NCBI RefSeq assembly: GCF_002915175.1
Contig: NZ_NXEJ01000003.1
Span: 124,001 to 188,000 of the forward strand
Origin: Agrobacterium rosae
GTDB lineage: Bacteria; Pseudomonadota; Alphaproteobacteria; Rhizobiales; Rhizobiaceae
Reading direction: 5' to 3'
DNA: 64,000 nt
Positions 1-64,000 of this stretch are shown here, in pieces. Below the pieces are notes generated by a model. That model saw nothing but the letters and a program-made list of their open reading frames with translations, was not told where the DNA came from and ran no database searches. The translations under genes were made by a program, and so were the position numbers. Each line of letters starts with the position of its first letter. The first letter of the stretch is position 1.

Positions 1-1182
1 GCTGTTGTGGGTGAATCCGGTGCTTTCAAGGCATTGACGCTCGATATGGCCGAGGCTCTCAACTTGCCGCTGCCGACCATGACTGACGAGGACAGCCCGG
101 ATCTCCGGGCGGCCCTTCCACCCTTCGTGCCGGTCAGCAATCCTGTCGATCTGACGGCGCAGTCGCTGGTCGATCCGGACCTGTACCGGCGCACGCTCGC
201 CGCCCTTCTCGCCGACGACCGCGTCCAGACCATCGTGCTCGGCATCATCCAGACGGATGCGGCGACCTGCACATTGAAGTTTCCCTCCATTCTGCGAGCC
301 ATCGAAGAGCTGAAGCCTGAAAAACCCGTCATCGTCGCCGGTCTGGATGAGGGCGCGCCGATCCAGACGGCCTATGTGGATGGTCTTCGCGAGCGCGGCA
401 TCGCCTATTTCCCATCCACCGACCGGGTGATGCGCGCGGTTTCCAGGATAGATGAACGCGCCCGCCGCAATCTCGACGCAAGTAGCTCCGCGTCCGTGAC
501 TCTGGACGGATCGCCCGGTGGCACGGCTATAGTTCCGGAATACAAAGCCAAGGACATTTTGAGGTCGGCCGGGTTCGTTTTCCCAGAAGGCGCGCTTGCC
601 ACGACGCCGGACGATGCATGCCGCATCGCAACGGAAATCGGCTATCCCGTCGTCCTGAAAGCCCAGTCTGCCGATCTGTCTCACAAGAGCGATGCGGGCG
701 GGGTTATTGTTGGCTTGTCCGACGATGCGGCTGTGGCCAAAGGTTGGGCGGAACTGGCGGCCAATATTGCCGCCCACAGGCCGGGGCTCGTGCTGGATGG
801 CGTTCTTGTGGAAACGATGAGCCCACGCGGCATTGAACTGATCATCGGCGCGCGAAACGATCCCGAATGGGGTCCGGTCATTCTGGCCGGCTTTGGCGGT
901 GTTCAGGCGGAAGTCCTTAAAGACGTCCGTCTGCTCGCGCCGGACCTGACGCCGGAGGCAATCATCGACGAAATCAGGCGGCTGAAATGCGCGGCCCTGC
1001 TGGATGGCTTTCGCGGGGCTGGGCCCTGCGACGTCGAGGCCGTCGCCGACATCGTCAGCCGTCTCGGTAATATTCTCCGGGCTGAACCGTCGATCCGCGA
1101 AATCGACCTCAATCCGGTCGTCGTCTATCCCGGACGCAAGGGCGCGATCATTCTCGATGCGCTGATGATGGTGGGCGACTGA
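1..1182 (+). CDS. ADP-forming acyl-CoA synthetase, C-terminal part (5' end outside window)
   Basis: The reading frame is open from the first base, so the N-terminal CoA-binding part lies upstream; 393 codons are visible. Residues 1 to about 160 look like the succinyl-CoA-ligase-type flavodoxin domain (GESGAFKALTLD near the start). About residues 175-390 form the ATP-grasp domain of the acetate--CoA ligase (ADP-forming) family, with KAQSADLSHKSDAGGV as the nucleotide-binding segment and DLNPVVV near the end. Family role: reversible acyl-CoA formation with ATP/ADP in the cytoplasm. The following aromatic-acid-type transporter suggests that the substrate is an imported organic acid. The acid itself cannot be told from sequence. 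Confidence 0.85.
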   Translation, partial: AVVGESGAFKALTLDMAEALNLPLPTMTDEDSPDLRAALPPFVPVSNPVDLTAQSLVDPDLYRRTLAALLADDRVQTIVLGIIQTDAATCTLKFPSILRAIEELKPEKPVIVAGLDEGAPIQTAYVDGLRERGIAYFPSTDRVMRAVSRIDERARRNLDASSSASVTLDGSPGGTAIVPEYKAKDILRSAGFVFPEGALATTPDDACRIATEIGYPVVLKAQSADLSHKSDAGGVIVGLSDDAAVAKGWAELAANIAAHRPGLVLDGVLVETMSPRGIELIIGARNDPEWGPVILAGFGGVQAEVLKDVRLLAPDLTPEAIIDEIRRLKCAALLDGFRGAGPCDVEAVADIVSRLGNILRAEPSIREIDLNPVVVYPGRKGAIILDALMMVGD

Positions 1183-1317
1183 GGTGAATGGTCTGCCCGT
1201 GCGGCGAACGATCCTTATCGCCCCAACGCCGCGGAAGCTTTCGCGGCCGTGATGGCAGGGTCCTGTGTTCCGGGAGGGGGCAGGGCATTTGATTTCAACC
1301 TTGAGGGAGGAGAATTC

Positions 1318-2655
1318 ATGAACGAAGATCCGAAACATATCATCGCGGATACGCCGATGAGCCGGATGCAGATCTGGGCCATCGGTCTGTGTGTCCTGCT
1401 GAACGCGCTCGATGGATTCGATGTCCTTTCCATCAGCTTTGCCTCGCCCGGCATCGCCAAGGATTGGGGCATCGACAGGGGTGCGCTCGGCATCGTTCTG
1501 TCGATGGAACTCATCGGCATGGCAATTGGCTCCGTCTGGCTGGGAAGCCTTTGTGACCGGATCGGCCGTCGCGCCGCCGTACTGTCCAGCCTGGTCCTGA
1601 TGGCCAGCGGAATGTTCCTGGCGGCAACAGCCTCGGGCATCGTGCCGCTGTCGGCATGGCGGCTGCTGACGGGTCTTGGTATCGGCGGCATGCTGGCGGC
1701 AACCAATGCGGTTGCGGCAGAACATGCCAATGCGAAACGCCGCAATTTCTCGATTGCGCTGATGGCGACCGGCTATCCGATCGGTGCCGTCGTCGGTGGC
1801 GCGCTCGTCTCCCATTTTCTGGTGGATTACAGCTGGAGAGCCGTCTTTGCCAGCGGGGCAATCGTGACTGCGTTCTGCATTCCGCTCGTCTATTTCACCC
1901 TGCCGGAAACCGTTCCATGGCTCATCCAGCGCCGTCCGGCGGGTGCGCTTGAACGCGTCAACGGCGTCCTGAAACGCATGGGTCGCAAAAGCATTCCCGC
2001 CCTGCCGGAACCGGATGCGGCACGCCTGAAACCCGGCATCATGCAATTGTTCGCCCCGGCATTGATCGTGGCGACGGTGTGCCTGACCCTTGCCTATTTC
2101 TTCCACATCATGACCTTCTATTTCATCCTGAAATGGGCACCGAAAATCGTAGCAGATATGGGCTTCATACCATCGGCTGCCGGTAACGTTCTTGTCTGGG
2201 CCAATATTGGCGGTATCGTCGGATCTGTCGTCATCAGCCTGCTCAGCCAGCGTTTCGCGGTGCGAAACCTGACAATCGGCGTGATGGTGATCGCGACAGC
2301 TCTCGTTGCCCTTTTCGGGTGCAGCGCACCGGATCTCGTGCAACTGTCCCTTTTGGCAGCCATTGCCGGATGCGCCACAAACGCTGCCGTGGTTGGCCTT
2401 TACGCAATCTTTGCCGAAGCATTTCCGACAGAGGTCCGCGCAAGCGGCACCGGCTTCGTCATCGGCATCGGTCGCGGTGGTGCGGCACTCAGCCCGATCC
2501 TTGCCGGCATGCTGTTTGCCAACGGCGCGTCCCTCCCAACCGTCGCCCTTCTGATGGGTTTCGGCTCCACCGTCGCCGCCATCGCAATCTTGGTGCTGGG
2601 ACTGCGATCCATCGGATCGGCAGCACCGAAGACGGCTCTCAAAGAGCAGGGCTGA
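1318..2655 (+). CDS. MFS transporter, aromatic acid:H+ symporter-like
   Basis: A 445-residue protein with about 12 hydrophobic segments. The start at the ATG behind GGGAGGAG is preferred over an in-frame start 69 bases upstream that has no ribosome site. LNALDGFDVLSISFASPGI in helix 1 and the loop 2-3 signature GSLCDRIGRRAAV are typical of AAHS-family carriers for hydroxybenzoates and related acids (PcaK/BenK-like). It lies in the inner membrane and would import an acid by proton symport. It follows the acyl-CoA synthetase by about 135 bases and ends at a strong hairpin, so the two probably share one transcript. The substrate is inferred only from family resemblance. Confidence 0.85.
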   Translation: MNEDPKHIIADTPMSRMQIWAIGLCVLLNALDGFDVLSISFASPGIAKDWGIDRGALGIVLSMELIGMAIGSVWLGSLCDRIGRRAAVLSSLVLMASGMFLAATASGIVPLSAWRLLTGLGIGGMLAATNAVAAEHANAKRRNFSIALMATGYPIGAVVGGALVSHFLVDYSWRAVFASGAIVTAFCIPLVYFTLPETVPWLIQRRPAGALERVNGVLKRMGRKSIPALPEPDAARLKPGIMQLFAPALIVATVCLTLAYFFHIMTFYFILKWAPKIVADMGFIPSAAGNVLVWANIGGIVGSVVISLLSQRFAVRNLTIGVMVIATALVALFGCSAPDLVQLSLLAAIAGCATNAAVVGLYAIFAEAFPTEVRASGTGFVIGIGRGGAALSPILAGMLFANGASLPTVALLMGFGSTVAAIAILVLGLRSIGSAAPKTALKEQG

Positions 2656-2662
2656 TGCAAAC

Positions 2663-2687
2663 AACTGGCGGCCTCAAGCCGCCAGTT
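2663..2687 (+). terminator. Hairpin terminator after MFS gene
   Basis: AACTGGCGGC and GCCGCCAGTT form a perfect 10-bp stem around the 5-base loop CTCAA, 8 bases after the MFS stop codon. It is followed by a moderately T-rich stretch (TCTTT). This is a factor-independent terminator candidate that separates the transporter from the esterase gene. Confidence 0.75.
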
Positions 2688-2763
2688 CGCTCTTTGCCTG
2701 GCAGTCCCTGGCCGTCCACATTTTGACCTTTAAGCAATCCAACACGATTTGGGAGACGTAGAC

Positions 2764-3807
2764 ATGAAGACCACGCGCACGGTTTTTCTTGGCACCATAT
2801 TTTTTGGAGCAGCAATGATCATCAACGGTTCGGCCCAGGCTGACGATAAAACGTCGCTACCCGGTTACACAGAAGGTGCGCAGGTCGTTCGCGTGGAAAA
2901 GACGCAAGGCCAGATCGATGCGATGAGCGGTGTGGTCTACACGCAGATCAAACAATTGCGGTCCATCACTCAGCTTGAAATGTCTCTCCTCGTGCCTCGC
3001 AGCGATGATCTGAAGCCAGCGATCATCTATTTTCCGGGCGGCGGATTCACCTCTGCGGAACATGAGAAATATATCGATCTGCGGATGGCGCTTGCCAAAG
3101 CCGGTTTCGTGGTCGCAGCCGCGCAATACCGCACGGTTCCCAACAAGTTCCCGGCATTGGTCCAGGACGGCAAGGCTGCCGTTCGTTATCTGCGCGAACA
3201 TGCAAGCGAATATGGTATCGACCCCACCCGCATCGGCGTGCTGGGCGATTCAGCCGGTGGATATGTGTCGCAGATGCTTGGCATGACGAATGGCGAGACA
3301 GCATTCGACGCTGGCCAGTTCCTCGACAAATCCTCCGATGTTCAAGCGGTCGTGACGCTCTACGGGCTCTCCAATCTTCTTGATATCGGCGATGGCTTTC
3401 CTGAGCCAATCGCAAAGGTCCATGAATCGCCGGCGGTCACCGAGACCCTGCTGGTCAACGGCCCGGCATTTGCCGATTTTGCCGGCGCATCCATCACCAG
3501 TGATCCCAAAAAAGCCTTGCAGGCCAGTCCCATGGGTCATGTCGAAGGTAGCAAGCCGCCTTTCCTCATCATGCACGGAACTGCAGATACTCTCGTTTCG
3601 CCAAAGCAGAGCGCACAGCTCTACAAGGCCTTGAAGAACAAAGGCAGCAAGGTCGATTACTTACTTGTGGAAGGTGCCGCCCATGGCGATATCACCTGGT
3701 ACCAGCCACCCATCATCGACCGGGTGGTCAACTGGTACAAGGACGTTCTGGGCAGCCCTCTCAAGGGAAAAAGTGATGCATCGGGCTCCAAGAGCGGAAA
3801 ACTCTAG
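2764..3807 (+). CDS. Exported alpha/beta hydrolase (esterase/lipase-like)
   Basis: 347 residues, starting at ATG behind GGGAG; an in-frame TTG 15 bases upstream lies inside that ribosome site. Residues 1 to about 27 are a signal peptide ending near SAQA, so the enzyme is periplasmic or secreted. The nucleophile elbow is GDSAGG, the acid is the Asp in GTADTLV and the base is the His in GAAHGD, giving a complete Ser-Asp-His triad. The oxyanion segment reads PGGG instead of the HGGG usual in hormone-sensitive-lipase-type esterases. Placement after the acid transporter would fit release of an acid from an ester outside the cytoplasm, but that link is inference. Confidence 0.8.
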   Translation: MKTTRTVFLGTIFFGAAMIINGSAQADDKTSLPGYTEGAQVVRVEKTQGQIDAMSGVVYTQIKQLRSITQLEMSLLVPRSDDLKPAIIYFPGGGFTSAEHEKYIDLRMALAKAGFVVAAAQYRTVPNKFPALVQDGKAAVRYLREHASEYGIDPTRIGVLGDSAGGYVSQMLGMTNGETAFDAGQFLDKSSDVQAVVTLYGLSNLLDIGDGFPEPIAKVHESPAVTETLLVNGPAFADFAGASITSDPKKALQASPMGHVEGSKPPFLIMHGTADTLVSPKQSAQLYKALKNKGSKVDYLLVEGAAHGDITWYQPPIIDRVVNWYKDVLGSPLKGKSDASGSKSGKL

Positions 3808-4169
3808 GTAGCTGTCGCGCCCTCACAGAGGGAAACACTTTGCAGCGTTCAACCGTCTGGTGGAACTGGCGCATACGCGCAGCAGGAATTATTTTCTCTA
3901 CGGTGAAAGACATTTGCGTTCCTTTGTCAGCTTCCATGCTTGCTTTACACACCACCCAATAAAAGGGAGAGGCTATAGCTAACATTAAAAATTTGCGCGA
4001 TCAGCGTGTACGGATTCGAGCAACAAGCTTCAATGCAATTGTGGTGAATGTCGGCTCCGCCAACGAGGAATGTTGGGGGCATAACGATTGCATTGGTCGG
4101 CCAAATGCGGGGTGCAGGTTGACTGTCATTACGAATAGCGCGCGCCGGAGACGGACCCCAGTGACGTCG
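3808..4169. other. Intergenic stretch, nothing recognised
   Basis: About 360 bases lie between the hydrolase gene and the convergent HxlR gene. The possible reading frames here are short, rich in Arg/Ser/Pro and resemble no family I know. I see no convincing hairpin terminator. Confidence 0.5.
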
Positions 4170-4562
4170 TCAACGTCGATTTCCCGCGTTGTCATAGGTC
4201 AGTGTGGCTGCTTCGATCTTGTCGCCGTTTGCCGCTGCCCACGCACACAGTGCTTCAAACGGCTCCCGCAAGGAATGGCCGAGCGGAGTTATTGCGTATT
4301 CTACGCCAATCGGCTGCGTTGGGAGCACCGTCCTCGTCACAAGGCCGTTTCGCTCGAGTCTCTTCAGGGCATCGGCCAGAGCCTTGTGCGTGATCCCATC
4401 GAGACGCCGCTTGAGTTCGTTGAAGCGCGAAGGTTTGGGACAGATGACTGTCAGGATCATGATCGTCCATTTGTCAGCAATCTTGTCCAGCACCGGGCGA
4501 ACCTGCGGCATGTTGCAGAGCGCGCTGTGAGAGAGGGCTTCCAGGTCGGTATACTCGTCCAT
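4170..4562 (-). CDS. HxlR-family winged-helix regulator
   Basis: 130 residues, the normal length for the family. The HxlR signature is clear: a Cys at residue 16, then DKIADKWTIMIL (helix 1), FNELKRRLDGITHKALADAL (recognition helix) and the wing LERNGLVTRTV followed by VEYAITPLGHSL. HxlR proteins are DNA-binding dimers that often sense electrophiles or oxidants and control the divergently placed gene. Here that gene is a short-chain dehydrogenase starting 82 bases away, with a dyad in the gap. The inducer is unknown. Confidence 0.92.
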   Translation of the reverse strand: MDEYTDLEALSHSALCNMPQVRPVLDKIADKWTIMILTVICPKPSRFNELKRRLDGITHKALADALKRLERNGLVTRTVLPTQPIGVEYAITPLGHSLREPFEALCAWAAANGDKIEAATLTYDNAGNRR

Positions 4563-4588
4563 ATCTAGGCTATTCCAGGTGCGTAATT

Positions 4589-4601
4589 GATATCAGATAT
4601 C
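4589..4601. promoter_or_regulatory. Candidate HxlR operator dyad
   Basis: GATATCAGATATC is a perfect 5-bp inverted repeat around a 3-base centre. It is the best symmetry in the gap between the divergent HxlR and SDR genes. HxlR regulators usually bind such short dyads between themselves and the gene they control. This is inference from position and symmetry. Confidence 0.4.
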
Positions 4602-4643
4602 CAACGTATATCATGTCGAGACCATTCAGTGAAAGGATTTACG

Positions 4644-5375
4644 ATGGCTCGAATGAATAACAAGGTCGCTTTGGTCGTTGGCGGCGCGAAGGGTATTGGA
4701 CTGGCGATTGCAGAGCGACTTTCTGCCGAAGGCGCAAATGTCTTCATCACCAGTCGTAGAGGTGAAGATGCTGAAAAGGCGGCTAAAGACATCGGCAATG
4801 GTGCGGTTGGTATTCCCGCTGACGCAAGCTCTCCGGAAGACATGATCACGGCTGTCGAAACTGTCCGCAAAGCATATGGCCGTATCGACTCGCTTGTTTT
4901 GAATGCAGGTCTTGCGGAGCCTTCGCAGATCGCCGAGATGACGCCGGAGCACTTCGACCGCCACTTCGGCGTCAACGTCCGAGGGATGGTTTTTGGCCTT
5001 CAGGCAGCTCTCCCAGCAATGACAGAAGGCGGCTCGGTCGTCCTCGTCGGGTCCATAGCCGGGAGCGCGGGCTACGCGGCTTACGGAACCTACGGCGCAA
5101 CCAAGGCGGCCGTTCGATCCTACGCCAGAACCTGGACGGCAGAACTCGCACCCAAAGGCATACGCGTCAACGTCGTTGCGCCTGGCCCAACGGATACGAA
5201 GATGATGGCTGCTGTCGCGGAAGACACGCGCGCGGCAATTGTTGCTCCGATTCCCATGGGTCGTATGGCACGGCCTTCAGAAGTGGCTGCGGCTGCCATA
5301 TTTTTGTTGAGCGACGACGCCAGCTACATCGCCGGTGCCGAATTATGCGTTGACGGTGGCTTGCTGCAAGTCTGA
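4644..5375 (+). CDS. Short-chain dehydrogenase/reductase
   Basis: 243 residues, the size of a classical SDR. The ATG follows GAAAGGA; an in-frame start 57 bases upstream would run through the putative operator. The Rossmann motif reads VVGGAKGIGLAIA, NAG is present in LVLNAGLAEP, the catalytic Ser lies in LVGSIAGSAG and the Tyr/Lys pair in YGATKAA. The C-terminal SYIAGAELCVDGG is typical. It uses NAD(P) to oxidise an alcohol or reduce a carbonyl. Divergent arrangement with HxlR suggests an inducible redox or detoxification role. The substrate is not predictable. Confidence 0.9.
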   Translation: MARMNNKVALVVGGAKGIGLAIAERLSAEGANVFITSRRGEDAEKAAKDIGNGAVGIPADASSPEDMITAVETVRKAYGRIDSLVLNAGLAEPSQIAEMTPEHFDRHFGVNVRGMVFGLQAALPAMTEGGSVVLVGSIAGSAGYAAYGTYGATKAAVRSYARTWTAELAPKGIRVNVVAPGPTDTKMMAAVAEDTRAAIVAPIPMGRMARPSEVAAAAIFLLSDDASYIAGAELCVDGGLLQV

Positions 5376-5392
5376 CGGGCTGACGATACATT

Positions 5393-5419
5393 GTACCCGA
5401 TCTTCAGTAGATCGGGTAC
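5393..5419 (+). terminator. Hairpin after SDR gene
   Basis: GTACCCGATCT and AGATCGGGTAC form a perfect 11-bp stem with loop TCAGT, beginning 17 bases after the SDR stop. No T-run follows (GGCAAAACG), so it may act as a transcript-end stabiliser or a weak or bidirectional terminator. Confidence 0.65.
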
Positions 5420-6273
5420 GGCAAAACGTGGCTATTGACAGAACGACCTCAAATCGAAACCTTGGAAGAGCCTGCGTCATGTGAAGGGTCATGGTCTCGT
5501 GACCTTACTGAGCAATAAAAGCGCCAGCATCATGCATCTGCAAACGATGGCGACCAGTTTCTCTTGTCCCCATCACGTCTGTGCTTCTATTTCCAACAAA
5601 TGATTTGAGCCGGCTACTTCAGCACCCGACTCGAGCAGGGGCATAATGACGATTTCTCAGCGCGACGGACGAAAACTATATATCATCGCCTGCGCCATCA
5701 CTGGCACGACTGCTTTTCCAATCTGGTCTGCCACCGCCCCAAGCCCGCCGACAAACTCACATTTGTCCGCAAAACCCTGCAACTTAGCGCCTATGCGGCT
5801 CGTTAGGTCGGGTACGAATCGGTTCAGCCGGTCTTCATCCTCCGTCGGCGCAGCTTTAGCCGGAAGCGCGTCGAGAAACTGCTGATGCTTGGAGCGTGTC
5901 AGTTCTCCCTCATGTGCGCTGCCCTGATATCCTCGGATCGTGTCCGCCCGGTGATTGCGTTGTTTGATCGATTGCAGCCACACTTTCGCGCCCTTCTAGC
6001 CGTTTTCGCCCATAAGGTCGACGAGGGTGTCGCCCACGTTCGTGGCGTTTGGAAGCGCCTTCGAGATTCTTGTGCATCCCCACCAACATGGTCAGAAAGC
6101 GACGAAGTAACCCTTGGCGTTGATCCGGCGGTTTTCGGTTGAGTGTTATGCGATGTACTCGCAGTGGAGGAGTCCAACGTATTTCGCATCGAACACCGTC
6201 TTGATAAAACCTTAACTTATGATAATCGGTAAGATGTCAGACCAATTAAACGTGTTTGAGTTAGGATTTCTGA
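5420..6273. other. Decayed intergenic region
   Basis: About 850 bases carry no intact gene. On the minus strand, from about 6190 down to 5657, there are protein-like pieces in different frames broken by stops. One is an approximately 108-residue piece that begins VWLQSIKQRNHRAD and contains GGLGAVADQIGKAVVPVM. They read like one gene that has suffered frameshifts and nonsense changes. I do not recognise the family. The last 70 bases probably hold the promoter of the FadR-type gene. Confidence 0.4.
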
Positions 6274-6993
6274 GTGGAGAAATCGGTGGACAATCATCTG
6301 ATGACACCCTTGCCTGCGATTGACCGGGTACGTCAGGTCGAGGCAGCACTTGCTGAGTTCGTTAACACGGCAGGCCTAAAAGCTGGCAGTCGCCTGCCAG
6401 CCGAGCGCGAGCTTATGGCGGCTCTCGGTGTCGGCCGTTCCACCGTCCGTGAGGTGATACGCAAATTTCAGGCCCTCGGCGTGATCGATAGCCGAAAGGG
6501 GAGCGGTAACTATCTGCTCAAGCCGATTTCGGGTGCAACCGTGCATATGCCCATTTCCATTGAGGCGGCAAGCCAGCGCGATGTACTGTTGATGACGCTG
6601 GAGGTGCGCCGCGGAATAGAGGTCGAGGCTTCCATGGCTGCCGCGCGGCGCAGAACAGAAGACGATGTGGAGACCATGCGCCTGCGACTGGAGGAAATGG
6701 AGCGTGTCCACCTTGCAGAGGGCACGTCGGGCAAGGCCGATCTTGCCTTTCACCTCTCTATTTATGACGCGACCCATAATTCGCTCTTCAAACAGCTTCT
6801 GGAGCAGATGCGTGAAGGTTTTGAGCGGTTCTGGTTGAAACCTTTTGACAGGCCAGATTTCGCAGCGCGCTCCTTCCCTTTCCACCGCACGCTTTTCAAC
6901 GCGATTGTCGCAGCAGATGCGGTGGCTGCGCGTGAAGAAACGCTGAAAATCCTCGCCATTGTCGAGGAAGATATCAAGGACATGTCCAAATGA
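6274..6993 (+). CDS. GntR-family regulator, FadR subfamily
   Basis: 239 residues from a GTG; another GTG 12 bases on and an ATG 27 bases on are also possible. An N-terminal winged helix (AGSRLPAERELMAALGVGRS, then TVREVIRKF and DSRKGSGNYL) is followed by an all-helical FCD ligand-binding domain with the metal-binding histidine pattern (FHLSIY, then FHRTLFNAI). FadR-type regulators usually repress until a small carboxylate or sugar acid binds. Its stop overlaps the start of the next gene (ATGA), so it is co-transcribed with the PLP enzyme and ABC transporter and probably controls that whole operon. Confidence 0.92.
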   Translation: MEKSVDNHLMTPLPAIDRVRQVEAALAEFVNTAGLKAGSRLPAERELMAALGVGRSTVREVIRKFQALGVIDSRKGSGNYLLKPISGATVHMPISIEAASQRDVLLMTLEVRRGIEVEASMAAARRRTEDDVETMRLRLEEMERVHLAEGTSGKADLAFHLSIYDATHNSLFKQLLEQMREGFERFWLKPFDRPDFAARSFPFHRTLFNAIVAADAVAAREETLKILAIVEEDIKDMSK

Positions 6994-8165
6994 GCCAAGG
7001 CAATGATCTCTATGATCCCGCATCTCTCATCGTTGCCCATGATGCAACGCATGCCTTCGAGGCTGTGGTGCCGCCCATCGTCCAGACCTCGCTTTTCACT
7101 TTCTCAAGCTATGACGAAATGGTCGCCACCTATCGCGGCGAGAAAAGTCGTCCTGTTTATACGCGCGGATTGAACCCTACAGTTCGGATGTTCGAGGAAA
7201 TGCTGGCGAAGCTCGAAGGTGCCGAGGATGCACTTGGCTTTGCCAGTGGCATGGCAGCAATTTCCTCCACGGTTATATCTTTTGTTTCGCCGGGGGACCG
7301 TATCGTCGCCGTGCGTCACGTCTATCCGGATGCCTTCCGTCTTTTCGGGACGTTGATGAAGCGTATGAACATTGGCGTGACCTATGTCGACGGTCGTGAT
7401 GAGGCCGCGGTCGAAAAAGCGATGCCCGGTGCGAAGCTTTTCTATATGGAAAGCCCGACGAGCTGGGTCATGGAAGCGCATGATGTTGGCTCGCTGGCAG
7501 AAATTGCCCGGCGGCACGGCGCTATTTCGGTAATCGACAATTCTTGGGCAAGCCCGATCTTTCAGCAGCCCCTCTCTCTCGGCGTTGATCTGGTCGTGCA
7601 TTCCGCTTCCAAATATCTCGGCGGCCATAGCGACGTCGTGTCTGGTATCGTTGCGGGCTCGAAAGCAATGATCAATACCATCCGTGCTGAGGCCTATCCG
7701 TATCTGGGTGGCAAGATGTCTCCCTTCGATGCATGGCTTTTAATCCGCGGGTTGCGCACCCTGCCCATTCGTATGAAAGCGCATCAGGAATCGGCGCTTG
7801 AAATCGCCTCGCGTTTGCAGGCCCTCGATGTCGTGGAAACCGTTTGCCATCCCGGTCTGGTTAACCGCCTGCCGCCGGGCCTTAACGGCACATCCGGCCT
7901 GTTTTCATTCATCTTCCGCGAGGGTGTGGATGTCAGGGCCTTTGCCGACCGTCTCGAACTTTTCAAACTTGGTGTTTCCTGGGGAGGACATGAAAGCCTG
8001 ATCGTCCCTGGCGAAGTGGTGCTCGAACAGAAGGCGCAGCCGAATTCAGCGCATACGTTCGGTATCAGCCCGCGCTCCGTGCGCTTGCATGTCGGTCTTG
8101 AGGGTACTGAAGCGCTCTGGAACGATCTCGAACCTGCGATCAGGGGGGCATCCGCCGCCGCCTGA
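6990..8165 (+). CDS. PLP-dependent trans-sulfuration family enzyme (cystathionine beta-lyase-like)
   Basis: 391 residues, the standard length of the Cys/Met-metabolism PLP family. The PLP lysine is K208 in HSASKYLGGHSD, with D183 in VIDNSWASP holding the pyridine nitrogen and YTRGLNPT as the substrate-contacting loop. Overall layout resembles MetC-type beta-lyases, which cleave a C-S bond to thiol, pyruvate and ammonia. It overlaps the FadR-type gene by 4 bases and leads a sugar-type ABC importer. That is an unusual partner for a sulfur-amino-acid enzyme, so the true substrate may be an imported conjugate rather than cystathionine. Confidence 0.85.
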   Translation: MSQGNDLYDPASLIVAHDATHAFEAVVPPIVQTSLFTFSSYDEMVATYRGEKSRPVYTRGLNPTVRMFEEMLAKLEGAEDALGFASGMAAISSTVISFVSPGDRIVAVRHVYPDAFRLFGTLMKRMNIGVTYVDGRDEAAVEKAMPGAKLFYMESPTSWVMEAHDVGSLAEIARRHGAISVIDNSWASPIFQQPLSLGVDLVVHSASKYLGGHSDVVSGIVAGSKAMINTIRAEAYPYLGGKMSPFDAWLLIRGLRTLPIRMKAHQESALEIASRLQALDVVETVCHPGLVNRLPPGLNGTSGLFSFIFREGVDVRAFADRLELFKLGVSWGGHESLIVPGEVVLEQKAQPNSAHTFGISPRSVRLHVGLEGTEALWNDLEPAIRGASAAA

Positions 8166-8203
8166 TGCTTTAAAAAACGACGACAAAAAACTGGGAGAAC
8201 GCA

Positions 8204-9463
8204 ATGAAAAAACTGGTAGTAGCAACACTTCTCACCGTCTTGATGGCCGGAACGGCACTGGCGGACACCACCTTGAAACTCGTGGAAGTCATCACGAGCC
8301 CCGAACGCACCGAGACCCTGAAGGGCCTGGTTTCCAAATTCGAAGCCGCCAATCCCGGTACCAAGGTCGAGATCATCTCGCTTCCATGGAGCGAGGCATT
8401 CCAGAAGTTCGCCACGATGGTTTCGGCGGGCGACGTTCCCGATGTGCTTGAAATGCCCGATACGTGGCTGTCGCTCTATGCCAATAACGGCATGCTCGAA
8501 AGCCTTGAACCTTATCTGGCGAAATGGGAACACACTGCCGGTTTGAGCGCGCGCACGCTGGAGCTTGGTCGCGACGTCAAGAACACCGCCTATATGCTCC
8601 CCTACGGTTTTTACCTCCGCGCCATGTTCTACAACAAGAAGCTGCTCGAGCAGGCAGGAGTGAAGGAACCGCCGAAGACGCTCGAGGAATTCGCGGATGC
8701 GTCCAAGAAGATTGCCGCTATCCCTGGAAAATATGGATATTGCCTGCGCGGCGGCCCGGGCGGGTTGAACGGCTGGGTTATGTTCGGCGCATCCATGGCT
8801 GGCTCCAACGAGTTTTTCACCAAGGATGGAATATCTACCTTTGACAGCCCCGGTTGGGTAAAGGGCCTGACCTATGTTGTCGATCTCTACAAGAACGGTT
8901 ACGCGCCGAAAGACAGCGTCAACTGGGGATTCAACGAGATCGTAGCTGGCTTCTATTCAGGTACATGCGCCTTCCTCGATCAGGATCCTGATGCGCTGAT
9001 TGCCATTGCGCAGCGCATGAAAGCCGAAGATTTCGGCGTCATGACGATGCCAAAGGGGCCGGATGGCAAGACGTTCCCGACAATCGGTTTCGCTGGCTGG
9101 TCCATGATGGCGTCGTCCAAGAGCAAGGACTTGTCCTGGAAGCTGATCGAAACGCTTGAAGGTCCAGAAGGCAACATCGAGTGGAACAAGAAGACAGGAG
9201 CGCTTCCAGTTCACACGTCAGCGGAAAAAGACCCGTTTTACGCTAGTGAGCAGTTCAAGGGCTGGTTTGAGGAATTGGCCGACCAGAATGCCGTCCCGAC
9301 CACCATGCCGACGTATCTCGAAGAATTCGCGTTCTTCAAGGATTCGCTGGTGATCAAGACTTCGCAGGAAGCACTTCTGGGCGACATCACCCCGGAAGAA
9401 CTCGCCAAGCAATGGGCTGACTATCTGACGAAGGCTCAGCAGAAGTTCCTGAAATCGAAATAA
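8204..9463 (+). CDS. ABC transporter substrate-binding protein, family 1 (sugar type)
   Basis: 419 residues with a clear signal peptide (MKKLVVATLLTVLMAGTALA) and a MalE/UgpB-like fold: TSPERTETLKGLVSKFEAAN, later LPYGFYLRAMFYNKKLLEQAG and TIGFAGWSMMASSKSKDLSW. It would bind its ligand in the periplasm and deliver it to the two permeases encoded next. A strong hairpin follows the stop codon, as is common after binding-protein genes. The ligand is unknown; family 1 proteins bind oligosaccharides, polyols, glycerol-phosphate and occasionally opine-like compounds. Confidence 0.9.
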   Translation: MKKLVVATLLTVLMAGTALADTTLKLVEVITSPERTETLKGLVSKFEAANPGTKVEIISLPWSEAFQKFATMVSAGDVPDVLEMPDTWLSLYANNGMLESLEPYLAKWEHTAGLSARTLELGRDVKNTAYMLPYGFYLRAMFYNKKLLEQAGVKEPPKTLEEFADASKKIAAIPGKYGYCLRGGPGGLNGWVMFGASMAGSNEFFTKDGISTFDSPGWVKGLTYVVDLYKNGYAPKDSVNWGFNEIVAGFYSGTCAFLDQDPDALIAIAQRMKAEDFGVMTMPKGPDGKTFPTIGFAGWSMMASSKSKDLSWKLIETLEGPEGNIEWNKKTGALPVHTSAEKDPFYASEQFKGWFEELADQNAVPTTMPTYLEEFAFFKDSLVIKTSQEALLGDITPEELAKQWADYLTKAQQKFLKSK

Positions 9464-9470
9464 ACGAGAA

Positions 9471-9498
9471 AGGCGGCGTGTCGCAACGCGCGCCGCCT
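9471..9498 (+). terminator. Intercistronic hairpin between binding protein and permease
   Basis: AGGCGGCG and CGCCGCCT form a perfect 8-bp stem with a 12-base loop, 8 bases after the binding-protein stop. Such hairpins protect the upstream mRNA and partly terminate transcription, so that more binding protein than permease is made. Confidence 0.6.
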
Positions 9499-9578
9499 AA
9501 TCGCTTGTTTGATTCAGAAACAGTCCAGATTAGCGAATGGCGCATCCGTTCGCCGTGTTTTTCGCTGGGGAGCATTCG

Positions 9579-10511
9579 ATGTCCTACACCCAAAGCGCCC
9601 GGCCTCTGGCTCCGCGTAAACCCGCATTACAGCGTCTGGCCCGGTCGGCTGAACCGTGGCTGTACAGTGCGCCGGTCCTCGTCCTCATCGTCACCATCAT
9701 GATGGTGCCGCTGGTTTTGGGGTTGTCTTACGCCTTTCGCGACGTTCAATTGCTCAACCCGTTCTCTGGCGGGTTCATCGGGCTCGACCATTTCAGAGAG
9801 CTTTCGCAGGACGTAGCTTTTTATCGCGCGCTGAAGAACACGCTTTGGTGGACCGGAGCTTCGGTTTTTCTGCAATTCTTTTTCGGGCTTATTCTCGCCC
9901 TGCTTCTGGACAAGCCGTTTGCGGGCCGTGGCGTGGTGCAGGCGCTCGTATTCCTGCCCTGGGCCGTGCCCACTTTTCTTGCTGGGCTTAACTGGGCGTG
10001 GCTGTTCAACCCTGTCATTGGTCCGCTGCCGCATTGGATGACGTCGCTCGGGCTGCTCTCCGCGCCTAACAACATTCTCGCAGACCCGCATCTGGCAATG
10101 TGGGGACCGATCATCGCCAATGTCTGGTGGGGCATCCCTTTTTTTGCGATCACGCTGCTGGCCGCCCTTCAGGCCATTCCGCGTGATCTCTATGAGGCCG
10201 CATCGATCGACGGTGCAACGCCGCTCCAGCGCTTCACGTCCATCACTCTGCCGTTTCTTGCGCCAACCATCGCGATTACGGTTTTGCTGCGCACGGTCTG
10301 GATTGCCAATTTCGCCGATCTCATCATCGTCATGACCAATGGCGGACCGGCAGACCGGACGCAGATCGTTGCGAGCTACATCTTCACGCAAGCCTTCAAG
10401 CGGCTGGACTTCGGTTACGCATCCGCCATTGCGTTGGCTCTGCTTGTGCTTCTGCTCGCCTATTCCATGGTCATCGTCATCATGCGCCAGCGCCTTATCG
10501 AGAAAGATTGA
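9579..10511 (+). CDS. ABC transporter permease (MalF-like)
   Basis: 310 residues starting at the ATG behind GGGGAG; an in-frame start 42 bases upstream lacks a ribosome site. It has six hydrophobic segments. The EAA loop for ATPase contact reads YEAASIDGATPLQRFTSITL with LPFLAP after it, the standard binding-protein-dependent permease motif. It pairs with the next permease in the inner membrane to form the import channel. The MalF-type N-terminal extension (RSAEPWLYSAPVLVLIV) is present. Confidence 0.9.
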   Translation: MSYTQSARPLAPRKPALQRLARSAEPWLYSAPVLVLIVTIMMVPLVLGLSYAFRDVQLLNPFSGGFIGLDHFRELSQDVAFYRALKNTLWWTGASVFLQFFFGLILALLLDKPFAGRGVVQALVFLPWAVPTFLAGLNWAWLFNPVIGPLPHWMTSLGLLSAPNNILADPHLAMWGPIIANVWWGIPFFAITLLAALQAIPRDLYEAASIDGATPLQRFTSITLPFLAPTIAITVLLRTVWIANFADLIIVMTNGGPADRTQIVASYIFTQAFKRLDFGYASAIALALLVLLLAYSMVIVIMRQRLIEKD

Positions 10512-10514
10512 TCC

Positions 10515-11345
10515 ATGACCAGCAGGATTTTTCTCACTATCACGCATCGCATGGCGCTTCTTCTCTATATAGTTTTTGCGCTTTTCCCGCTTTTCTGGCT
10601 CCTCAAAGTGTCGGTCACCCCCAACGACCTGCTTTACAGTGAAGGCGTGCGGATGTGGCCTTCGCACGCGACGCTCGATCACTATCGTTATGTTATCGAA
10701 AACAGCGCTTTTCCCACGTTTTTCAAAAACAGCGTCATCGTCGCAGGCTCGACAGCCGTTGCTGTCACCATACTGTCTTCGCTTGCCGGTTATGCACTGT
10801 CACGCTTCCGCTTTCGCGGGAAATTCTGGATCATTGGTTTGATGCTGGTGACGCAGATGTTCCCCCTTGTGATGCTTGTGGCACCTATCTTCAAAATGCT
10901 CTCGCCTCTTGGGTTGACGAACAGCCTGACCGGCCTCGTTATCGTGTACACAGCGTTCAACGTCCCCTTCGCGACGTTCCTGATGCAGTCGTTTTTCGAC
11001 GGCATTCCAAAAGACCTCGAGGAAGCTGCGATGATTGACGGTGCTACCCGCTTCATGGCGTTCAGGCAGATCATTCTGCCGCTAACCCTGCCCGGTATCG
11101 CCGCAACGCTCGGCTTCGTCTTCACGGCAGCCTGGAGCGAACTGCTGTTTGCCCTGATGCTGATTTCGGGAAATGAAAGCGCGACGTTCCCGGTAGGTCT
11201 GCTGACCTTCGTATCGAAATTCTCGGTCGATTTCGGGCAGATGATGGCGGCAGGGGTTTTGGCTTTGATTCCCGCATGCCTCTTCTTCCTGCTCATTCAA
11301 CGATATCTCGTGCAGGGCCTGACGGCCGGTGCGGTGAAAGGATAA
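10515..11345 (+). CDS. ABC transporter permease (MalG-like)
   Basis: 276 residues, six hydrophobic segments, beginning 3 bases after the first permease. The EAA motif is LEEAAMIDGATRFMAFRQII followed by LPLTLPG. The C-terminus (QRYLVQGLTAGAVKG) is characteristic of MalG-like proteins. It forms the second half of the membrane channel of this importer. Tight spacing implies translational coupling with its neighbours. Confidence 0.92.
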   Translation: MTSRIFLTITHRMALLLYIVFALFPLFWLLKVSVTPNDLLYSEGVRMWPSHATLDHYRYVIENSAFPTFFKNSVIVAGSTAVAVTILSSLAGYALSRFRFRGKFWIIGLMLVTQMFPLVMLVAPIFKMLSPLGLTNSLTGLVIVYTAFNVPFATFLMQSFFDGIPKDLEEAAMIDGATRFMAFRQIILPLTLPGIAATLGFVFTAAWSELLFALMLISGNESATFPVGLLTFVSKFSVDFGQMMAAGVLALIPACLFFLLIQRYLVQGLTAGAVKG

Positions 11346-11349
11346 ATCC

Positions 11350-12420
11350 ATGGCTTCCATCGAGCTCAATCGCGTCGCCAAATCCTATGGTGATCATCCT
11401 GTGCTGCACGGCGTCGATCTTTCCATTGCAGATGGCGAATTTGTTGTCCTTGTTGGTCCGTCTGGATGCGGAAAATCTACTTTGCTGCGCATGATCGCCG
11501 GTCTTGAGGAGATCACGTCCGGTACGCTCTCTATAGACGGACAACTCGTCAACGATCTCAAGCCGAAGGACCGGGATATCGCCATGGTCTTCCAGTCCTA
11601 TGCGCTTTATCCGCATATGAGTGTTGCCGACAACATGAGCTACAGTCTGCGTTTGCGGAAAAGTCCCAAGGAGGTGATAGCTGCTGCGTTAGCGTCGGCA
11701 TCCAGCAAGCTAGGGCTGGACCCTTATCTTGCAAGGCGGCCAAAGGCGCTCTCCGGCGGGCAGCGCCAGCGCGTCGCCATGGGCCGAGCGATTGTCCGCC
11801 AGCCGAAAGCCTTCCTCTTCGACGAGCCGCTTTCGAACCTTGACGCGCGCCTGCGTGAGCACATGCGGGCGGAAATCAAGCGTATGCAGGCTGATTTGCG
11901 CGCCACCTCCGTTTACGTGACGCACGACCAGATTGAAGCGATGACGCTCGCCTCCCGGATCGTTGCCATGAATGACGGTTACGTGCAGCAGATCGGCGCA
12001 CCGCTTGATCTTTATGATCGTCCAGCAAATCTTTTCGTCGCAGGCTTTATTGGTTCACCCGGAATGAACTTTCTTGGGGGCCGATGCGTGCAAAATGCAG
12101 ATGGAAGCGGAATGGCACTGACGGATGGCAGCGTGTTACCACTGGGGCGGCAGGTTGCGGTTCAAAACGGCGACACGATAACACTTGGAATTCGACCCGA
12201 ACACGTTGTCGTTTCTCCAGACGCAGAGGGTATTGAGGCGAAGGTAGAACTTGTCGAGCCAACTGGGCTCGGTATCATCCTGCACCTGGCCGTTCATGGT
12301 CTCCCGTTCAAGCTGTTTTCATCAGACCGTGCTCTTTTACAGCCGGGCAAGTCCATCACTGTCGGGCTACCGACTGATAAGTTACATGTCTTCGACGCAA
12401 AGGGTGACCGTATCGATTGA
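11350..12420 (+). CDS. ABC transporter ATPase (MalK/UgpC-like)
   Basis: 356 residues, the usual length for sugar-importer ATPases with a C-terminal regulatory/OB domain. Walker A GPSGCGKST, Q-loop VFQSYALYPHM, signature LSGGQRQRVAMGRAIVRQP, Walker B FLFDEPLSNLDARL and the H-loop in VTHDQIEAMTLA are all intact. Residues after about 240 form the TOBE domain. It powers the preceding permeases and closes the FadR-PLP-ABC operon. Confidence 0.93.
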   Translation: MASIELNRVAKSYGDHPVLHGVDLSIADGEFVVLVGPSGCGKSTLLRMIAGLEEITSGTLSIDGQLVNDLKPKDRDIAMVFQSYALYPHMSVADNMSYSLRLRKSPKEVIAAALASASSKLGLDPYLARRPKALSGGQRQRVAMGRAIVRQPKAFLFDEPLSNLDARLREHMRAEIKRMQADLRATSVYVTHDQIEAMTLASRIVAMNDGYVQQIGAPLDLYDRPANLFVAGFIGSPGMNFLGGRCVQNADGSGMALTDGSVLPLGRQVAVQNGDTITLGIRPEHVVVSPDAEGIEAKVELVEPTGLGIILHLAVHGLPFKLFSSDRALLQPGKSITVGLPTDKLHVFDAKGDRID

Positions 12421-13560
12421 TTCTTAAGGCCGATCCGGTTTCTTCCCGGTCCATTACGTCGCGCAAAGCGAGGGCGGGTCTAGAGGTTTGATCACGGGCT
12501 TTAATGGTGCAATTTTCGAGGTTTGAGCGCGACAGTTTCGAAAGACCGCTTAGTTTCGATCCTCGGCGACTACCTTTCGATTTGTCGGTCACAGTGAATT
12601 CGCCGCACAAGGACGTCATACGCAACTATGCGGACCGCACACTTTTTCGTTTCGATGCCAAAGGCTGATCTGCCGATGAACGGGTTTGATCGAAATCGCT
12701 AGGTTGGTGAGTTGGTGTCTGTTCTGCGGATTTAGTGAACATCGGGTCGTAAGTTCGAATTGGTTCAAGGCGAAAGAAGCCGGTCAAGGTGCTAATGCGA
12801 TGCCCTCTGCGGTTCACGCTTAACGACGGCTTCACGCGCCGACCACTTCGGCCAATCGGCTTGCGCTCGCCAACTCCCGAGACAGGACATTGCCGTATTA
12901 CTTTGGCCAACGATTCTCGGACTGTATCGTTTTTGATCAGCCATCCCAAAGCCTACTTCTATCGTAATGCCCAATTTAATAAGCTAAAATCTAAAGCGCC
13001 TATCATCTGCTTGTATGTTTTTAGGCGAAGTCTAACTAGCAGGCGGCCCCACCTATCGACTACGTGCCGGGGGCGCGCATCCTTCTGTCGACAATGTCTT
13101 TTTCGCAAGCGAGCAACCGTATTTCGATCACCGAACCGCAGAGCTCAATCTCTCAGGGTGCCAAGAATACTTTGCTTCGGCTAAAATCTTATCACAAATC
13201 TCATTGACCATAGTCGTCAGATTGGCAGCGATACCAGCGGTGGCCGATGTGAAATCTGTGCAGTTATTTGTGGTCTGGCGCGTGCATCACCTGACCGGAA
13301 CTTCCGAATTGGAGCCGGGAAGGTGTTTGACCTGGCAGGCGATACCATTTGAGCGATCTCGTGATCAACGCCTGAGTATGCTTTGCCAGACTGACTTCCC
13401 AACACACCATACGCCTTAAGAAGTTCCGGTCGTTTCGGATCGAAGTGCGGCTTGGTTCATAAATTTATGCGTTTTTTACCAATACGCTCTTCGGAATTGA
13501 TGTATCTTGGGGTCAATAACGAGGAACCGGCTAAGTCGGGCCACAGGGGAATATCGAAGA
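12421..13560. other. Long non-coding or decayed region
   Basis: About 1.1 kb between the ATPase and the AraC-type gene. Frames on both strands are short, poor in conserved patterns and unlike neighbouring genes in composition. I recognise no gene, RNA or insertion sequence. The only marked structure is a 12-bp inverted repeat near its end. The final 120 bases, with an AT-rich stretch around 13460-13500, probably hold the AraC gene promoter. Confidence 0.5.
13293..13431. repeat. 12-bp perfect inverted repeat flanking 115 bases
   Basis: GACCGGAACTTC at the left end and GAAGTTCCGGTC at the right end are exact reverse complements. Similarity does not extend beyond 12 bases on either side. The pair could be the ends of a small decayed mobile element or a pair of regulator half-sites. 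Nothing inside is recognisable. Confidence 0.4.
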
Positions 13561-14541
13561 ATGAGATACGTCGTCGATAATGTCGGCGGTCTTGCTGGAG
13601 GCGATGCCTGGCAGGCCGCAGTTACGGAAACCTATTTTCCGCTCGATACCGAGTATCGCAACCGGCGTGAATTCACCGGGCAACTGGAGACATGGTCGGT
13701 AGGAATTGTCGGCGTCTCACGGATGCAGTGCGATGGCGTGAGCTACAGAAGGCATCGCCGTCACTTTCTGAACGAGCGTGATGCTAGTCTGCTGGTTTCC
13801 ATCCCTGAGATGAGCGAAGTCAATTTTTCGCAGGGATCACGCAGTGTCAAATGCAATCCTGGCGGTTTCCTTTTAGAGCGTGGGGATGCTCCCTATGAAT
13901 TCTGGCATGGTCGCCCAAATGCCCTATGGGTCCTGAAAGTTCCGTCTGCGAGTGTCCGGTCACGCATAGGCTCGACGGACAGGTTCAGCGCTTTGAGCTT
14001 CGACGGCACGAGCGGTGTCGCTGCGCTGTTTCTCGACACCGTCCGCACGACCATCGGCCATGTCGATGATATCAGCGATGCGGCGCGCGAGATGACCGGT
14101 CGGCATATTCTGGAAATGCTGTGTTTATCGATTGTCAGCGACGACCGCGTTCTCGATAGCAGCATCTCCTCCATTCGCGCCGGACATCTTCACCGGGCCG
14201 AACAGTATATTCGTGACAACATCAAGAGCCCTTCGCTTGGCCCGCAGGCTGTGGCAGAGGCGGGTGGAATTTCGCTTCGCTACCTTCAGGGACTGTTCCA
14301 GGAAAGTAGCAAGTCTATCAATGGCTTCATACGCGATAGCCGCCTTGATCACTGTGCTGAAGACCTCATGTCGCTGACAAACACGAAGACCATTGCGGAA
14401 ATCGCCTATCGTTGGGGCTTCACGGACCAGTCGCAGTTTTGTCGGCACTACAGAACCAGATTTGGTTGTTCGCCAAGCGACACACGCCGGGAAGCCGTGC
14501 TTCGGGCGCGTTTGTCACCAGAAACTCACCAGCGTCACTGA
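13561..14541 (+). CDS. AraC-family transcriptional regulator
   Basis: 326 residues from the ATG; an in-frame TTG 54 bases upstream is a less likely start. An N-terminal cupin-like effector domain of the AraC_binding_2 type (roughly residues 20-190) precedes a C-terminal double helix-turn-helix. The first helix pair is SLGPQAVAEAGGISLRYLQG and the second is TIAEIAYRWGFTDQSQFCRH, followed by YRTRFGCSPSDTRRE. It stands immediately before the hydantoinase genes in the same direction and is the natural candidate activator for them. Relatives such as FeaR control amine or aromatic catabolism. Confidence 0.9.
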   Translation: MRYVVDNVGGLAGGDAWQAAVTETYFPLDTEYRNRREFTGQLETWSVGIVGVSRMQCDGVSYRRHRRHFLNERDASLLVSIPEMSEVNFSQGSRSVKCNPGGFLLERGDAPYEFWHGRPNALWVLKVPSASVRSRIGSTDRFSALSFDGTSGVAALFLDTVRTTIGHVDDISDAAREMTGRHILEMLCLSIVSDDRVLDSSISSIRAGHLHRAEQYIRDNIKSPSLGPQAVAEAGGISLRYLQGLFQESSKSINGFIRDSRLDHCAEDLMSLTNTKTIAEIAYRWGFTDQSQFCRHYRTRFGCSPSDTRREAVLRARLSPETHQRH

Positions 14542-14722
14542 CGCGCTTCGATCTTAAACCATGTCGGCTCTGCCCAAGTGATTGAGGGCGGTGCGGGATA
14601 GCAATGCCTTCCGGGCGCTTTACCCGGGAATTCTTCATTTCGAGACATCAGACACGCTGCCCCATCCGGGGCGGGCGAAGGCGAGACATTGTCCCAGCCG
14701 ACCAGCCAGTAGAGGACAGAGC

Positions 14723-16750
14723 ATGACCAAGACGAGAGTTGCCGTGGATGTGGGCGGAACCTTTACGGACATCTGTATCATGGACGAGGAAACGGGAGCC
14801 ATCCGTATCGAGAAAACCGGCTCGACCCCTGACGATCCCATGCGCGCAATCCTGAACGGAGTAGAACAAGCTCGCGTCGATCTGTCTGATGTCACGATGT
14901 TTTCTCATGGCACCACGGTTGCGACGAACGCCCTGATCACCCGCCGTTTGCCCCGCACGGCAATGGTTTGCACCGAAGGGTTTCGCGATGTGGTCGAAAT
15001 CCGTCGAGCCAACAAGGAAGATCTTTGGGATACCTACAAGGATGTCGCCAAACCCTATATTCCGCGACGTGACCGTCTGACGGTTCGTGAGCGGGTGGAT
15101 GCCGAGGGTTCTGTTCTCGAGGCGTTGAATGAGGATGACGCACGCCGTGTCGCTGAGGTTCTCAAAAAGCGCGAGGTCAAGTCGGTCGCTGTCTGCTTCA
15201 TGAATTCCTATGTCAGTGGCGCCAATGAACGGCGCATGCGTGATATCTTGAAAGAGGTGATGCCGGATATTCCGGTTTCTATCTCCTCCGAGGTGATGCC
15301 CGAAATTTTCGAGCATGAACGGTTTTCCACCACGATGGCGAACGCCGTCTGTGCCCCTGTGGTGGTGGATTATGTGTCGCGCCTCAGCGATAAGCTCGCC
15401 GCAGGCGGCTATCGTCGCGATCTCCTGTTGCTTCATTCCGGCGGCGGCGTGATGACACCCGCTAGTGTCAGGGACTTTTCCGCGCGCCTTGCCGGATCGG
15501 GCATTGCAGCGGGTGCCATTGCCAGCCGGTTCATCGGCAATCTTTGCGGTTTTCCCAATTCGATTGGCTTCGATATGGGTGGCACCAGCACTGACGTTTC
15601 GCTGGCTTGGAACGGCCAGTCACGCATCACCAAGGATTGGTATATCGAATATGGGTATCCGATCCGATTCCCCTCCATAGAGGTGCTGACGATCGGCGCA
15701 GGGGGTGGCTCTCTCGCCTGGCAGGACGAAGGCGGATCGCTTCGCAACGGTCCGCAGTCGGCAGGCGCCCATCCGGGGCCAGCCTGCTATAGCAATGGCA
15801 ATCCGGTTGCGACCAATACGGATGCGAATGTGGTTCTCGGGCGCCTGGGCACAAGCCTTGCGGGCGGCAAGATCACGCTCGATCCCGGCCTTGCCACTAA
15901 GGCCGTTCAAGACACCGTTGCCACGCCTTTCGGAATGGGACTGCACCGCGCTGCCGAAGCCATCATTGCCGTTGCCAATGCCAATATGGCCAATGCCGTG
16001 CGTCTTCTGTCCGTCAGCCGTGGTTACGATCCGCGCGATTTCGCTCTGGTGGCTTTCGGTGGAGCAGGGGCGTTGCACGGTGCGGCTGTCGCCAGGGAAC
16101 TCGCCATCCCAACCGTCATCGTGCCACCCAACCCCGGCGTAACATCCGCGCTGGGCTGCCTGCTGGTCGATGTGCAGCATGATTTCTCCGAAAGCTTTAT
16201 GGCAGATGCATCCGCCGTATCGCCTGAAGAAATGGAATCCGCGTTTCAACGTATGGAGGTACAGGCCACCGACCGGCTGTCGAATGAAGGCATTGCCCCC
16301 GCAGACATGGCTCTGCAGCGCACGGTCGAAATGATGTATCAGGGCCAATGGCGTTCTCTCGCCGTGAATGCGCCAGCGAAAATCGGGAGCATCGGCTCCT
16401 TGATCGAAGCCTTCCACGGTGAGCATGAGCGGGAATTCAACTATCGCCGCGATGAAGCCCCGGTCTCCATATTCCGTATTGCGATAAAGGCTGTCGGCAT
16501 CGTCCCGAAGGCCGATCTGCCCAAATATGAGGTGAGGGAGCATAGCGCGGAACCAATCGCGCGCCGTGCAGTCTGGTTCGACGGCATTTCCCACGACGCT
16601 GCAATCTATCAGCGTGAGGCTCTTGAAGCGGGAGCAAGGTTTGCCGGTCCTGCAATCGTCGAACAGTTCGATTCCACCACCGTCGTGCCGCCGGGCATGA
16701 GCGCGAGTGTAGACGCATTTTTGAACATCCTGATCGCGACGCAAGGCTGA
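14723..16750 (+). CDS. hyuA: Hydantoinase/oxoprolinase subunit A (HyuA)
   Basis: 675 residues. The ATG at 14723 is chosen over an in-frame start 141 bases upstream because the protein then begins MTKTRVAVDVGGTFTDI, the family's phosphate-binding loop. GFDMGGTSTDVSL and AFGGAGALHGAAVA mark the ASKHA-type ATPase fold. HyuA acts with HyuB as an ATP-dependent amidase; known relatives open N-methylhydantoin, 5-oxoproline and caprolactam, and others carboxylate acetone or acetophenone. Adjacent oxidation and transamination genes favour a cyclic amide. The exact substrate is unknown. Confidence 0.9.
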   Translation: MTKTRVAVDVGGTFTDICIMDEETGAIRIEKTGSTPDDPMRAILNGVEQARVDLSDVTMFSHGTTVATNALITRRLPRTAMVCTEGFRDVVEIRRANKEDLWDTYKDVAKPYIPRRDRLTVRERVDAEGSVLEALNEDDARRVAEVLKKREVKSVAVCFMNSYVSGANERRMRDILKEVMPDIPVSISSEVMPEIFEHERFSTTMANAVCAPVVVDYVSRLSDKLAAGGYRRDLLLLHSGGGVMTPASVRDFSARLAGSGIAAGAIASRFIGNLCGFPNSIGFDMGGTSTDVSLAWNGQSRITKDWYIEYGYPIRFPSIEVLTIGAGGGSLAWQDEGGSLRNGPQSAGAHPGPACYSNGNPVATNTDANVVLGRLGTSLAGGKITLDPGLATKAVQDTVATPFGMGLHRAAEAIIAVANANMANAVRLLSVSRGYDPRDFALVAFGGAGALHGAAVARELAIPTVIVPPNPGVTSALGCLLVDVQHDFSESFMADASAVSPEEMESAFQRMEVQATDRLSNEGIAPADMALQRTVEMMYQGQWRSLAVNAPAKIGSIGSLIEAFHGEHEREFNYRRDEAPVSIFRIAIKAVGIVPKADLPKYEVREHSAEPIARRAVWFDGISHDAAIYQREALEAGARFAGPAIVEQFDSTTVVPPGMSASVDAFLNILIATQG

Positions 16751-16753
16751 GAC

Positions 16754-18721
16754 ATGAACAAGTTTGCGGAAACGGAAAACGGTCTCGATCCTGTTACATT
16801 CGAGGTACTCAAAAATTCGTTCATCACCACGGTGGATCAGATGGCGGAACAGATGCTGCGCACCTGCTATTCCTTCGTCATCTATAATCGCGATTTTTCC
16901 AACGCGCTGCATGATGCGGATGGAAATTCCGTGGCGCAGGGCAATTACGACATCGCCGTTCACGTCGGGACGTTGCATAACACCTGCAAAGAGGTGATTC
17001 GCGTCTTCGAAGGCGACATGTCGCCCGGTGATGTCTATGCGATCAACGACCCTTATGCCGGCGGTACGCACTTCAGCGATGTGCGCCTCGTGCGTCCGAT
17101 CTTTGATGAAGATACGCTGATCGGGTTTTCCCAATCGAATGGCCACTGGTCGGATCTGGGCGGCTCGGTTCCTGGCTCCTTTGATGTGACGGCGCGTGAC
17201 ATGTTCCGCGAAGGGCTGCGCATAACGCCGATCCGGCTTTTCCGTCAGGGGCGCTTTTGTTCCGATGTCGCCAATATGATTGCCGCCAACACGCGTGATC
17301 CCGCCTCCATCATCGGAGATATCCATTCGCAGGCGCAGGCGACGCAGGCAGCCGAGCGTGAGCTTCTGCGGCTCGTCAAGAAATATGGCCGCAACAAAGT
17401 GACGCGCGGCATGGAGGAAGTTCAGGATTACGTCGAGCGGGCCGTGCGCAAGCGGCTTGCCGAACTTCCAGATGGGACATGGGAAACCGTCGATTATATC
17501 GACCGTGATCTGGGTGGCGGCGAAGGCATGATCCCGATCCGCATCAAGATGACGATCAAGGGCGATACGGTGCATTATGACTTTACCGGAAGTCATTCGA
17601 CCATCGCCTCCATGTATAATTCCGCACCCGGCGCGACCTTCTCGGCGGTGGTTGCAGGCATGAAGACCTTCTTTCCCGATCTTCCGCTCAACAGCGGTTT
17701 TTACCGGATGATCCAGGTAACGGCGCCGAAAAACAGTGTCGTCAGCGCCGAATGGCCTGTCGCCGTTACCGGCTTTCTGATGCCGTTTGAAAAAATCATG
17801 AATGCCATCTTCGAGATGTGGTCGCAGATCATGCCGGACCGCGCCATCGCCTGTGCTTTCAACCTCGAATATCTGCTGGCCGGTGGCCGGGATGCGCGCA
17901 AGCCGGAAAAGCCGATCTTCATGTTCTATGAGTGGTTGCCCGGTGGTTGGGGCGGTCGCAACGGCAAAGATGGGGCCGATGTCACCACCGCCTGTTTCGG
18001 AACTGGCCTGATGTCGCAACCCAATGAGGGCAACGAGCGTGTCAATCCCACCCGTACTAGCGAGTTCCAGATCAAGCAGGATTCCGCAGGTCCGGGCAAA
18101 TGGCGCGGTGGTGTCGGCGTCCAGAAAACCTCGCTATTGCTGGAAGCGGAAGGGGCAGTGATGTCTTACATCTGCGACCGTGAGCGTGCGGTTGTCTGGG
18201 GTGTCGAGGGAGGTCTTCCCTCCATGCCGCACGGGCTGACCATACGCCGCGCCGGTGACGAGGCCCACAAATGGCTCGGCTCCGTCTTTTCAGATTATCC
18301 CGTCTATACGGGTGATGAATTTGCCAGGCCCACCGCAGGCGGCGGCGGCTTTGGTGATCCTCTGGATCGTGATCCTGCCCACGTCATGGAAGACGTGATC
18401 GATGAATATGTCTCCATCGAACGCGCAAAGAGCGACTACGGGGTCGTCGTGAAAACCATAGATCGTGATCTTTGCCAATATGAGATCGACGTTCCGGGCA
18501 CCGAAGCTGCCCGTTCGGAAATCCGCGCAAAACGCAAGGAATGGGCGCGGATGGACCCGCATGCGGTTTCGGCGCGCTACAAGGCGGGAGAGATCAACTC
18601 GCTGGACGCCGTTCGCCGTTTCGCGGTCATTCTCGACTGGGAGAGCGGCGACGTACTTGAAAAAACAACGGCGCAATTCCGCGAGAGTTTTGAAAAACGC
18701 AGCGTCGCCCATTGGTCTTAG
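16754..18721 (+). CDS. hyuB: Hydantoinase/oxoprolinase subunit B (HyuB)
   Basis: 655 residues beginning 3 bases after HyuA's stop, so the two are translated together as a complex. Family marks: DPVTFEVLKNSFITTVDQMA at the start, NDPYAGGTHFSDVRLV, SNGHWSDLGGSVPGSF, a metal-ligand region around SQPNEGNERVNP and the C-terminal GGGGFGDPLDRDP. HyuB carries the hydrolytic site that acts on the substrate phosphorylated by HyuA. It is complete in length and motifs. Confidence 0.92.
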   Translation: MNKFAETENGLDPVTFEVLKNSFITTVDQMAEQMLRTCYSFVIYNRDFSNALHDADGNSVAQGNYDIAVHVGTLHNTCKEVIRVFEGDMSPGDVYAINDPYAGGTHFSDVRLVRPIFDEDTLIGFSQSNGHWSDLGGSVPGSFDVTARDMFREGLRITPIRLFRQGRFCSDVANMIAANTRDPASIIGDIHSQAQATQAAERELLRLVKKYGRNKVTRGMEEVQDYVERAVRKRLAELPDGTWETVDYIDRDLGGGEGMIPIRIKMTIKGDTVHYDFTGSHSTIASMYNSAPGATFSAVVAGMKTFFPDLPLNSGFYRMIQVTAPKNSVVSAEWPVAVTGFLMPFEKIMNAIFEMWSQIMPDRAIACAFNLEYLLAGGRDARKPEKPIFMFYEWLPGGWGGRNGKDGADVTTACFGTGLMSQPNEGNERVNPTRTSEFQIKQDSAGPGKWRGGVGVQKTSLLLEAEGAVMSYICDRERAVVWGVEGGLPSMPHGLTIRRAGDEAHKWLGSVFSDYPVYTGDEFARPTAGGGGFGDPLDRDPAHVMEDVIDEYVSIERAKSDYGVVVKTIDRDLCQYEIDVPGTEAARSEIRAKRKEWARMDPHAVSARYKAGEINSLDAVRRFAVILDWESGDVLEKTTAQFRESFEKRSVAHWS

Positions 18722-18727
18722 ACATTA

Positions 18728-18762
18728 TCGCCGGGTGCCGCAGTCCATGCGATACCCGGCGA
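18728..18762 (+). terminator. Hairpin after HyuB
   Basis: TCGCCGGGT and ACCCGGCGA make a perfect 9-bp stem with a 17-base loop, 6 bases after the HyuB stop. It probably ends or attenuates the hyuAB transcript before the separate promoter of the molybdenum hydroxylase genes. Confidence 0.5.
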
Positions 18763-18814
18763 TCAACCGAGGCTTTGTCCTATCGGTTTTATCGATATCA
18801 CTTTCAAGAAACTC

Positions 18815-18871
18815 CTATTTCACAAGGGGTCGCGGCTCAGACACTATGCCGGAAAGCCGCAACAGACGGCA
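18815..18871 (+). promoter_or_regulatory. Candidate co-regulated promoter of the molybdenum hydroxylase operon
   Basis: Three boxes, CTATTTCACAAG (18815), CTCAGACA (18836) and AGACGGCA (18864), recur with the same sequence and the same 21- and 49-base offsets upstream of pxpA (25383, 25404, 25432). The last box ends 17 bases before the FAD-subunit ATG. Just upstream, ATCG-N7-CGAT (18783-18797) resembles a LysR-type dyad. The repeat of exact spacing at two operons argues for shared control, probably by the LysR protein encoded at 24421-25326. Confidence 0.6.
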
Positions 18872-18888
18872 TCTGAAGGGAACGAGTA

Positions 18889-19743
18889 ATGTCCGATATT
18901 CTGGGCCGGGTCTTGACCGTTGCCGGTACGTTCGAGGAAGCACTTGCCGCGCAACGTTGGGGTGCTGTCGTTTTGGCAGGCGGCACATGGCTCATGCGCA
19001 ACCCGCGACGGGGAATTGCACTGCCGCAAGCGCTGATATCGCTGCACGCGCTTCCCGGTTTGAAGACCATCGACATAGAAGCGCATCAGGTCACCATCGG
19101 TGCAGCCGTCACGCATGATGCTCTCGATCGGGCACTTGCCGGTGTCCCCGGTCTTGAAGCCGTTGCCGCTGCTGCCTCCGGCTCTGCCAACCCCGCTATT
19201 CGTCGGGCAGCGACGGTGGGTGGTAACCTGTGTTCCATCGATTTTGCCGCTGCCGATCTTCTGCCTGCCCTTCTTGCCGTTGATGCCATCGTGGAACTGC
19301 GTGCAGATCATGCCCCCGTTCGGCTGCCAACAGCGACATTTCTCGCCAACAGGCCTTTGCTGCTGGCTGACGCGATCCTGACCCGTGTCATCGTCCCTAG
19401 AGATGCTGTTGCCAGCGCCCATGTGCGTCTGCCTCTGCGGCGCGCGGGGGATTATCCGGTCGCCATCGTTTCGGGCGCACTGTCTGCCGAGGGGCGCATA
19501 AACATCGCCGTCGGTTCGGTTGAAACGGTGCCGCGGCGTTGGACGCGGCTTGAGGAGGCCTTTTCCCGGGAGACGGGCGGGCGCCCAGCCAGTGCGGACA
19601 TCGCAGCGTCTATTGCCCGCGACTGCAATGATTTTGACGGTCGAGACGGTATCGAAGCGGATGGCTGGTATCGCCGTGAGGTCCTGCCAGCACTTGTTCG
19701 CCGAACTGTCAAAGCGCTCTTGGAAAAGGATGCTGCCCGATGA
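18889..19743 (+). CDS. Molybdenum hydroxylase FAD-binding (medium) subunit
   Basis: 284 residues, typical for the CoxM/CutM-type FAD subunit of the xanthine dehydrogenase family. FAD contacts are visible as VLAGGTWLM, IGAAVTHDALD and RRAATVGGNLCSIDFAAADL. It passes electrons from the 2Fe-2S clusters to FAD and on to an acceptor. Its stop overlaps the next start (ATGA), which fixes the subunit order medium-small-large. A candidate promoter lies directly upstream. Confidence 0.9.
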   Translation: MSDILGRVLTVAGTFEEALAAQRWGAVVLAGGTWLMRNPRRGIALPQALISLHALPGLKTIDIEAHQVTIGAAVTHDALDRALAGVPGLEAVAAAASGSANPAIRRAATVGGNLCSIDFAAADLLPALLAVDAIVELRADHAPVRLPTATFLANRPLLLADAILTRVIVPRDAVASAHVRLPLRRAGDYPVAIVSGALSAEGRINIAVGSVETVPRRWTRLEEAFSRETGGRPASADIAASIARDCNDFDGRDGIEADGWYRREVLPALVRRTVKALLEKDAAR

Positions 19744-20213
19744 CGGTCACACTGTGTATCAACGGGTCGTCCTTCCGTTTCAATGGTGATCCGATGACGC
19801 CATTGGTCGATTTGCTGCGAAGCGATCGGTTTCTGACCGGCACCAAGGCCGTCTGTCGGGAGGGATTTTGCGGTGCTTGCACGGTCCATGTCGATGGGGA
19901 GGCTGTGATGTCATGCCTTCAGCCCGTTGGTCTGCTGGAAGGCGCAACGGTCACCTCCATTGAGGCGATGTCGACAGGTGACGGACCACTTCATCCGCTT
20001 CAGGCAGCGTTTGAAGCTGCCGATGCCGTGCAGTGCGGCATGTGTTTTCCTGGCATGGTCATGAGCCTGTCCCACTTCCTGCGTGAGAAGCCAGATGCGA
20101 ACCGCACGGAGGTGAAGGCGGCGATGGTGGGTAATATCTGTCGGTGTACGGGCTATGAGCGGATTATCGATGCGGTCATGGGCGTTATGGAAGGAGCCGG
20201 TCGTTATGACTGA
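19740..20213 (+). CDS. Molybdenum hydroxylase 2Fe-2S (small) subunit
   Basis: 157 residues. The plant-ferredoxin cluster motif CREGFCGACTVHVDGEAVMSC and the second cluster set (CGMC, then CRC in NICRCTGYERIIDAV) supply all eight cysteine ligands. No twin-arginine leader is present, so the enzyme is cytoplasmic like CoxS/NdhB-type small subunits. It overlaps the genes on both sides by a few bases, as expected for a stoichiometric complex. Confidence 0.94.
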   Translation: MTVTLCINGSSFRFNGDPMTPLVDLLRSDRFLTGTKAVCREGFCGACTVHVDGEAVMSCLQPVGLLEGATVTSIEAMSTGDGPLHPLQAAFEAADAVQCGMCFPGMVMSLSHFLREKPDANRTEVKAAMVGNICRCTGYERIIDAVMGVMEGAGRYD

Positions 20214-22554
20214 TGTTTCGACGACCGTCATGGATCTGCCCCGCCGTGATGCTCGCGACAAGCTGCGTGGCCGCACCCGATACACCAATGACCGTGCGCG
20301 GCCCGATACGCTTCATGCCGTCCTTTTGCGCTCCTCCGTCTCGTGCGGTCGCATTATCCGGCTTGATGTAACGCCTGCTTTGCAGTGCCCGGGTGTTTTG
20401 GCCATCGCCACGGCGGCGGATGCGCCCGGCCATTACGGTATAGGCATCGCCGACCATCCGCTATTTGCCATCGATATGATCCGCTACCATGGAGAGCCGA
20501 TAGCCGCCATTGCTGCGGAGACAGAGGAAGAGGCACGTGCGGCGATGCAGGCGATCATCCTCGAGGTAGAACCACTCGATCCGGTGCGGACCATGGCGGA
20601 CGCGCTATCGCCGGATGCGCGCCTCGTGCATGAAAACTGGCGGGACTATGAGGTCCTGACCGAAGGCGGCGCACGCTCCGGTAATATCGCCTGGGAAGCC
20701 AAATCCATGCGCGGTAACGTGGACGCTGCCTTTGCGCGTGCTGACGTTACCATAGTTGAAAGCAGCTTCACGGTTGGCAGGCAAAGCCATGTGCCGTTCG
20801 AGCCGCGTGTGGCAATCGGCAGTTGGGAGGATGGTCGTGCGCATATCCAGACCTCCACGCAGGTGCCGTGGACGGTGCGTAATGTTACCGGGCGTGTCAT
20901 GCAATTGCCGCCCGGCCATGTTCGCGTCACTGTGCCGCCGGTCGGTGGCGCCTTCGGCCTCAAATTCGATGCGTCGATAGAACCGATAACCGCACTCCTG
21001 GCCCGCATGACCGGGCGCAGCGTAATCCTCGAAAACACCAGGCAAGAGGAAATGGCGACCTGCCTTTGCCGGGAAAATGCCGATATCACCATTCGTTCGG
21101 CTGTCACGGCGGATGGCGAGATTGTTGGGCGTGAGGCGGTCGTCTTGATGGATTGCGGTGCCTATGGTGGTGAGCAGGTCTTTCTGACCACCATGACATC
21201 CCACACATTGGGTGGCAGCTACAGGCTCGGTGCCGCACGGCTCGTCAGCCGCGCCATCTATACCAACACACCGCCAAACGGTGCGTTTCGCGCTTGCAAC
21301 GGGGTCTATAACGGCTTTGCACTGGAGCGGCACACGGACGAGATTTGTGCTGCTATGGGCATGGACCCGATGGCGTTTCGCAAGCGCAATGTTCTGGGTA
21401 ACGGTGATCTGGGGCCGACAGGCCAGGTTTTTGAAGGCGATGTGCTGCGGCCCATGCTGGAACGAATGGAAGCGCTGACCGAAAAAACTGGGACGCTGGA
21501 GTGCAAGGCCGATGGTCGCCTTTACGGTCGTGCCACCACGGTTGGGACGTGGTTCATCTTCGTCGGGCCTTCCGCCGCCACCATCAACATGAATGCGGAT
21601 GGCAGCGTTACGCTGGTGACATCAGGTGTCGAAATCGGTTCCGGCACGATGATGCAGTCGCTGCCGCAAATCGTTGCGGGGCAGCTGGGTCTGCGTCCAG
21701 ATCAGGTGGTGGTCAAGGAAGCGGATACGGACGCAGCGGGCCTAGATGTCGGCGTGGGCGGAGGCAGAACGACGGTTTCCATCGGTGCGGCCAGCGTTGC
21801 TGCGGCTGCCGAGGTTAAAGATAAGCTGTTGCATGCCGCAGGTGAATTGCTGCAAACGGCTGCTGATCATCTGGTGTTGCGTGAAGGCCGAGTGGAAATC
21901 GTTGATCGACCGAGCTCTGGCATCACGATCCCGGCGGTTGTCGCGCATGCGCAGGCAACAACGGGTCCGATTACCGGCACTGGCAGCTTCACCGCGAAAA
22001 ATACCCCTGCGATGGCCGGTTGCGCCATGGGGCATTTTATCGACGCGCTCGATATTCCGGTGTTCGTCGTGCACGAAGCGGAGGTCGCAGTCGACCCTGA
22101 GACGGGGCATGTCGAAGTGCTGGCATATCGCGTTGTGCAGGACGTAGGACGGGCGCTCAATCGACGTGCCATCATGGGGCAAATTCAAGGTGGCGTGGTA
22201 CAGGGCCTCGGTTACGCCTTGCATGAAGAGGTCACGATCACCGAGGATGGCCGTATCGCGCAGGATGGCTTTGAAACCTACCGTGTCCCTCTGGCGCAGG
22301 ATGTCGTTCCCGTCGACGCCGATCTTTATGAGGGCGCGCCGTCCATCGGGCCGCTCGGGACCAAAGGGGCGGGCGAAGTTCCCATTCTTGCTGTTGGCTC
22401 CGCCATCGCCTGTGCGGTGTCGCGCGCCATCGGTAAGCCCGTATCGCGCCTGCCGCTAACGCCGCCGCGTGTCTTACGCCTGCTTCATGATCTCGAACCA
22501 CCAACCCTTCATTCACACATAGCGCAGTGTTGGGCTGCAAATACGCTTGTCTGA
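20206..22554 (+). CDS. Molybdenum hydroxylase molybdopterin-binding (large) subunit
   Basis: 782 residues from the ATG behind AAGGAG; the start overlaps the small-subunit stop by 8 bases. Cofactor motifs include VGGAFGLKFDAS, PPNGAFRACNG, GVGGGRTTVSIG and GTKGAGEVP with the catalytic glutamate. The AYxCSFR loop of true CO dehydrogenases is absent, so this is a hydroxylase of the nicotine/isoquinoline/aldehyde oxidase kind. Such enzymes add water-derived oxygen next to a ring nitrogen. With HyuAB and the aminotransferase it suggests oxidation of an N-heterocycle to a lactam. The substrate is inferred, not shown. Confidence 0.9.
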   Translation: MTDVSTTVMDLPRRDARDKLRGRTRYTNDRARPDTLHAVLLRSSVSCGRIIRLDVTPALQCPGVLAIATAADAPGHYGIGIADHPLFAIDMIRYHGEPIAAIAAETEEEARAAMQAIILEVEPLDPVRTMADALSPDARLVHENWRDYEVLTEGGARSGNIAWEAKSMRGNVDAAFARADVTIVESSFTVGRQSHVPFEPRVAIGSWEDGRAHIQTSTQVPWTVRNVTGRVMQLPPGHVRVTVPPVGGAFGLKFDASIEPITALLARMTGRSVILENTRQEEMATCLCRENADITIRSAVTADGEIVGREAVVLMDCGAYGGEQVFLTTMTSHTLGGSYRLGAARLVSRAIYTNTPPNGAFRACNGVYNGFALERHTDEICAAMGMDPMAFRKRNVLGNGDLGPTGQVFEGDVLRPMLERMEALTEKTGTLECKADGRLYGRATTVGTWFIFVGPSAATINMNADGSVTLVTSGVEIGSGTMMQSLPQIVAGQLGLRPDQVVVKEADTDAAGLDVGVGGGRTTVSIGAASVAAAAEVKDKLLHAAGELLQTAADHLVLREGRVEIVDRPSSGITIPAVVAHAQATTGPITGTGSFTAKNTPAMAGCAMGHFIDALDIPVFVVHEAEVAVDPETGHVEVLAYRVVQDVGRALNRRAIMGQIQGGVVQGLGYALHEEVTITEDGRIAQDGFETYRVPLAQDVVPVDADLYEGAPSIGPLGTKGAGEVPILAVGSAIACAVSRAIGKPVSRLPLTPPRVLRLLHDLEPPTLHSHIAQCWAANTLV

Positions 22555-22618
22555 GACGCTTGCGAAAGCATGACGACAATTTAGCCCAGCACCATCAGCT
22601 CCAGCAAATGAGTGTCAC

Positions 22619-24001
22619 ATGACCGTTATTTCCAATTCGCTCGCCGCCGCCGACATCGCTTCTGTGATGCATCCGAACACCAATCTGCGTCAGCACGAAC
22701 GCACGGGTCCGTTGGTGATGGAGCGTGGGGACGGAATTCGGGTCTATGACGACCGTGGCAAGGAATATATCGAAGGTCTTGCCGGGCTTTGGTCCGTTGC
22801 TGTCGGCTTTTCGGAAACCCGGTTGGCCGAAGCAGCTTATAAGCAGATGCTGAAGCTGCCCTACTATCACACCTTCTCGTCCAAATCCCATGAGCCATCC
22901 ATTCGTCTGGCTGAGAAGCTGGTGGAGATGACGCCCGAGAATATCACGCGGGCATTCTTCACCTCGTCGGGCTCCGAAGCCAACGATACCATCGTCAAGA
23001 TGGTCTGGTATATGAACAATGCCATGGGGCGGCCCAGGAAGAAGAAATTCCTGTCGCGCATCAAGGGATATCACGGCATTACCATCGCGTCGGGCAGTCT
23101 CACCGGCCTGCCGATCAACCACCGTGATTTCGATCTTCCCGCCATTCCCGTTCACCACCTGACATGCCCGCATTTCTACCGTTTCGGTGCGGAGGGTGAG
23201 GACGAGGCGGCTTTCACGGCCCGGCTGTTAGCCGAGTTGGAAACGGTCATCGCGACGGAAGGCGCTGATACGATTGCCGCCTTCATAGGCGAGCCACTGA
23301 TGTCAGCAGGCGGTGTGCTGCCTCCACCGGCGGGCTATTGGGAGGGTGTCGAGCGGATATGCCGCGCCAATGATATTCTGATCGTGTCGGATGAAGTCAT
23401 CTGCGGCTTCGGTCGTTTGGGGACACCATTCGGATGCCAGAAATACGGCTTCACGCCTGATATCATGACATTATCCAAGCAGATCACCTCGTCTTACATG
23501 CCGTTTGCGGCTGTCATGTTTTCCGATGCCATCTATCAGGCCATCGCGGATAATTCGGAGAAAATCGGTGCCTTTGGTCACGGCTTCACCGCGTCCGGTC
23601 ATCCGGTCGCCTCAGCCGTTGCGCTTGAAAATCTCGCCATCATCGAGGAGCGCGACCTTATGGGCAATGCGGCGCGGCTGGAGGCGCAGTTCCAGGCTGG
23701 CTTGCAATCCTTCGCAGATCACCCGCTCGTTGGCGAAGCGCGCGGTGCCGGGCTGATCGGTGCCGTGGAACTGGTGGCGGACAAGAAGACGCGCAGACCT
23801 TTCGAAAAAATCGGCAAAGCCGGTGCTCTCGCATCGACGATAGGCCATGAGGAAGGGCTGATTTTCCGCTCCATTGGGGACCAGCTTGCCCTTTGCCCAC
23901 CGCTCATCGTGACGGCGGACGACGTTACCGAGATCATGACGCGCATGGGCCGCACGCTTGAGCGGCTGCTCGCAGCAATGGCAGCGGAAGGTCTTGTCTG
24001 A
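22619..24001 (+). CDS. Class III (omega-amino acid) aminotransferase
   Basis: 460 residues, normal for fold-type I class III aminotransferases. The PLP lysine sits in MTLSKQITSSYMP and the cofactor-nitrogen aspartate in LIVSDEVICGFGRLG; FTSSGSEANDTIVKM binds the phosphate. Family members transaminate omega-amino acids, beta-alanine, taurine or polyamines with pyruvate. Placed after the molybdenum hydroxylase, it could convert a ring-opened omega-amino acid to its semialdehyde, as in known caprolactam breakdown. The stop shares a base with the next start. Confidence 0.9.
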   Translation: MTVISNSLAAADIASVMHPNTNLRQHERTGPLVMERGDGIRVYDDRGKEYIEGLAGLWSVAVGFSETRLAEAAYKQMLKLPYYHTFSSKSHEPSIRLAEKLVEMTPENITRAFFTSSGSEANDTIVKMVWYMNNAMGRPRKKKFLSRIKGYHGITIASGSLTGLPINHRDFDLPAIPVHHLTCPHFYRFGAEGEDEAAFTARLLAELETVIATEGADTIAAFIGEPLMSAGGVLPPPAGYWEGVERICRANDILIVSDEVICGFGRLGTPFGCQKYGFTPDIMTLSKQITSSYMPFAAVMFSDAIYQAIADNSEKIGAFGHGFTASGHPVASAVALENLAIIEERDLMGNAARLEAQFQAGLQSFADHPLVGEARGAGLIGAVELVADKKTRRPFEKIGKAGALASTIGHEEGLIFRSIGDQLALCPPLIVTADDVTEIMTRMGRTLERLLAAMAAEGLV

Positions 24002-24408
24002 TGGAAGACAACGCAACGACCTCGACGGGATGGGATATTCGCAGCCGCCGCTTGGCGACACTGCAGCAATTTCTGGATGCCTGGAATGCCCGCGATGTCG
24101 ATGCGTTGATGACGTGCATGGCCAAGGACTGTGCATTTCACGCCTCGGCCGGTCCTGACGCTGAGGGGGGCCGCTATGTGGGACGCGATGCGGTGCGTGC
24201 AGCCTAAGACGCTCTGTTTTCTACATTCCCGCAAGCAAGCTGGACAAACGGCAAACATCAGGTGATGGACGAGCATGGTCTTTCGACGTGGCGCTTTATC
24301 GGCACGACGACAACGGGTCAGACCGTGGATGTCGACGGATGCGATGTCTTCACCTTTTCCGGCGACCTCATCGCCCTGAAAGACTCTTATCGCAAAAACC
24401 GCACCTGA
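24001..24408 (+). pseudogene. SnoaL/NTF2-like protein gene with in-frame stop
   Basis: The first 68 codons (LQQFLDAWNARDVDALMTCM, then GRYVGRDAVRAA) end at TAA (24205-24207). The same frame continues without interruption for another 66 codons (TFPQASWTNGKHQVMDEHGL, then STWRFIGTTTTGQTVDVDG) to a TGA at 24406-24408. The joined product would be a normal approximately 135-residue nuclear-transport-factor-2-like protein. TAA replaces what would most simply be a Tyr codon (TAT or TAC). It is translationally coupled to the aminotransferase. Either this strain lost the gene recently or the base is a sequencing error. Confidence 0.8.
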
Positions 24409-24420
24409 TCGAGTTGGCGG

Positions 24421-25326
24421 TCAACCACCGCCGCCCATGGTAACGGACATAAATCCGCGAAATGTTGCTGCGGCAGAGGCGATAGGACGTGCTCTTGCCC
24501 AGGCAAGGCCGACATCCATGCTGGGAATCTGCTCCACCAGCCGCTTGAGTTCGATGCGTTGCCCTTCGAGCGACCACGGACGATAAACCATGTCCGACAG
24601 TATCGTCACGCCCACACCTGCTGCCACGAGCGAGCGGACCGCTTCTACGGAGCTTGTGGTCAGAACCGTGCGGGGTTTCAACCCGGCTTGATCCCAGTAT
24701 CGTGCGGCGGTTTCGCTGGCTTCATCGACCGTCAGCATAACGTAGTCTTCTTGTGCGATATCCGCCAGACTGATGTCGTTGCGCAGCAGCAGGTGATGAT
24801 CTGCCGAAAGCCAGAGGCGACGGCTGGATCGCATCAGGACCTCCTGCTCCAGCTCCTCCATATTCCCCAGATTTGATACCAGCATCAGCGCGATGTCGAT
24901 GTCGCCACAGGCCAGTTGCCGCTCAAGTTCGGTGCGAGGCAACTCTTTCAGTTCGACGGAGATTTGCGGATAGGTTTTTCGAAACCGGGCATAATATTTG
25001 GACATGAAATAGCCGGTGACCGTATAGGTCATCCCAAGCGTCAATTTGCCGGAATATCCCTCGCGCCCGCGTAGCGGACTGTGCACCGCAGCAGCGACGG
25101 CACCGGTGATGATGCGGGCATGTTCCAGAAAGCGCGACCCCTCCATGGTCAGGCGCACCCCGGCATGGGTGCGCTCCAAGAGCTTGACGCCAAGCTCTTC
25201 CTCTAGCGCTTTTATGGCTGCTGTTACTGCAGATTGGGAGATGTTGAGGTTGACGGCGGCATGGCTGACCTGGCCGCTTTCAGCCGATGCGATGAAATAA
25301 TCGAGCTGTTTCAATGTGATGCTCAT
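24421..25326 (-). CDS. LysR-family regulator, divergent from pxpA
   Basis: 301 residues. The N-terminal helix-turn-helix (TLKQLDYFIASAESGQVSHA, then LNISQSAVTAAIKALEEELG) and C-terminal effector domain are complete; the end is an odd Gly run (TMGGGG). It is transcribed away from the pxpA-acc-pxp-liv genes with a 136-base AT-rich gap. LysR proteins normally bind T-N11-A sites in such gaps and activate the divergent operon when a pathway ligand is present. The promoter boxes shared with the molybdenum hydroxylase operon suggest it controls both halves of the block. Confidence 0.92.
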   Translation of the reverse strand: MSITLKQLDYFIASAESGQVSHAAVNLNISQSAVTAAIKALEEELGVKLLERTHAGVRLTMEGSRFLEHARIITGAVAAAVHSPLRGREGYSGKLTLGMTYTVTGYFMSKYYARFRKTYPQISVELKELPRTELERQLACGDIDIALMLVSNLGNMEELEQEVLMRSSRRLWLSADHHLLLRNDISLADIAQEDYVMLTVDEASETAARYWDQAGLKPRTVLTTSSVEAVRSLVAAGVGVTILSDMVYRPWSLEGQRIELKRLVEQIPSMDVGLAWARARPIASAAATFRGFMSVTMGGGG

Positions 25327-25382
25327 TACAGTTCACCCTCTGAATGATTATCTCTTTTTTTAATATTACATTAAAAAAATTA

Positions 25383-25439
25383 CTATTTCACAAGAAGAAA
25401 ATCCTCAGACAAGATTTGTGCAACGCCGCAAAGACGGCA
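25383..25439 (+). promoter_or_regulatory. Candidate co-regulated promoter upstream of pxpA
   Basis: CTATTTCACAAG, CTCAGACA and AGACGGCA occur here at offsets 0, 21 and 49, exactly as upstream of the molybdenum hydroxylase operon at 18815. GCCGCAA just before the last box is also shared, shifted by one base. The last box ends 23 bases before the pxpA ATG. An AT-rich tract immediately upstream (about 25345-25382) is where a LysR protein would be expected to bind. Confidence 0.6.
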
Positions 25440-25462
25440 GCATAACAAGGGGAATTTCGATC

Positions 25463-26185
25463 ATGAGCGTCACGCTAAACTGTGACATGGGGGAGAGCTT
25501 TGGCCTCTACCGACTGGGTGATGATGCGGGAATGATGCCGCTCATCGATGCTGCGAACGTCGCCTGCGGTTTTCACGCATCTGATCCTGATCATATGCGC
25601 TCTACCGTTCGGCGCGCCAAAGAAAATGGCGTGAAGGTCGGTGCACACCCATCGCTTCCCGATCTCCAGGGCTTCGGTCGTCGTGAGATGAAGATGAGCC
25701 GCGAGGAAATCGCCAACAGCGTTATCTATCAGGTCGGCGCTTTGATGGGCTTCCTCAAGGCCGAGAACATGCCGCTTCATCACATCAAGCCGCATGGCAG
25801 CCTCTATGGCATGGCGGCACGGCAGGAAGAAATTGCCCACGGCATTTGCGATGCGGCTGAAATCTTCGGCGTGCCTCTGTTCGGCATGACCAATACGATG
25901 CACGAGAAAATCTATCAGCAGCGCGGCATCGCTTTCATTCCCGAGTTTTACGCCGATCTGGAATACGCGCCCGGTGGTACCCTGATCGTAACGCGCGAAC
26001 ACGATGCCAAAGATCCTGATCTGATGGCAGAGCGTTGCGTACGGGCGCTTAAGGAAAGCCAGGGTACGGCAAATGACGGAAGCTTCTTCCCGGTCGCCTG
26101 TGAGACGATCTGCGTTCACTCCGACACGCCGAACGCCATCGACATTGCCAAGGCCGTGCGTGAAGCCATCGCGCCCTGGCATTGA
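25463..26185 (+). CDS. pxpA: 5-oxoprolinase subunit PxpA (LamB/YcsF family)
   Basis: 240 residues from the ATG behind AAGGGGAA; an in-frame start 45 bases upstream overlaps the promoter boxes. Family hallmarks: LNCDMGESFGLYRLGDD, SANVACGFHASDP-like segment (AANVACGFHASDP), GAHPSLPDLQGFGRR, HIKPHGSLYGMAA and VHSDTPNAI. PxpA is the hydrolase partner of PxpB and PxpC in ATP-dependent ring opening of 5-oxoproline to glutamate in the cytoplasm. Here it leads an operon that also holds biotin carboxylase parts. Confidence 0.92.
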   Translation: MSVTLNCDMGESFGLYRLGDDAGMMPLIDAANVACGFHASDPDHMRSTVRRAKENGVKVGAHPSLPDLQGFGRREMKMSREEIANSVIYQVGALMGFLKAENMPLHHIKPHGSLYGMAARQEEIAHGICDAAEIFGVPLFGMTNTMHEKIYQQRGIAFIPEFYADLEYAPGGTLIVTREHDAKDPDLMAERCVRALKESQGTANDGSFFPVACETICVHSDTPNAIDIAKAVREAIAPWH

Positions 26186-26258
26186 GATCGACAATCGCCA
26201 TGAACGGCGGTTTTATGCTTGCAGCCTTCTCGCATCGTCGCAACCGGAGACCCTTGCC

Positions 26259-26492
26259 ATGACACAGATTCTTTCACCTCTACCCGGAACATTTTACCGT
26301 AGTGCAGCACCCGGCCAGCCGCCGCTCAAGGCAGATGGCGAGGACGTCGCCATCGGTGATGTGATCGGCCTCATCGAAGTGATGAAATCCTTCCATGAAG
26401 TCCGCTCCGAGGTTGCTGGCAGCAGCGTCACCTTCCTCGTTGATAACGAAGATCCGGTCATGGCCGGTGCAGCGCTTGCGGAACTCGGCTGA
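26259..26492 (+). CDS. Small biotin carboxyl carrier protein
   Basis: 77 residues, only a biotinyl domain with none of the linker found in housekeeping AccB. The biotin-accepting lysine is K43 in IEVMKSFHEV; the residue after Lys is Ser instead of the more usual Met. MTQILSPLPGTFYRS and the C-terminal VDNEDPVMAGAALAELG fit the fold. Its stop overlaps the biotin carboxylase start (TGATG). It would carry CO2 between the biotin carboxylase and a carboxyltransferase, here probably PxpB/PxpC rather than fatty-acid AccAD. Confidence 0.88.
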   Translation: MTQILSPLPGTFYRSAAPGQPPLKADGEDVAIGDVIGLIEVMKSFHEVRSEVAGSSVTFLVDNEDPVMAGAALAELG

Positions 26493-27856
26493 TGTTGAAA
26501 AAGCTGCTGATCGCCAATCGTGGGGAAATTGCGGTGCGGGTTATTCGTGCAGCGCAGGACCTAGGCATTGCGACTGTTGCCGTTTATTCCGCAGCCGATG
26601 CCGAAGCCTTGCATGTGCAGCTTGCCGATGAAGCGGTGAATATTGGTCCTCCCGCTGCGAAAAAATCCTATCTCAACATCGACGCCATTCTCGATGCGGC
26701 CCGCAGCACTGGTTGCGACAGCGTACATCCCGGTTATGGGTTTCTGGCGGAAAATGCAACGTTTTCGGATGCTGTCACGGCAGCTGGTCTCGTCTTTGTC
26801 GGTCCATCCGGCAACGCGATCCGCCTCATGGGGGACAAGGTGTCGGCGCGCGTTGCGGCGGCGGCGGCGGGTGTTCCCGTTGTTCCGGGTTCTGCCGGTC
26901 GCGTCGAGAGCATCGAGGCAGCACGCGATGTGCTCGTTGAAACCGGCTTTCCTGTCATGATCAAGGCAGCAGCCGGTGGCGGCGGGCGCGGCATTCGCAT
27001 CGCCAACTCGGTTGCCGAATTCGAGCAGGCCTATCCACAGGCGCAGGCCGAAGCCTTGGCCGCGTTCGGCGACGGCGGCCTCTATATGGAAAAGGTCATC
27101 GGTCAGGCGCGCCATATCGAAGTGCAGGTTCTGGCTGACGGTCGTGATGCGGTCCATTGCTACGAGCGGGAATGCTCGCTTCAGCGCAGACGCCAGAAAG
27201 TGTGGGAGGAAAGTCCTTCCAGGGCGCTGTCTGATGCTCTGCGTGAAGAGCTTTGTGCGTCCGCCGTGGCTCTGGCAAAGGCGGTGTCCTACTCCGGTGC
27301 AGGCACCGTCGAATATCTCTACGACGATGCAGCTGACCGTTTCTATTTTATCGAAATGAACACACGTATTCAGGTCGAGCACCCTGTCACCGAAGCGATC
27401 ACTGGTATCGACCTCGTCGCAGAAATGCTGCGGATTGCGGGCGGTGAGCCATTGCGGCTTTCGCAGGAAGACATCAAGGTCAAGGGACATGCCATCGAGG
27501 TACGGCTGAATGCCGAGGACCCGGCCAAGGATTTTGCGCCGTTTCCCGGCAAGGTCGATAATCTTCGCATCCCCGGCGGGCCGGGCGTGCGGTTCGATTC
27601 AATGCTGTATAACGGCTACCAGATACCGCCCTTTTACGACTCCCTTCTGGCCAAGCTGATCGTACATGCGGAAACGCGTGATGCGGCTATCGCACGTCTG
27701 AAAAGAGCCCTGAACGAACTTGAAATTACCGGAGTGAAAACGACCAAGCTGCTGTTCCTGGCGCTTGCTGCTGATCCATCCGTACAGGCTGGAGACGTGC
27801 ACACGCGCTGGCTGGAAGGCTGGCTTACCGAAAACGCAGCGGCGCTGGCCGGCTGA
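26492..27856 (+). CDS. Biotin carboxylase subunit (AccC-like)
   Basis: 454 residues, the length of bacterial AccC. It opens MLKKLLIANRGEIAVRVIRA; the ATP-grasp glycine loop is KAAAGGGGRGIRI, the metal and bicarbonate site is FIEMNTRIQVEHPVTE and VHPGYGFLAENA is present. It carboxylates biotin on the small carrier encoded just before it, using ATP and bicarbonate. Its position between pxpA and pxpB indicates a pathway-specific copy, not the essential fatty-acid enzyme. Confidence 0.92.
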   Translation: MLKKLLIANRGEIAVRVIRAAQDLGIATVAVYSAADAEALHVQLADEAVNIGPPAAKKSYLNIDAILDAARSTGCDSVHPGYGFLAENATFSDAVTAAGLVFVGPSGNAIRLMGDKVSARVAAAAAGVPVVPGSAGRVESIEAARDVLVETGFPVMIKAAAGGGGRGIRIANSVAEFEQAYPQAQAEALAAFGDGGLYMEKVIGQARHIEVQVLADGRDAVHCYERECSLQRRRQKVWEESPSRALSDALREELCASAVALAKAVSYSGAGTVEYLYDDAADRFYFIEMNTRIQVEHPVTEAITGIDLVAEMLRIAGGEPLRLSQEDIKVKGHAIEVRLNAEDPAKDFAPFPGKVDNLRIPGGPGVRFDSMLYNGYQIPPFYDSLLAKLIVHAETRDAAIARLKRALNELEITGVKTTKLLFLALAADPSVQAGDVHTRWLEGWLTENAAALAG

Positions 27857-27868
27857 AAAGGAGAAGCG

Positions 27869-28744
27869 ATGTCGATACGATTCAATTTCGGCGGCGACGA
27901 ACACATCTTCGGAGAAGTGTCCGAAGAAATGTCGCTTGCCTCGTTTTTCACCGGCCTGTCGATGATCAACGCGGTTCGTGAGGCCGATATTCGCGGCGTC
28001 ACCGAGACATGCCCAGCCAATGCCAGCTTTCAGATTCGTTTCAACCCGGATGTCATTTCACCACAGGATTTGCTCAAAGAACTGAAATCCATGGAGAACG
28101 CGGCATCCAAATCCGATGCGGTGCTCAAAACACGCATCATCGAATTACCGGTCTATTTCCAGGACCCGTGGACACACGAGACCGGCATGCGGTTTCGCGA
28201 ACGGCATCAGGACCCAAGCTCGACCGATCTGGAATATTCGGCGCGCATCAATGGCTACGGTACGATTGAGGAATTCATTGCGGCCTATTCGGGACAGCCA
28301 TGGTTCGTGTCCATGGTAGGTTTCGTTGCCGGTCTGCCGTGGCTCTATCAAATGGTCGAGCACAAAAAGCAGATCGAAGCCCCGAAATATCTGCGCCCGC
28401 GCACCGATACACCCAAGCTAACGGTGGGCCATGGCGGTTGCTTTGCGGCGATCTATTCCGTGCGCGGTGCCGGTGGTTACCAGATGTATGGCGTCACGCC
28501 TGCGCCGATTTATGATCCGACCCGCAAGGTGCGTTACCTGACCGACGAGATGTGCCTGTTCAAACCCGGCGATATCGTCAAGTTCAAGTCGATTGGCCGC
28601 GATGAATACGATGCGACGCTCGAGGAGATCGAGGCCAACAGATGGCACCCGACGGTGCGTGATTGCACCTTCAGCCTCACCAGTTTCAACAGCGACATTT
28701 ACGGCACCAATGCCAAACTGATGGAGCGTCTCAATGGCCGTTAA
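27869..28744 (+). CDS. pxpB: 5-oxoprolinase subunit PxpB (KipI/AHS1 family)
   Basis: 291 residues; a standard PxpB is about 220, so an N-terminal extension of some 60-70 residues is present. The core motifs ELPVYFQDP, GFVAGLPWLY, LRPRTDTPKLTVGHGG and the carboxyl end KFKSIGRDEYDATLEEIEAN correspond to the AHS1 half of the urea carboxylase carboxyltransferase domain. With PxpC it forms the ATP-using component of bacterial 5-oxoprolinase. Start ATG follows AAGGAG, and it overlaps pxpC by 11 bases. Confidence 0.9.
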   Translation: MSIRFNFGGDEHIFGEVSEEMSLASFFTGLSMINAVREADIRGVTETCPANASFQIRFNPDVISPQDLLKELKSMENAASKSDAVLKTRIIELPVYFQDPWTHETGMRFRERHQDPSSTDLEYSARINGYGTIEEFIAAYSGQPWFVSMVGFVAGLPWLYQMVEHKKQIEAPKYLRPRTDTPKLTVGHGGCFAAIYSVRGAGGYQMYGVTPAPIYDPTRKVRYLTDEMCLFKPGDIVKFKSIGRDEYDATLEEIEANRWHPTVRDCTFSLTSFNSDIYGTNAKLMERLNGR

Positions 28745-29705
28745 AGTCATCACGCCCGGCCTTTCCACCTCGGTTCAGGATCTCGGTCGCCCGGGCTACT
28801 ATCATTCCGGTATTCCCGAAGGCGGCGGTATGGACCGCTTTTCCACCCGCATCGCCAATCTTCTGGTGGGTAACGATCCCGGCGCCGCTGTGCTGGAGGT
28901 CACCTTCATGGGGCCGGAACTGGAATTCACCAAACCCGCAATCGTGGCCGTCACCGGTGGCGAACTGCCACCCAAGGTCAATGGAGTCGAACAGCCCACA
29001 TGGGAAAGCTTTGAAGTCAAGGCGGGTGACCGCCTGTCGTTCGGTTATCTTAAAGCAGGGGCCCGCGCTTATATAGCCATTTCTGGCGGCATCGACGTTC
29101 CCGTGGTGCTGGGCTCTCGCTCGACCTATGTGCTCGGTGCACTCGGCGGTTTTGAAGGGCGTGTCCTAAAAGCAGGTGACGAGCTTCCTACCGGCGAAGG
29201 TTCAGGCAAGGCAGGGGTTTCGCTTCCGTCGCATCTGCGTGGTCTGAGCGCCATGCCTGCCGAACTGCGGATGTTGCCCGGTATCTACTGGCACCGCATC
29301 ACGGAAGCGGCTGGAAAGCGCTTCTTCGAGGACACCTGGAAAGTCGCACCGGAGGCTGATCGCATCGGGTATCGTTTTCGCGGCGGCACCCCGCTGGAGT
29401 TCGTGGAGCGGCGACAGCCCTTCGGTGCAGGCTCCGACCCATCCAACATCGTCGATGCCTGCTATCCCTATGGCTCGGTGCAGGTCCCGAGCGGTACGGA
29501 ACCGATCGTGCTTCACCGCGATGCCGTCTCGGGCGGCGGCTATATGATGCTGGGTGTGGTTATCTCCGCAGATATGGACCGCATCGCGCAATTGCAGCCG
29601 CACACCCCGGCGCAATTCGTGCCGGTCACGCTTGAGGAGGCGCTGGAGGCACGGGCTGACCGGCAGGCCGCCCTTGCGAAGGCAGAGGAATTCCTGACCG
29701 TCTGA
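28734..29705 (+). CDS. pxpC: 5-oxoprolinase subunit PxpC (KipA/AHS2 family)
   Basis: 323 residues. It begins VKVITPGLSTSVQDLGRPGY, the AHS2 signature, followed by GGGMDRFSTRIANLLVGND, AISGGIDVPVVLGSRSTYVL and, near the end, the conserved GGYMMLGVVISADMDRIAQL. It is homologous to the second half of the urea carboxylase carboxyltransferase domain. It works as a heteromer with PxpB and PxpA on 5-oxoproline or a related cyclic amide. It is followed by a 258-base spacer before the transporter genes. Confidence 0.92.
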   Translation: MAVKVITPGLSTSVQDLGRPGYYHSGIPEGGGMDRFSTRIANLLVGNDPGAAVLEVTFMGPELEFTKPAIVAVTGGELPPKVNGVEQPTWESFEVKAGDRLSFGYLKAGARAYIAISGGIDVPVVLGSRSTYVLGALGGFEGRVLKAGDELPTGEGSGKAGVSLPSHLRGLSAMPAELRMLPGIYWHRITEAAGKRFFEDTWKVAPEADRIGYRFRGGTPLEFVERRQPFGAGSDPSNIVDACYPYGSVQVPSGTEPIVLHRDAVSGGGYMMLGVVISADMDRIAQLQPHTPAQFVPVTLEEALEARADRQAALAKAEEFLTV

Positions 29706-29717
29706 TGCGGTTGGGTG

Positions 29718-29739
29718 TCTCCGGACGAGGAGCCGGAGA
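29718..29739 (+). terminator. Short hairpin after pxpC
   Basis: TCTCCGG and CCGGAGA form a 7-bp stem with an 8-base loop, starting 12 bases after the pxpC stop. No T-run follows. It may mark the processed end of the enzyme part of the transcript before the ABC genes. The rest of the spacer to 29963 shows no gene I can support. Confidence 0.4.
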
Positions 29740-29963
29740 TGTAAAGCGGAGGAACTGGTCAGCCAATGCTGGCTCTCCGCCGCGCCAGATCACTAAATCC
29801 GGCGCGCGCAACGACAAGACGAAGCCGACAAACGGCGAGAATTTACAAGCCGAGCGATCCGCAGAGATTGCCGGACGAATAAAGGGGAACATCGCTGGAA
29901 TTTTCAGGCCGTCGCACGGCCCGTTCCGGCATGCCCTTTCCTGAGAACATAAGGAACAGGGGA

Positions 29964-30716
29964 ATGGGTCAACTGAGTGCAGAAAATGTTTCCGTCGCCT
30001 TTGCCGGGCTGAAGGCACTGTCGTCGGTGACGCTGGACATCACGCCCGGACATATCAGCGGTCTGATCGGCCCCAATGGTGCCGGCAAGACGACGCTGGT
30101 CAATGTTCTCACGGGTTTTCAGGCTCCGACAGAAGGGGCCATCAATCTCGACGGCTCATCGCTGGGCGGGCTTAAGCCGCACATGGTACGCCGCCGTGGC
30201 ATCGCCAGGACCTTTCAGGGCGGACGCCTGTTTCGGGATCTGGCCGTTATCGATAATCTCGAAGTTACAGGTGTCGGCCTTGGCATGAGCCGCCGTGCAG
30301 CCGTTGCCGAAGCGCAGGCGATGCTGGACTGGATGGGCATCGGTGCGCTGGGATCGCGCATCGCCGGAACGTTGCCCTATACGGATGAGCGTCGCGTTGC
30401 CATCGGTCGTGCCCTGATGGGACGCCCATCCTACATTCTTCTCGATGAGCCCGCTGCCGGGATGAGCAGTCACGAGGCGAAAGATTTATCAGCGCTGGTC
30501 AAGCGCATCGCCCGCGATCTCGGTTGTGGGGTTCTGATCATCGAACACAATGTCGGTCTGGTGCTGGGCCTCTGCGATCATATCGTGGTTCTCGATTCCG
30601 GTGCCGTTATCGAAGAAGGCACGCCTGCCGCTATTCGCGGCAGTGAGAAAGTCCGCCACGCCTATATGGGAACGGCTGCCGACATGGACTTGCCCGTCGT
30701 GGAGGCGCTGCAATGA
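29964..30716 (+). CDS. Branched-chain-type ABC ATPase (LivG-like)
   Basis: 250 residues from the ATG behind AGGAACAGGGGA; an in-frame start 33 bases upstream is weaker. Walker A GPNGAGKTT, Q-loop and RTFQGGRLFRDL segment, LPYTDERRVAIGRALMGRP in place of a textbook LSGGQ signature, Walker B ILLDEPAAGMSSHE and IIEHNVGLVLGLCD are visible. The LivG-type C-terminal tail GTPAAIRGSEKVRHAYMG is present. It powers the importer made with the LivF, LivH and LivM proteins encoded next. Its stop overlaps the following start (ATGA). Confidence 0.9.
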   Translation: MGQLSAENVSVAFAGLKALSSVTLDITPGHISGLIGPNGAGKTTLVNVLTGFQAPTEGAINLDGSSLGGLKPHMVRRRGIARTFQGGRLFRDLAVIDNLEVTGVGLGMSRRAAVAEAQAMLDWMGIGALGSRIAGTLPYTDERRVAIGRALMGRPSYILLDEPAAGMSSHEAKDLSALVKRIARDLGCGVLIIEHNVGLVLGLCDHIVVLDSGAVIEEGTPAAIRGSEKVRHAYMGTAADMDLPVVEALQ

Positions 30717-31447
30717 GTATTCTTGCGGTTTCCGATGTCGAGATACGCTATGGCCGACTGACCGCCGTGCGCGGTGTGTCGTTCTCCATGGGGAAGGGCG
30801 AAATTCTCTTTATCACAGGCCCGAACGGCGCTGGAAAGTCCTCGCTGATGCGGGCGATCGCGGGTGTGACCCCGGCATCTGCCGGCCGCATCGATTTTCA
30901 TGGTAGCGATATCACCGGCAAGGCACCGGAAGATATTGCCCGCCTCGGCTTTTCCCTGGTGCCCGAGGGCCGGGAGGTTTTTGGCTCGCTCACCGTGGAA
31001 GAGAACCTCCTTGTCGGCACCGGCATGCATGCCCGTGATCGTGGCTGGCGCGCTCGCGCCGCCGCGGAGATGGAGGCGGTCTACGCGACGTTTCCGATCC
31101 TCAAGGATCGTCGCAACGGGCAGGCGGGTCTTTTGTCGGGTGGTCAGCAGCAGATGCTGGTGATCGGCCGGGCGCTGATGACCAATCCACGCCTCATCGC
31201 CATCGATGAGCCCTCGCTGGGTCTCGCCCCCAACATCACCGACCAAGTCTATGAGCGCCTGATTGCGCTGCAAACCGAACGTCGGCTGACGCTTCTGATC
31301 GTGGAGCAAAGCTCAGCCCGCGCCGTCATGGTGGGTGGGCGGATGATCCTCATGCGCGGTGGCGAAATCGTGCTGGATGGCGATGCACGGACACTCGGCA
31401 ACAGTGAGGCCATCCAGGCCGCCTATTTCGGTTACGAGGATCATTGA
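30713..31447 (+). CDS. Branched-chain-type ABC ATPase (LivF-like)
   Basis: 244 residues. Walker A GPNGAGKSSL, LVPEGREVFGSLTVEENL (the LivF Q-loop region), signature LLSGGQQQMLVIGRAL, Walker B IAIDEPSLGLAP and the H-region IVEQSSARAVMVGGR are intact. In the last segment the histidine usual in IVEQN-type LivF sequences is not obvious. It is the second ATPase of the heterodimer with LivG. It sits 4 bases overlapped with livG and 1 base before livH. Confidence 0.92.
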   Translation: MSILAVSDVEIRYGRLTAVRGVSFSMGKGEILFITGPNGAGKSSLMRAIAGVTPASAGRIDFHGSDITGKAPEDIARLGFSLVPEGREVFGSLTVEENLLVGTGMHARDRGWRARAAAEMEAVYATFPILKDRRNGQAGLLSGGQQQMLVIGRALMTNPRLIAIDEPSLGLAPNITDQVYERLIALQTERRLTLLIVEQSSARAVMVGGRMILMRGGEIVLDGDARTLGNSEAIQAAYFGYEDH

Positions 31448-31448
31448 G

Positions 31449-32354
31449 ATGTTACAGATCGTCTTCGACTCGCTGTCCCTCGGTTCGCTCTATGCACTCG
31501 GTGCCCTCGGCATTGCCCTGATTTTCGGTGTCATGCGACTAGTCAATTTCGCCCATGGCGATGTCATCGCCTTTTGCATCTTCGCATTGTTGTGGCCATC
31601 GACCGATGCCATGGCCATCGTCTTTGCCGGTCAACTGCCCTGGTATCTGCTGGTGCCGCTGGTGTTGATCACAGGCGCAGGCTTGTCGGTTCTGTGCGAG
31701 ATCGTGGTGTTCCGACGCTTCCGGCGGGCCAATCCGGCGACCATGATGATTGCCTCCTTCGCACTCGGCTTCGTCATTCGCTACTTCCTGCTCATGCTGT
31801 TTACCAGCCGTCCGAAATCCATCTCGCTTCTGCCGATGCTGTCACAGCCCGTGGAAATCTTCGGCGCGCGGCTACCGCTTCTGCAGTTGATCACCATCAT
31901 CGCAACGGTGCTGATCCTCATCGGCCTGTCGCTCTTCCTGCGACGCACCCGCTTTGGGCTGGAAATGCGGGCTGCCGCGGAAAACTTCTCCATGGCCCGC
32001 ATGCTCGGCGTTCGCGCCAACCGCGTCATCATGGGTGCCTTTGCATTATCAGGCGCTCTGGCCGGTGCCATCGCCCTGATCTTCGGCAGCCAGACTGGCA
32101 CGGCGGATATCCAGATGGGTGCGTCGATCATGCTGATGGCCTTCATTGCCACCGTCATCGGTGGGCTAGGTAGCCTTGCAGGTGCAGTCCTCGCTGGCTT
32201 TCTGTTGGGGGCAGCCTCCGTCGTCATGCAGGTCGTGCTGCCGGTCGATGCCCGCCCGTTTCGCGATGCCTTCGTCTACGGCGCGGTCATCCTCGTGCTT
32301 CTGTTTCGCCCGCAGGGCCTGATCGCCGCGCGCGGCACCAAGGAAAGGGTCTGA
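31449..32354 (+). CDS. Branched-chain-type ABC permease (LivH-like)
   Basis: 301 residues from the ATG immediately after the livF stop; an in-frame upstream start would overlap livF by 90 bases. About eight hydrophobic segments. LGSLYALGALGIALIFGVMR with LVNFAHGD following is the classic LivH N-terminus, and ATVIGGLGSLAGAVLAGFLL lies near the end. It forms half of the inner-membrane channel for an amino-acid- or amide-like solute. Confidence 0.93.
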   Translation: MLQIVFDSLSLGSLYALGALGIALIFGVMRLVNFAHGDVIAFCIFALLWPSTDAMAIVFAGQLPWYLLVPLVLITGAGLSVLCEIVVFRRFRRANPATMMIASFALGFVIRYFLLMLFTSRPKSISLLPMLSQPVEIFGARLPLLQLITIIATVLILIGLSLFLRRTRFGLEMRAAAENFSMARMLGVRANRVIMGAFALSGALAGAIALIFGSQTGTADIQMGASIMLMAFIATVIGGLGSLAGAVLAGFLLGAASVVMQVVLPVDARPFRDAFVYGAVILVLLFRPQGLIAARGTKERV

Positions 32355-32358
32355 CGCC

Positions 32359-33441
32359 ATGACCATCGCAACCATGCCAGACCTTCCCGTCGAACTGGCA
32401 TCACCGAAGAAACCAGCGCCTTTTGCACTGGCGCGCCGCACCATCATGACGCCTATCCTGTTGTCGCTTCTGCTTCTGGCAATTGCGATGCTGACGGTGA
32501 TGACAGGCTCCAAACCGTTCAATCAGGCCGTCATCGATGTTTTCGTGCGTGTCACGCTGGTCGTCGGGCTCTATATCTTCATCGGCAATTCAGGCGTTCT
32601 CAGCTTCGGGCATATCGGTTTCACCTGCCTCGGGGCCTATGCCGCAGCCTGGCTCACCATCAACCCGATCATGAAGAAAAGCGCGCTTCCGGGCCTGCCA
32701 CAATGGCTGCTGGATACGCGGTTGCCCTATTGGGAATCGGCTGTGCTGGCGGCACTCTTCGCAGGTGTCATCGCGCTCGTCTTCGGCAAGGTGTTGATGC
32801 GACTTTCCGGCATTGCCGCGTCGATTGCGACATTCGCCGTGCTGGCGATGATCAACACGGTCTACTCCAATTGGGAAGATGTCACCGGGGCAACGTCCTC
32901 TGTGGTCGGCATTCCCATCGTCAGAACCATCTGGCCCTATGTGATAGCCGCCGTTATCGCGGTTTTCATCGCCTGGGCCCATGCCATCTCCCGTTCTGGC
33001 CTCGCGCTCCGTGCCGCGCGTGACGAACCGACGGCTGCTGCGGCATCGGGCGTGGATATTCCCAAGGAGCGCCTCGTCGCCTTCACCATCTCCGGTGTCG
33101 TCATGGGGCTGGGCGGTGCGATGATGGCGCATTCCATCGGCGTCGTCACACCCGATACCTTCTATCTCGGCCTCACCTTCATCACGCTTTCCATGCTTGT
33201 GGTTGGCGGCATGAGCAGCCTTTCGGGCGCTGTCATCGGTGTGGTCCTTCTCTCTACCCTCATTCAGGCCCTTCGCATGCTTGAGGCCGGTGTCCCCGTC
33301 GGGGCTGTCACCCTTGCCCTTCCCAAGGGGCTTCAGGAGATCGCCCTCGGTGTCATCATGATTGTGATCCTCGCGCTTCGGCCTGCCGGTTTGATCGGCA
33401 ACTGCGAGATCACCTTATTCCGTCGCAGTCAAAACAAATAG
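32359..33441 (+). CDS. Branched-chain-type ABC permease (LivM-like)
   Basis: 360 residues with about ten hydrophobic segments. GVLSFGHIGFTCLGAYAAA is the LivM hallmark, ALRAARDEPTAAAASGVDI the cytoplasmic contact loop and GGMSSLSGAVIGVVLLSTL the conserved late helix. It pairs with LivH. A 40-base gap with AAGGAGAA leads to the binding-protein gene, unusual in that the binding protein comes last. Confidence 0.93.
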   Translation: MTIATMPDLPVELASPKKPAPFALARRTIMTPILLSLLLLAIAMLTVMTGSKPFNQAVIDVFVRVTLVVGLYIFIGNSGVLSFGHIGFTCLGAYAAAWLTINPIMKKSALPGLPQWLLDTRLPYWESAVLAALFAGVIALVFGKVLMRLSGIAASIATFAVLAMINTVYSNWEDVTGATSSVVGIPIVRTIWPYVIAAVIAVFIAWAHAISRSGLALRAARDEPTAAAASGVDIPKERLVAFTISGVVMGLGGAMMAHSIGVVTPDTFYLGLTFITLSMLVVGGMSSLSGAVIGVVLLSTLIQALRMLEAGVPVGAVTLALPKGLQEIALGVIMIVILALRPAGLIGNCEITLFRRSQNK

Positions 33442-33481
33442 CCGGCGGAGAGGAAACCGCACGGCAATAAAGGAGAACGCA

Positions 33482-34675
33482 ATGGCTTACATGACAAGAA
33501 TGCTTTCTGCGGTTCTGGCCACAGCCTTAACCACCTTGCCTGCCTGGGCGGACGACGACAAAATCGTCGTCGGCTTTGCCACCGGCGCTTCCGGTTTCAT
33601 GGAAGCTTATGACAAACCGGCGCAGGATGCGGCGATGATCCGCATCGATGAGATCAATGCGGCTGGCGGCCTGCTCGGCAAGAAGATCGAGGTGGTCAGC
33701 GCCGATACGAAGTCCGACCGCGCAGAAGGTGCCAAAGCCGGTCTCTCTGTCATCGATCAGGGCGCTGACCTCGTCGTGGTGTCCTGCGACTACGACTTCG
33801 GTTCCCCGGCAGCGCTGGCGGCGGAAGATGCGGGACTGGTCTCGTTCTTCCTCTGCGCAGAATCCGTGAAGGCAGGCATTCAGGGCGTCGGCCCGCACAG
33901 TTTCTCGGCGTCGGTGCTGGCTGCCGTGCAGGGTGCCACGATGGCGGAATGGGCCTTCAACGAAAAGAAGGCTAAGACCTATTACCGCCTTCTCGACACC
34001 TGGACGGAATATAACAAGGGTATTTGCGATGGTTTCGACTGGATGATGCCGAAGCTTGAGGCCAAGGGCGCGAAGCTCGTGGGCAAGGACACGTTCAAGA
34101 ACGAGGACGCTTCGATCGCCGCGCAGATCAGCCGTATCAAGGCGCTGCCGCAGGAGCCTGATGCGATCATGCTGTGCACAATGATGCCGGGTGCCGTTTC
34201 GGCCATCAAACAGATCCGTGCCGCCGGTATCAACACGATGATCCTCAATGGTTCCGGCGTGGACGGAAGCTACTGGCTGTCGGCGGTGCCTGATCTGTCC
34301 AACTTCTTCACACCGGTTCAGGGCTCCATCTATGGTGACGACCCCAACCCGGCCGTCCAGACGTTCAATGCAACCTACAAGAAGAAGACCGGCTCCGATC
34401 CATCCAGCCAGTATGTCTATCCCGGCTATTCCATGATCGATGTATGGGCAAAGGCCGTAGAGCGGGCAGGGACCACCGATGCAGACGCAGTCGTTGCCGA
34501 ATTGGAAAAGATGAAGAATGAACCGACGCTGTTTGGGCCACGCACCTTTACACCAGAACTGCACCACCAAAATCAGGCCCGATATCTGATCGTGGAAACG
34601 AAAAACGGCAAGCCAGGCGTCGTCGGCAATTGGACGATTTCTGAACCAGTTCCGGTCAGTGCATTGGTTAAGTAA
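33482..34675 (+). CDS. Branched-chain-type ABC substrate-binding protein (LivK-like)
   Basis: 397 residues with a signal peptide ending near PAWA. The periplasmic type I fold is clear: KIVVGFATGASGFMEAYDKP, INAAGGLLGKKIEVVSADTK and VVVSCDYDFGSPAALAAEDA. It would bind the importer's ligand in the periplasm. Since the operon carries pxpABC, biotin carboxylase parts and a divergent LysR gene, the ligand is plausibly a cyclic amide, N-heterocycle or amino acid. A hairpin follows the stop. Confidence 0.92.
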   Translation: MAYMTRMLSAVLATALTTLPAWADDDKIVVGFATGASGFMEAYDKPAQDAAMIRIDEINAAGGLLGKKIEVVSADTKSDRAEGAKAGLSVIDQGADLVVVSCDYDFGSPAALAAEDAGLVSFFLCAESVKAGIQGVGPHSFSASVLAAVQGATMAEWAFNEKKAKTYYRLLDTWTEYNKGICDGFDWMMPKLEAKGAKLVGKDTFKNEDASIAAQISRIKALPQEPDAIMLCTMMPGAVSAIKQIRAAGINTMILNGSGVDGSYWLSAVPDLSNFFTPVQGSIYGDDPNPAVQTFNATYKKKTGSDPSSQYVYPGYSMIDVWAKAVERAGTTDADAVVAELEKMKNEPTLFGPRTFTPELHHQNQARYLIVETKNGKPGVVGNWTISEPVPVSALVK

Positions 34676-34685
34676 AATGTCTTGG

Positions 34686-34710
34686 GCATCGGCTGCTTTT
34701 CAGTCGATGC
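34686..34710 (+). terminator. Terminator of the pxp-liv operon
   Basis: GCATCGGCTG and CAGTCGATGC pair over 10 bp (one G-U) around the loop CTTTT, 10 bases after the binding-protein stop. It closes the block; the mobile island starts directly after. Confidence 0.65.
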
Positions 34711-34939
34711 TCACCCGGCTGGTCATTGCGCGTTGTATTTTTTCGCAGCTACCGGTCGAGTGTTTGCATAGACTGAATATTTTGCCTCCCGACTGCAGAA
34801 GTGGAATGGCGATTGTGGTCTTTGGCTGGCGCTGGAAGCCATCACCGACGATGCGGCTCATGAAGTCCACGGAATCGACACTGAAGGCTTTCAGTCCAAA
34901 CCGGCGCACGATGGCGCGTAGCGTGACGGCGAATAATTA

Positions 34940-35862
34940 GCCTATTAAAGCTGTCCCAATTGCGATGTTCGACCGTACCATCAGCAAATTCGGTTGCGGT
35001 GACGCGACCGTTCTGGTCGCGTGTCAGAGGCGTGACACTCCCTTCGCTATCCGTTTCGGCGATGACATTCGCATTCGCATCGTGGGCATACGTCTTGCGA
35101 TTGCCCGCGCCGTCAAGCACCATCAGCAATTCGCCGTCGTCGCCCTAGACGTAGTTCGTTGAGCGGCCCTCACCATCCACCTGCTCTTTGACATTGCCAT
35201 GAATGTCATAGCGCGTCCGGTTTTCATGGCCGGTTTGATCCCTTGTCGCCACACGAAAACCGGCGCGGTCATAGCTGTGAGCGACACACCCTCCAAGAGC
35301 ATCGATCTCCTCGACGATCTTGTCGTTCTCGTCATAGCGAAAGCGCTGTGCTGCTGCCTCCATGCCGCCCGGCATGCAGACAGTCTCTCCGACATCGTAG
35401 TGAAATCTGTCATGGTTCCAGATGCCGTTGGTTGCGGTATGAATCACCCGACCCAATGTGTCGTAGGTGAATCGCGTCGTTGAGGCCCCGGTAATATTCC
35501 GCCAGCTTGTAAGCAGGTTCTGCCGCTCTTGCCACATATACCGAACAGACATGCCGACTGCGCAATCGGAACTCACCATGCGTCCCGCGCTGTCATACGC
35601 GTAGCGGGCTAGCTCCAGCCTGGTTCCGTCTGTCCCGATCAGCGTAATGCGCAGACGTTGTCCTACTCCGTCATTGACGAAATCGAGTGAAAGCCCGTCC
35701 GACCCCTCGACCCACTCCAACCATCCTTCCGGCGCGCGGTGCAAGACTGGATGGGAACCGTTGAGATCGGTTATCCTTTCCAGCCGATAGATCTTGTCCT
35801 CATACTGCCGGAAATGGAGAGTAACCGCACCACTCTTAAGCGCCAGACAGGCTCATCCACTG
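34940..35862 (-). pseudogene. Rhs/YD-repeat protein remnant
   Basis: The minus strand encodes YD-repeat units such as YDSAGRMVSSD, FTYDTLGRVIHTATNG, FRYDENDKIVEEIDALGG and YDIHGNVKEQVDGEG. After an in-frame TAG at 35145-35147 the same frame continues GDDGELLMVLDGAGNRKTY and VTATEFADGTVEHRNWDSF. At its 5' end the frame slips by one base near 35850 and stops, so the long N-terminal part of a typical Rhs protein is missing; the C-terminal toxin tip is also gone. Rhs proteins are large secreted polymorphic toxins. This is a dead internal fragment. Confidence 0.85.
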
Positions 35863-35894
35863 GCTTTGTCCGCTAACTTTTTTCTTGCAAAGTC

Positions 35895-35910
35895 GTATCC
35901 AATTGGATAC
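35895..35910. promoter_or_regulatory. Perfect 16-bp palindrome before toxin gene
   Basis: GTATCCAATTGGATAC is an exact palindrome ending 8 bases before the toxin ATG. Its position over the expected promoter or translation start fits an operator for autoregulation by the toxin-antitoxin complex. Confidence 0.6.
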
Positions 35911-35918
35911 AAAAACTC

Positions 35919-36209
35919 ATGAGCACCTTCGAGAAATCACATCAGTTCGACAGATGGTTGAAAGCCCTGAAAGATACCAAGGGCAAGGTTCGCATCCTTC
36001 ATCGCATCACTGCGGCAGAGAATGGAAACCTTGGCGACTGGAAGCCGGGCGTTTCAGAAATGCGCATTAATTTCGGACCGGGATATCGCCTGTATTACAC
36101 GCGCAGAGGCGAAACGGTTTACCTGCTGCTGATCGGCGGCGACAAGTCCACCCAAAAGCGCGATATTCAAAAGGCCATCGAAATGGCCCGTACAATCGGA
36201 AAGGAATGA
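35919..36209 (+). CDS. RelE/HigB-like type II toxin
   Basis: 96 residues in the addiction-module killer-protein family (DUF891/HigB-like). It shows RILHRITAAENGNLGDWKPG, EMRINFGPGYRLYYTRRGE and YLLLIGGDKSTQKRDIQKAI. Such proteins are ribosome-dependent mRNA interferases. The stop overlaps the antitoxin start (ATGA), and toxin-first order is normal for HigBA-type modules. It sits just beyond the broken Rhs gene and behind a perfect palindrome. It appears intact. Confidence 0.88.
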   Translation: MSTFEKSHQFDRWLKALKDTKGKVRILHRITAAENGNLGDWKPGVSEMRINFGPGYRLYYTRRGETVYLLLIGGDKSTQKRDIQKAIEMARTIGKE

Positions 36210-36493
36210 CCATGACGGAATTCAGCAAGTTCGATGCTTCGGAGTATCTGGATAGCGAAGAAACCACGATGGAATATTTGATCGTTGCCATGGAAGACGA
36301 AAACCCGGACGTTTTCATTGCAGCGCTGGGCCATGTCGCCAAGGCACGCGGAATTGCGAAGATCGCGGAGGTTTCCGGCCTCGGTCGCGAAAGCTTATAC
36401 AAGGCCCTGAAACCCGGATCGAAGCTTCGCTATGAAACGATGCACAAAATCATTCATGCGCTTGGCTTCCGGCTGGCCTTAAGCGCAGCATAA
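36206..36493 (+). CDS. HigA-like antitoxin (helix-turn-helix)
   Basis: 95 residues of the addiction-module antidote family. It has an N-terminal acidic segment (FDASEYLDSEETTMEYLIVA) and a C-terminal XRE-like helix-turn-helix (IAKIAEVSGLGRESLYKALK, then LRYETMHKIIHALGFRL). It neutralises the preceding toxin and, as DNA-binding partner, probably recognises the upstream palindrome. The start overlaps the toxin stop by 4 bases. Confidence 0.88.
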   Translation: MTMTEFSKFDASEYLDSEETTMEYLIVAMEDENPDVFIAALGHVAKARGIAKIAEVSGLGRESLYKALKPGSKLRYETMHKIIHALGFRLALSAA

Positions 36494-36719
36494 GAACCAC
36501 GCGTGCCAGTCAATCACCACGCGAACACGCCACCCGCGCTCTGTGCCGTCTCAATAATGTGCCGGAGAATACGGCATTCGAGACAAAGCCAATGTGGTTC
36601 CGGTAGAAGGCAAAATGACACTCTAACGGAGATGGTCACCTGTTGGCCCGAAGCGGTCAGTGAGGTTGCTCAAATGTGCGCATCCTTTAATTTCTCAATC
36701 GGTTATGGAGAAGACTGAT

Positions 36720-37172
36720 ATGACATGGCTTATCGACTCTTTCTCAGGAATTGGGCCCATAAAATTCGGCATGACTCCAGAGGATGTCGCCATACATATC
36801 GGAGCACCAGACGGGTCGAGACGAGGCCTTCGTCCTGATACGTTCAGTGAGCATCGCGGTACCAAAGCGCCAGTCGTACGTTATCGAGGAAATCGCGTTA
36901 GAGAGATCGAAGCCTTCTACGATATTGGGGTAGTTATGTTTCGAGGAATATCTGTTTTCGGAACGAATGGATTGGAGGTACTCCGCGCATTGGAGGAGCT
37001 AAATGGGGACGCTGCGATTTCTGTTGGGATCATACTGTTTGACAAGCTCGGTTTAACGGTGGGCCGTCTGGATGAAGGTCCGCCCACAGGGCATTCGGTA
37101 ACCGCCTTTGCATCCGGCACATGGAACGGCAAGACCGCTGACTTCACGAGCATCAGTTTCAATGACCACTAA
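36720..37172 (+). CDS. Hypothetical protein, possible orphan immunity protein
   Basis: 150 residues from the ATG 9 bases after GGAG; an ATG 15 bases upstream is also in frame. No signal peptide or membrane segment. IKFGMTPEDVAIHIGAPDGS near the start recalls small immunity-like proteins seen downstream of Rhs or contact-dependent toxins, but I do not recognise a named family. It lies about 850 bases beyond the Rhs remnant and faces another small unknown gene. Base composition is lower in GC than the metabolic genes, consistent with acquisition. Confidence 0.6.
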   Translation: MTWLIDSFSGIGPIKFGMTPEDVAIHIGAPDGSRRGLRPDTFSEHRGTKAPVVRYRGNRVREIEAFYDIGVVMFRGISVFGTNGLEVLRALEELNGDAAISVGIILFDKLGLTVGRLDEGPPTGHSVTAFASGTWNGKTADFTSISFNDH

Positions 37173-37193
37173 GGACGCAAAGCTGACCCGGCC

Positions 37194-37640
37194 TCATGGA
37201 GATGTAATGGGTTTGTTCTCAAAGCGAATTCTAAAGTTTCGACGTTGGAAATCTTCTTTGAAACAGACAAAAATCAGTTCGAGATCTTGCAAGGCGTCTT
37301 TGCGTCCCAAGAGGCTTAACGAAGCTATGATGACGCCGTTATATCCGCGAGTGATACGAAACGCTGCATTGCGCATCGTGATGGCGTCAGAATCTCCACG
37401 ATCCTCTCGACGGTCATAGACAACCCAAAACCGGGCTGCTTTCCACGTCACTTCCAGCATTTCTCTCACTTTCGCGAGAAATTCTTCGCCGCTCATCGAG
37501 GGTCCCCAGGATAAAGGCGTCTCGCCATCATCGTCCGCAACACTGAAATAGCCGTCGTATTCGCGACCGGTGTTCAGCGCCTCCTCGATTTTTGCAAATG
37601 CCTTGTCTTCAGTAATCGTCGTTTTGAACAAGATTGTCAT
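37194..37640 (-). CDS. Hypothetical protein, possible orphan immunity protein
   Basis: 148 residues on the opposite strand to the previous unknown gene, with only 21 bases between their stops. It is acidic at the N-terminus and has no signal peptide. WGPSMSGEEFLAKVREMLEV and AARFWVVYDRREDRGDSDA are its most distinctive parts. I do not recognise a family. Size, composition and position beside an Rhs fragment and an integrase fit an immunity gene left by toxin cassette turnover, which is inference. Confidence 0.55.
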   Translation of the reverse strand: MTILFKTTITEDKAFAKIEEALNTGREYDGYFSVADDDGETPLSWGPSMSGEEFLAKVREMLEVTWKAARFWVVYDRREDRGDSDAITMRNAAFRITRGYNGVIIASLSLLGRKDALQDLELIFVCFKEDFQRRNFRIRFENKPITSP

Positions 37641-37663
37641 GGACTAAGTTCCGAGCCTTTCCG

Positions 37664-38791
37664 TCACAGCATTCTCGCGGCTCGACCGCTGCGCCGTGTG
37701 GCATTGTTGTAGTAGCTGGATGCCTGCTGAACGGAACGATGGCGTGATTGCTCCATAGCCTCGGGGAGGGGAATGCCCCGGTTCGCGGCCTCCGTCAGAT
37801 ATCCGGATCGCAGGCCGTGAGCGGAAAACTCCCCAGGCTCCAACCCGGCCATAACCACACGCTGTTTCAGGATCGCGTTGATGGCACCCGGTTCCAGAGC
37901 ATGCTTCGACAGATTTCCCCACCGATCAATCTTGCGAAAAATGCTTCCGCTATCGATGCGCGCGGCCGTCATCCATGCATTCAATGCATCGACGGGCCGC
38001 CCCGTTAGATAAACAACGTCGTCGTTTTCACTTCCGGATGTTTTTGTGCGGCCAAGGTGAATGGAAAGCGAGGGGAGGGGAGGGGCGTTGTCGACCGCAA
38101 TCGGCACCTCAACAGTCAACTGCTCTTTGCGCAGCCCGGCGATTTCGCTGCGGCGACGACCGCCGGAGGCAAACGCCACCATCAAAATTGCCCGGTCACG
38201 GACATCGCGCAGGCTATCGGTGCTACAGGTCGCAAGAAGCTTTGCCAGGACGTCACCGGTCACAGCCTTGGCGCTTTTGCGTTTTCGTGGACGCGGGGTG
38301 GCACGGACGGCCAGGCGTATCGCTTGTTTGAGGGCAGGGGAGGAGAATACCCCTTGATGGCCGCGCCATTTCGTCAGTGTCGACCAAGATGCAAGCCTAC
38401 GCCTTACCGTGTCGGGTGCGTGAGGACCGATAGATTTCAAAAGCCCTTGCTCGCGCAGGAGACGATCGACGTTCTGCGGCATGCCGTGACCCAGATCGCT
38501 AATGCGCTTTTCGGGATCCCACAGATGATGGGCAACGAATTTGAGCAGCAGAGCTTCAGGTGCAGGCCAGGGGAGGGAGGCTCCGGTCGCTGCAATGGAC
38601 CAGGCCTGCAGATAGGCAAGGTCTGATGTCAACGCGCGCAGCGTGTTGGCACCCATGCCTTCATTGACCAGATGTCGAAGCGTTTCGATATCTTGATCGG
38701 TCAAAAGCTCCGCAAGTTCGTCCCGGCGTTCGAGCGGCAAGACCGCTGCAATCGTGTCGAGCTCACGCAAGCGGCGATCAAGACCACTCAT
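37664..38791 (-). CDS. Tyrosine recombinase (phage-type integrase)
   Basis: 375 residues. The N-terminal core-binding SAM-like domain covers about residues 20-150. The catalytic set is present: an arginine in GGRRRSEIAGL (213/214), K250 in LGRTKTSG, H325 and R328 in SAHGLRSG, H351 in SRHRSV and Y360 or Y361 in ASSYYNN. It cuts and rejoins DNA at specific sites. The start overlaps the stop of a Phd-type antitoxin by 4 bases, which makes it the last gene of a toxin-antitoxin operon. No tRNA gene or obvious attachment repeat is next to it. Confidence 0.9.
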   Translation of the reverse strand: MSGLDRRLRELDTIAAVLPLERRDELAELLTDQDIETLRHLVNEGMGANTLRALTSDLAYLQAWSIAATGASLPWPAPEALLLKFVAHHLWDPEKRISDLGHGMPQNVDRLLREQGLLKSIGPHAPDTVRRRLASWSTLTKWRGHQGVFSSPALKQAIRLAVRATPRPRKRKSAKAVTGDVLAKLLATCSTDSLRDVRDRAILMVAFASGGRRRSEIAGLRKEQLTVEVPIAVDNAPPLPSLSIHLGRTKTSGSENDDVVYLTGRPVDALNAWMTAARIDSGSIFRKIDRWGNLSKHALEPGAINAILKQRVVMAGLEPGEFSAHGLRSGYLTEAANRGIPLPEAMEQSRHRSVQQASSYYNNATRRSGRAARML

Positions 38792-39036
38792 ATCGGCAAT
38801 CCATGCTCATCATAAAAGTCGTCGTGGTTGGATGTGGTGCCGACTGGAACATTCTTGCGGCCTTCTGCAGCAAGAGCCATGAACTTGTCCATCGCCTCTT
38901 CTTTTTTCTCGATCGGGGTCAAGGATGCAGCCGGCGTCCCGTCTCTACAGATTACGATCTCATCACCGAGGAGCGCCAGCTCAATCAAATCCTCAAGCCG
39001 TTCTGCGGCCTCCGCTATCTCGACAAATACTTTCAT
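38788..39036 (-). CDS. Phd/YefM-type antitoxin, no own toxin
   Basis: 82 residues from an ATG behind GTGAGG; an alternative ATG at 39060 would overlap the vapC end by 17 bases. EIAEAAERLEDLIELALLGD, EIVICRDGTPAASLTPI and the C-terminal SNHDDFYDEHGLPI follow the Phd/YefM plan of DNA-binding head and toxin-binding tail. Its partner PIN toxin would be expected directly downstream, but the integrase is there instead. It may be orphaned, or it may bind the VapC encoded upstream. Confidence 0.75.
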   Translation of the reverse strand: MKVFVEIAEAAERLEDLIELALLGDEIVICRDGTPAASLTPIEKKEEAMDKFMALAAEGRKNVPVGTTSNHDDFYDEHGLPI

Positions 39037-39043
39037 CCCTGCC

Positions 39044-39421
39044 TCACCAGATCCGCTCATTCAGCACAGTGTCGAACACGACATCCGTTGAGATCAGCAC
39101 GCAATGTTCCAGTCTCGTCTGTGCTGCAAGAATGCGATCCCAGGGATCGCGATGGTCCCAGTCAAAGCTTGCTGCCAGTTCAGCGTGCAGATCGGTTATG
39201 GCAAGAGTTTGCAGGCCACTGGCTGTCACGGCTGCTCGCAACTCCTGTGGCTTCAGGTCGAGCTTGTTCAGCCGCATCTTGTTATCGAGCTCATAGAACG
39301 AAACGGCACTGACCAGAACGACATTCGTCTTGTCCTCGATTAGTGCGCGTGCCCGCGCAGAAAGCCTTTCGCTGCCGATTGCCCACCAGTAGATCGCATG
39401 ACTATCGAGAAGAATCTTCAT
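39044..39421 (-). CDS. vapC: VapC-like PIN-domain toxin
   Basis: 125 residues. The acidic ribonuclease site is complete: D6 in KILLDSHAIYWW, E44 in VSFYELDNKM, D92 and D95 in HRDPWDRILAAQ and D113 in STDVVFD. PIN toxins cut tRNA or rRNA when freed from their antitoxin. The start overlaps the stop of the upstream Phd-type antitoxin by 4 bases, the standard arrangement. Confidence 0.92.
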   Translation of the reverse strand: MKILLDSHAIYWWAIGSERLSARARALIEDKTNVVLVSAVSFYELDNKMRLNKLDLKPQELRAAVTASGLQTLAITDLHAELAASFDWDHRDPWDRILAAQTRLEHCVLISTDVVFDTVLNERIW

Positions 39422-39705
39422 TGCCCGGCTTCGCCAGGCTTGCCCTGCCAGACACCGGCCTCGTCGTTCCAGTCGCCCGCATCGATCGCGGCCTGCTCGG
39501 CGTCCACGGCATCGAACAAATCGTCAGGAAGGCCACGATGGCGCAAAAGGCCAAAAGGACGCTTATTGCCATCGGTGGCGGGTCCAATGCGGGCATAGAC
39601 CTCATTGCCGCGCATAATCACGATTTCCTCGCCTTGGTTGGCACGCTCGAGCACTTCCGCAAAATTCTTACGGGCTTCGCTGATCTTGTAGCTGGTCTGG
39701 GGCAT
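39418..39705 (-). CDS. Phd-type antitoxin of the VapC pair
   Basis: 95 residues from the ATG placed 6 bases after CGGAG; in-frame ATGs 18 and 48 bases upstream lack a good site. KISEARKNFAEVLERANQGE is the Phd/YefM DNA-binding N-terminus and LPDDLFDAVDAEQAAIDAGD the toxin-wrapping tail that is typical for PIN partners. It heads the minus-strand operon of antitoxin, VapC, second antitoxin and integrase and should repress it. Confidence 0.88.
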   Translation of the reverse strand: MPQTSYKISEARKNFAEVLERANQGEEIVIMRGNEVYARIGPATDGNKRPFGLLRHRGLPDDLFDAVDAEQAAIDAGDWNDEAGVWQGKPGEAGQ

Positions 39706-40140
39706 TGTGAGCTCCGAATTCATCATCGGCGCGACGATATCATAGGTTACCAAACCGTACCATTAGAACGTACGCATAAGACTCGATAAGGAGTACCTAG
39801 CGCAGCGCGAACACAGCCAGCTTCAAGCAAACATATTGTCGGTTTTCCAGCTGCATTTAAACCAGTTTTCCGTTTCGCGTTGATCCACCTACACCGGAGA
39901 AAATTGGTGTTGCACAATTCACTACACCGGATCTTGTGGCTTACGCGAAATGGGAACGCTGATTAAATCTTGCTGAAAATCAACACTCATTTTTTCTGTA
40001 ATTCGATATGCGGGGTGTGACTCACAAGCACGCCATTGACGACGGATGCTGCAGTGCACATATAAAAAGCGGTCGATTTTTTGAAAGTGAACAACCAGCT
40101 ATTATTCTAACCTTCGCAAACGCGCGCAGAAACTGAGAGT
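39706..40140. other. Intergenic region with a repeated 10-mer
   Basis: About 430 bases between divergent genes, AT-richer than the surroundings. CTACACCGGA occurs at 39889-39898 and again at 39922-39931, 33 bases apart (three helical turns). The left part should contain the toxin-antitoxin promoter and the right part that of the lipid kinase gene. No gene is supported. Confidence 0.45.
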
Positions 40141-41013
40141 ATGACGTCACAAGCAGCCTTGTTGCTGGTCAACCCGAATTCCCGCAGAGGAAAAGACAGT
40201 CTGCCCGAGGTGCGACGGTTGCTGCAGCAAGCTGAAATCCGTTTCACCGAGCTACCCGCCGATTATACGAGTACGACGTCCCAGGCGATAGAAGAGCATA
40301 TTGGCTTGGTAGATCGTGTCATCGTCGGCGGTGGCGACGGTAGCCTGAACGGGGCGGTGGGCGGGCTTTTGAAAGCGGGGCTTCCCTTAGGCGTTCTGCC
40401 GCTTGGAACGGCAAATGATTTTGCCCGCACCATCGGTCTGCCCTCCGATCTCGCCCAGGCGGTGGATGTCATCGCTAAAGGCAACACGACTAGGATCGAC
40501 CTCGGCGAAGCGAACGGGCATCCATTCTTCAATGTGGCGAGTGTCGGCTTCAGTGCCGATCTGGCAATGTCGCTGACTGAGAAAGCCAAGAAGCATTGGG
40601 GCAAACTGGGTTACGGCATTGTCGCTGCTCGATTGCTCGCCAGTTCACGACTGTTCACCGCAACGCTCGAGCATGACGGACAGACCGAAGAACTGCGAAC
40701 CTTGCAGGTGGCTGTCGGCAATGGGCGCTTTTATGGTGGTGGCATGACCGTGCATTCAGATGCCACGGCAACAGACGGCATGCTGGATTTCTACAGTCTC
40801 GAGGTTGACCATTGGTGGAGGCTGCTGGCGCTTTTGCCAAGCTTGCGCAAGGGTACGCATGGCGACTGGAGCGATGTCCGGTCGTTCTCGACAAAGCATC
40901 TAACGATTCGCACCAGCAAGCCGCGCGCAGTCAATCTCGACGGCGAGTTAAAGACCAACACACCCGTGACGTTTCATATCAGGGAAAAGGCGATCTCGGT
41001 CTTCGTTCCGTGA
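40141..41013 (+). CDS. Diacylglycerol/lipid kinase, YegS family
   Basis: 290 residues, the usual size. LLVNPNSRRGKDSLPEVRRL opens the catalytic domain, VIVGGGDGSLNGAVGGLL is the nucleotide-binding GGGDG loop, and GVLPLGTANDFARTIGLP follows as in all YegS/DgkB-like kinases. The C-terminal beta-sandwich (NLDGELKTNTPVTFHIREKA) is present. It phosphorylates a membrane lipid from the cytoplasmic face. It precedes a DUF808 membrane protein by 51 bases, so the two may be co-transcribed. Confidence 0.92.
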   Translation: MTSQAALLLVNPNSRRGKDSLPEVRRLLQQAEIRFTELPADYTSTTSQAIEEHIGLVDRVIVGGGDGSLNGAVGGLLKAGLPLGVLPLGTANDFARTIGLPSDLAQAVDVIAKGNTTRIDLGEANGHPFFNVASVGFSADLAMSLTEKAKKHWGKLGYGIVAARLLASSRLFTATLEHDGQTEELRTLQVAVGNGRFYGGGMTVHSDATATDGMLDFYSLEVDHWWRLLALLPSLRKGTHGDWSDVRSFSTKHLTIRTSKPRAVNLDGELKTNTPVTFHIREKAISVFVP

Positions 41014-41064
41014 TGGACGCGAATTCATGTTCATTTATTTCAAAATACAAAGGCTCCATTTTTC

Positions 41065-42036
41065 ATGGCAACAGGTCTGATAGCGCTTCTCGATGATGTC
41101 GCGGCAATCGCAAAGCTGGCCGCTGCGTCACTCGACGACGTTGCGGCGCAAACGGTCAAAGCCACCGGTAAAGCAGCAGGCGTCGTCATCGATGATGCTG
41201 CGGTCACGCCGCGATATGTGGTGGGGCTAAGTCCTGCCCGGGAGCTCCCGATCATCGCCCGCATCGCACTGGGTTCGTTGAAGAACAAACTCTTGTTTCT
41301 TCTGCCGGCCGCGCTCCTTCTCGGCTATTTTGCGCCGTGGGTTATTACACCGCTGCTCATGGTCGGTGGGGTCTACCTATGCTACGAAGGGGCCGAAAAG
41401 CTCTATGCGGTTTTCTTCCCGCATGCTGCGCACGGTCACGAAAAGCAGGTTCTGGGTGAAGAGCTCGATCCGGTCGCTCTTGAAAACCAGAAGGTCAGCG
41501 GCGCCGTTCGCACCGATTTCATCCTTTCAGCAGAAATCATGGCGCTGACGCTGGCCGATGTTTCGCAGTCCAGTGTCTATATGCAGGGCTTCGTGCTCGC
41601 TGCCGTGGGTATTCTGATCACGCTTGCCGTTTACGGTTTTGTCGCGCTTATCGTGAAGGCAGATGACGTTGGCATTGCGATGGCCAAGACCTCCTCTTCG
41701 GTCCTTCAGGTCATCGGTCGCGGTCTCGTCTACGGCATGCCTATCTTCCTCAAAGTGCTTGCAGCCGCCGGCACTGCGGCGATGCTGTGGGTCGGAGGCA
41801 GTATCTTGGTGCACGGGCTTGCCCAGCTTAGTTATGCTGGTCCCGAACACCTCATCAACGATGTTTCCACTGTGGTCGTTTCTGCCATCTCCTTCGCTCC
41901 ATCCGTCGTCGGTTGGCTCGCAACATCTGCCCAGCAGGCTGTGCTCGCCATCATCATTGGTGCGGTTGCCGTGGCTGCCATGGGAACTGTGATCGCGCCA
42001 ATGTGGAGAAAAATGCGCAGTCGCGATCATAATTGA
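41065..42036 (+). CDS. DUF808 (YedI-like) inner-membrane protein
   Basis: 323 residues. The start reads MATGLIALLDDVAAIAKLAA, with SLDDVAAQTVKATGKAAGVV next, the strongly conserved opening of DUF808 proteins, followed by VTPRYVVGLSPARELPII. At least five membrane segments follow, among them LLFLLPAALLLGYFAPWVI and GFVLAAVGILITLAVYGFVA. The biochemical role of the family is not known to me. It is complete and of normal length. Confidence 0.92.
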   Translation: MATGLIALLDDVAAIAKLAAASLDDVAAQTVKATGKAAGVVIDDAAVTPRYVVGLSPARELPIIARIALGSLKNKLLFLLPAALLLGYFAPWVITPLLMVGGVYLCYEGAEKLYAVFFPHAAHGHEKQVLGEELDPVALENQKVSGAVRTDFILSAEIMALTLADVSQSSVYMQGFVLAAVGILITLAVYGFVALIVKADDVGIAMAKTSSSVLQVIGRGLVYGMPIFLKVLAAAGTAAMLWVGGSILVHGLAQLSYAGPEHLINDVSTVVVSAISFAPSVVGWLATSAQQAVLAIIIGAVAVAAMGTVIAPMWRKMRSRDHN

Positions 42037-42286
42037 GGAATCGATTTCGAGAGTAACAGTCCACCAGTTGCGCTACGACACTGGTGATGCCGGTTCGCGC
42101 CTTCACATCTAATCAACAGAGTCGGGCTGGATCGTTCGTGTGATCTTCGCTTTAAGACCACGCCTGCCACCGGCAATGTCATGCGGCCCGTACGATCCAG
42201 CTCGCTATGAGCAGTGTCAACAACCCCTGGAAACTAGCACGGCTGCGAGCCAGCGCACGCGTTTACCAGCTAACCAGCAAATACCG

Positions 42287-42463
42287 TTACAAATCCAGGA
42301 AATCAGATCCAGTGGCTATTCCCATGAGGCCGACCACCAAACCGAGATCCGGGAAAAATCCGCCTCCCGATGGAGCCAGAAAAAGAAAACAGCCGATGAG
42401 GAAAGAAAAGCTCACCACGAGGATGGAGGCGATACCGAACGAGGTTGCGATTGCGTTTCTCAA
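42287..42463 (-). CDS. Small membrane protein (58 residues, TTG start)
   Basis: A TTG 6 bases after GGGAG opens a 58-residue frame. Residues 4-30 form one clear hydrophobic helix (IASILVVSFSFLIGCFLFLA), followed by a Gly-rich turn (PSGGGFFPD) and a second weaker hydrophobic stretch (LGLVVGLMGIATG). A good ribosome site in front of an otherwise isolated membrane-like peptide supports a real small gene. I know no family. It has no close partner. Confidence 0.4.
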   Translation of the reverse strand: MRNAIATSFGIASILVVSFSFLIGCFLFLAPSGGGFFPDLGLVVGLMGIATGSDFLDL

Positions 42464-42574
42464 ATATCACTCCCTGCCGATAGTCGGTACAGGGTTGGGT
42501 CGGGCTGACTATCGATCGTCCGCTTTGCATGGGAAGCATGCAGCTCCGTGCCTCGACTAGCTGGCAGATGTTTT

Positions 42575-42829
42575 CTACATTTTGAGCCGGTCAAGAAGGT
42601 CTGCAGGAAGGGAGCAGATGATTTTGGATGCGTGACGGTTCTCAAACGCCATATCGCCACCATGCCAATTGTCGAATTCCTTGTCTATTTGTATTCCGTG
42701 AAGTGTGAGCGACGCCCATGAAAAATCGAAGCCACCGCCGGTTCGCGCAGACCAACCAGCCAAAATCAGCCACGCGATCACTGCTCGCCACGTCTCTTCC
42801 GGTATGTCTGTAACGCTGGTTTGAATCAA
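42575..42829 (-). CDS. Possible small hypothetical protein
   Basis: An 84-residue frame from a TTG without a clear ribosome site. Composition looks protein-like (ETWRAVIAWLILAGWSARTG, then LHGIQIDKEFDNWHGGDMA). No domain is recognised. It may be real but the start is uncertain. Confidence 0.3.
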   Translation of the reverse strand: MIQTSVTDIPEETWRAVIAWLILAGWSARTGGGFDFSWASLTLHGIQIDKEFDNWHGGDMAFENRHASKIICSLPADLLDRLKM

Positions 42830-43038
42830 CGGCAGCTCGCAAAATTCTAGTTTACCTTAGCCAAAATGTCTTTTCCGGCAGGCAAAATGAAAATTCGATA
42901 ATGCTGCCTCCACGAATGAAACGTACGGTCTCGCAGCCGGGCGTTGTGTCTTCGATATTTCAAGTAGTTAACTAACCTCTACGGGAGGCTGGTTCGTATC
43001 CGTTCAAGAGCAGTAAACATGCTTCTCGGCTTGTGAGG

Positions 43039-43941
43039 TCACTCGCGAGCTGTAAAATCGCAAATTTGGCGGCACAGGTTAGCGATCTCCTCAAAGAATG
43101 CACCATTGTAATCGTTGCGGTATGTGATGAAATATTCAAGCTTCGGCAGGGGAATATTCGTCTTCACGATACGCAGCCGTCCTTCATTGACGTGACGACT
43201 AAAAAAAGCTTTCGGCAATATAGTAATACCCATGCCGAACGCGGCCAGTTCTGCCAGCGCCATCATATTGTTGCATGAGATCGTCTTCGTGAACGGCAAT
43301 TTCGGATTGTCGATGACATCGTGCAGGATCGGTCGGAGAATAGAGCCGGGAGATTGGATCAGCAAAGGCAGTTTTATCAGATCTTCGGTTTGTAACGTAT
43401 TGCCTTGATCGTACAGTTTCGGGCTGCACATCCATACCAGTTCGATTTCACCGAGAGGAGAATTGACGAATTGCGGATGCTGGCTCACGCGTGGGCATAT
43501 GACGAAATCGATCTTGCGTTCGATAAGCCGCGCCAATAGCCCAGAGGTCAGATCGATCTCTGGCTCCAGTCGCATATCCGGATTGCGTTCTAGAATCCTC
43601 GCCAGCAATTCGGGCAACCATGAGAGCGCGACGAGGTCAGTCACGCCAAGGCGGAACCGGAAGGGAGCCGCATTGGCCGAGCGGGCCGTGATGGCCAGTC
43701 GATCATTCAGGCGCAAGATCTGTTCTGCGATCTCCCTAATGTCCTCGCCCTTGCCGGTCAGCGTGGCGTGGCGACCCTTCCGGTCAAACAAAGGTGTCGA
43801 GAACTGGCTCTCAAGTTCTCCGATGCGTTTGGAAATTGTCGATTGCGTGACGTTGAGATACGAGGCCGCCGCCTCGAAACCACCAAGTGTTGTGACCCAG
43901 TAAAGGGCTTCCATCTGTTTTATCGTGAACATCGATTTCAT
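43039..43941 (-). CDS. LysR-family regulator divergent from RraA/ABC operon
   Basis: 300 residues. The helix-turn-helix reads QMEALYWVTTLGGFEAAASY, then LNVTQSTISKRIGELESQF; the effector domain is complete. An alternative start at residue 4 (MFTIKQ) is possible. It diverges from the RraA-like gene, with 123 bases between starts that contain repeated GCGAT/ATCGC units. By position it should control the aldolase-transporter operon. Confidence 0.92.
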   Translation of the reverse strand: MKSMFTIKQMEALYWVTTLGGFEAAASYLNVTQSTISKRIGELESQFSTPLFDRKGRHATLTGKGEDIREIAEQILRLNDRLAITARSANAAPFRFRLGVTDLVALSWLPELLARILERNPDMRLEPEIDLTSGLLARLIERKIDFVICPRVSQHPQFVNSPLGEIELVWMCSPKLYDQGNTLQTEDLIKLPLLIQSPGSILRPILHDVIDNPKLPFTKTISCNNMMALAELAAFGMGITILPKAFFSRHVNEGRLRIVKTNIPLPKLEYFITYRNDYNGAFFEEIANLCRQICDFTARE

Positions 43942-43948
43942 TCGGAAA

Positions 43949-43978
43949 AGCGATTTACTGATATCGCAAAATATCGCT
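43949..43978. promoter_or_regulatory. Candidate LysR binding region
   Basis: AGCGAT (43949) and ATCGCT (43973) form inverted ends, with GATATCGC (43960-43967) between them. The result is three ATCGC/GCGAT half-sites in 30 bases just upstream of the LysR start. A T-run follows. Clustered half-sites next to a divergent LysR gene are the usual operator layout. Confidence 0.45.
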
Positions 43979-44064
43979 TTTTTTAGTAAAAACGCAAGCT
44001 TAGATTACCGCTGGAGATAGCAGGACATGGTTTGAGGAGAAACCGCTGCATTCAGGAGGTTATC

Positions 44065-44694
44065 ATGACGATTGAAGAGTTCCCCACGCCCGCACCGGTA
44101 GCAGGTGATATTATCGCCGAGTTCATAGGCGTCCCTACATCCATCGTGAGCGATAACATGGCGCGTTTGCCAGGGGCCAATGGCATTATGCCCTATCATT
44201 CTGGCGGTTCTCTTGTCGGCACCGCATTGACGGTGAGAACACGGCATGGCGATAATCTCGCCATCCATGCGGCCCTCAAGGTTGCACGGCCGGGCGATGT
44301 CATCGTCATCGATGGCGGTGGTGATATCAGCCAGGCGCTGATCGGCGAAATCATTCTCACCCATGCGCAGTCCATTGGTGTCGCCGGTTTCGTCATCGAT
44401 GGTGCGATCCGCGATGTCGCGGCGATCCGCGCTTCGGATTTGCCATGCTATGCGCGGGGTGTCACGCACAAAGGTCCATACAAAAACGGACCGGGCGCCA
44501 TCAACGTTCAGGTCTCTATCGGTGGCATGGTGGTCAATCCGGGTGATCTGATCCTCGGTGACGACGACGGTATCGTTGCCGTTCCCGCCGATCTAGCCGC
44601 CGGCCTTTTGCCGGGCATTCGCGCCCAGGAAGAAAAAGAACGCATCAAGATTGCGGGATATCAGGAGGCGCGTCTCAGGCGCGTCAACGGCTGA
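44065..44694 (+). CDS. RraA-like aldolase/demethylmenaquinone-methyltransferase-like fold protein
   Basis: 209 residues from the ATG 6 bases after a perfect AGGAGGT. VSDNMARLPGANGI, GTALTVRTRHGDN, VIVIDGGGD and GFVIDGAIRDVAAI match the RraA / 4-hydroxy-4-methyl-2-oxoglutarate aldolase fold, with metal ligand and catalytic Arg in DGAIRD. In HMG aldolases this site cleaves 4-carboxy-type 2-oxoacids to pyruvate; other members are oxaloacetate decarboxylases. It leads a peptide-type ABC importer, so it probably acts on the imported compound or a product of it. Confidence 0.85.
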   Translation: MTIEEFPTPAPVAGDIIAEFIGVPTSIVSDNMARLPGANGIMPYHSGGSLVGTALTVRTRHGDNLAIHAALKVARPGDVIVIDGGGDISQALIGEIILTHAQSIGVAGFVIDGAIRDVAAIRASDLPCYARGVTHKGPYKNGPGAINVQVSIGGMVVNPGDLILGDDDGIVAVPADLAAGLLPGIRAQEEKERIKIAGYQEARLRRVNG

Positions 44695-44737
44695 GACGTC
44701 GAAAATATTCATCTGACAGACAGGGAGGAGACCGTCT

Positions 44738-46252
44738 GTGACCATCAGGACATCTATCATCATGGGGCTTTCTGCTGCCCTTCTGCTTTCCGCAGGGCAG
44801 GTGGCAGCCCAGCAATCCAAGACAGTCAAGATTGTACTGCCCGCAGGGCCGGACAGGCTTGACCCTTGCGAAACACCGCGTTCGGTAATCGGGCGTATCA
44901 TCAAACAGAATGTCGTGGAAACGCTGGTCGAACTCGACTACGCAAAGCGCACAACCTTGCCGCGCCTTGCGGAAAGCTGGGAGCAGACCTCTCCAAATGA
45001 GTGGGTGTTCAAGCTGCACCAGGGTATCAATTTCCATGACGGTGCACCATTTGATGCGAAATCGGTGATCTACTCCGTCGAGCGGACCACCGATCCGGCG
45101 CTGACCTGTATCACGCGCACCAAATATTTCGATGGCACGGATATCACGGCAACCGAGATCGATGCTCATACCGTCAAATTCACCACCAAAAACCCCGTGC
45201 CAATCCTGCCGACGCTTCTGGCTCAGCTTGCCATTGCGTCGCCGAATACGCCGAAGGGCAAATATACCACCGAGCCGATTGGCACCGGTCCCTACAAGTT
45301 CGATAGCTGGACCCAGGGCGAAAAAGTCGTCCTCAAGCGTAACGATGCCTATTGGGGCGAAAAGCCGCTGATCGACCAAGCGACCTACGTCTGGCGCACA
45401 GAGTCGTCTGTTGCCGCTGCCATGGTTGAAACCGGCGAGGCAGATCTGGCATTCTCGATCGCCCCTCAGGATGCCACCAACCCTGAGACAGACAAGGTCT
45501 ATCCCAATTCAGATAGCGCCATGTTTCGTCTGTCGGTGGATATTCCGCCGCTCAATGACATAAGGGTCAGAAAAGCCATCAATCTGGCCATCGACCGTAA
45601 GGCGTTTCTGGGCAGCATCATCAGCGACAAGGCTGAACTGGCAACCCAGCAGATCGGTCCCAGCGTTCTAGGCTTCAATACTGCGCTCAAGCCATGGCCC
45701 TACGATCCTGAACAGGCAATGAAGCTGCTGGCCGAAGCGAAGGCCGCAGGCGTCGATGTCACCAAGGAAATCCGCATGGTCGGAAGGCCCGCGATGTTTG
45801 CTAACAGCAACGAATTCGTGGAAGCTGCCGCTGAAATGCTGCGCGGCGTTGGCCTCAACATCAAGCTGGACAACCTGGAAATGTCGCAATGGCTGCAAAT
45901 GGCCAACAAGCCTTTTGCTGCAGAGCGCCAGCCCAATGTGTTCCTGACCATGCATGACAACAATAGTGGCGATGCCGCGTTCACGGCCTTCTTCAAATAT
46001 CATTCGAATGGCCGCCAGAGCGAGTTGCACGACCCACAACTGGATGCGTTGATTGTCGATGCTGGAACGCAATCCGGTGACAAGCGTGTTGCTGAATATA
46101 ACGAGGTCTTCCGCCGTATCTACGAGGACATCGTTTCCGACGTGCCGCTTTTTTACATGGTCAACTATATGCGGGTTGGTTCGCGCATCGATTTCACGCC
46201 GACCATTGCCAATGCGGTCGAACTTCAGCTTGCACGATTGAAGCTGAAATGA
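44738..46252 (+). CDS. ABC substrate-binding protein, family 5 (dipeptide/nickel type)
   Basis: 504 residues, starting at GTG after GGGAGGAG. The signal peptide ends near QVAAQ. LDPCETPRSVIGRIIKQNVV, LAESWEQTSPNEWVFKLHQG, then INFHDGAPFDAKSV and IGTGPYKFDSWTQGE are standard DppA/OppA features. It binds the ligand in the periplasm. Family 5 proteins carry peptides but also many plant-derived or opine-like compounds. A long hairpin separates it from the permease genes. Confidence 0.92.
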   Translation: MTIRTSIIMGLSAALLLSAGQVAAQQSKTVKIVLPAGPDRLDPCETPRSVIGRIIKQNVVETLVELDYAKRTTLPRLAESWEQTSPNEWVFKLHQGINFHDGAPFDAKSVIYSVERTTDPALTCITRTKYFDGTDITATEIDAHTVKFTTKNPVPILPTLLAQLAIASPNTPKGKYTTEPIGTGPYKFDSWTQGEKVVLKRNDAYWGEKPLIDQATYVWRTESSVAAAMVETGEADLAFSIAPQDATNPETDKVYPNSDSAMFRLSVDIPPLNDIRVRKAINLAIDRKAFLGSIISDKAELATQQIGPSVLGFNTALKPWPYDPEQAMKLLAEAKAAGVDVTKEIRMVGRPAMFANSNEFVEAAAEMLRGVGLNIKLDNLEMSQWLQMANKPFAAERQPNVFLTMHDNNSGDAAFTAFFKYHSNGRQSELHDPQLDALIVDAGTQSGDKRVAEYNEVFRRIYEDIVSDVPLFYMVNYMRVGSRIDFTPTIANAVELQLARLKLK

Positions 46253-46257
46253 TTGCC

Positions 46258-46293
46258 CTGTGGCATCCTGGCCAAGGAACCGGGATGCCACAG
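46258..46293 (+). terminator. Intercistronic hairpin after family 5 binding protein
   Basis: CTGTGGCATCC and GGATGCCACAG form a perfect 11-bp stem with a 14-base loop, 5 bases after the stop. It presumably stabilises the upstream message and limits read-through into the permeases. Confidence 0.6.
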
Positions 46294-46358
46294 TCTGGCA
46301 CTGATATCCTTTTGTGACGCATATGGTGCGTTTCCCACATCCGGCGGAGGAGGCTGAT

Positions 46359-47276
46359 TTGGGCAATTTCATATTCAAACGGTCATTGCAGAGCGTGTTT
46401 TCGCTGATTGCCCTGATCATACTCGTCTTCTTTCTGGCAAGGCTGACCGGCTCGCCCGCCGATCTCTATCTTCCGCAGGATGCGTCGCTGGAAGTGCGCC
46501 ACCAGTTCAATGAGCGCCTTGGTTTCAACGATCCGCTCTATGTACAGTTCGGTCGCTTCTTCATCGGCCTGCTGCATTTCGATATGGGTGAATCCCTGCA
46601 ATTTTCTCGTCCCGCCGTGGATGTCGTGTTGCAGGCCTTCCCGACCACATTGATGCTGGCGGCGATCACCATGCCGCTGGTGATTGTCGTGGCTGTTATC
46701 ACGGGCTCGCTAGCCGCATTCCGTCCCGGCGGTGTCTTTGACCGCCTCGCCAGCCTGCTATCGCTGATCGGTGCGAGTACGCCAAACTTCTGGGTGGCAA
46801 TCGTCGGCGTTCTGGTTTTTGCAGTGACACTGCGCATCCTTCCAACATCGGGCACTGGAACGCCATTGCACTGGGTTCTCCCCGTGGCCGTGCTGACACT
46901 AAGGCCGACCGGGGTGCTGGTTCAGGTGGTGCGCAGTTCAATGATAACCGCATTGTCTTCCGCTTACGTCAAAACCGCCAAGGCCAAAGGTGTGGGTTCG
47001 CGCGCAATCATTTTCGTGCACGCACTGCGCAACGCTTTGTTGCCGGTCATCACTGTCGCCAGCGATCAGGCGGCAGGCATCGTCAATGGCGCGGTGATTG
47101 TCGAAACCGTGTTCGGCTTTCCCGGCATCGGCAAGCTGATGATCGATTCCGTCATGCTGCGCGATTTCGCCGTCATCCAGGCCGCCGTGCTTGTCACAGC
47201 GCTTGCCGTGTTCATCATCAACATCGTTGTGGATATCACCTATGCCCTCGTCGATCCCCGTATCCGGTACAGCTGA
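46359..47276 (+). CDS. ABC permease, DppB-like
   Basis: 305 residues. The TTG start is preferred because GGAGGAGG lies 5 bases upstream and the protein then begins LGNFIFKRSLQSVFSLIALI as DppB proteins do; a GTG 45 bases earlier has no such site. Six hydrophobic segments; the EAA region is YVKTAKAKGVGSRAIIFVHA with LRNALLPVI after it. It forms the channel with the DppC-like permease. Confidence 0.9.
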   Translation: MGNFIFKRSLQSVFSLIALIILVFFLARLTGSPADLYLPQDASLEVRHQFNERLGFNDPLYVQFGRFFIGLLHFDMGESLQFSRPAVDVVLQAFPTTLMLAAITMPLVIVVAVITGSLAAFRPGGVFDRLASLLSLIGASTPNFWVAIVGVLVFAVTLRILPTSGTGTPLHWVLPVAVLTLRPTGVLVQVVRSSMITALSSAYVKTAKAKGVGSRAIIFVHALRNALLPVITVASDQAAGIVNGAVIVETVFGFPGIGKLMIDSVMLRDFAVIQAAVLVTALAVFIINIVVDITYALVDPRIRYS

Positions 47277-48201
47277 CGTGACCCGCGCGCTCTCTCCCGC
47301 CTCACGTTCGAAAAAGATCTCCGCTTTTCGCGAGATATTGTCCGTGCTCTGGCACGACAAGGTCGCCACCCTCTCAGCAATCCTTTTAATGATTGTGCTG
47401 GTTTGTGTCGTCGTTGGACCATGGTTGCTGGCCGATCAGGCCCGTGCCGTTAATCTCATGGCGCGTAACGCGCCGCCATTTTCGCTCGGCAAGGGCTGGA
47501 TGTTCATTCTGGGCGCCGATGCGCTGGGGCGCAGTCTGTTAGCGCGCATCATCGTCGCCAGCCAAAACACCATGCTGATTGCCGGAAGCGCCGTGCTGAT
47601 CTCTATGATCATGGGCGGTCTGCTGGGTCTGGTGGCCGGTTACAAGGGTGGCTGGGTCAGCGCGGTTCTGCTGCGGTTGGCGGATGCGATCATGAGCTTT
47701 CCGTCCATGCTGCTCGCGGTCATCGTGCTCTTCGTGTTCGATCCCGGCGTGACCAATGTTATTCTGGTCTTGGCGGTATCGCGTATCCCGATCTTTCTGC
47801 GCACGGTGCGTGCCGAAGTTCTGGAGATCAAGGAGCGCATGTTCGTCACCGCAGCGCGTGCCATGGGTGCGCAGACGGACCGTATCCTGCTGCGCCATAT
47901 CGCGCCGATGGTCATGCCGACGCTGATCAATCTCGCGGCCCTTGAAATGGCCTTCGTGATGTTGGTCGAATCGGGCCTCAGCTTTCTGGGCATCGGCATC
48001 CAGCCGCCCGAAGTCACCTGGGGTCTGATGGTGGCCGATGGCCGCAACTATCTCGGTTCCGCCTGGTGGTTATCCTTCTGGCCAGGTGTCGCCATCATGC
48101 TGGTGACCATGGCGCTAAACCTTCTTTCCAACTGGCTGCGAATTGCGACCGACCCGGTCGAACGCTGGCGCCTGCAAACAACGGTGGGAAAAAATGACTG
48201 A
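47242..48201 (+). CDS. ABC permease, DppC-like
   Basis: 319 residues if the ATG overlapping the dppB-like gene by 35 bases is used; a GTG at 47278 just after that stop is also possible. It has the DppC N-terminal segment (LWHDKVATLSAILLMIVLVC), six hydrophobic segments, and the EAA loop VTAARAMGAQTDRILLRHIA. GADALGRSLLARIIVASQNT is typical. It ends inside the ATPase start, so translation is coupled. Confidence 0.9.
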   Translation: MPSSIPVSGTADVTRALSPASRSKKISAFREILSVLWHDKVATLSAILLMIVLVCVVVGPWLLADQARAVNLMARNAPPFSLGKGWMFILGADALGRSLLARIIVASQNTMLIAGSAVLISMIMGGLLGLVAGYKGGWVSAVLLRLADAIMSFPSMLLAVIVLFVFDPGVTNVILVLAVSRIPIFLRTVRAEVLEIKERMFVTAARAMGAQTDRILLRHIAPMVMPTLINLAALEMAFVMLVESGLSFLGIGIQPPEVTWGLMVADGRNYLGSAWWLSFWPGVAIMLVTMALNLLSNWLRIATDPVERWRLQTTVGKND

Positions 48202-49825
48202 TAAACCTCTTCTGGAAATCAAGAATCTCAGCATCCATTTTCCCTCCAGACGCGGCACGGTTCACGCCGTCAGCGATGTTAGCTGGTCGGTACGCCGGGG
48301 AGAAACACTCGCCATTCTCGGCGAAAGCGGCTCTGGCAAGAGCGTCAGCGCCTCGGCCATTCTCGATCTGGTCGATGCGCCACCAGCCGTCATCTCGAAG
48401 GGTGAAATTCTCTATCGTGGCAAGGATTTGCTTCTGACGCCGAAGGATGAGCGCCGCAAGATCAATGGCAAGAACATCTCGATGATCTTCCAGGACCCGC
48501 TGGCAGCCCTCAACCCCGTCTACCCCATCGGCTGGCAGATTGCTGAAACACTGCGCGTTCACGGCGTCGATCGCGAGACCGCCCACGCGCGAGTCATCGA
48601 TCTTCTGGCGCGTGTGGGTATCGATCACCCCGAGCGACGGGCGAAGCAGTATCCGCACCAGTTTTCTGGCGGCCAGCGCCAGCGCATCATGATCGCCTCG
48701 GCGATTGCGCTGGAACCGGATCTGCTCATTGCCGATGAGCCGACCAGCGCGCTCGACGTCACGGTTCAGGCCCAGGTTCTGACCTTGCTGAAAAAGCTTC
48801 AGGCCGAAAGCGGCATGGGCATGGTGCTGATTACCCACGATCTCGGCGTTGTCGAAAAGGTCGCCGACCGCGTGGTGGTGATGCAGCACGGGCGCGTGGT
48901 GGAAAGCGGCGATGCCGCCACTATCATGAACGCGCCCGAACACCCCTATACCCGCAAACTGCTGGATGCGATGCCGGGCCGCCATGGTATCACCCCGCAG
49001 CTTGCCATTGCGACCAGTGCGGAGCGCCCGCTGCTGGAGGTCGATCATGTCTCGCGTATCTATGGTGTTGCCCCCGGCAAGATGAAAGCCGGTGAAACCG
49101 GCGTGCGCGCTGTCAATGATGCCAGCTTTACCCTGAAAAGCGGCGAGACGCTGGGGATCGTAGGCGAATCTGGTTCCGGGAAATCGACGCTGGCCCGTAT
49201 GTTGCTGGGTTTGGATGTCCCGACATCCGGCACCATCCGCTTTGATGGACACGATCTGAATGGCATGTCGGCATCGGAAACCTACAAAGTGCGCCGTCGA
49301 ATGCAGTTCGTTTTCCAGGACCCGACGGCTTCTCTCAACCCCCGTATGACGGTGGGCCAGATCATATCCGAGCCTTTTGCCATCCACCCGGATGTACTGC
49401 CAAAAGACAAATGGCGCGAGCGCTCGATTGAATTGCTGGAGCGCGTCGGCCTGTCCGCCGACCACATCGATCGCCATCCGCATCAGTTTTCGGGCGGGCA
49501 GCGCCAGCGTATCGCCATTGCCAGAGCGCTTGCGCTCCAGCCGGAGGTGATCGTATGCGATGAGGCGGTATCTGCGCTCGATGTCTCGATCCAGGCGCAA
49601 GTCATCGATCTTTTGAAGACGCTACGGCGGGATTTCGGCCTGTCCTATATCTTCATCGCCCATGATCTTGCGTTGGTGCGCGATTTCGCAACGTCCGTGA
49701 TCGTGATGTATCGAGGTGAGATCGTTGAGCAAGGGCTGACGAGCAAGGTCTATACAGATCCGCAACACGCGTACACAAAGCGCCTGTTGGCCGCCAGCGG
49801 TGAACACTTGCCATCTGCGGCGTGA
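48194..49825 (+). CDS. Fused dual ABC ATPase (DppD-DppF type)
   Basis: 543 residues holding two complete ATPase domains in one chain. Domain 1 has [31 protein letters not shown] and [15 protein letters not shown]. Domain 2 has [33 protein letters not shown] and [15 protein letters not shown], where Walker B ends DEA rather than DEP. The start overlaps the permease stop by 8 bases. It powers the DppBC-like channel; fused ATPases of this kind are common for opine, glutathione and peptide importers in rhizobia. Confidence 0.92.
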
Positions 49826-50080
49826 TCGATTTAGTTTGGACCCTATGTCATTTGGCAGTCTAGCGAATGCTGCGCCTTAGCGGTTTGTCTGAATTGTCGT
49901 GTGCTTGTAACCCAAGCATACGTTAACGCTCGGTATCAGTGACTATGTAGGTGAAATCTCGATTCCTTTTAACTGCTACTGCACTATAATAGCGGGCATA
50001 AAGGTTCGTGTCCCATCAAGGCGATGTAAACAGTTCAGGGCGCGCACGATTTTGGAATTGAAATTGCGCAGATCATTAAG

Positions 50081-50509
50081 TTACTTGTAAGTCCGATTAA
50101 TTAGCTTGCAGAACCAACCCTGAAGCACAATAAAGATGTACACCGACAACATGACCGGCGGAGTGAATACCGGCGCTGTGATAAACACCATTGCTCGTCC
50201 GGTGTCCCGGATCCACATGTCTAGGAGGTATTCGTAGCCTGGCGGTACGGTTGAGTTCATCCACCACGGCTCTTTTGGATTATATGACGCAATTCGCCAC
50301 TCAATGTACCAACTCACGGCTGTGGCACCAGCGATCGCTAATCCGACACAAGCGGTATATGTCAGTAGAATAATCGCACAACGTCGCCATAAACCAGATG
50401 CCCTGCGCGCATGCATCAACATAAAATAAGAGACGATAAAAATCGCAAAGATCACCGATGCGCCCGCATACCGCAGCAATGTCATTTCTAATTCCATGCA
50501 GGTCCCCAT
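50081..50509 (-). CDS. Small membrane protein downstream of the M16 protease gene
   Basis: 142 residues (or 138 from a second ATG). Three hydrophobic segments: YAGASVIFAIFIVSYFMLM, RCAIILLTYTACVGLAIAGA and AMVFITAPVFTPPVMLSVYI, with a loop containing EPWWMNSTVPPGYEYLLDM. It starts 17 bases after the protease stop on the same strand and is likely the last gene of that operon. No family recognised. A role in transporting products of the protease is possible but unsupported. Confidence 0.6.
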   Translation of the reverse strand: MGTCMELEMTLLRYAGASVIFAIFIVSYFMLMHARRASGLWRRCAIILLTYTACVGLAIAGATAVSWYIEWRIASYNPKEPWWMNSTVPPGYEYLLDMWIRDTGRAMVFITAPVFTPPVMLSVYIFIVLQGWFCKLINRTYK

Positions 50510-50526
50510 CCAGCCACTAACATGCC

Positions 50527-53283
50527 CTATCGTTTTGGCATTTGAACCAACACTGCGATATTGTCCGTACGGAATGCGGCACGCGCGTGGGATGCTAGCA
50601 AAGACGGGGTGAGGCGCTTACCAAGGCTATTCACGCGGTTTAGATATCCCCCATTACCGTATCGGAGATAGCTGACCGCTAGCCTACGTAACCATGTATT
50701 CGGATCGGCGAGCCGGCCATTTTCAGCAAACTCAATGTCAGCCTGAAGTCGGTAAACATCTGCCTTAAACGCCAACTCTGGCATTCTCTCAAGCACACCA
50801 ATAGCCGCGTTCGCCAGTCCACTGGCTTTTTCAGGTGCACATTCGAACGACAGATTGCCAATAATCCGGTTCGAGTCTGGATCAAGTTCAAGTTCGAACT
50901 GCACGGAATAAATGCCGCCCAGTTCCAGCCTCAGTTTGTTCTTGAGCGCTTGCTGAGTCATTGGCGTCAGCGTCGATACAATGAATGCACCCTCTGGTGT
51001 CCAGTTCATCGGTGAAAAAAAAGACATTTTCACGCGTGCCTTGTCGGTATCAAATGTTTCGATATTGGCCTTATGGATACCATTGCGTTGAAGCACGGGT
51101 TTCTTGGAAAGCTTTTTTTTGCGGGAAACTCCGCCAATCACCTCAGTGAAGGCCGTCTTGATGATGCCGTCCGGAGACGATCCGACCACGAACCAAGTGA
51201 CAGGTGCAGACAGTAATCCCCGTGCTGCAGTAGACAGGCTGTCTATCGTAACGCGACTGGTGTCGATGGTGGACAGCTCTTTAGCAACGGAACCATATAA
51301 AAGCTGCGTGTAGTCGTCGGTGTGTTCGATGGATGCTGCCTGTATCCGGAACTCGTCCAATGCTTCCTCTCGAACCATACCGAATGCAACACTCGAAGCA
51401 TATTGCTCGAGAAGCGATGGCAATTGATCCGCGTGAGCGGCGACGGCGATATCCAGTGATCCTTTTTTGAGAACCCAACTCCAGCGTTGCTTCTGTGACT
51501 GTTGCCAGCGATCAAATTCATTTTGTGACCAGAAGCGGAAGCCGCTCTGCTGCCATAGCTGGATAGCGGTTTGGGAGAGGATGCTGCCGAATTCGGCGTT
51601 CATGTAACCAGGATGGGACTGCGCCGACACATAGATCTTGTCATCCGGAGTTTGTCGCTCCAGCCATACGACATGATCGCCATTCGAAAGGTGCCATTCT
51701 ATGATCGATGGATCCTTGTTGTGGGTCTCCGAGATGATTTTGCCGGTACGTGACGACAGCTGAGCATCTCGTGGCCAATTCGGCGGCTCTTCTTCTTTGG
51801 CAGCGCGCGGTGTCCCGACGATCTCTGGCAACGCAGGAAGTATATCGCGCGCTCGTAACCTCGCATTCGCAATGTTGATTTCGTCAACAGTGGGCAGCAC
51901 CCTCGTGACGTTGCCTTCAAGCTGATAGAACAGAATCTTATCGGGCGAGGATAGCATGTCCCGCATCCGTTGATTGAGACCCTCAAACGTTATGCGATCC
52001 AGCAAAGCAGTCGTTTTCTCTGCGCGCGCCTGCGGGTCTTCGACCACGGAGCTAGTAAGGACAGCGGAGGCGATTTTGTCCTCCCATTCGGCGAACGTTC
52101 TTTTTTGCGCGGCTTCAACGTTGTTTGTGTTGATGCGCCGCGCATTGGCTATCAATGAATGGAAGCCATCCTCGGAAATCCCGTTTCGGCGCAGGCGCTC
52201 GACCGTCTCCAGCAGTATTGGCCAAGCTTTTGCATGATTGTGCGTGCGTGCATTGAAAGCGAATATCACCCGTTCCTCGGTCGTCTCCTGCGCGACAAAT
52301 GTGAGAGCATCGACTTTCTGACGGAAGTGAAGGGCTTGGCTTTGAACGGCGTCTCGTATGAGGCGTGTCAGAAAATAATTTTGTAGATACGCGAACTGGC
52401 CATCTTCACTTTTGCGATCTGGCATGGGTATGCGCAGTGCGTAGGTGACCTGAGACGAGGAGCCTTTTTCATCCTGAACCAGTCCCGTCGTTATACCGTT
52501 CCTCAGCGGAAGCTTGATATATGAGCGATCCGGGCGTGGCTGCTTCGGCGGGGAGCCGAAAAGCCGCTGGATGGCGTTCACGGCGATCTGCTTGTCGATG
52601 CGACCGGACAGGATGAGGGTCATGTTGGCGGGTACATAAAATCGCTCGTGAAATGCACGAATGTCGGCAATGGTAACCTTCTCTATGCCGTCACGCGTGC
52701 CGATCGTCGGGCGGTCCACATAACGTGATCCGACGCGCAAGACAGCTTTCTTCTGACGGCTTATGCGGTCGGCGACGCTATTTCCTTGGCGCAACTCTTC
52801 AAGGATGACGGATCGTTCTTTTTCCCAGTCTGCTTCCAGCAGTTTCGAACCAAATGCGAGGTCAGACATAAGCGCCAGAGAACCTTCGAGATCGAGCGCA
52901 TCGTTTGGACGCGTACGCACCATGAATTGAGTCTCGGTTTCGCGGGTGACGGCATTGATTTGAACGCCGGTCCGCCATCCGATATGCTGGAAATAGCGGT
53001 GTAAGGTTTCAGGATGTGCCTCGCTTGACTGGAAAACCATGTGTTCGAGTATGTGCGCAACGCCGCTTGGCGTTTCCTCGTCGACAGAACCCGCATGCAC
53101 GATCAAACGGATGTTGAACGGATCTTCCGACTTTTCGCTATCATAGATGATGTAGGACAGTCCGTTATCGAGCGTTCCCCGTGTAAGCCGAGGATCCCAT
53201 GTTGCTTCGCCTGCAAAACTGGTCTGCGCGCAAAAGAGGATAAGGCCGATGGACATGGTGACGAGACAAAAAAATTTCATCAT
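50527..53283 (-). CDS. Periplasmic M16-family zinc metalloprotease (PqqL/FusC-like)
   Basis: 918 residues, close to E. coli PqqL and Pectobacterium FusC. A signal peptide (LVTMSIGLILFCAQTSFAG) sends it to the periplasm. The inverted zinc motif HILEH is at residues 77-81, with the third ligand in ERSVILEE (156-163). Three further M16 half-domains follow, the last with RLELGGIYSVQF. Its ATG shares one base with the TonB receptor stop (TAATG), so the two are made together. FusC and PqqL cut imported iron proteins or act in siderophore-linked iron uptake; a similar job is inferred here. Confidence 0.88.
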   Translation of the reverse strand: MMKFFCLVTMSIGLILFCAQTSFAGEATWDPRLTRGTLDNGLSYIIYDSEKSEDPFNIRLIVHAGSVDEETPSGVAHILEHMVFQSSEAHPETLHRYFQHIGWRTGVQINAVTRETETQFMVRTRPNDALDLEGSLALMSDLAFGSKLLEADWEKERSVILEELRQGNSVADRISRQKKAVLRVGSRYVDRPTIGTRDGIEKVTIADIRAFHERFYVPANMTLILSGRIDKQIAVNAIQRLFGSPPKQPRPDRSYIKLPLRNGITTGLVQDEKGSSSQVTYALRIPMPDRKSEDGQFAYLQNYFLTRLIRDAVQSQALHFRQKVDALTFVAQETTEERVIFAFNARTHNHAKAWPILLETVERLRRNGISEDGFHSLIANARRINTNNVEAAQKRTFAEWEDKIASAVLTSSVVEDPQARAEKTTALLDRITFEGLNQRMRDMLSSPDKILFYQLEGNVTRVLPTVDEINIANARLRARDILPALPEIVGTPRAAKEEEPPNWPRDAQLSSRTGKIISETHNKDPSIIEWHLSNGDHVVWLERQTPDDKIYVSAQSHPGYMNAEFGSILSQTAIQLWQQSGFRFWSQNEFDRWQQSQKQRWSWVLKKGSLDIAVAAHADQLPSLLEQYASSVAFGMVREEALDEFRIQAASIEHTDDYTQLLYGSVAKELSTIDTSRVTIDSLSTAARGLLSAPVTWFVVGSSPDGIIKTAFTEVIGGVSRKKKLSKKPVLQRNGIHKANIETFDTDKARVKMSFFSPMNWTPEGAFIVSTLTPMTQQALKNKLRLELGGIYSVQFELELDPDSNRIIGNLSFECAPEKASGLANAAIGVLERMPELAFKADVYRLQADIEFAENGRLADPNTWLRRLAVSYLRYGNGGYLNRVNSLGKRLTPSLLASHARAAFRTDNIAVLVQMPKR

Positions 53284-56165
53284 TAGAACGTTGCCTTGGC
53301 GCCGACCCAGACTGTGCGGCCGATTATCCAGGGGTTTGATGTTGAGCTAGTTGCGTTCCCTGTTTCGTCGAACAGATTGTTGACTTTGACATTAAATGCG
53401 AGGCTGGCATCGGCTTTTTTATAGACTGTGTAGTCGGCCGACAAATCGACGGTCAAAGCTGCGTCGAAGTCGAAGTCTTCGTAAATTTCGTGAGAAACTC
53501 CATCGACGATTATTGTTGCATCGGTATTTTTTGCGCCGGTATAGCGAAGATTGTAATTGGCCGAAACATCTACGTGCAGGCTGTCATCTAACCACGTGCT
53601 GGAAAGCCCGGTCTGGAGGCGGAGCGGAATATCCATGTTGCCGGTTACGACAGCGAAGCCGGCCTGAGTGTATGACTTGCCCTTGTACCAGATATAATCG
53701 TCCTCAAAATTGTCTTCGAAGTAGCTGTCATTGGACACCTTGCTTTTGGACCACGTTATCGAGGCGTTAAAGAGAAGCTGTTCGAGACGATCAATAGAGG
53801 TCACGTCGATCTCTTTGGAATACTCGGCGGTCGCAGACTGATATGCACCATGAGCGTCGTTGGTGAGGATACGGCCTTGACCGCTTGTCTGCGAAGCGAA
53901 CTGATCTTTCGATCGGCGATCAAGAAAACGCAGCCTCCAATCTCCATCGAAAACTGGATCCTTGCCGGAGAGACCAAAGGTGATCTCGTCGGTGTATGGT
54001 GTGTTGAGATCGGAAGCGCTGTTGGCATAATTCCCCGTAATAACAGCGGACGTCCAAGTATCACCGACAACTCCACCGGTTTGACCACGTGTGTATGTTT
54101 GTGCTCGTGGCTGCTGATCCCGAATTGCGAAAGCAAGGCTTTGTGCGTTGTAGTACCGGTTGACACCTGCCGAGACCGAAAGGTCATCCCAAGGCGTCAC
54201 GGTTGCGACAAGACGAGGCGAGACATCGAGGTTTTTCATGTAGTCGTCGTATGAAAGTCTCGCACCAGCCCGTACGTTCAGCCAATCCCAGGTTTGATCG
54301 ATCTCTGCGTAGGTATTGAAGGCGTTCAGTTCAGCTTTGATGTCGAACGCCTTGTAAATAATCTTGGTACTTGCGAATTGTTCGCTGCTGCACTCTTCAG
54401 TCGTGTTGCAATTAAACGCGGTGATCGTGCTCGAAACGTCGCCAAGCGAGGTATAAGCGCCATAGTATAAAGCGTCCTCTGGGCGCCTGCGATAAGCGTT
54501 GGTGTGTGTATATTCTGTGCCAACGGTGAACGAACCATTCCAGATATCACCCGTCAGTTCTTCCGACCATCCGAGTTGCTCCTGACCTTGCTCCTTGTCT
54601 CCGGTTGCGCCGTCGTAGCAGCGAGTGGTGGTTTTGGTGGGGTCGGTGCGGCACCATTCGGATAGTTCAGTCGAGGTGAAGATACCGCCGCCATTTTTGA
54701 CGGCACGTGTAGTCTGTTGCACAAAGGCTTTGGCAACATTCCCGTTCATGTCGTTTATTGTAACCGACTTGCCATAGGTCAACTTGGACCGCAATTTGAC
54801 ATTTGTAAGCGCTACGCCACCAAGGCTGAAATCGTTAAATTCATAGTCATGTTGAAGCTTGGAGGTGAGGCTTTTGGTTTGCACATCCATCGCCATGTTC
54901 CTCCACGTGGCGTTTTCAAAGAGTTGGGTATAGTCTGTGTAGGCGCCCTCAAGTGTGAAATCGCCGAGATCGGTTTCCGCTGTCATCTGCGAGCGATAAA
55001 ATTTGTTCTCGGAATCCTGTTCCACCCGCCGATTTTCCGTGTAACGGTAGCTCTTGTCCTTTTCGGTGGAAGCGGTGGACGTGCTGTATTGTCCCAGCAC
55101 CGAGACGTTGTCCGTTACCGGACCGCTGACCGAAATGGACGACCGCCGTTTCCTGAAGTCGTTGGGTGCGACGTCATTCGGGTTCAATCCGTCTTTCGTA
55201 GCGAGGTTAAAAGTCGTCCAGTCGCTAGACGTATAGTCGGTCGTGACACTTGTTGTCCAACGGTCCTTCTGGGCATCCATCAACTTGTAAGAAACAACGC
55301 CACCCTGGAAATTTCCGTATTTGGCAGAAGCGTTGCTGTCGATGACAGTAGCCTCTTCTATGAAATCAGTGGGAACATAGACTGTTTGCGAATGAAGCCC
55401 GAAGACCCGGTCAGCGTTTGGAGCCGCTCCTTCTGCAGACGAGGGCTCTTCTGACCCGTAGCGCTCTTGACTGCCGGTCACATTGTTGATCTCCATGCCG
55501 TTGATCATGAAGTTGTTCTCATAGACTCGCGCACCTGAGATCGAGACTTCACGGGGCTTAAGGTCGATCACGCTTTGGGCCGTGATGCCGGCGTCGTCGT
55601 CAACATCGTTCTGGTATTGCACATTGGGAAGGTTGCGCAGAATACCGTTGGCATCGTTACCTTCCGCACGGACTGTGATCTGTCCACCGTGAAGCGTACT
55701 TGTGCCGGTGTCAGCGACACGATCTGTACCGAGACCCACGCCACCACGCGCGCCTTTGACCACAATTGTTTCAAGGACGGTTGTACCGTCAGTTGCCTGC
55801 TCGGTTGTGGATGCCCCGACAAGCGAAACCGCGTTGGAACCGGACAAACGGATCGTAACGTTTGAGCCAGACAACATAGCCTCAAGGGCTCTAAGTGGTG
55901 CCATTTTGCCTGATACGGGGTTTGATCGCTTGCCGCTGACAACAGCCGCCGCATAACCAACCTGCCACCCGCTCTGCCGGATGAAACTGTTGATGGCTGC
56001 GTTCAGTGGCTGCGCCTCTATCGCGAACGTCACTGTATTCTCTACAAAGATTTCCTGCGCATGAGAACTTTTGGGGATCAGATAGGTAGATGTAACCGCT
56101 GTCGTAACCAGTAACGCAGCGAAACTCTGTCCGCGCTTCGACCCTGTATGCACTGTCGTCCCCAT
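53283..56165 (-). CDS. TonB-dependent outer-membrane transducer with N-terminal signalling domain
   Basis: 960 residues. Signal peptide to about 36; secretin/TonB N-terminal signalling domain at about 45-117 (FAIEAQPLNAAINSFIRQSG); TonB box ETIVV at 132-136; plug containing ITVRAEGNDANGILRNLPNV; then a 22-strand-type barrel ending WVGAKATF with the terminal Phe needed for outer-membrane assembly. Two cysteine pairs (505/516 and 586/592) probably close disulfide loops on the cell surface. The signalling domain and the FecR/sigma genes upstream mark it as a cell-surface signalling receptor. Its ligand is unknown; large size and the coupled protease favour a protein or peptide. Confidence 0.9.
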   Translation of the reverse strand: MGTTVHTGSKRGQSFAALLVTTAVTSTYLIPKSSHAQEIFVENTVTFAIEAQPLNAAINSFIRQSGWQVGYAAAVVSGKRSNPVSGKMAPLRALEAMLSGSNVTIRLSGSNAVSLVGASTTEQATDGTTVLETIVVKGARGGVGLGTDRVADTGTSTLHGGQITVRAEGNDANGILRNLPNVQYQNDVDDDAGITAQSVIDLKPREVSISGARVYENNFMINGMEINNVTGSQERYGSEEPSSAEGAAPNADRVFGLHSQTVYVPTDFIEEATVIDSNASAKYGNFQGGVVSYKLMDAQKDRWTTSVTTDYTSSDWTTFNLATKDGLNPNDVAPNDFRKRRSSISVSGPVTDNVSVLGQYSTSTASTEKDKSYRYTENRRVEQDSENKFYRSQMTAETDLGDFTLEGAYTDYTQLFENATWRNMAMDVQTKSLTSKLQHDYEFNDFSLGGVALTNVKLRSKLTYGKSVTINDMNGNVAKAFVQQTTRAVKNGGGIFTSTELSEWCRTDPTKTTTRCYDGATGDKEQGQEQLGWSEELTGDIWNGSFTVGTEYTHTNAYRRRPEDALYYGAYTSLGDVSSTITAFNCNTTEECSSEQFASTKIIYKAFDIKAELNAFNTYAEIDQTWDWLNVRAGARLSYDDYMKNLDVSPRLVATVTPWDDLSVSAGVNRYYNAQSLAFAIRDQQPRAQTYTRGQTGGVVGDTWTSAVITGNYANSASDLNTPYTDEITFGLSGKDPVFDGDWRLRFLDRRSKDQFASQTSGQGRILTNDAHGAYQSATAEYSKEIDVTSIDRLEQLLFNASITWSKSKVSNDSYFEDNFEDDYIWYKGKSYTQAGFAVVTGNMDIPLRLQTGLSSTWLDDSLHVDVSANYNLRYTGAKNTDATIIVDGVSHEIYEDFDFDAALTVDLSADYTVYKKADASLAFNVKVNNLFDETGNATSSTSNPWIIGRTVWVGAKATF

Positions 56166-56234
56166 GTCCAGAGCGCTAGGCGCGCCCTTACAAAACCACG
56201 TCTGCGCCGCTGATCACGACGCCTCAATGGAATT

Positions 56235-56266
56235 GACGAAAGAGGAGAATGGATCTCACAAAAAAA
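56235..56266 (-). promoter_or_regulatory. Candidate ECF sigma promoter of the receptor-protease operon
   Basis: On the minus strand TTTTTTTGTGAGATC is followed after exactly 13 bases by CGTC. The identical arrangement precedes fecR. GTGAGATC and CGTC sit at the spacing of ECF -35 and -10 elements. The transcript would start about 60 bases before the receptor ATG. Confidence 0.6.
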
Positions 56267-56275
56267 GTTGAGTGT

Positions 56276-57295
56276 TTAACGAATGATTGTGATGCCACCA
56301 GGAAGGTAGGTGACCTTGCCACCGACAGCGCTGACAATTCCGTTGAGAGCTTCTTTCGCGCTATCGACCCTGTAGTTCCCGCTGACAGGTATATCCAGGA
56401 TTGATCTGTTCAAAACGAAGACCTGTGAATTCCAGTATCGGGAGATTTCGTCCAGAGCCTGACGAAGTGGCTTTTCGGTGAAGACAATTCGACCTTCGCG
56501 CCATGCCAATGCCTCGTCTTTATCGGTGGGCAATGGATCCAAAATATGTTGGTCCGTAGCGCGTGCTGTTTGTCCAGGTGCCAGATAGACCGGGCGTATG
56601 TTTTCGCGTTGATGGGCGAGATACACCGATCCTCGCTCGAGCGTTACGGTATCATCATTCTTTCCTAACCGCACATCGAAAGCCGTGCCGACAACCGTTG
56701 TCGTGGTGAATTGTCCGGTCACACGAAACGGCACAGATTGATTGTGGACGACATCGAACCAAGCCTCACCTTGAATGATCCGCACCCCACGCTTTGTCGC
56801 AGAAAAGTCAAGCGCAACTGCACTGTCCGAATTGAGTTGCATAGTCGTACCATCGGGAAGTTTGACGGTGCTGATCTGCCCGACTTGCGTGGTGAAGTCA
56901 GCTTTCGGCGATCCATTAAATGCCAGTATCATCTGGCTTGTCCCTGCGACCATCACAATAGAAGCAACAGCTGCGAGGGCATACCGACGTCGTACGCCGG
57001 CATCATTTGCCGGGTTTTTGGGTTTGTTGGACGTCGAAGGAACGGTTTCGTTGGCGTCCTGCAGTTTTTTTGAAACAACAAGTGTTTCAGGACAGCTCCA
57101 GAGATTTTTTACCCGCTCTAAAGCTTCAGCGTGATTGGGACAAGCAGCTAACCATTCCTGGAACGCTTCACGTTCGGCAGCCGACGGTGGACCACCGGCG
57201 TGAATAATTATGAACCACTCCAGCGCCTGATCCGTGACGGGGTCGGAGTGCTTGTAGTTTTCTTCTTCCGACAGGGTGTCATTCATCGAAACCAT
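56276..57295 (-). CDS. FecR-family anti-sigma/sigma regulator
   Basis: 339 residues from the ATG behind CGGAAGG. An ATG 30 bases upstream lies only a few bases from the candidate -10 element and is unlikely. The N-terminal DUF4880 segment (ALEWFIIIHAGGPPSAAERE, then AFQEWLAACP) binds the sigma factor; RYALAAVASIVMVAGTSQMI is the single membrane helix; a periplasmic FecR domain (ISTVKLPDGTTMQLNSDSAV) and a C-terminal STN-like/DUF4974 part follow. It passes the receptor's signal across the inner membrane to the sigma factor. Confidence 0.92.
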   Translation of the reverse strand: MVSMNDTLSEEENYKHSDPVTDQALEWFIIIHAGGPPSAAEREAFQEWLAACPNHAEALERVKNLWSCPETLVVSKKLQDANETVPSTSNKPKNPANDAGVRRRYALAAVASIVMVAGTSQMILAFNGSPKADFTTQVGQISTVKLPDGTTMQLNSDSAVALDFSATKRGVRIIQGEAWFDVVHNQSVPFRVTGQFTTTTVVGTAFDVRLGKNDDTVTLERGSVYLAHQRENIRPVYLAPGQTARATDQHILDPLPTDKDEALAWREGRIVFTEKPLRQALDEISRYWNSQVFVLNRSILDIPVSGNYRVDSAKEALNGIVSAVGGKVTYLPGGITIIR

Positions 57296-57332
57296 CTGTG
57301 CCTTCCGAACCGGACGTTCCCACATGTACCTA

Positions 57333-57364
57333 GACGTTTCATATCTGGCGATCTCACAAAAAAA
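57333..57364 (-). promoter_or_regulatory. Candidate ECF sigma promoter of fecR
   Basis: TTTTTTTGTGAGATC, 13 bases, then CGTC on the minus strand, identical in the 15-mer, the gap and the tetramer to the site upstream of the TonB receptor. No such site precedes the sigma factor gene. This implies that the sigma factor drives fecR and the receptor but not itself. Confidence 0.6.
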
Positions 57365-57389
57365 TACACCAACAGGTTTGACGCCATCT

Positions 57390-57914
57390 TCAAGGAGGAT
57401 CGATCTGTGATTTTAGATCGAGTAACACGCCCATCGCCAGCTTGATGTCGTTGAATACGGTGTTCGGTGAAACGCTCAGCAGTTTTGCGATTTCCGGATA
57501 GGAAATTCCATCGATCCTGCTCAATATCCAGACCTGCTGGGTGCGAGGCGGGAGTTTTAGCAGGGCCTGAGAAAATGCGCGGAGCAAATCTCGTTGAATC
57601 ACTAAGGCCTCGGGAGATGGGTCTGTGGAGGCAATATTGTTTAGCTCATTTTCCTCAAGATTCCGGGCTTCGTAAATCGACCTGACCTTGGCCTTACGCC
57701 AATGATCAATGGCCAAATTTTTCGCTGTCTGCCACAAAAATGCCTCTGGGTTTTCCAGTGGATGCACTACCGAGGCCGTCCGGGCGCGCAGGTAAGCGTT
57801 TTGAACGATCTCTTCAGCCAGAGCATGCTCGTGGACGATGCGGACAATGCGATGACGAAGTATGTCTTGCATTCGAATGAATGCGGTATCCAACTGATCG
57901 GTGGTATCGCCCAT
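57390..57914 (-). CDS. FecI-like ECF sigma factor
   Basis: 174 residues. Region 2 (HRIVRIVHEHALAEEIVQNA, with FLWQTAKNLAIDHWR) and region 4 (LPPRTQQVWILSRIDGISYP, then EIAKLLSVSPNTVFNDI) are both complete. It directs RNA polymerase to iron- or ligand-responsive promoters when FecR relays occupancy of the TonB receptor. It stands first in the minus-strand group; fecR starts 95 bases after its stop behind its own candidate promoter. Confidence 0.93.
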   Translation of the reverse strand: MGDTTDQLDTAFIRMQDILRHRIVRIVHEHALAEEIVQNAYLRARTASVVHPLENPEAFLWQTAKNLAIDHWRKAKVRSIYEARNLEENELNNIASTDPSPEALVIQRDLLRAFSQALLKLPPRTQQVWILSRIDGISYPEIAKLLSVSPNTVFNDIKLAMGVLLDLKSQIDPP

Positions 57915-58104
57915 TCGCCTTCGATCTTTCGGTCCTGCAAACTAAAGAATGGATAGTAATCTATACAAAATTTGTCATGTTATTAGTTTGGGCCGAAAAA
58001 GATTTCAAGGATAATGTGTGCACACTATCAAGACTGGGAGATTTGCGCTTTGCGTGTCTCAGGTTCGAGTCCCTTCAAGAGCTACAAGAGGTTTGCCGCT
58101 TGCC

Positions 58105-58731
58105 TCAGTTCAGCAGACCCGAGGTTGTTCTGAGCGCTTCCGACCAAACCGCATATCCTGCTCCATTTAGATGAACCAGATCTGGCAAATAATAACGGAA
58201 CATGGGCAGTCCGTTTTCCCCGATGAGGCCGACGTTCGGGTCAAACCACGTCGTGTGTTCGCAACTGTTACACCAGTCGCGCGCCTCTTGGTTAAAGAGA
58301 TCGAATTCATGGCGGTAAATCCAGCGCGCTGGACTTTGCTTGATCGCCAGAACAACCACATCCGCGCGTGGTAACGCTTGAGAGATGCGATCACGCAAAT
58401 CCTGCAGGTGCCGAAGAGTTGTTTCAGCCTTGAGGCCGTCGCTAGCAATATCGTTCTCACCGAAATAAAGCAGCACTTTGGCTGGCTTCAGTGGAACAAG
58501 GACTTGGTGCAGGTAGTGGCTGGCAGAAAGGTACGTGCCGCCGCCAAATCCGAGATTGACGATATCCAGCGAGCCAAGATCCTCGGCGACTGAGCTCCAG
58601 ATCCGAAATGAGGAGGATCCATACAAGGCGATCGGGTTGTCTGGAAGACCGATGCGCTGAAGGCGGGCAAGAATGGCAATGATATCGTTTTCGTGTCGAC
58701 TGGTGCCGATATTAGCTGGGAAGTCGTACAT
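58105..58731 (-). CDS. SGNH/GDSL-type hydrolase
   Basis: 208 residues without a signal peptide. Block I is altered to ALYGSSSFRIW (nucleophile Ser in GSSS instead of GDS), block II is LGFGGGTYL, block III is YFGENDIASDG and block V is DLVHLNGAGYAVW with the Asp-His pair. The fold hydrolyses acyl esters. It stands alone between the iron-signalling genes and the sugar-acid genes. The substrate is unknown. Confidence 0.85.
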   Translation of the reverse strand: MYDFPANIGTSRHENDIIAILARLQRIGLPDNPIALYGSSSFRIWSSVAEDLGSLDIVNLGFGGGTYLSASHYLHQVLVPLKPAKVLLYFGENDIASDGLKAETTLRHLQDLRDRISQALPRADVVVLAIKQSPARWIYRHEFDLFNQEARDWCNSCEHTTWFDPNVGLIGENGLPMFRYYLPDLVHLNGAGYAVWSEALRTTSGLLN

Positions 58732-58797
58732 GGCAGTCCTGAAACATCTGGCTTGAAAGACGAATGACGCAATCTGGGGCTCGGCGGAAAATCGAGG

Positions 58798-59709
58798 TTA
58801 AGATAGTGTTTGCTTAAGGATAGCCAGCGCCCCTTTCGTCAGGGTGTCATCCACAGCCACGGATGTCTTGAGACCGAATATATCTGCGGCAACCACGTAG
58901 AGATCGTTGAGCCCGTCATTACCGACGATAGCTGCGTCTTCTCCTTCAGCATACCATCCGGCTTCTCGGGCTTGCCGAAACTCCTGCCCGATGACCAGTC
59001 CCCGCACATAGGAACGCAGCTGCTCCGACGATAGGTGGCCGACGAGGCCGCCGGTTCGCGATGAAAACAGCAGCGACAGCATGGCGGCAGATTGCTTTGC
59101 CTCTCTCAAACCCCAGCGATAGGCTTCCGGATCATCGACCGGCGGCTGCGCGGAACCTCGCGCAATGAAGGAGTGATTGATGAGAAGGTTGAAAATTTCA
59201 CCAGTCACGAATGTCTGAAAGCCATCGATTCGTCCCCCCTTAATGCGCGCCCACTTGCTGTGGGTGCCGGGGACGATAAGGGTGGCGTCTCCGCCGAGGC
59301 CGTGGCCAACGATCTGGGTTTCCTCACCGCGCATCACGTCCGGGAAGGGCTGGCGCGCGGGGTCGTTCAAACCGGGCAGGAAAACGAGATCGGACCCGTT
59401 CGGCAGCAAGCCTCGCACCGTGCCGGCGGCAAGTTCTGCAGGGCCTGCCGGGCACGGAACATAAGCGACCTCTACCCAGCCATTGCGGCTGGTGATCATA
59501 CCGAGTGCGGCAACGGGCAAGGCCCCGTGAAGTGAGAACCAGGGTGCAAGCGCAGCCATCAGCGCCGCCTCATGCTTACCCTTATCAAGGCTTGTAATGC
59601 CGTCGGCAGTTTCAAGATGATCGAGCTCTTCGCCGCCTTCACCAGCCAGCGTCGCTCGTAGTGATGTCGTACCCCAGTCAACGATGATCGATGTCGGCAG
59701 TGCTGCCAT
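58798..59709 (-). CDS. dgoK: 2-dehydro-3-deoxygalactonokinase
   Basis: 303 residues, the standard DgoK length, starting 6 bases after GAGGAGGT. It opens SIIVDWGTTSLRATL (phosphate loop) and contains LGMITSRNGWVEVAYVPCPA, VIVPGTHSKWA-type segment (LIVPGTHSKWARIKGGRIDG) and FVTGEIFNLLINHSFIARGS. It phosphorylates 2-dehydro-3-deoxy-D-galactonate at C6 in the De Ley-Doudoroff galactonate route. It diverges from the aldolase-family gene, so a common operator is likely in the 113-base gap. Confidence 0.9.
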   Translation of the reverse strand: MAALPTSIIVDWGTTSLRATLAGEGGEELDHLETADGITSLDKGKHEAALMAALAPWFSLHGALPVAALGMITSRNGWVEVAYVPCPAGPAELAAGTVRGLLPNGSDLVFLPGLNDPARQPFPDVMRGEETQIVGHGLGGDATLIVPGTHSKWARIKGGRIDGFQTFVTGEIFNLLINHSFIARGSAQPPVDDPEAYRWGLREAKQSAAMLSLLFSSRTGGLVGHLSSEQLRSYVRGLVIGQEFRQAREAGWYAEGEDAAIVGNDGLNDLYVVAADIFGLKTSVAVDDTLTKGALAILKQTLS

Positions 59710-59767
59710 GTCTTGACCTCCTCATTCATTTCATTTGTGGGCTTGTCATAAGTCGGAAGACTGGATA

Positions 59768-59805
59768 GTGTCAATTAGTGAATTCAAGGTGTCAATATAT
59801 GATAC
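59768..59805. promoter_or_regulatory. Candidate operator of the sugar-acid divergent promoter
   Basis: GTGTCAAT occurs at 59768 and 59789 (21 bases apart, two helical turns). The second copy is part of the imperfect dyad GTGTCA-N5-TGATAC (59789-59805). The sites lie between dgoK and the aldolase-family gene, just before its ribosome site. They suggest a repressor for both directions; no regulator gene is visible in the window. Confidence 0.45.
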
Positions 59806-59822
59806 TAATTTTGGAGGATAAG

Positions 59823-60731
59823 ATGGTGGTTGACCTCAGGGGGATTTTGCCCGTTCTGCCCACGCCGTTTCTGGCTGATGGCGGCATTGACGAAGCAGGC
59901 ATGAAGCGGCTTGTGGTCTTTGCGCTCGACAAGGGCGTGGATGGAATCGTCTTTCCCGGTTTCGCTAGCGAAGTGGAGACTTTGAGCGCCGCCGAGCGCG
60001 CAACCCTGCTGAAGATCGTCGTGGATGCTGCGGCTGGGCGGGTGCCGGTCGTCGCCGGTGCCAGTGCTGCCGACTGGCGTGACGTGGTCGAGCATGGACG
60101 GGCGGCATCGGCGCTTGGCATTCATCACCTGATGGTGCAGCCGCCCAAATCGGTCGGCACGGATGCACCGGCGCTGATCGAATTCCTTGGCAGGGTTGTC
60201 GAAGCACTTCCCGAAGTTGAAATCATCCTGCAGAACGCGCCTGCGCCGCGCGGCTCCGACCTCTCGCCGCAGGCGATCGTGGAGATCGTGCGTGCCTTGC
60301 CTAAGGTCACCTATGTAAAGGAAGAGACGCTCCCCGCTGGCCCCGCCATCAGCCACATCATCGCCCAAGCGCCTGCGACGCTGAAGGGCGTCATCGGCGG
60401 TGGTGGCGCGCGCTACATTCTCGACGAATATGCCCGTGGTGCCACGGCGGCCATGCCGGCGCTGGAGATCGCTGAGCAACATGTGGCCATCGACCGGGCA
60501 CTTGTCGCGGGGCGACGGGAGGAGGCTCGCAAGATCTATGTCCGCACCTTGCCGCTTCTGGTGTTACAGGCGGTTTATCGCATGCGGTTGACCAAATATG
60601 TGCTGGCGCGTCGTGGCGTAATCGAAGGCGTGAGTGTGCGTGCGCCGACACCCGAGCTTGATGCGGCGGCCATTGCCGATATCGACGCCAATCTGGTTGA
60701 GCTGGGCCTTGCGGCCCCGGAGGCCGCATGA
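59823..60731 (+). CDS. Dihydrodipicolinate-synthase-family protein with altered catalytic residues
   Basis: 302 residues from the ATG behind GGAGG; an upstream in-frame start overlaps the operator. The TIM-barrel Schiff-base lysine is K166 in VTYVKEETLPAG. The proton-relay Tyr expected 28-29 residues earlier is replaced by Gln (Q137 in IILQNAPAPRG), and the usual GTTGE motif reads GFASE. So it is a family member with non-standard chemistry, perhaps an aldolase or dehydratase for a sugar acid. It overlaps the dehydratase gene by 4 bases and is probably in the same pathway as DgoK. Confidence 0.85.
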   Translation: MVVDLRGILPVLPTPFLADGGIDEAGMKRLVVFALDKGVDGIVFPGFASEVETLSAAERATLLKIVVDAAAGRVPVVAGASAADWRDVVEHGRAASALGIHHLMVQPPKSVGTDAPALIEFLGRVVEALPEVEIILQNAPAPRGSDLSPQAIVEIVRALPKVTYVKEETLPAGPAISHIIAQAPATLKGVIGGGGARYILDEYARGATAAMPALEIAEQHVAIDRALVAGRREEARKIYVRTLPLLVLQAVYRMRLTKYVLARRGVIEGVSVRAPTPELDAAAIADIDANLVELGLAAPEAA

Positions 60732-61894
60732 ACAGCCCTGTCGCAACCGTCGAAGTCTTTACGCTGACACAGCCACGTAAGGTTCCGTATCTTGGCGCAC
60801 TCAGGGAAGGCGAGGTCGTCAATCCAAACGGTTATATCGTGCGCAAGGGCAATCGAACGGTCTATCCTACCTTTGACCGCAGCGTGCTGGTGCGGATGAC
60901 GACCAAGGCCGGCGTTGTCGGCTGGGGCGAGACCTATGGTATCGTCGCGCCGGGTGCGGTGGCGGCCATCATCAACGATCTGCTGGCCGGTTTCGTGATC
61001 GGCCGCGACGCCTCCGATCCCTCTGCGATCTATGACGATCTTTACGACATGATGCGCGTGCGCGGTTACACCGGGGGCTTTTACGTTGATGCGCTGGCCG
61101 CACTCGATATTGCGCTCTGGGATATCGCCGGCCAGGAAGCCGGAAAATCGGTTCGCGACCTTCTCGGCGGCGGCCTGGACAGCTTCTCGGCCTATGTTTC
61201 CGGGCTGCCGGAAAAGACGTTGAGAGAGCGGGGGGAGTTGGCTAAATACTGGCAGGACCGTGGTTTCAACGCCTTCAAATTCGCAACGCCGGTGGCTGAC
61301 GATGGCCCGGCGGCGGAAATCGCCAATCTTCGGCACGTCCTTGGCCCACAGGCAAAAATTGCCGCCGACATGCACTGGAACCAGACGCCGGAACGCGCGC
61401 TGGAACTGATTGCCGAGATGAAATTGTTCGATCCGTGGTTCGCTGAGGCGCCGGTCTGGACGGAGGATATTGCCGGATTGGAAAAGGTATCGAAAGGAAC
61501 AGATGTACCGATCGCCGTTGGCGAGGAATGGCGCACCTATTGGGACATGCGCGCCCGCGTCGAGCGCTGCCGCATCGCGATCGTGCAGCCGGAAATGGGG
61601 CACAAGGGCATCACCAATTTTATCCGCATCGGCGTTCTTGCTGCCGAGCATGGCATTGACGTCATTCCGCACGCGACAGTCGGTGCCGGCATCTTCCTTG
61701 CCGCCAGCCTGCAGGCATCATCGACATTGCCGACTTTAAACAGCCACGAGTTCCAGCACTCGATTTTCGAGCCCAACCGTCGCCTGCTTACCGGTGACAT
61801 GGATTGCCGGGAAGGAAGATATTACCTGCCGGCCGGCCCGGGACTTGGCGTCAAGCCGTCGGAGGCGGCGCTCGCCCTTCTTGAACGTATCTGA
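60728..61894 (+). CDS. Enolase-superfamily sugar-acid dehydratase (mandelate racemase-like)
   Basis: 388 residues, a normal length. The three metal ligands are in IAADMHWNQ (Asp), FAEAPVWTED (Glu) and AVGEEWRT (Glu); a candidate base is the His of VIPHATVGAG, and the lysine region reads FNAFKFATP with only the first Lys of the KxK pair. This set fits aldonate dehydratases that make 2-keto-3-deoxy acids, the substrate type for DgoK. The start overlaps the preceding stop. Confidence 0.88.
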   Translation: MNSPVATVEVFTLTQPRKVPYLGALREGEVVNPNGYIVRKGNRTVYPTFDRSVLVRMTTKAGVVGWGETYGIVAPGAVAAIINDLLAGFVIGRDASDPSAIYDDLYDMMRVRGYTGGFYVDALAALDIALWDIAGQEAGKSVRDLLGGGLDSFSAYVSGLPEKTLRERGELAKYWQDRGFNAFKFATPVADDGPAAEIANLRHVLGPQAKIAADMHWNQTPERALELIAEMKLFDPWFAEAPVWTEDIAGLEKVSKGTDVPIAVGEEWRTYWDMRARVERCRIAIVQPEMGHKGITNFIRIGVLAAEHGIDVIPHATVGAGIFLAASLQASSTLPTLNSHEFQHSIFEPNRRLLTGDMDCREGRYYLPAGPGLGVKPSEAALALLERI

Positions 61895-61918
61895 ATTGGT
61901 TTTTTGGAGGAGGAACCC

Positions 61919-63190
61919 ATGACCAAAAGAATGAGAACTCTGGCGCTTGGCACAGCGACCGCATTGTTGATGACGCTGGGCGGATTTGCTCCCGCCATGG
62001 CCGATACTGTGCTGAAGTTCATCTCCTGGCAAACGGACGATGCCGGCACGGGCGAATGGTGGCGCTCTGCCATTGCTACCTTTGAAAAACAGCATCCGGG
62101 CGTGAAAATCGAATTCACCAAAGCGGAGCGTAGTTCCTATGCCGACACGATGACAACGCTTTTCGCGGCCAACCAGCCGCCGCAGATCGTGCATTTGGCG
62201 TCATTCGAATTTCAGATGTTTGCAGATAGCGGCTGGCTCGAACCTCTCGACCCGTGGCTCAAGAAAGACACCATCGACATGACCGGTTGGGCCGGCCAGC
62301 AGAAATGCGAGTGGAACGGCGAAACTGTCTGCATCATGACCAACTATTTCGGCTTCGTCATGGCCTATAACAAGAAGATTTTGGAAGAGGCGGGCGTCGC
62401 GGTTCCGAAGACCTACGACGAGTTCCTGGCCGCAGCAAAGGCGACGACCAAGGATCTCAATGGTGATGGCATCATCGACCAGTTTGGCACCGGCCATGAA
62501 ACCAAAGGCGGTCCGGGGCAATATCTGACGGAAATGCTGAACTACATCCTTGATGCAGGCGCCTACTGGACCGACAAGGACGGCAACATCACCATCGATA
62601 CGCCGCAGATGGCGGAAGGCTTGAGCCGGTGGAAAACCGTCATGAAAAGCGGCATCAGCCCGGTTGACATGAGCGCCAGCGACGTACGCAAGCTCTTTGC
62701 CGACGGCAAAATGGCGATGCGCTTCGATGGGCCCTGGCTGTACGGCACGACCGAAAAGGGTTCGGCCAAAAATGACATTGTTTACGCAGCACCGCCGTTT
62801 CATCCGCCGCTCGGTGGATCGTCCAACGTGCTGGCCATGCCGGCTGATATTCCCGACGACCAGAAGGCATTGGTCTGGGATTTCATCAAGCTGACGATGT
62901 CGCCGGAATTCCAGCGCAGCTATGCCACCCTTGGCGGCAACACTCCGCCAAGCCCGAAGGCCGACGTCTCGGGTGTCGAAAAGACCATCCCGCATTTTCC
63001 CGTACTCATCGCCACGATGAAGGCGGCATCCGAGGCGGGTATCGACCGCGTTCCGACCGGACTTGAGCTCTTCTACAATGAGTTCAGCAAGATGGTGATG
63101 GAAGAAAGCCAGCGGATGATCATACAGGATCTCGATCCGGCAGAGGTGGCGAAGACCATGCAGGCAAAGGCGGAAGCCATCAAGGGTTAA
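61919..63190 (+). CDS. ABC substrate-binding protein, family 1 (sugar type)
   Basis: 423 residues from the ATG behind GGAGGAGGA; an in-frame ATG 15 bases upstream overlaps that site. Signal peptide ends near PAMA. KFISWQTDDAGTGEWWRSAI, YNKKILEEAGVAVPKTYDEF and KMAMRFDGPWLYGTTEKG are typical of UgpB/MalE-like proteins. Genes upstream suggest that it binds a sugar acid, galactonate-like sugar or glycoside. A strong hairpin lies after its stop. Confidence 0.9.
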   Translation: MTKRMRTLALGTATALLMTLGGFAPAMADTVLKFISWQTDDAGTGEWWRSAIATFEKQHPGVKIEFTKAERSSYADTMTTLFAANQPPQIVHLASFEFQMFADSGWLEPLDPWLKKDTIDMTGWAGQQKCEWNGETVCIMTNYFGFVMAYNKKILEEAGVAVPKTYDEFLAAAKATTKDLNGDGIIDQFGTGHETKGGPGQYLTEMLNYILDAGAYWTDKDGNITIDTPQMAEGLSRWKTVMKSGISPVDMSASDVRKLFADGKMAMRFDGPWLYGTTEKGSAKNDIVYAAPPFHPPLGGSSNVLAMPADIPDDQKALVWDFIKLTMSPEFQRSYATLGGNTPPSPKADVSGVEKTIPHFPVLIATMKAASEAGIDRVPTGLELFYNEFSKMVMEESQRMIIQDLDPAEVAKTMQAKAEAIKG

Positions 63191-63202
63191 TCCCAATGTC
63201 TC

Positions 63203-63229
63203 GCCATGGCCCTCTTAAAGGGCCATGGC
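63203..63229 (+). terminator. Intercistronic hairpin after binding protein
   Basis: GCCATGGCCC and GGGCCATGGC form a perfect 10-bp stem with loop TCTTAAA, 12 bases after the stop and before the permease. It has the same placement as the hairpins at 9471 and 46258. Confidence 0.65.
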
Positions 63230-63259
63230 CATCATCCGCATCCGGCAGGAGGACTATCC

Positions 63260-64000
63260 ATGACCGAATCCGTTCGGGCTGGGCGTCGCAAGTTTTTCGA
63301 TCTTGCGCGTCCCAGCCGGCAACATCTTCTCGGCTATATTCTGATCGCACCCGCGGTCCTGATGGTTGCCGCCATCATCGTCTGGCCGCTCGTTTTGGCC
63401 ATCGACCTGTCGTTCCAGCAGGTCAAGATTCCAAGGCTCGGTGGCGCCAGCCGACCATTCTCATTGGCCAATTACAACTGGCTGTTTTCGTCACCGGAAT
63501 TCTGGCTGGCCTGCTGGGTGACGTTGAAGCTGGTTATAGTTGTCACCGTCGGCAGTGTTGCCGTTGGCCTCAGCACGGCGCTTCTCGCCAACAACCGCTT
63601 TAAGGGCCGCACCGTCGCGCGGCTGGGAATGGCGCTGCCCTGGGCTGTCCCGGAAATCATCGCGGTCGTCATTTTTGCATGGATGTTTGACACCTCCTTT
63701 GGCCTGTTCGGCTGGCTGGCGATCCAGCTCGGTTTCACTGACCAGATGATACCCTGGGTCAGCAGTTCCACGGCCGCCTTCTGGGCCGTTGCCATCACCA
63801 TGGTGTGGAAGGGCTTTCCATTCGTGTCGATCATGTGTCTCGCCGGCCTGCAGTCCATTCCCGCCGATTATTACGCGGCCGCAAAGGTGGATGGCGCAAG
63901 TGTCTGGCAGCGTTTCCGCTGGATCACTATGCCGCTGTTGATGCCGGTTCTGGGCGTGACGCTGGTGCTGACGCTGCTTTGGGTGTTCCGCGACTTTTCG
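63260..64000 (+). CDS. ABC transporter permease (MalF-like), 3' end outside window
   Basis: 247 codons are visible from the ATG behind CAGGAGG; the frame is open at the window end. Hydrophobic segments begin with LLGYILIAPAVLMVAAIIVW, and the EAA loop YYAAAKVDGASVWQRFRWIT with MPLLMPV following is present near the end. It would import the ligand of the preceding binding protein. The partner permease and ATPase should lie downstream. Confidence 0.9.
   Translation, partial: MTESVRAGRRKFFDLARPSRQHLLGYILIAPAVLMVAAIIVWPLVLAIDLSFQQVKIPRLGGASRPFSLANYNWLFSSPEFWLACWVTLKLVIVVTVGSVAVGLSTALLANNRFKGRTVARLGMALPWAVPEIIAVVIFAWMFDTSFGLFGWLAIQLGFTDQMIPWVSSSTAAFWAVAITMVWKGFPFVSIMCLAGLQSIPADYYAAAKVDGASVWQRFRWITMPLLMPVLGVTLVLTLLWVFRDFS

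What the first reader, a model, noticed from the sequence alone, without database searches (positions are those of the whole stretch)
50081..57914. Surface-signalling iron-type system with a coupled M16 protease: possible host-protein piracy
Seen: sigma factor, FecR, 960-residue TonB transducer with signalling domain, M16 protease sharing a base with the receptor stop, and a small membrane protein. Known: FusA/FusC of Pectobacterium import plant ferredoxin and cut it in the periplasm; PqqL is another M16 protease linked to TonB receptors. Those known systems are not, as far as I know, controlled by a dedicated FecIR pair. Inference: a ligand-sensing import-and-digest system for a protein or large peptide, perhaps of plant or microbial origin.
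Basis: partly seen in the sequence, partly recalled or inferred. Interest (0 to 1): 0.75.

Follow-up and report, generated by a model that had tools for sequence, protein, structure and literature searches.

The report
Inducible protein-import-and-digest gene system
A plant-associated bacterium carries genes that look built to sense something large at the cell surface, pull it through the outer membrane and cut it up, with the on-switch, the gate and the cutter apparently wired together as one unit.

Summary
The window, from the same genus as Agrobacterium tumefaciens MEJ076, carries fecI-fecR-receptor-M16 protease. The best solved relatives are FusA (ferredoxin receptor) and FusC (ferredoxin-cutting protease), so this is a Fus-type protease-associated import system. 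Its control differs from Pectobacterium Fus. The receptor has a signalling (STN) domain, and the element TTTGTGAGAT-N14-CGTC stands before fecR and before the receptor. In a sister species the protease gene lies about 230 kb from the receptor, yet the same element stands before it. All 10 exact copies in eight genomes belong to this system. Receptor and protease occur in the same genomes and never one alone (4 of 61; 3 of 297). A genus of another class carries an equivalent FecIR-FusA-FusC-FusD operon (7 of the 9 genomes with the protease, one of them damaged). The block has lower GC than its surroundings and its flanks differ in the closest relative, so it probably moves. The 142-aa membrane protein is not a core part. 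The ligand is unknown: the FusC residues that touch ferredoxin are not kept, no iron-control site was found, and 'host protein' stays an inference. Verdict: a new, ligand-inducible variant of a known kind.

The parts
57390..57914 (-). fecI-type ECF sigma factor (174 aa)
   Evidence: Pfam Sigma70_r4_2 and r2 over cut-off; TIGR02937 over cut-off; kept next to fecR and the receptor in 7 genomes incl. BG6 and G014
57333..57360 (-). promoter-like element TTTGTGAGAT-N14-CGTC before fecR
   Evidence: exact match; same place in G030 and G028
56276..57325 (-). fecR-type anti-sigma/sigma regulator (349 aa as listed; start probably near 57295)
   Evidence: Pfam FecR 65 bits, DUF4880 44.9; Gly-Thr inside VVGTAF, the self-cleavage bond named in PMC9249621 passages
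56235..56262 (-). promoter-like element TTTGTGAGAT-N14-CGTC before the receptor, with a shared upstream stretch AATCATTCG..CTCAACTT to about 56292
   Evidence: 7 of 7 fecI-fecR-receptor loci, spacing fixed; the longer form occurs once in the window against 0 in 100 shuffles
53283..56165 (-). FusA-type TonB-dependent receptor with STN domain (about residues 46-115), TonB-box-like ETIVV at 132-136 and extended plug loop 225-269
   Evidence: best solved relative FusA 4zgv, then YddB; alignment; loop lengths
50527..53283 (-). FusC-type M16 protease with signal-peptide-like N terminus; zinc motif H77-x-x-E80-H81, downstream E163
   Evidence: FusC 6b03 E 3.2e-95 over residues 12-917, PqqL 5.9e-42; catalytic residues kept
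50485..58018 (.). block shared with A. tumefaciens MEJ076 (82.5% over 7551 positions); flanks unrelated; probable mobile unit
   Evidence: blastn, and GC 52.0% against 57.1% for the rest of the window
50081..50509 (-). 142-aa membrane-protein ORF, judged not part of the core system
   Evidence: no Pfam or NCBIfam hit; remnant only in MEJ076; outside the shared block

Best explanation
A ligand-inducible Fus-type import system. Shown by sequence: a FusA-family outer-membrane receptor with a signalling domain, a FusC-family two-half M16 protease, a FecI sigma factor and a FecR regulator, and a shared ECF-type promoter element before fecR, before the receptor and, in a sister species, before the unlinked protease gene. 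Inferred: when the right ligand, most likely a small protein or large peptide, binds the extended loops, the STN domain changes its contact with FecR, FecR is processed, FecI is freed and switches on fecR, receptor and protease together. The ligand is then drawn through the barrel with the general TonB and cut in the periplasm by the M16 protease, which releases peptides and perhaps a metal or cofactor. The peptides could enter through a BacA/SbmA-type carrier. Iron as the gain is plausible but not shown.
For: FusA and FusC are the top solved relatives. Zinc motif kept in 16 of 16 aligned proteases. Plug loop 45 residues and 691 residues after it, against 42 and 688 in FusA, and against 19-20 and 576-611 in two STN control receptors. 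Receptor and protease in the same genomes: 4 of 61 and 3 of 297, none with one alone; also both, unlinked, in Roseibium suaedae. Promoter element: 10 exact copies in 8 genomes, 6 before the receptor, 3 before fecR, 1 before the unlinked G014 protease. Homologous Vibrio loci add an SbmA/BacA carrier, and ExbB, ExbD, TonB and FhuF as annotated. An equivalent FecI-FecR-STN receptor-FusC-FusD operon in a genus of another class.
Against: No ligand evidence. FusC's ferredoxin pockets are not kept: Y298/M392/A428 read Q/N/T and R180/R332/R796/R798 read K/V/S/Q. No FusB or FusD in the window; one TonB_C match in the genome, under its cut-off and without the FusB motif. No RirA-type TGA-N9-TCA site before fecI; in the second lineage the best Fur-consensus matches are no better than shuffles. 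Roseibium has receptor and protease without STN, so the signalling is not essential to the pair. In G014 the protease lies beside siderophore-transport-like genes (by eye). Both structure predictions failed.
Confidence: 0.6

Rival explanations
1. Small-molecule version: the receptor takes up a peptidic siderophore or other small iron carrier, and the M16 protease opens its peptide part in the periplasm to free the iron.
For: FecIR systems known so far mostly serve siderophores, citrate and haem (PMC9249621, abstract and passages). The window genome's own paralogous FecIR-STN system, beside what looks by eye like a siderophore-binding protein, has nearly the same promoter (TGTC in place of CGTC). 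FhuF is annotated in the Vibrio loci.
Against: Receptor and plug loop have FusA-like size, not that of the two STN control receptors. FusC-type proteases hold a chamber for small proteins (PMC6793856 discussion).
Confidence: 0.17
2. The protease is a signalling or quality part: it cuts FecR or clears the STN-FecR complex rather than digesting cargo.
For: Same promoter and operon as fecR; FecR-type regulators are processed by periplasmic proteases (PMC9249621 passages).
Against: Related receptor-protease pairs occur without FecR or STN in Vibrio, Pantoea, Pectobacterium-type loci and Roseibium (60-locus data).
Confidence: 0.08
3. Defence: the protease destroys plant or bacterial antimicrobial peptides or bacteriocins, in the manner of the rhizobial peptidase HrrP, and the receptor is a sensor or decoy.
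For: HrrP, an M16A peptidase of Sinorhizobium, degrades plant NCR peptides (table in PMC12731061, passages). Plant-linked hosts: Rhizobium BG6 and BG7 come from Prosopis nodules.
Against: The closest solved protease is FusC, not the M16A type; strict co-occurrence with a FusA-type importer. HrrP itself was not compared.
Confidence: 0.08
4. Plant ferredoxin itself is the ligand, as in Pectobacterium.
For: FusA/FusC kinship; plant-associated relatives.
Against: FusC contact residues for ferredoxin not kept; no FusB, which touches ferredoxin in Pectobacterium (PMC13253070 passages).
Confidence: 0.15

Closest known systems
Fus, ferredoxin uptake system of Pectobacterium (FusA, FusB, FusC, FusD)
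   Same: FusA-family receptor directly followed by a FusC-family M16 protease; catalytic residues and extended plug loop
   Different: STN domain, FecI and FecR added, with a shared ECF-type promoter; no FusB or FusD in the locus; ferredoxin-contact residues of FusC not kept
YddB-PqqL of E. coli
   Same: receptor plus M16 protease pair; second-best solved relatives
   Different: more distant (about 21% for the protease); no STN, described as Fur-regulated (PMC6793856 passages)
FecIRA-type cell-surface signalling
   Same: FecI, FecR and STN receptor, promoter before the receptor
   Different: the regulon includes a protein-cutting protease and a FusA-type receptor
HasR-HasI-HasS of Serratia (recalled, not tested)
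   Same: surface signalling in which the inducer is a protein, the haem-loaded hemophore (recalled); HasR's STN is the closest solved STN here
   Different: imports haem, not the protein, and has no M16 protease (recalled)
FusA homologues with di-haem cytochrome c peroxidase (PMC6793856, section 6)
   Same: the second, STN-less receptor of G014 overlaps such a gene
   Different: that one is a separate locus with no protease beside it and lacks the promoter element

Membership tests
Fus / protease-associated import system | receptor of the FusA family | tested here: met
   4zgv best, E 3.1e-40; FusA motifs aligned
Fus / protease-associated import system | extended plug loop and extracellular loops | tested here: met
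   loop 45 against 42 in FusA and 19-20 in two controls (a third control was misaligned and not counted); by alignment only, no usable model
Fus / protease-associated import system | single-chain FusC-family M16 protease with zinc motif | tested here: met
   6b03 E 3.2e-95 over 12-917; HxxEH and E kept
Fus / protease-associated import system | dedicated FusB-type TonB (RRxxYP motif) | tested here: not met
   none in the window; one TonB_C match in the genome, without the motif (motif from PMC13253070 passages). Grinter 2019 does not require FusB for the wider family
Fus / protease-associated import system | FusD / SbmA-type carrier in the locus | tested here: not met
   none in the window operon; three SbmA_BacA matches elsewhere in the genome
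Fus / protease-associated import system | import and cleavage of a protein | not testable with these tools
   needs experiment
Pectobacterium ferredoxin system in the strict sense | ferredoxin-contact residues of FusC (F1 and F2) | tested here: not met
   0 of 7 named residues identical in the window protein (the alignment near Y298 has gaps)
FecIR-STN cell-surface signalling | ECF sigma factor and FecR regulator side by side | tested here: met
FecIR-STN cell-surface signalling | N-terminal STN domain and TonB box in the receptor | tested here: met
   five solved signalling-domain or full-receptor matches, Pfam STN under cut-off; ETIVV read by eye
FecIR-STN cell-surface signalling | sigma-dependent promoter before the receptor | tested here: inconclusive
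   conserved element found; that FecI uses it is inferred
HrrP-type M16A peptidase | closest kinship to HrrP | not tested
   HrrP sequence not compared

The most novel reading that the evidence does not exclude
The system's inducer is an intact foreign protein: the cell senses that protein at its surface through the same receptor that swallows it, and only then makes the receptor and the periplasmic protease that eat it. It would be an inducible protein-eating regulon, found in at least two lineages, whose cargo differs from plant ferredoxin.
Probability: 0.42. Interest if true: 0.82.

Novelty: new variant of a known kind. Interest (0 to 1): 0.63.

Why it matters
Fus systems raise an open question: which proteins do bacteria import whole? 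Ligand identity is hard to find because Fus expression does not report on its cargo. A Fus system with its own surface-signalling circuit turns that round: the promoter element is a ready reporter of the ligand, so libraries of proteins or plant extracts can be screened by light output instead of growth. It also shows, by the unlinked protease carrying the same promoter element, that receptor and protease are under shared control, and that this wiring occurs in two separate lineages.

Tried and rejected
Structure prediction: receptor on a 2-sequence alignment gave pLDDT 25.4, protease on 3 sequences 40.6; both useless, so no fold search was run.

PqqU as an analogue: the PQQ importer paper (PMC12124388, outline and passages) has no mention of PqqL or FusA; PMC11658791 (passages) says PqqU was formerly YncD. 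So it is not YddB and was dropped.

Iron control: no TGA-N9-TCA site in 250 nt before fecI in the window or MEJ076. In the second lineage the best match to the Fur consensus was 10-11 of 19, reached by 59 to 333 of 500 shuffles. Not used as support.

Other M16 of G014 (C22, 965 aa): only about 30% over the N-terminal quarter; not this system. Its kinship to HrrP was not tested.

Small membrane protein as a core part: rejected. GDSL hydrolase at 58105-58731: no hit in any other locus searched and outside the shared block.

Literature: searches for the FecIR-Fus combination gave no paper that describes it. Searches returned none; one search listed 15 of 135 papers; some searches returned 13, 2 and 2. 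I opened passages of seven of the papers listed in these searches for this point. PMC6793856 main text has no FecI, FecR, sigma factor or STN, but its figures and S1 Table, which list gene contexts, could not be seen. So novelty of the combination is not proven.

Of 13 one-mismatch promoter matches, four lie at a paralogous FecIR system in G000 and G028; the other nine were not examined. The reversed control gave 2 matches at up to one mismatch.
Full report
WHERE. The window lies in G000:C17:124001-188000 of a 5.46 Mb genome. Its closest named relative for this locus is A. tumefaciens MEJ076.

OBSERVATION. Family hits are clear for the sigma factor, FecR and both M16 N-half domains, weaker for STN and Plug. 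The receptor stop and protease start share one base.

WHAT IT IS. Against solved structures the protease is closest to FusC (E 3.2e-95, residues 12-917), then PqqL (5.9e-42). The receptor is closest to FusA (3.1e-40), then YddB (4.2e-16), and its N terminus to signalling domains. The zinc motif is kept in 16 of 16 aligned proteases. The plug loop is 45 residues against 42 in FusA and 20 and 19 in two STN receptors used as controls; a third control was misaligned by the program and is not counted. The part after the plug is 691 residues against 688 in FusA and 555-611 in the three controls.

DISTRIBUTION. Full-length protease matches: 4 of 61 relatives, 3 of 297 family genomes, 1 of 385 of the class, 5 of 398 of the phylum at E <= 1e-40 (the window's genome is counted in each). 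The receptor at E <= 1e-80 is found in the same 4 of 61 and the same 3 of 297. Fisher p values are 2e-6 and 2e-7, but most pairs are adjacent, so linkage explains much. The telling cases are G014 and Roseibium suaedae, which keep both genes though they are far apart: in G014, C18:211320-214040 and C18:444320-447184.

THE WIRING. The stretch between fecR and receptor carries the element CTCAACTTT..TTTGTGAGAT-N14-CGTC in 7 of 7 loci that have fecI, fecR and receptor. In eight whole genomes the core TTTGTGAGAT-N14-CGTC has 10 exact matches: before the receptor in 6 (G000, G030, G028, G014, G288, G166), before fecR in 3 (G000, G030, G028) and before the unlinked protease of G014 in 1; none in Roseibium or G1033. 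The G014 protease promoter shares the further upstream stretch AATCATTCG too. At up to one mismatch there are 23 matches, against 2 for the reversed pattern. Four of the 13 one-mismatch sites are at a paralogous FecI-FecR-STN receptor system beside a siderophore-binding-type gene (identified by eye) in G000 and G028; there the last box reads TGTC. The simplest reading is that FecI of this system reads CGTC and the paralogue's reads TGTC. That is inference.

RELATIVES. Protease and receptor trees both join the alphaproteobacterial genes with two Vibrio plasmid loci (supports 100/99 and 100/100), apart from the FusA/FusC group. The two trees are not compared branch by branch, several inner forks are open, and PqqL, YddB, Vibrio and others are flagged as long branches. 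The six STN receptors form one group (100/99); the STN-less receptors of G014 and Roseibium lie outside it. The Vibrio loci carry receptor, M16, an SbmA/BacA carrier (472.8 bits), and ExbB, ExbD, TonB and FhuF as annotated. The Pantoea locus has TonB, receptor, M16 and ABC transporter. G924 and G1025 carry proteases nearly identical by eye to Pectobacterium FusC and are taken as Pectobacterium. No FecI or FecR hit was found in the two Vibrio, Pantoea, G924, G1025 and G1044 loci with the window's proteins, nor in five of the six with G1033's (G1025 was not included).

SECOND LINEAGE. G1033, of another class, has FecI, FecR, STN receptor, M16 and an SbmA-like ABC transporter. In its genus 9 of 119 genomes hold the protease at E <= 1e-60. 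By tblastn 7 of the 9 have all five genes; one of these (G1089) has a stop in the protease and a frame change in the receptor. G1098 has STN receptor, M16 and transporter but no FecI or FecR hit in 11.8 kb. G1105 is a remnant with no receptor. The receptor promoter region shows CTGAAAA-N15-CGTC in 7 of 7, the same geometry. Its receptor falls on the FusA side of the tree, so the STN/FecIR coupling arose at least twice or was lost repeatedly.

MOBILITY. The match to MEJ076 covers 50485-58018 and nothing outside; GC is 52.0% against 57.1% for the rest of the window. BG6 and BG7 carry the block on large plasmids.

LIGAND. Unknown. Residues of FusC that touch ferredoxin (PMC6071955, figure legend passages; PMC12731061 passages) are Y298, M392, A428 and R180, R332, R796, R798. 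The window has Q, N, T and K, V, S, Q (position 798 read by eye). So plant ferredoxin handled in the same way is unlikely. The genome has one TonB_C match, under cut-off and without the FusB motif, and three SbmA_BacA matches. No iron-control site was found.

LITERATURE SEEN. PMC6793856: outline with abstract, sections 6 and 11, passages. PMC12124388: outline with abstract, passages. Passages only: PMC7921472, PMC6963963, PMC9249621, PMC11658791, PMC5095587, PMC12731061, PMC13253070, PMC10669500, PMC6071955. HasR-HasI-HasS is recalled.

JUDGEMENT. Family membership and shared control of receptor and protease are well supported by sequence; protein uptake is a good inference from kinship; host-protein piracy and iron gain are open.

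Noticed in passing
G000:C5:146500-152000 (L087:4504-9867): A paralogous FecI-FecR-STN receptor system beside a siderophore-binding-type protein (by eye) has the same promoter box with TGTC in place of CGTC before fecR and before the receptor; two sigma circuits in one cell may be kept apart by one base.
   Followed up: partly
L059:5340-9232 (G014:C23): A second FusA-like receptor without STN (43% to the window's) overlaps a di-haem cytochrome c peroxidase (CCP_MauG, 161.8 bits), the protease-free Fus type named in PMC6793856.
   Followed up: partly
L038 and L062 (Rhizobium BG6 and BG7 plasmids): The loci are 99.99% identical, but the receptor lies in two frames in BG6 and in one in BG7.
   Followed up: partly
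L106 (G1105:C19:33000-44500): Remnant of the second-lineage operon: parts of FecI, FecR and M16 next to each other with the receptor gone.
   Followed up: no
L031:7314-10211 (G014:C22): A separate 965-aa M16 protein on a contig with plasmid-partition-like genes (by eye); a possible HrrP-type peptidase, not compared.
   Followed up: no
window 57915-58018: About 100 nt before fecI are strongly kept in MEJ076, including TGACAAATTTTGTATAGATT; a possible regulator site not identified.
   Followed up: no
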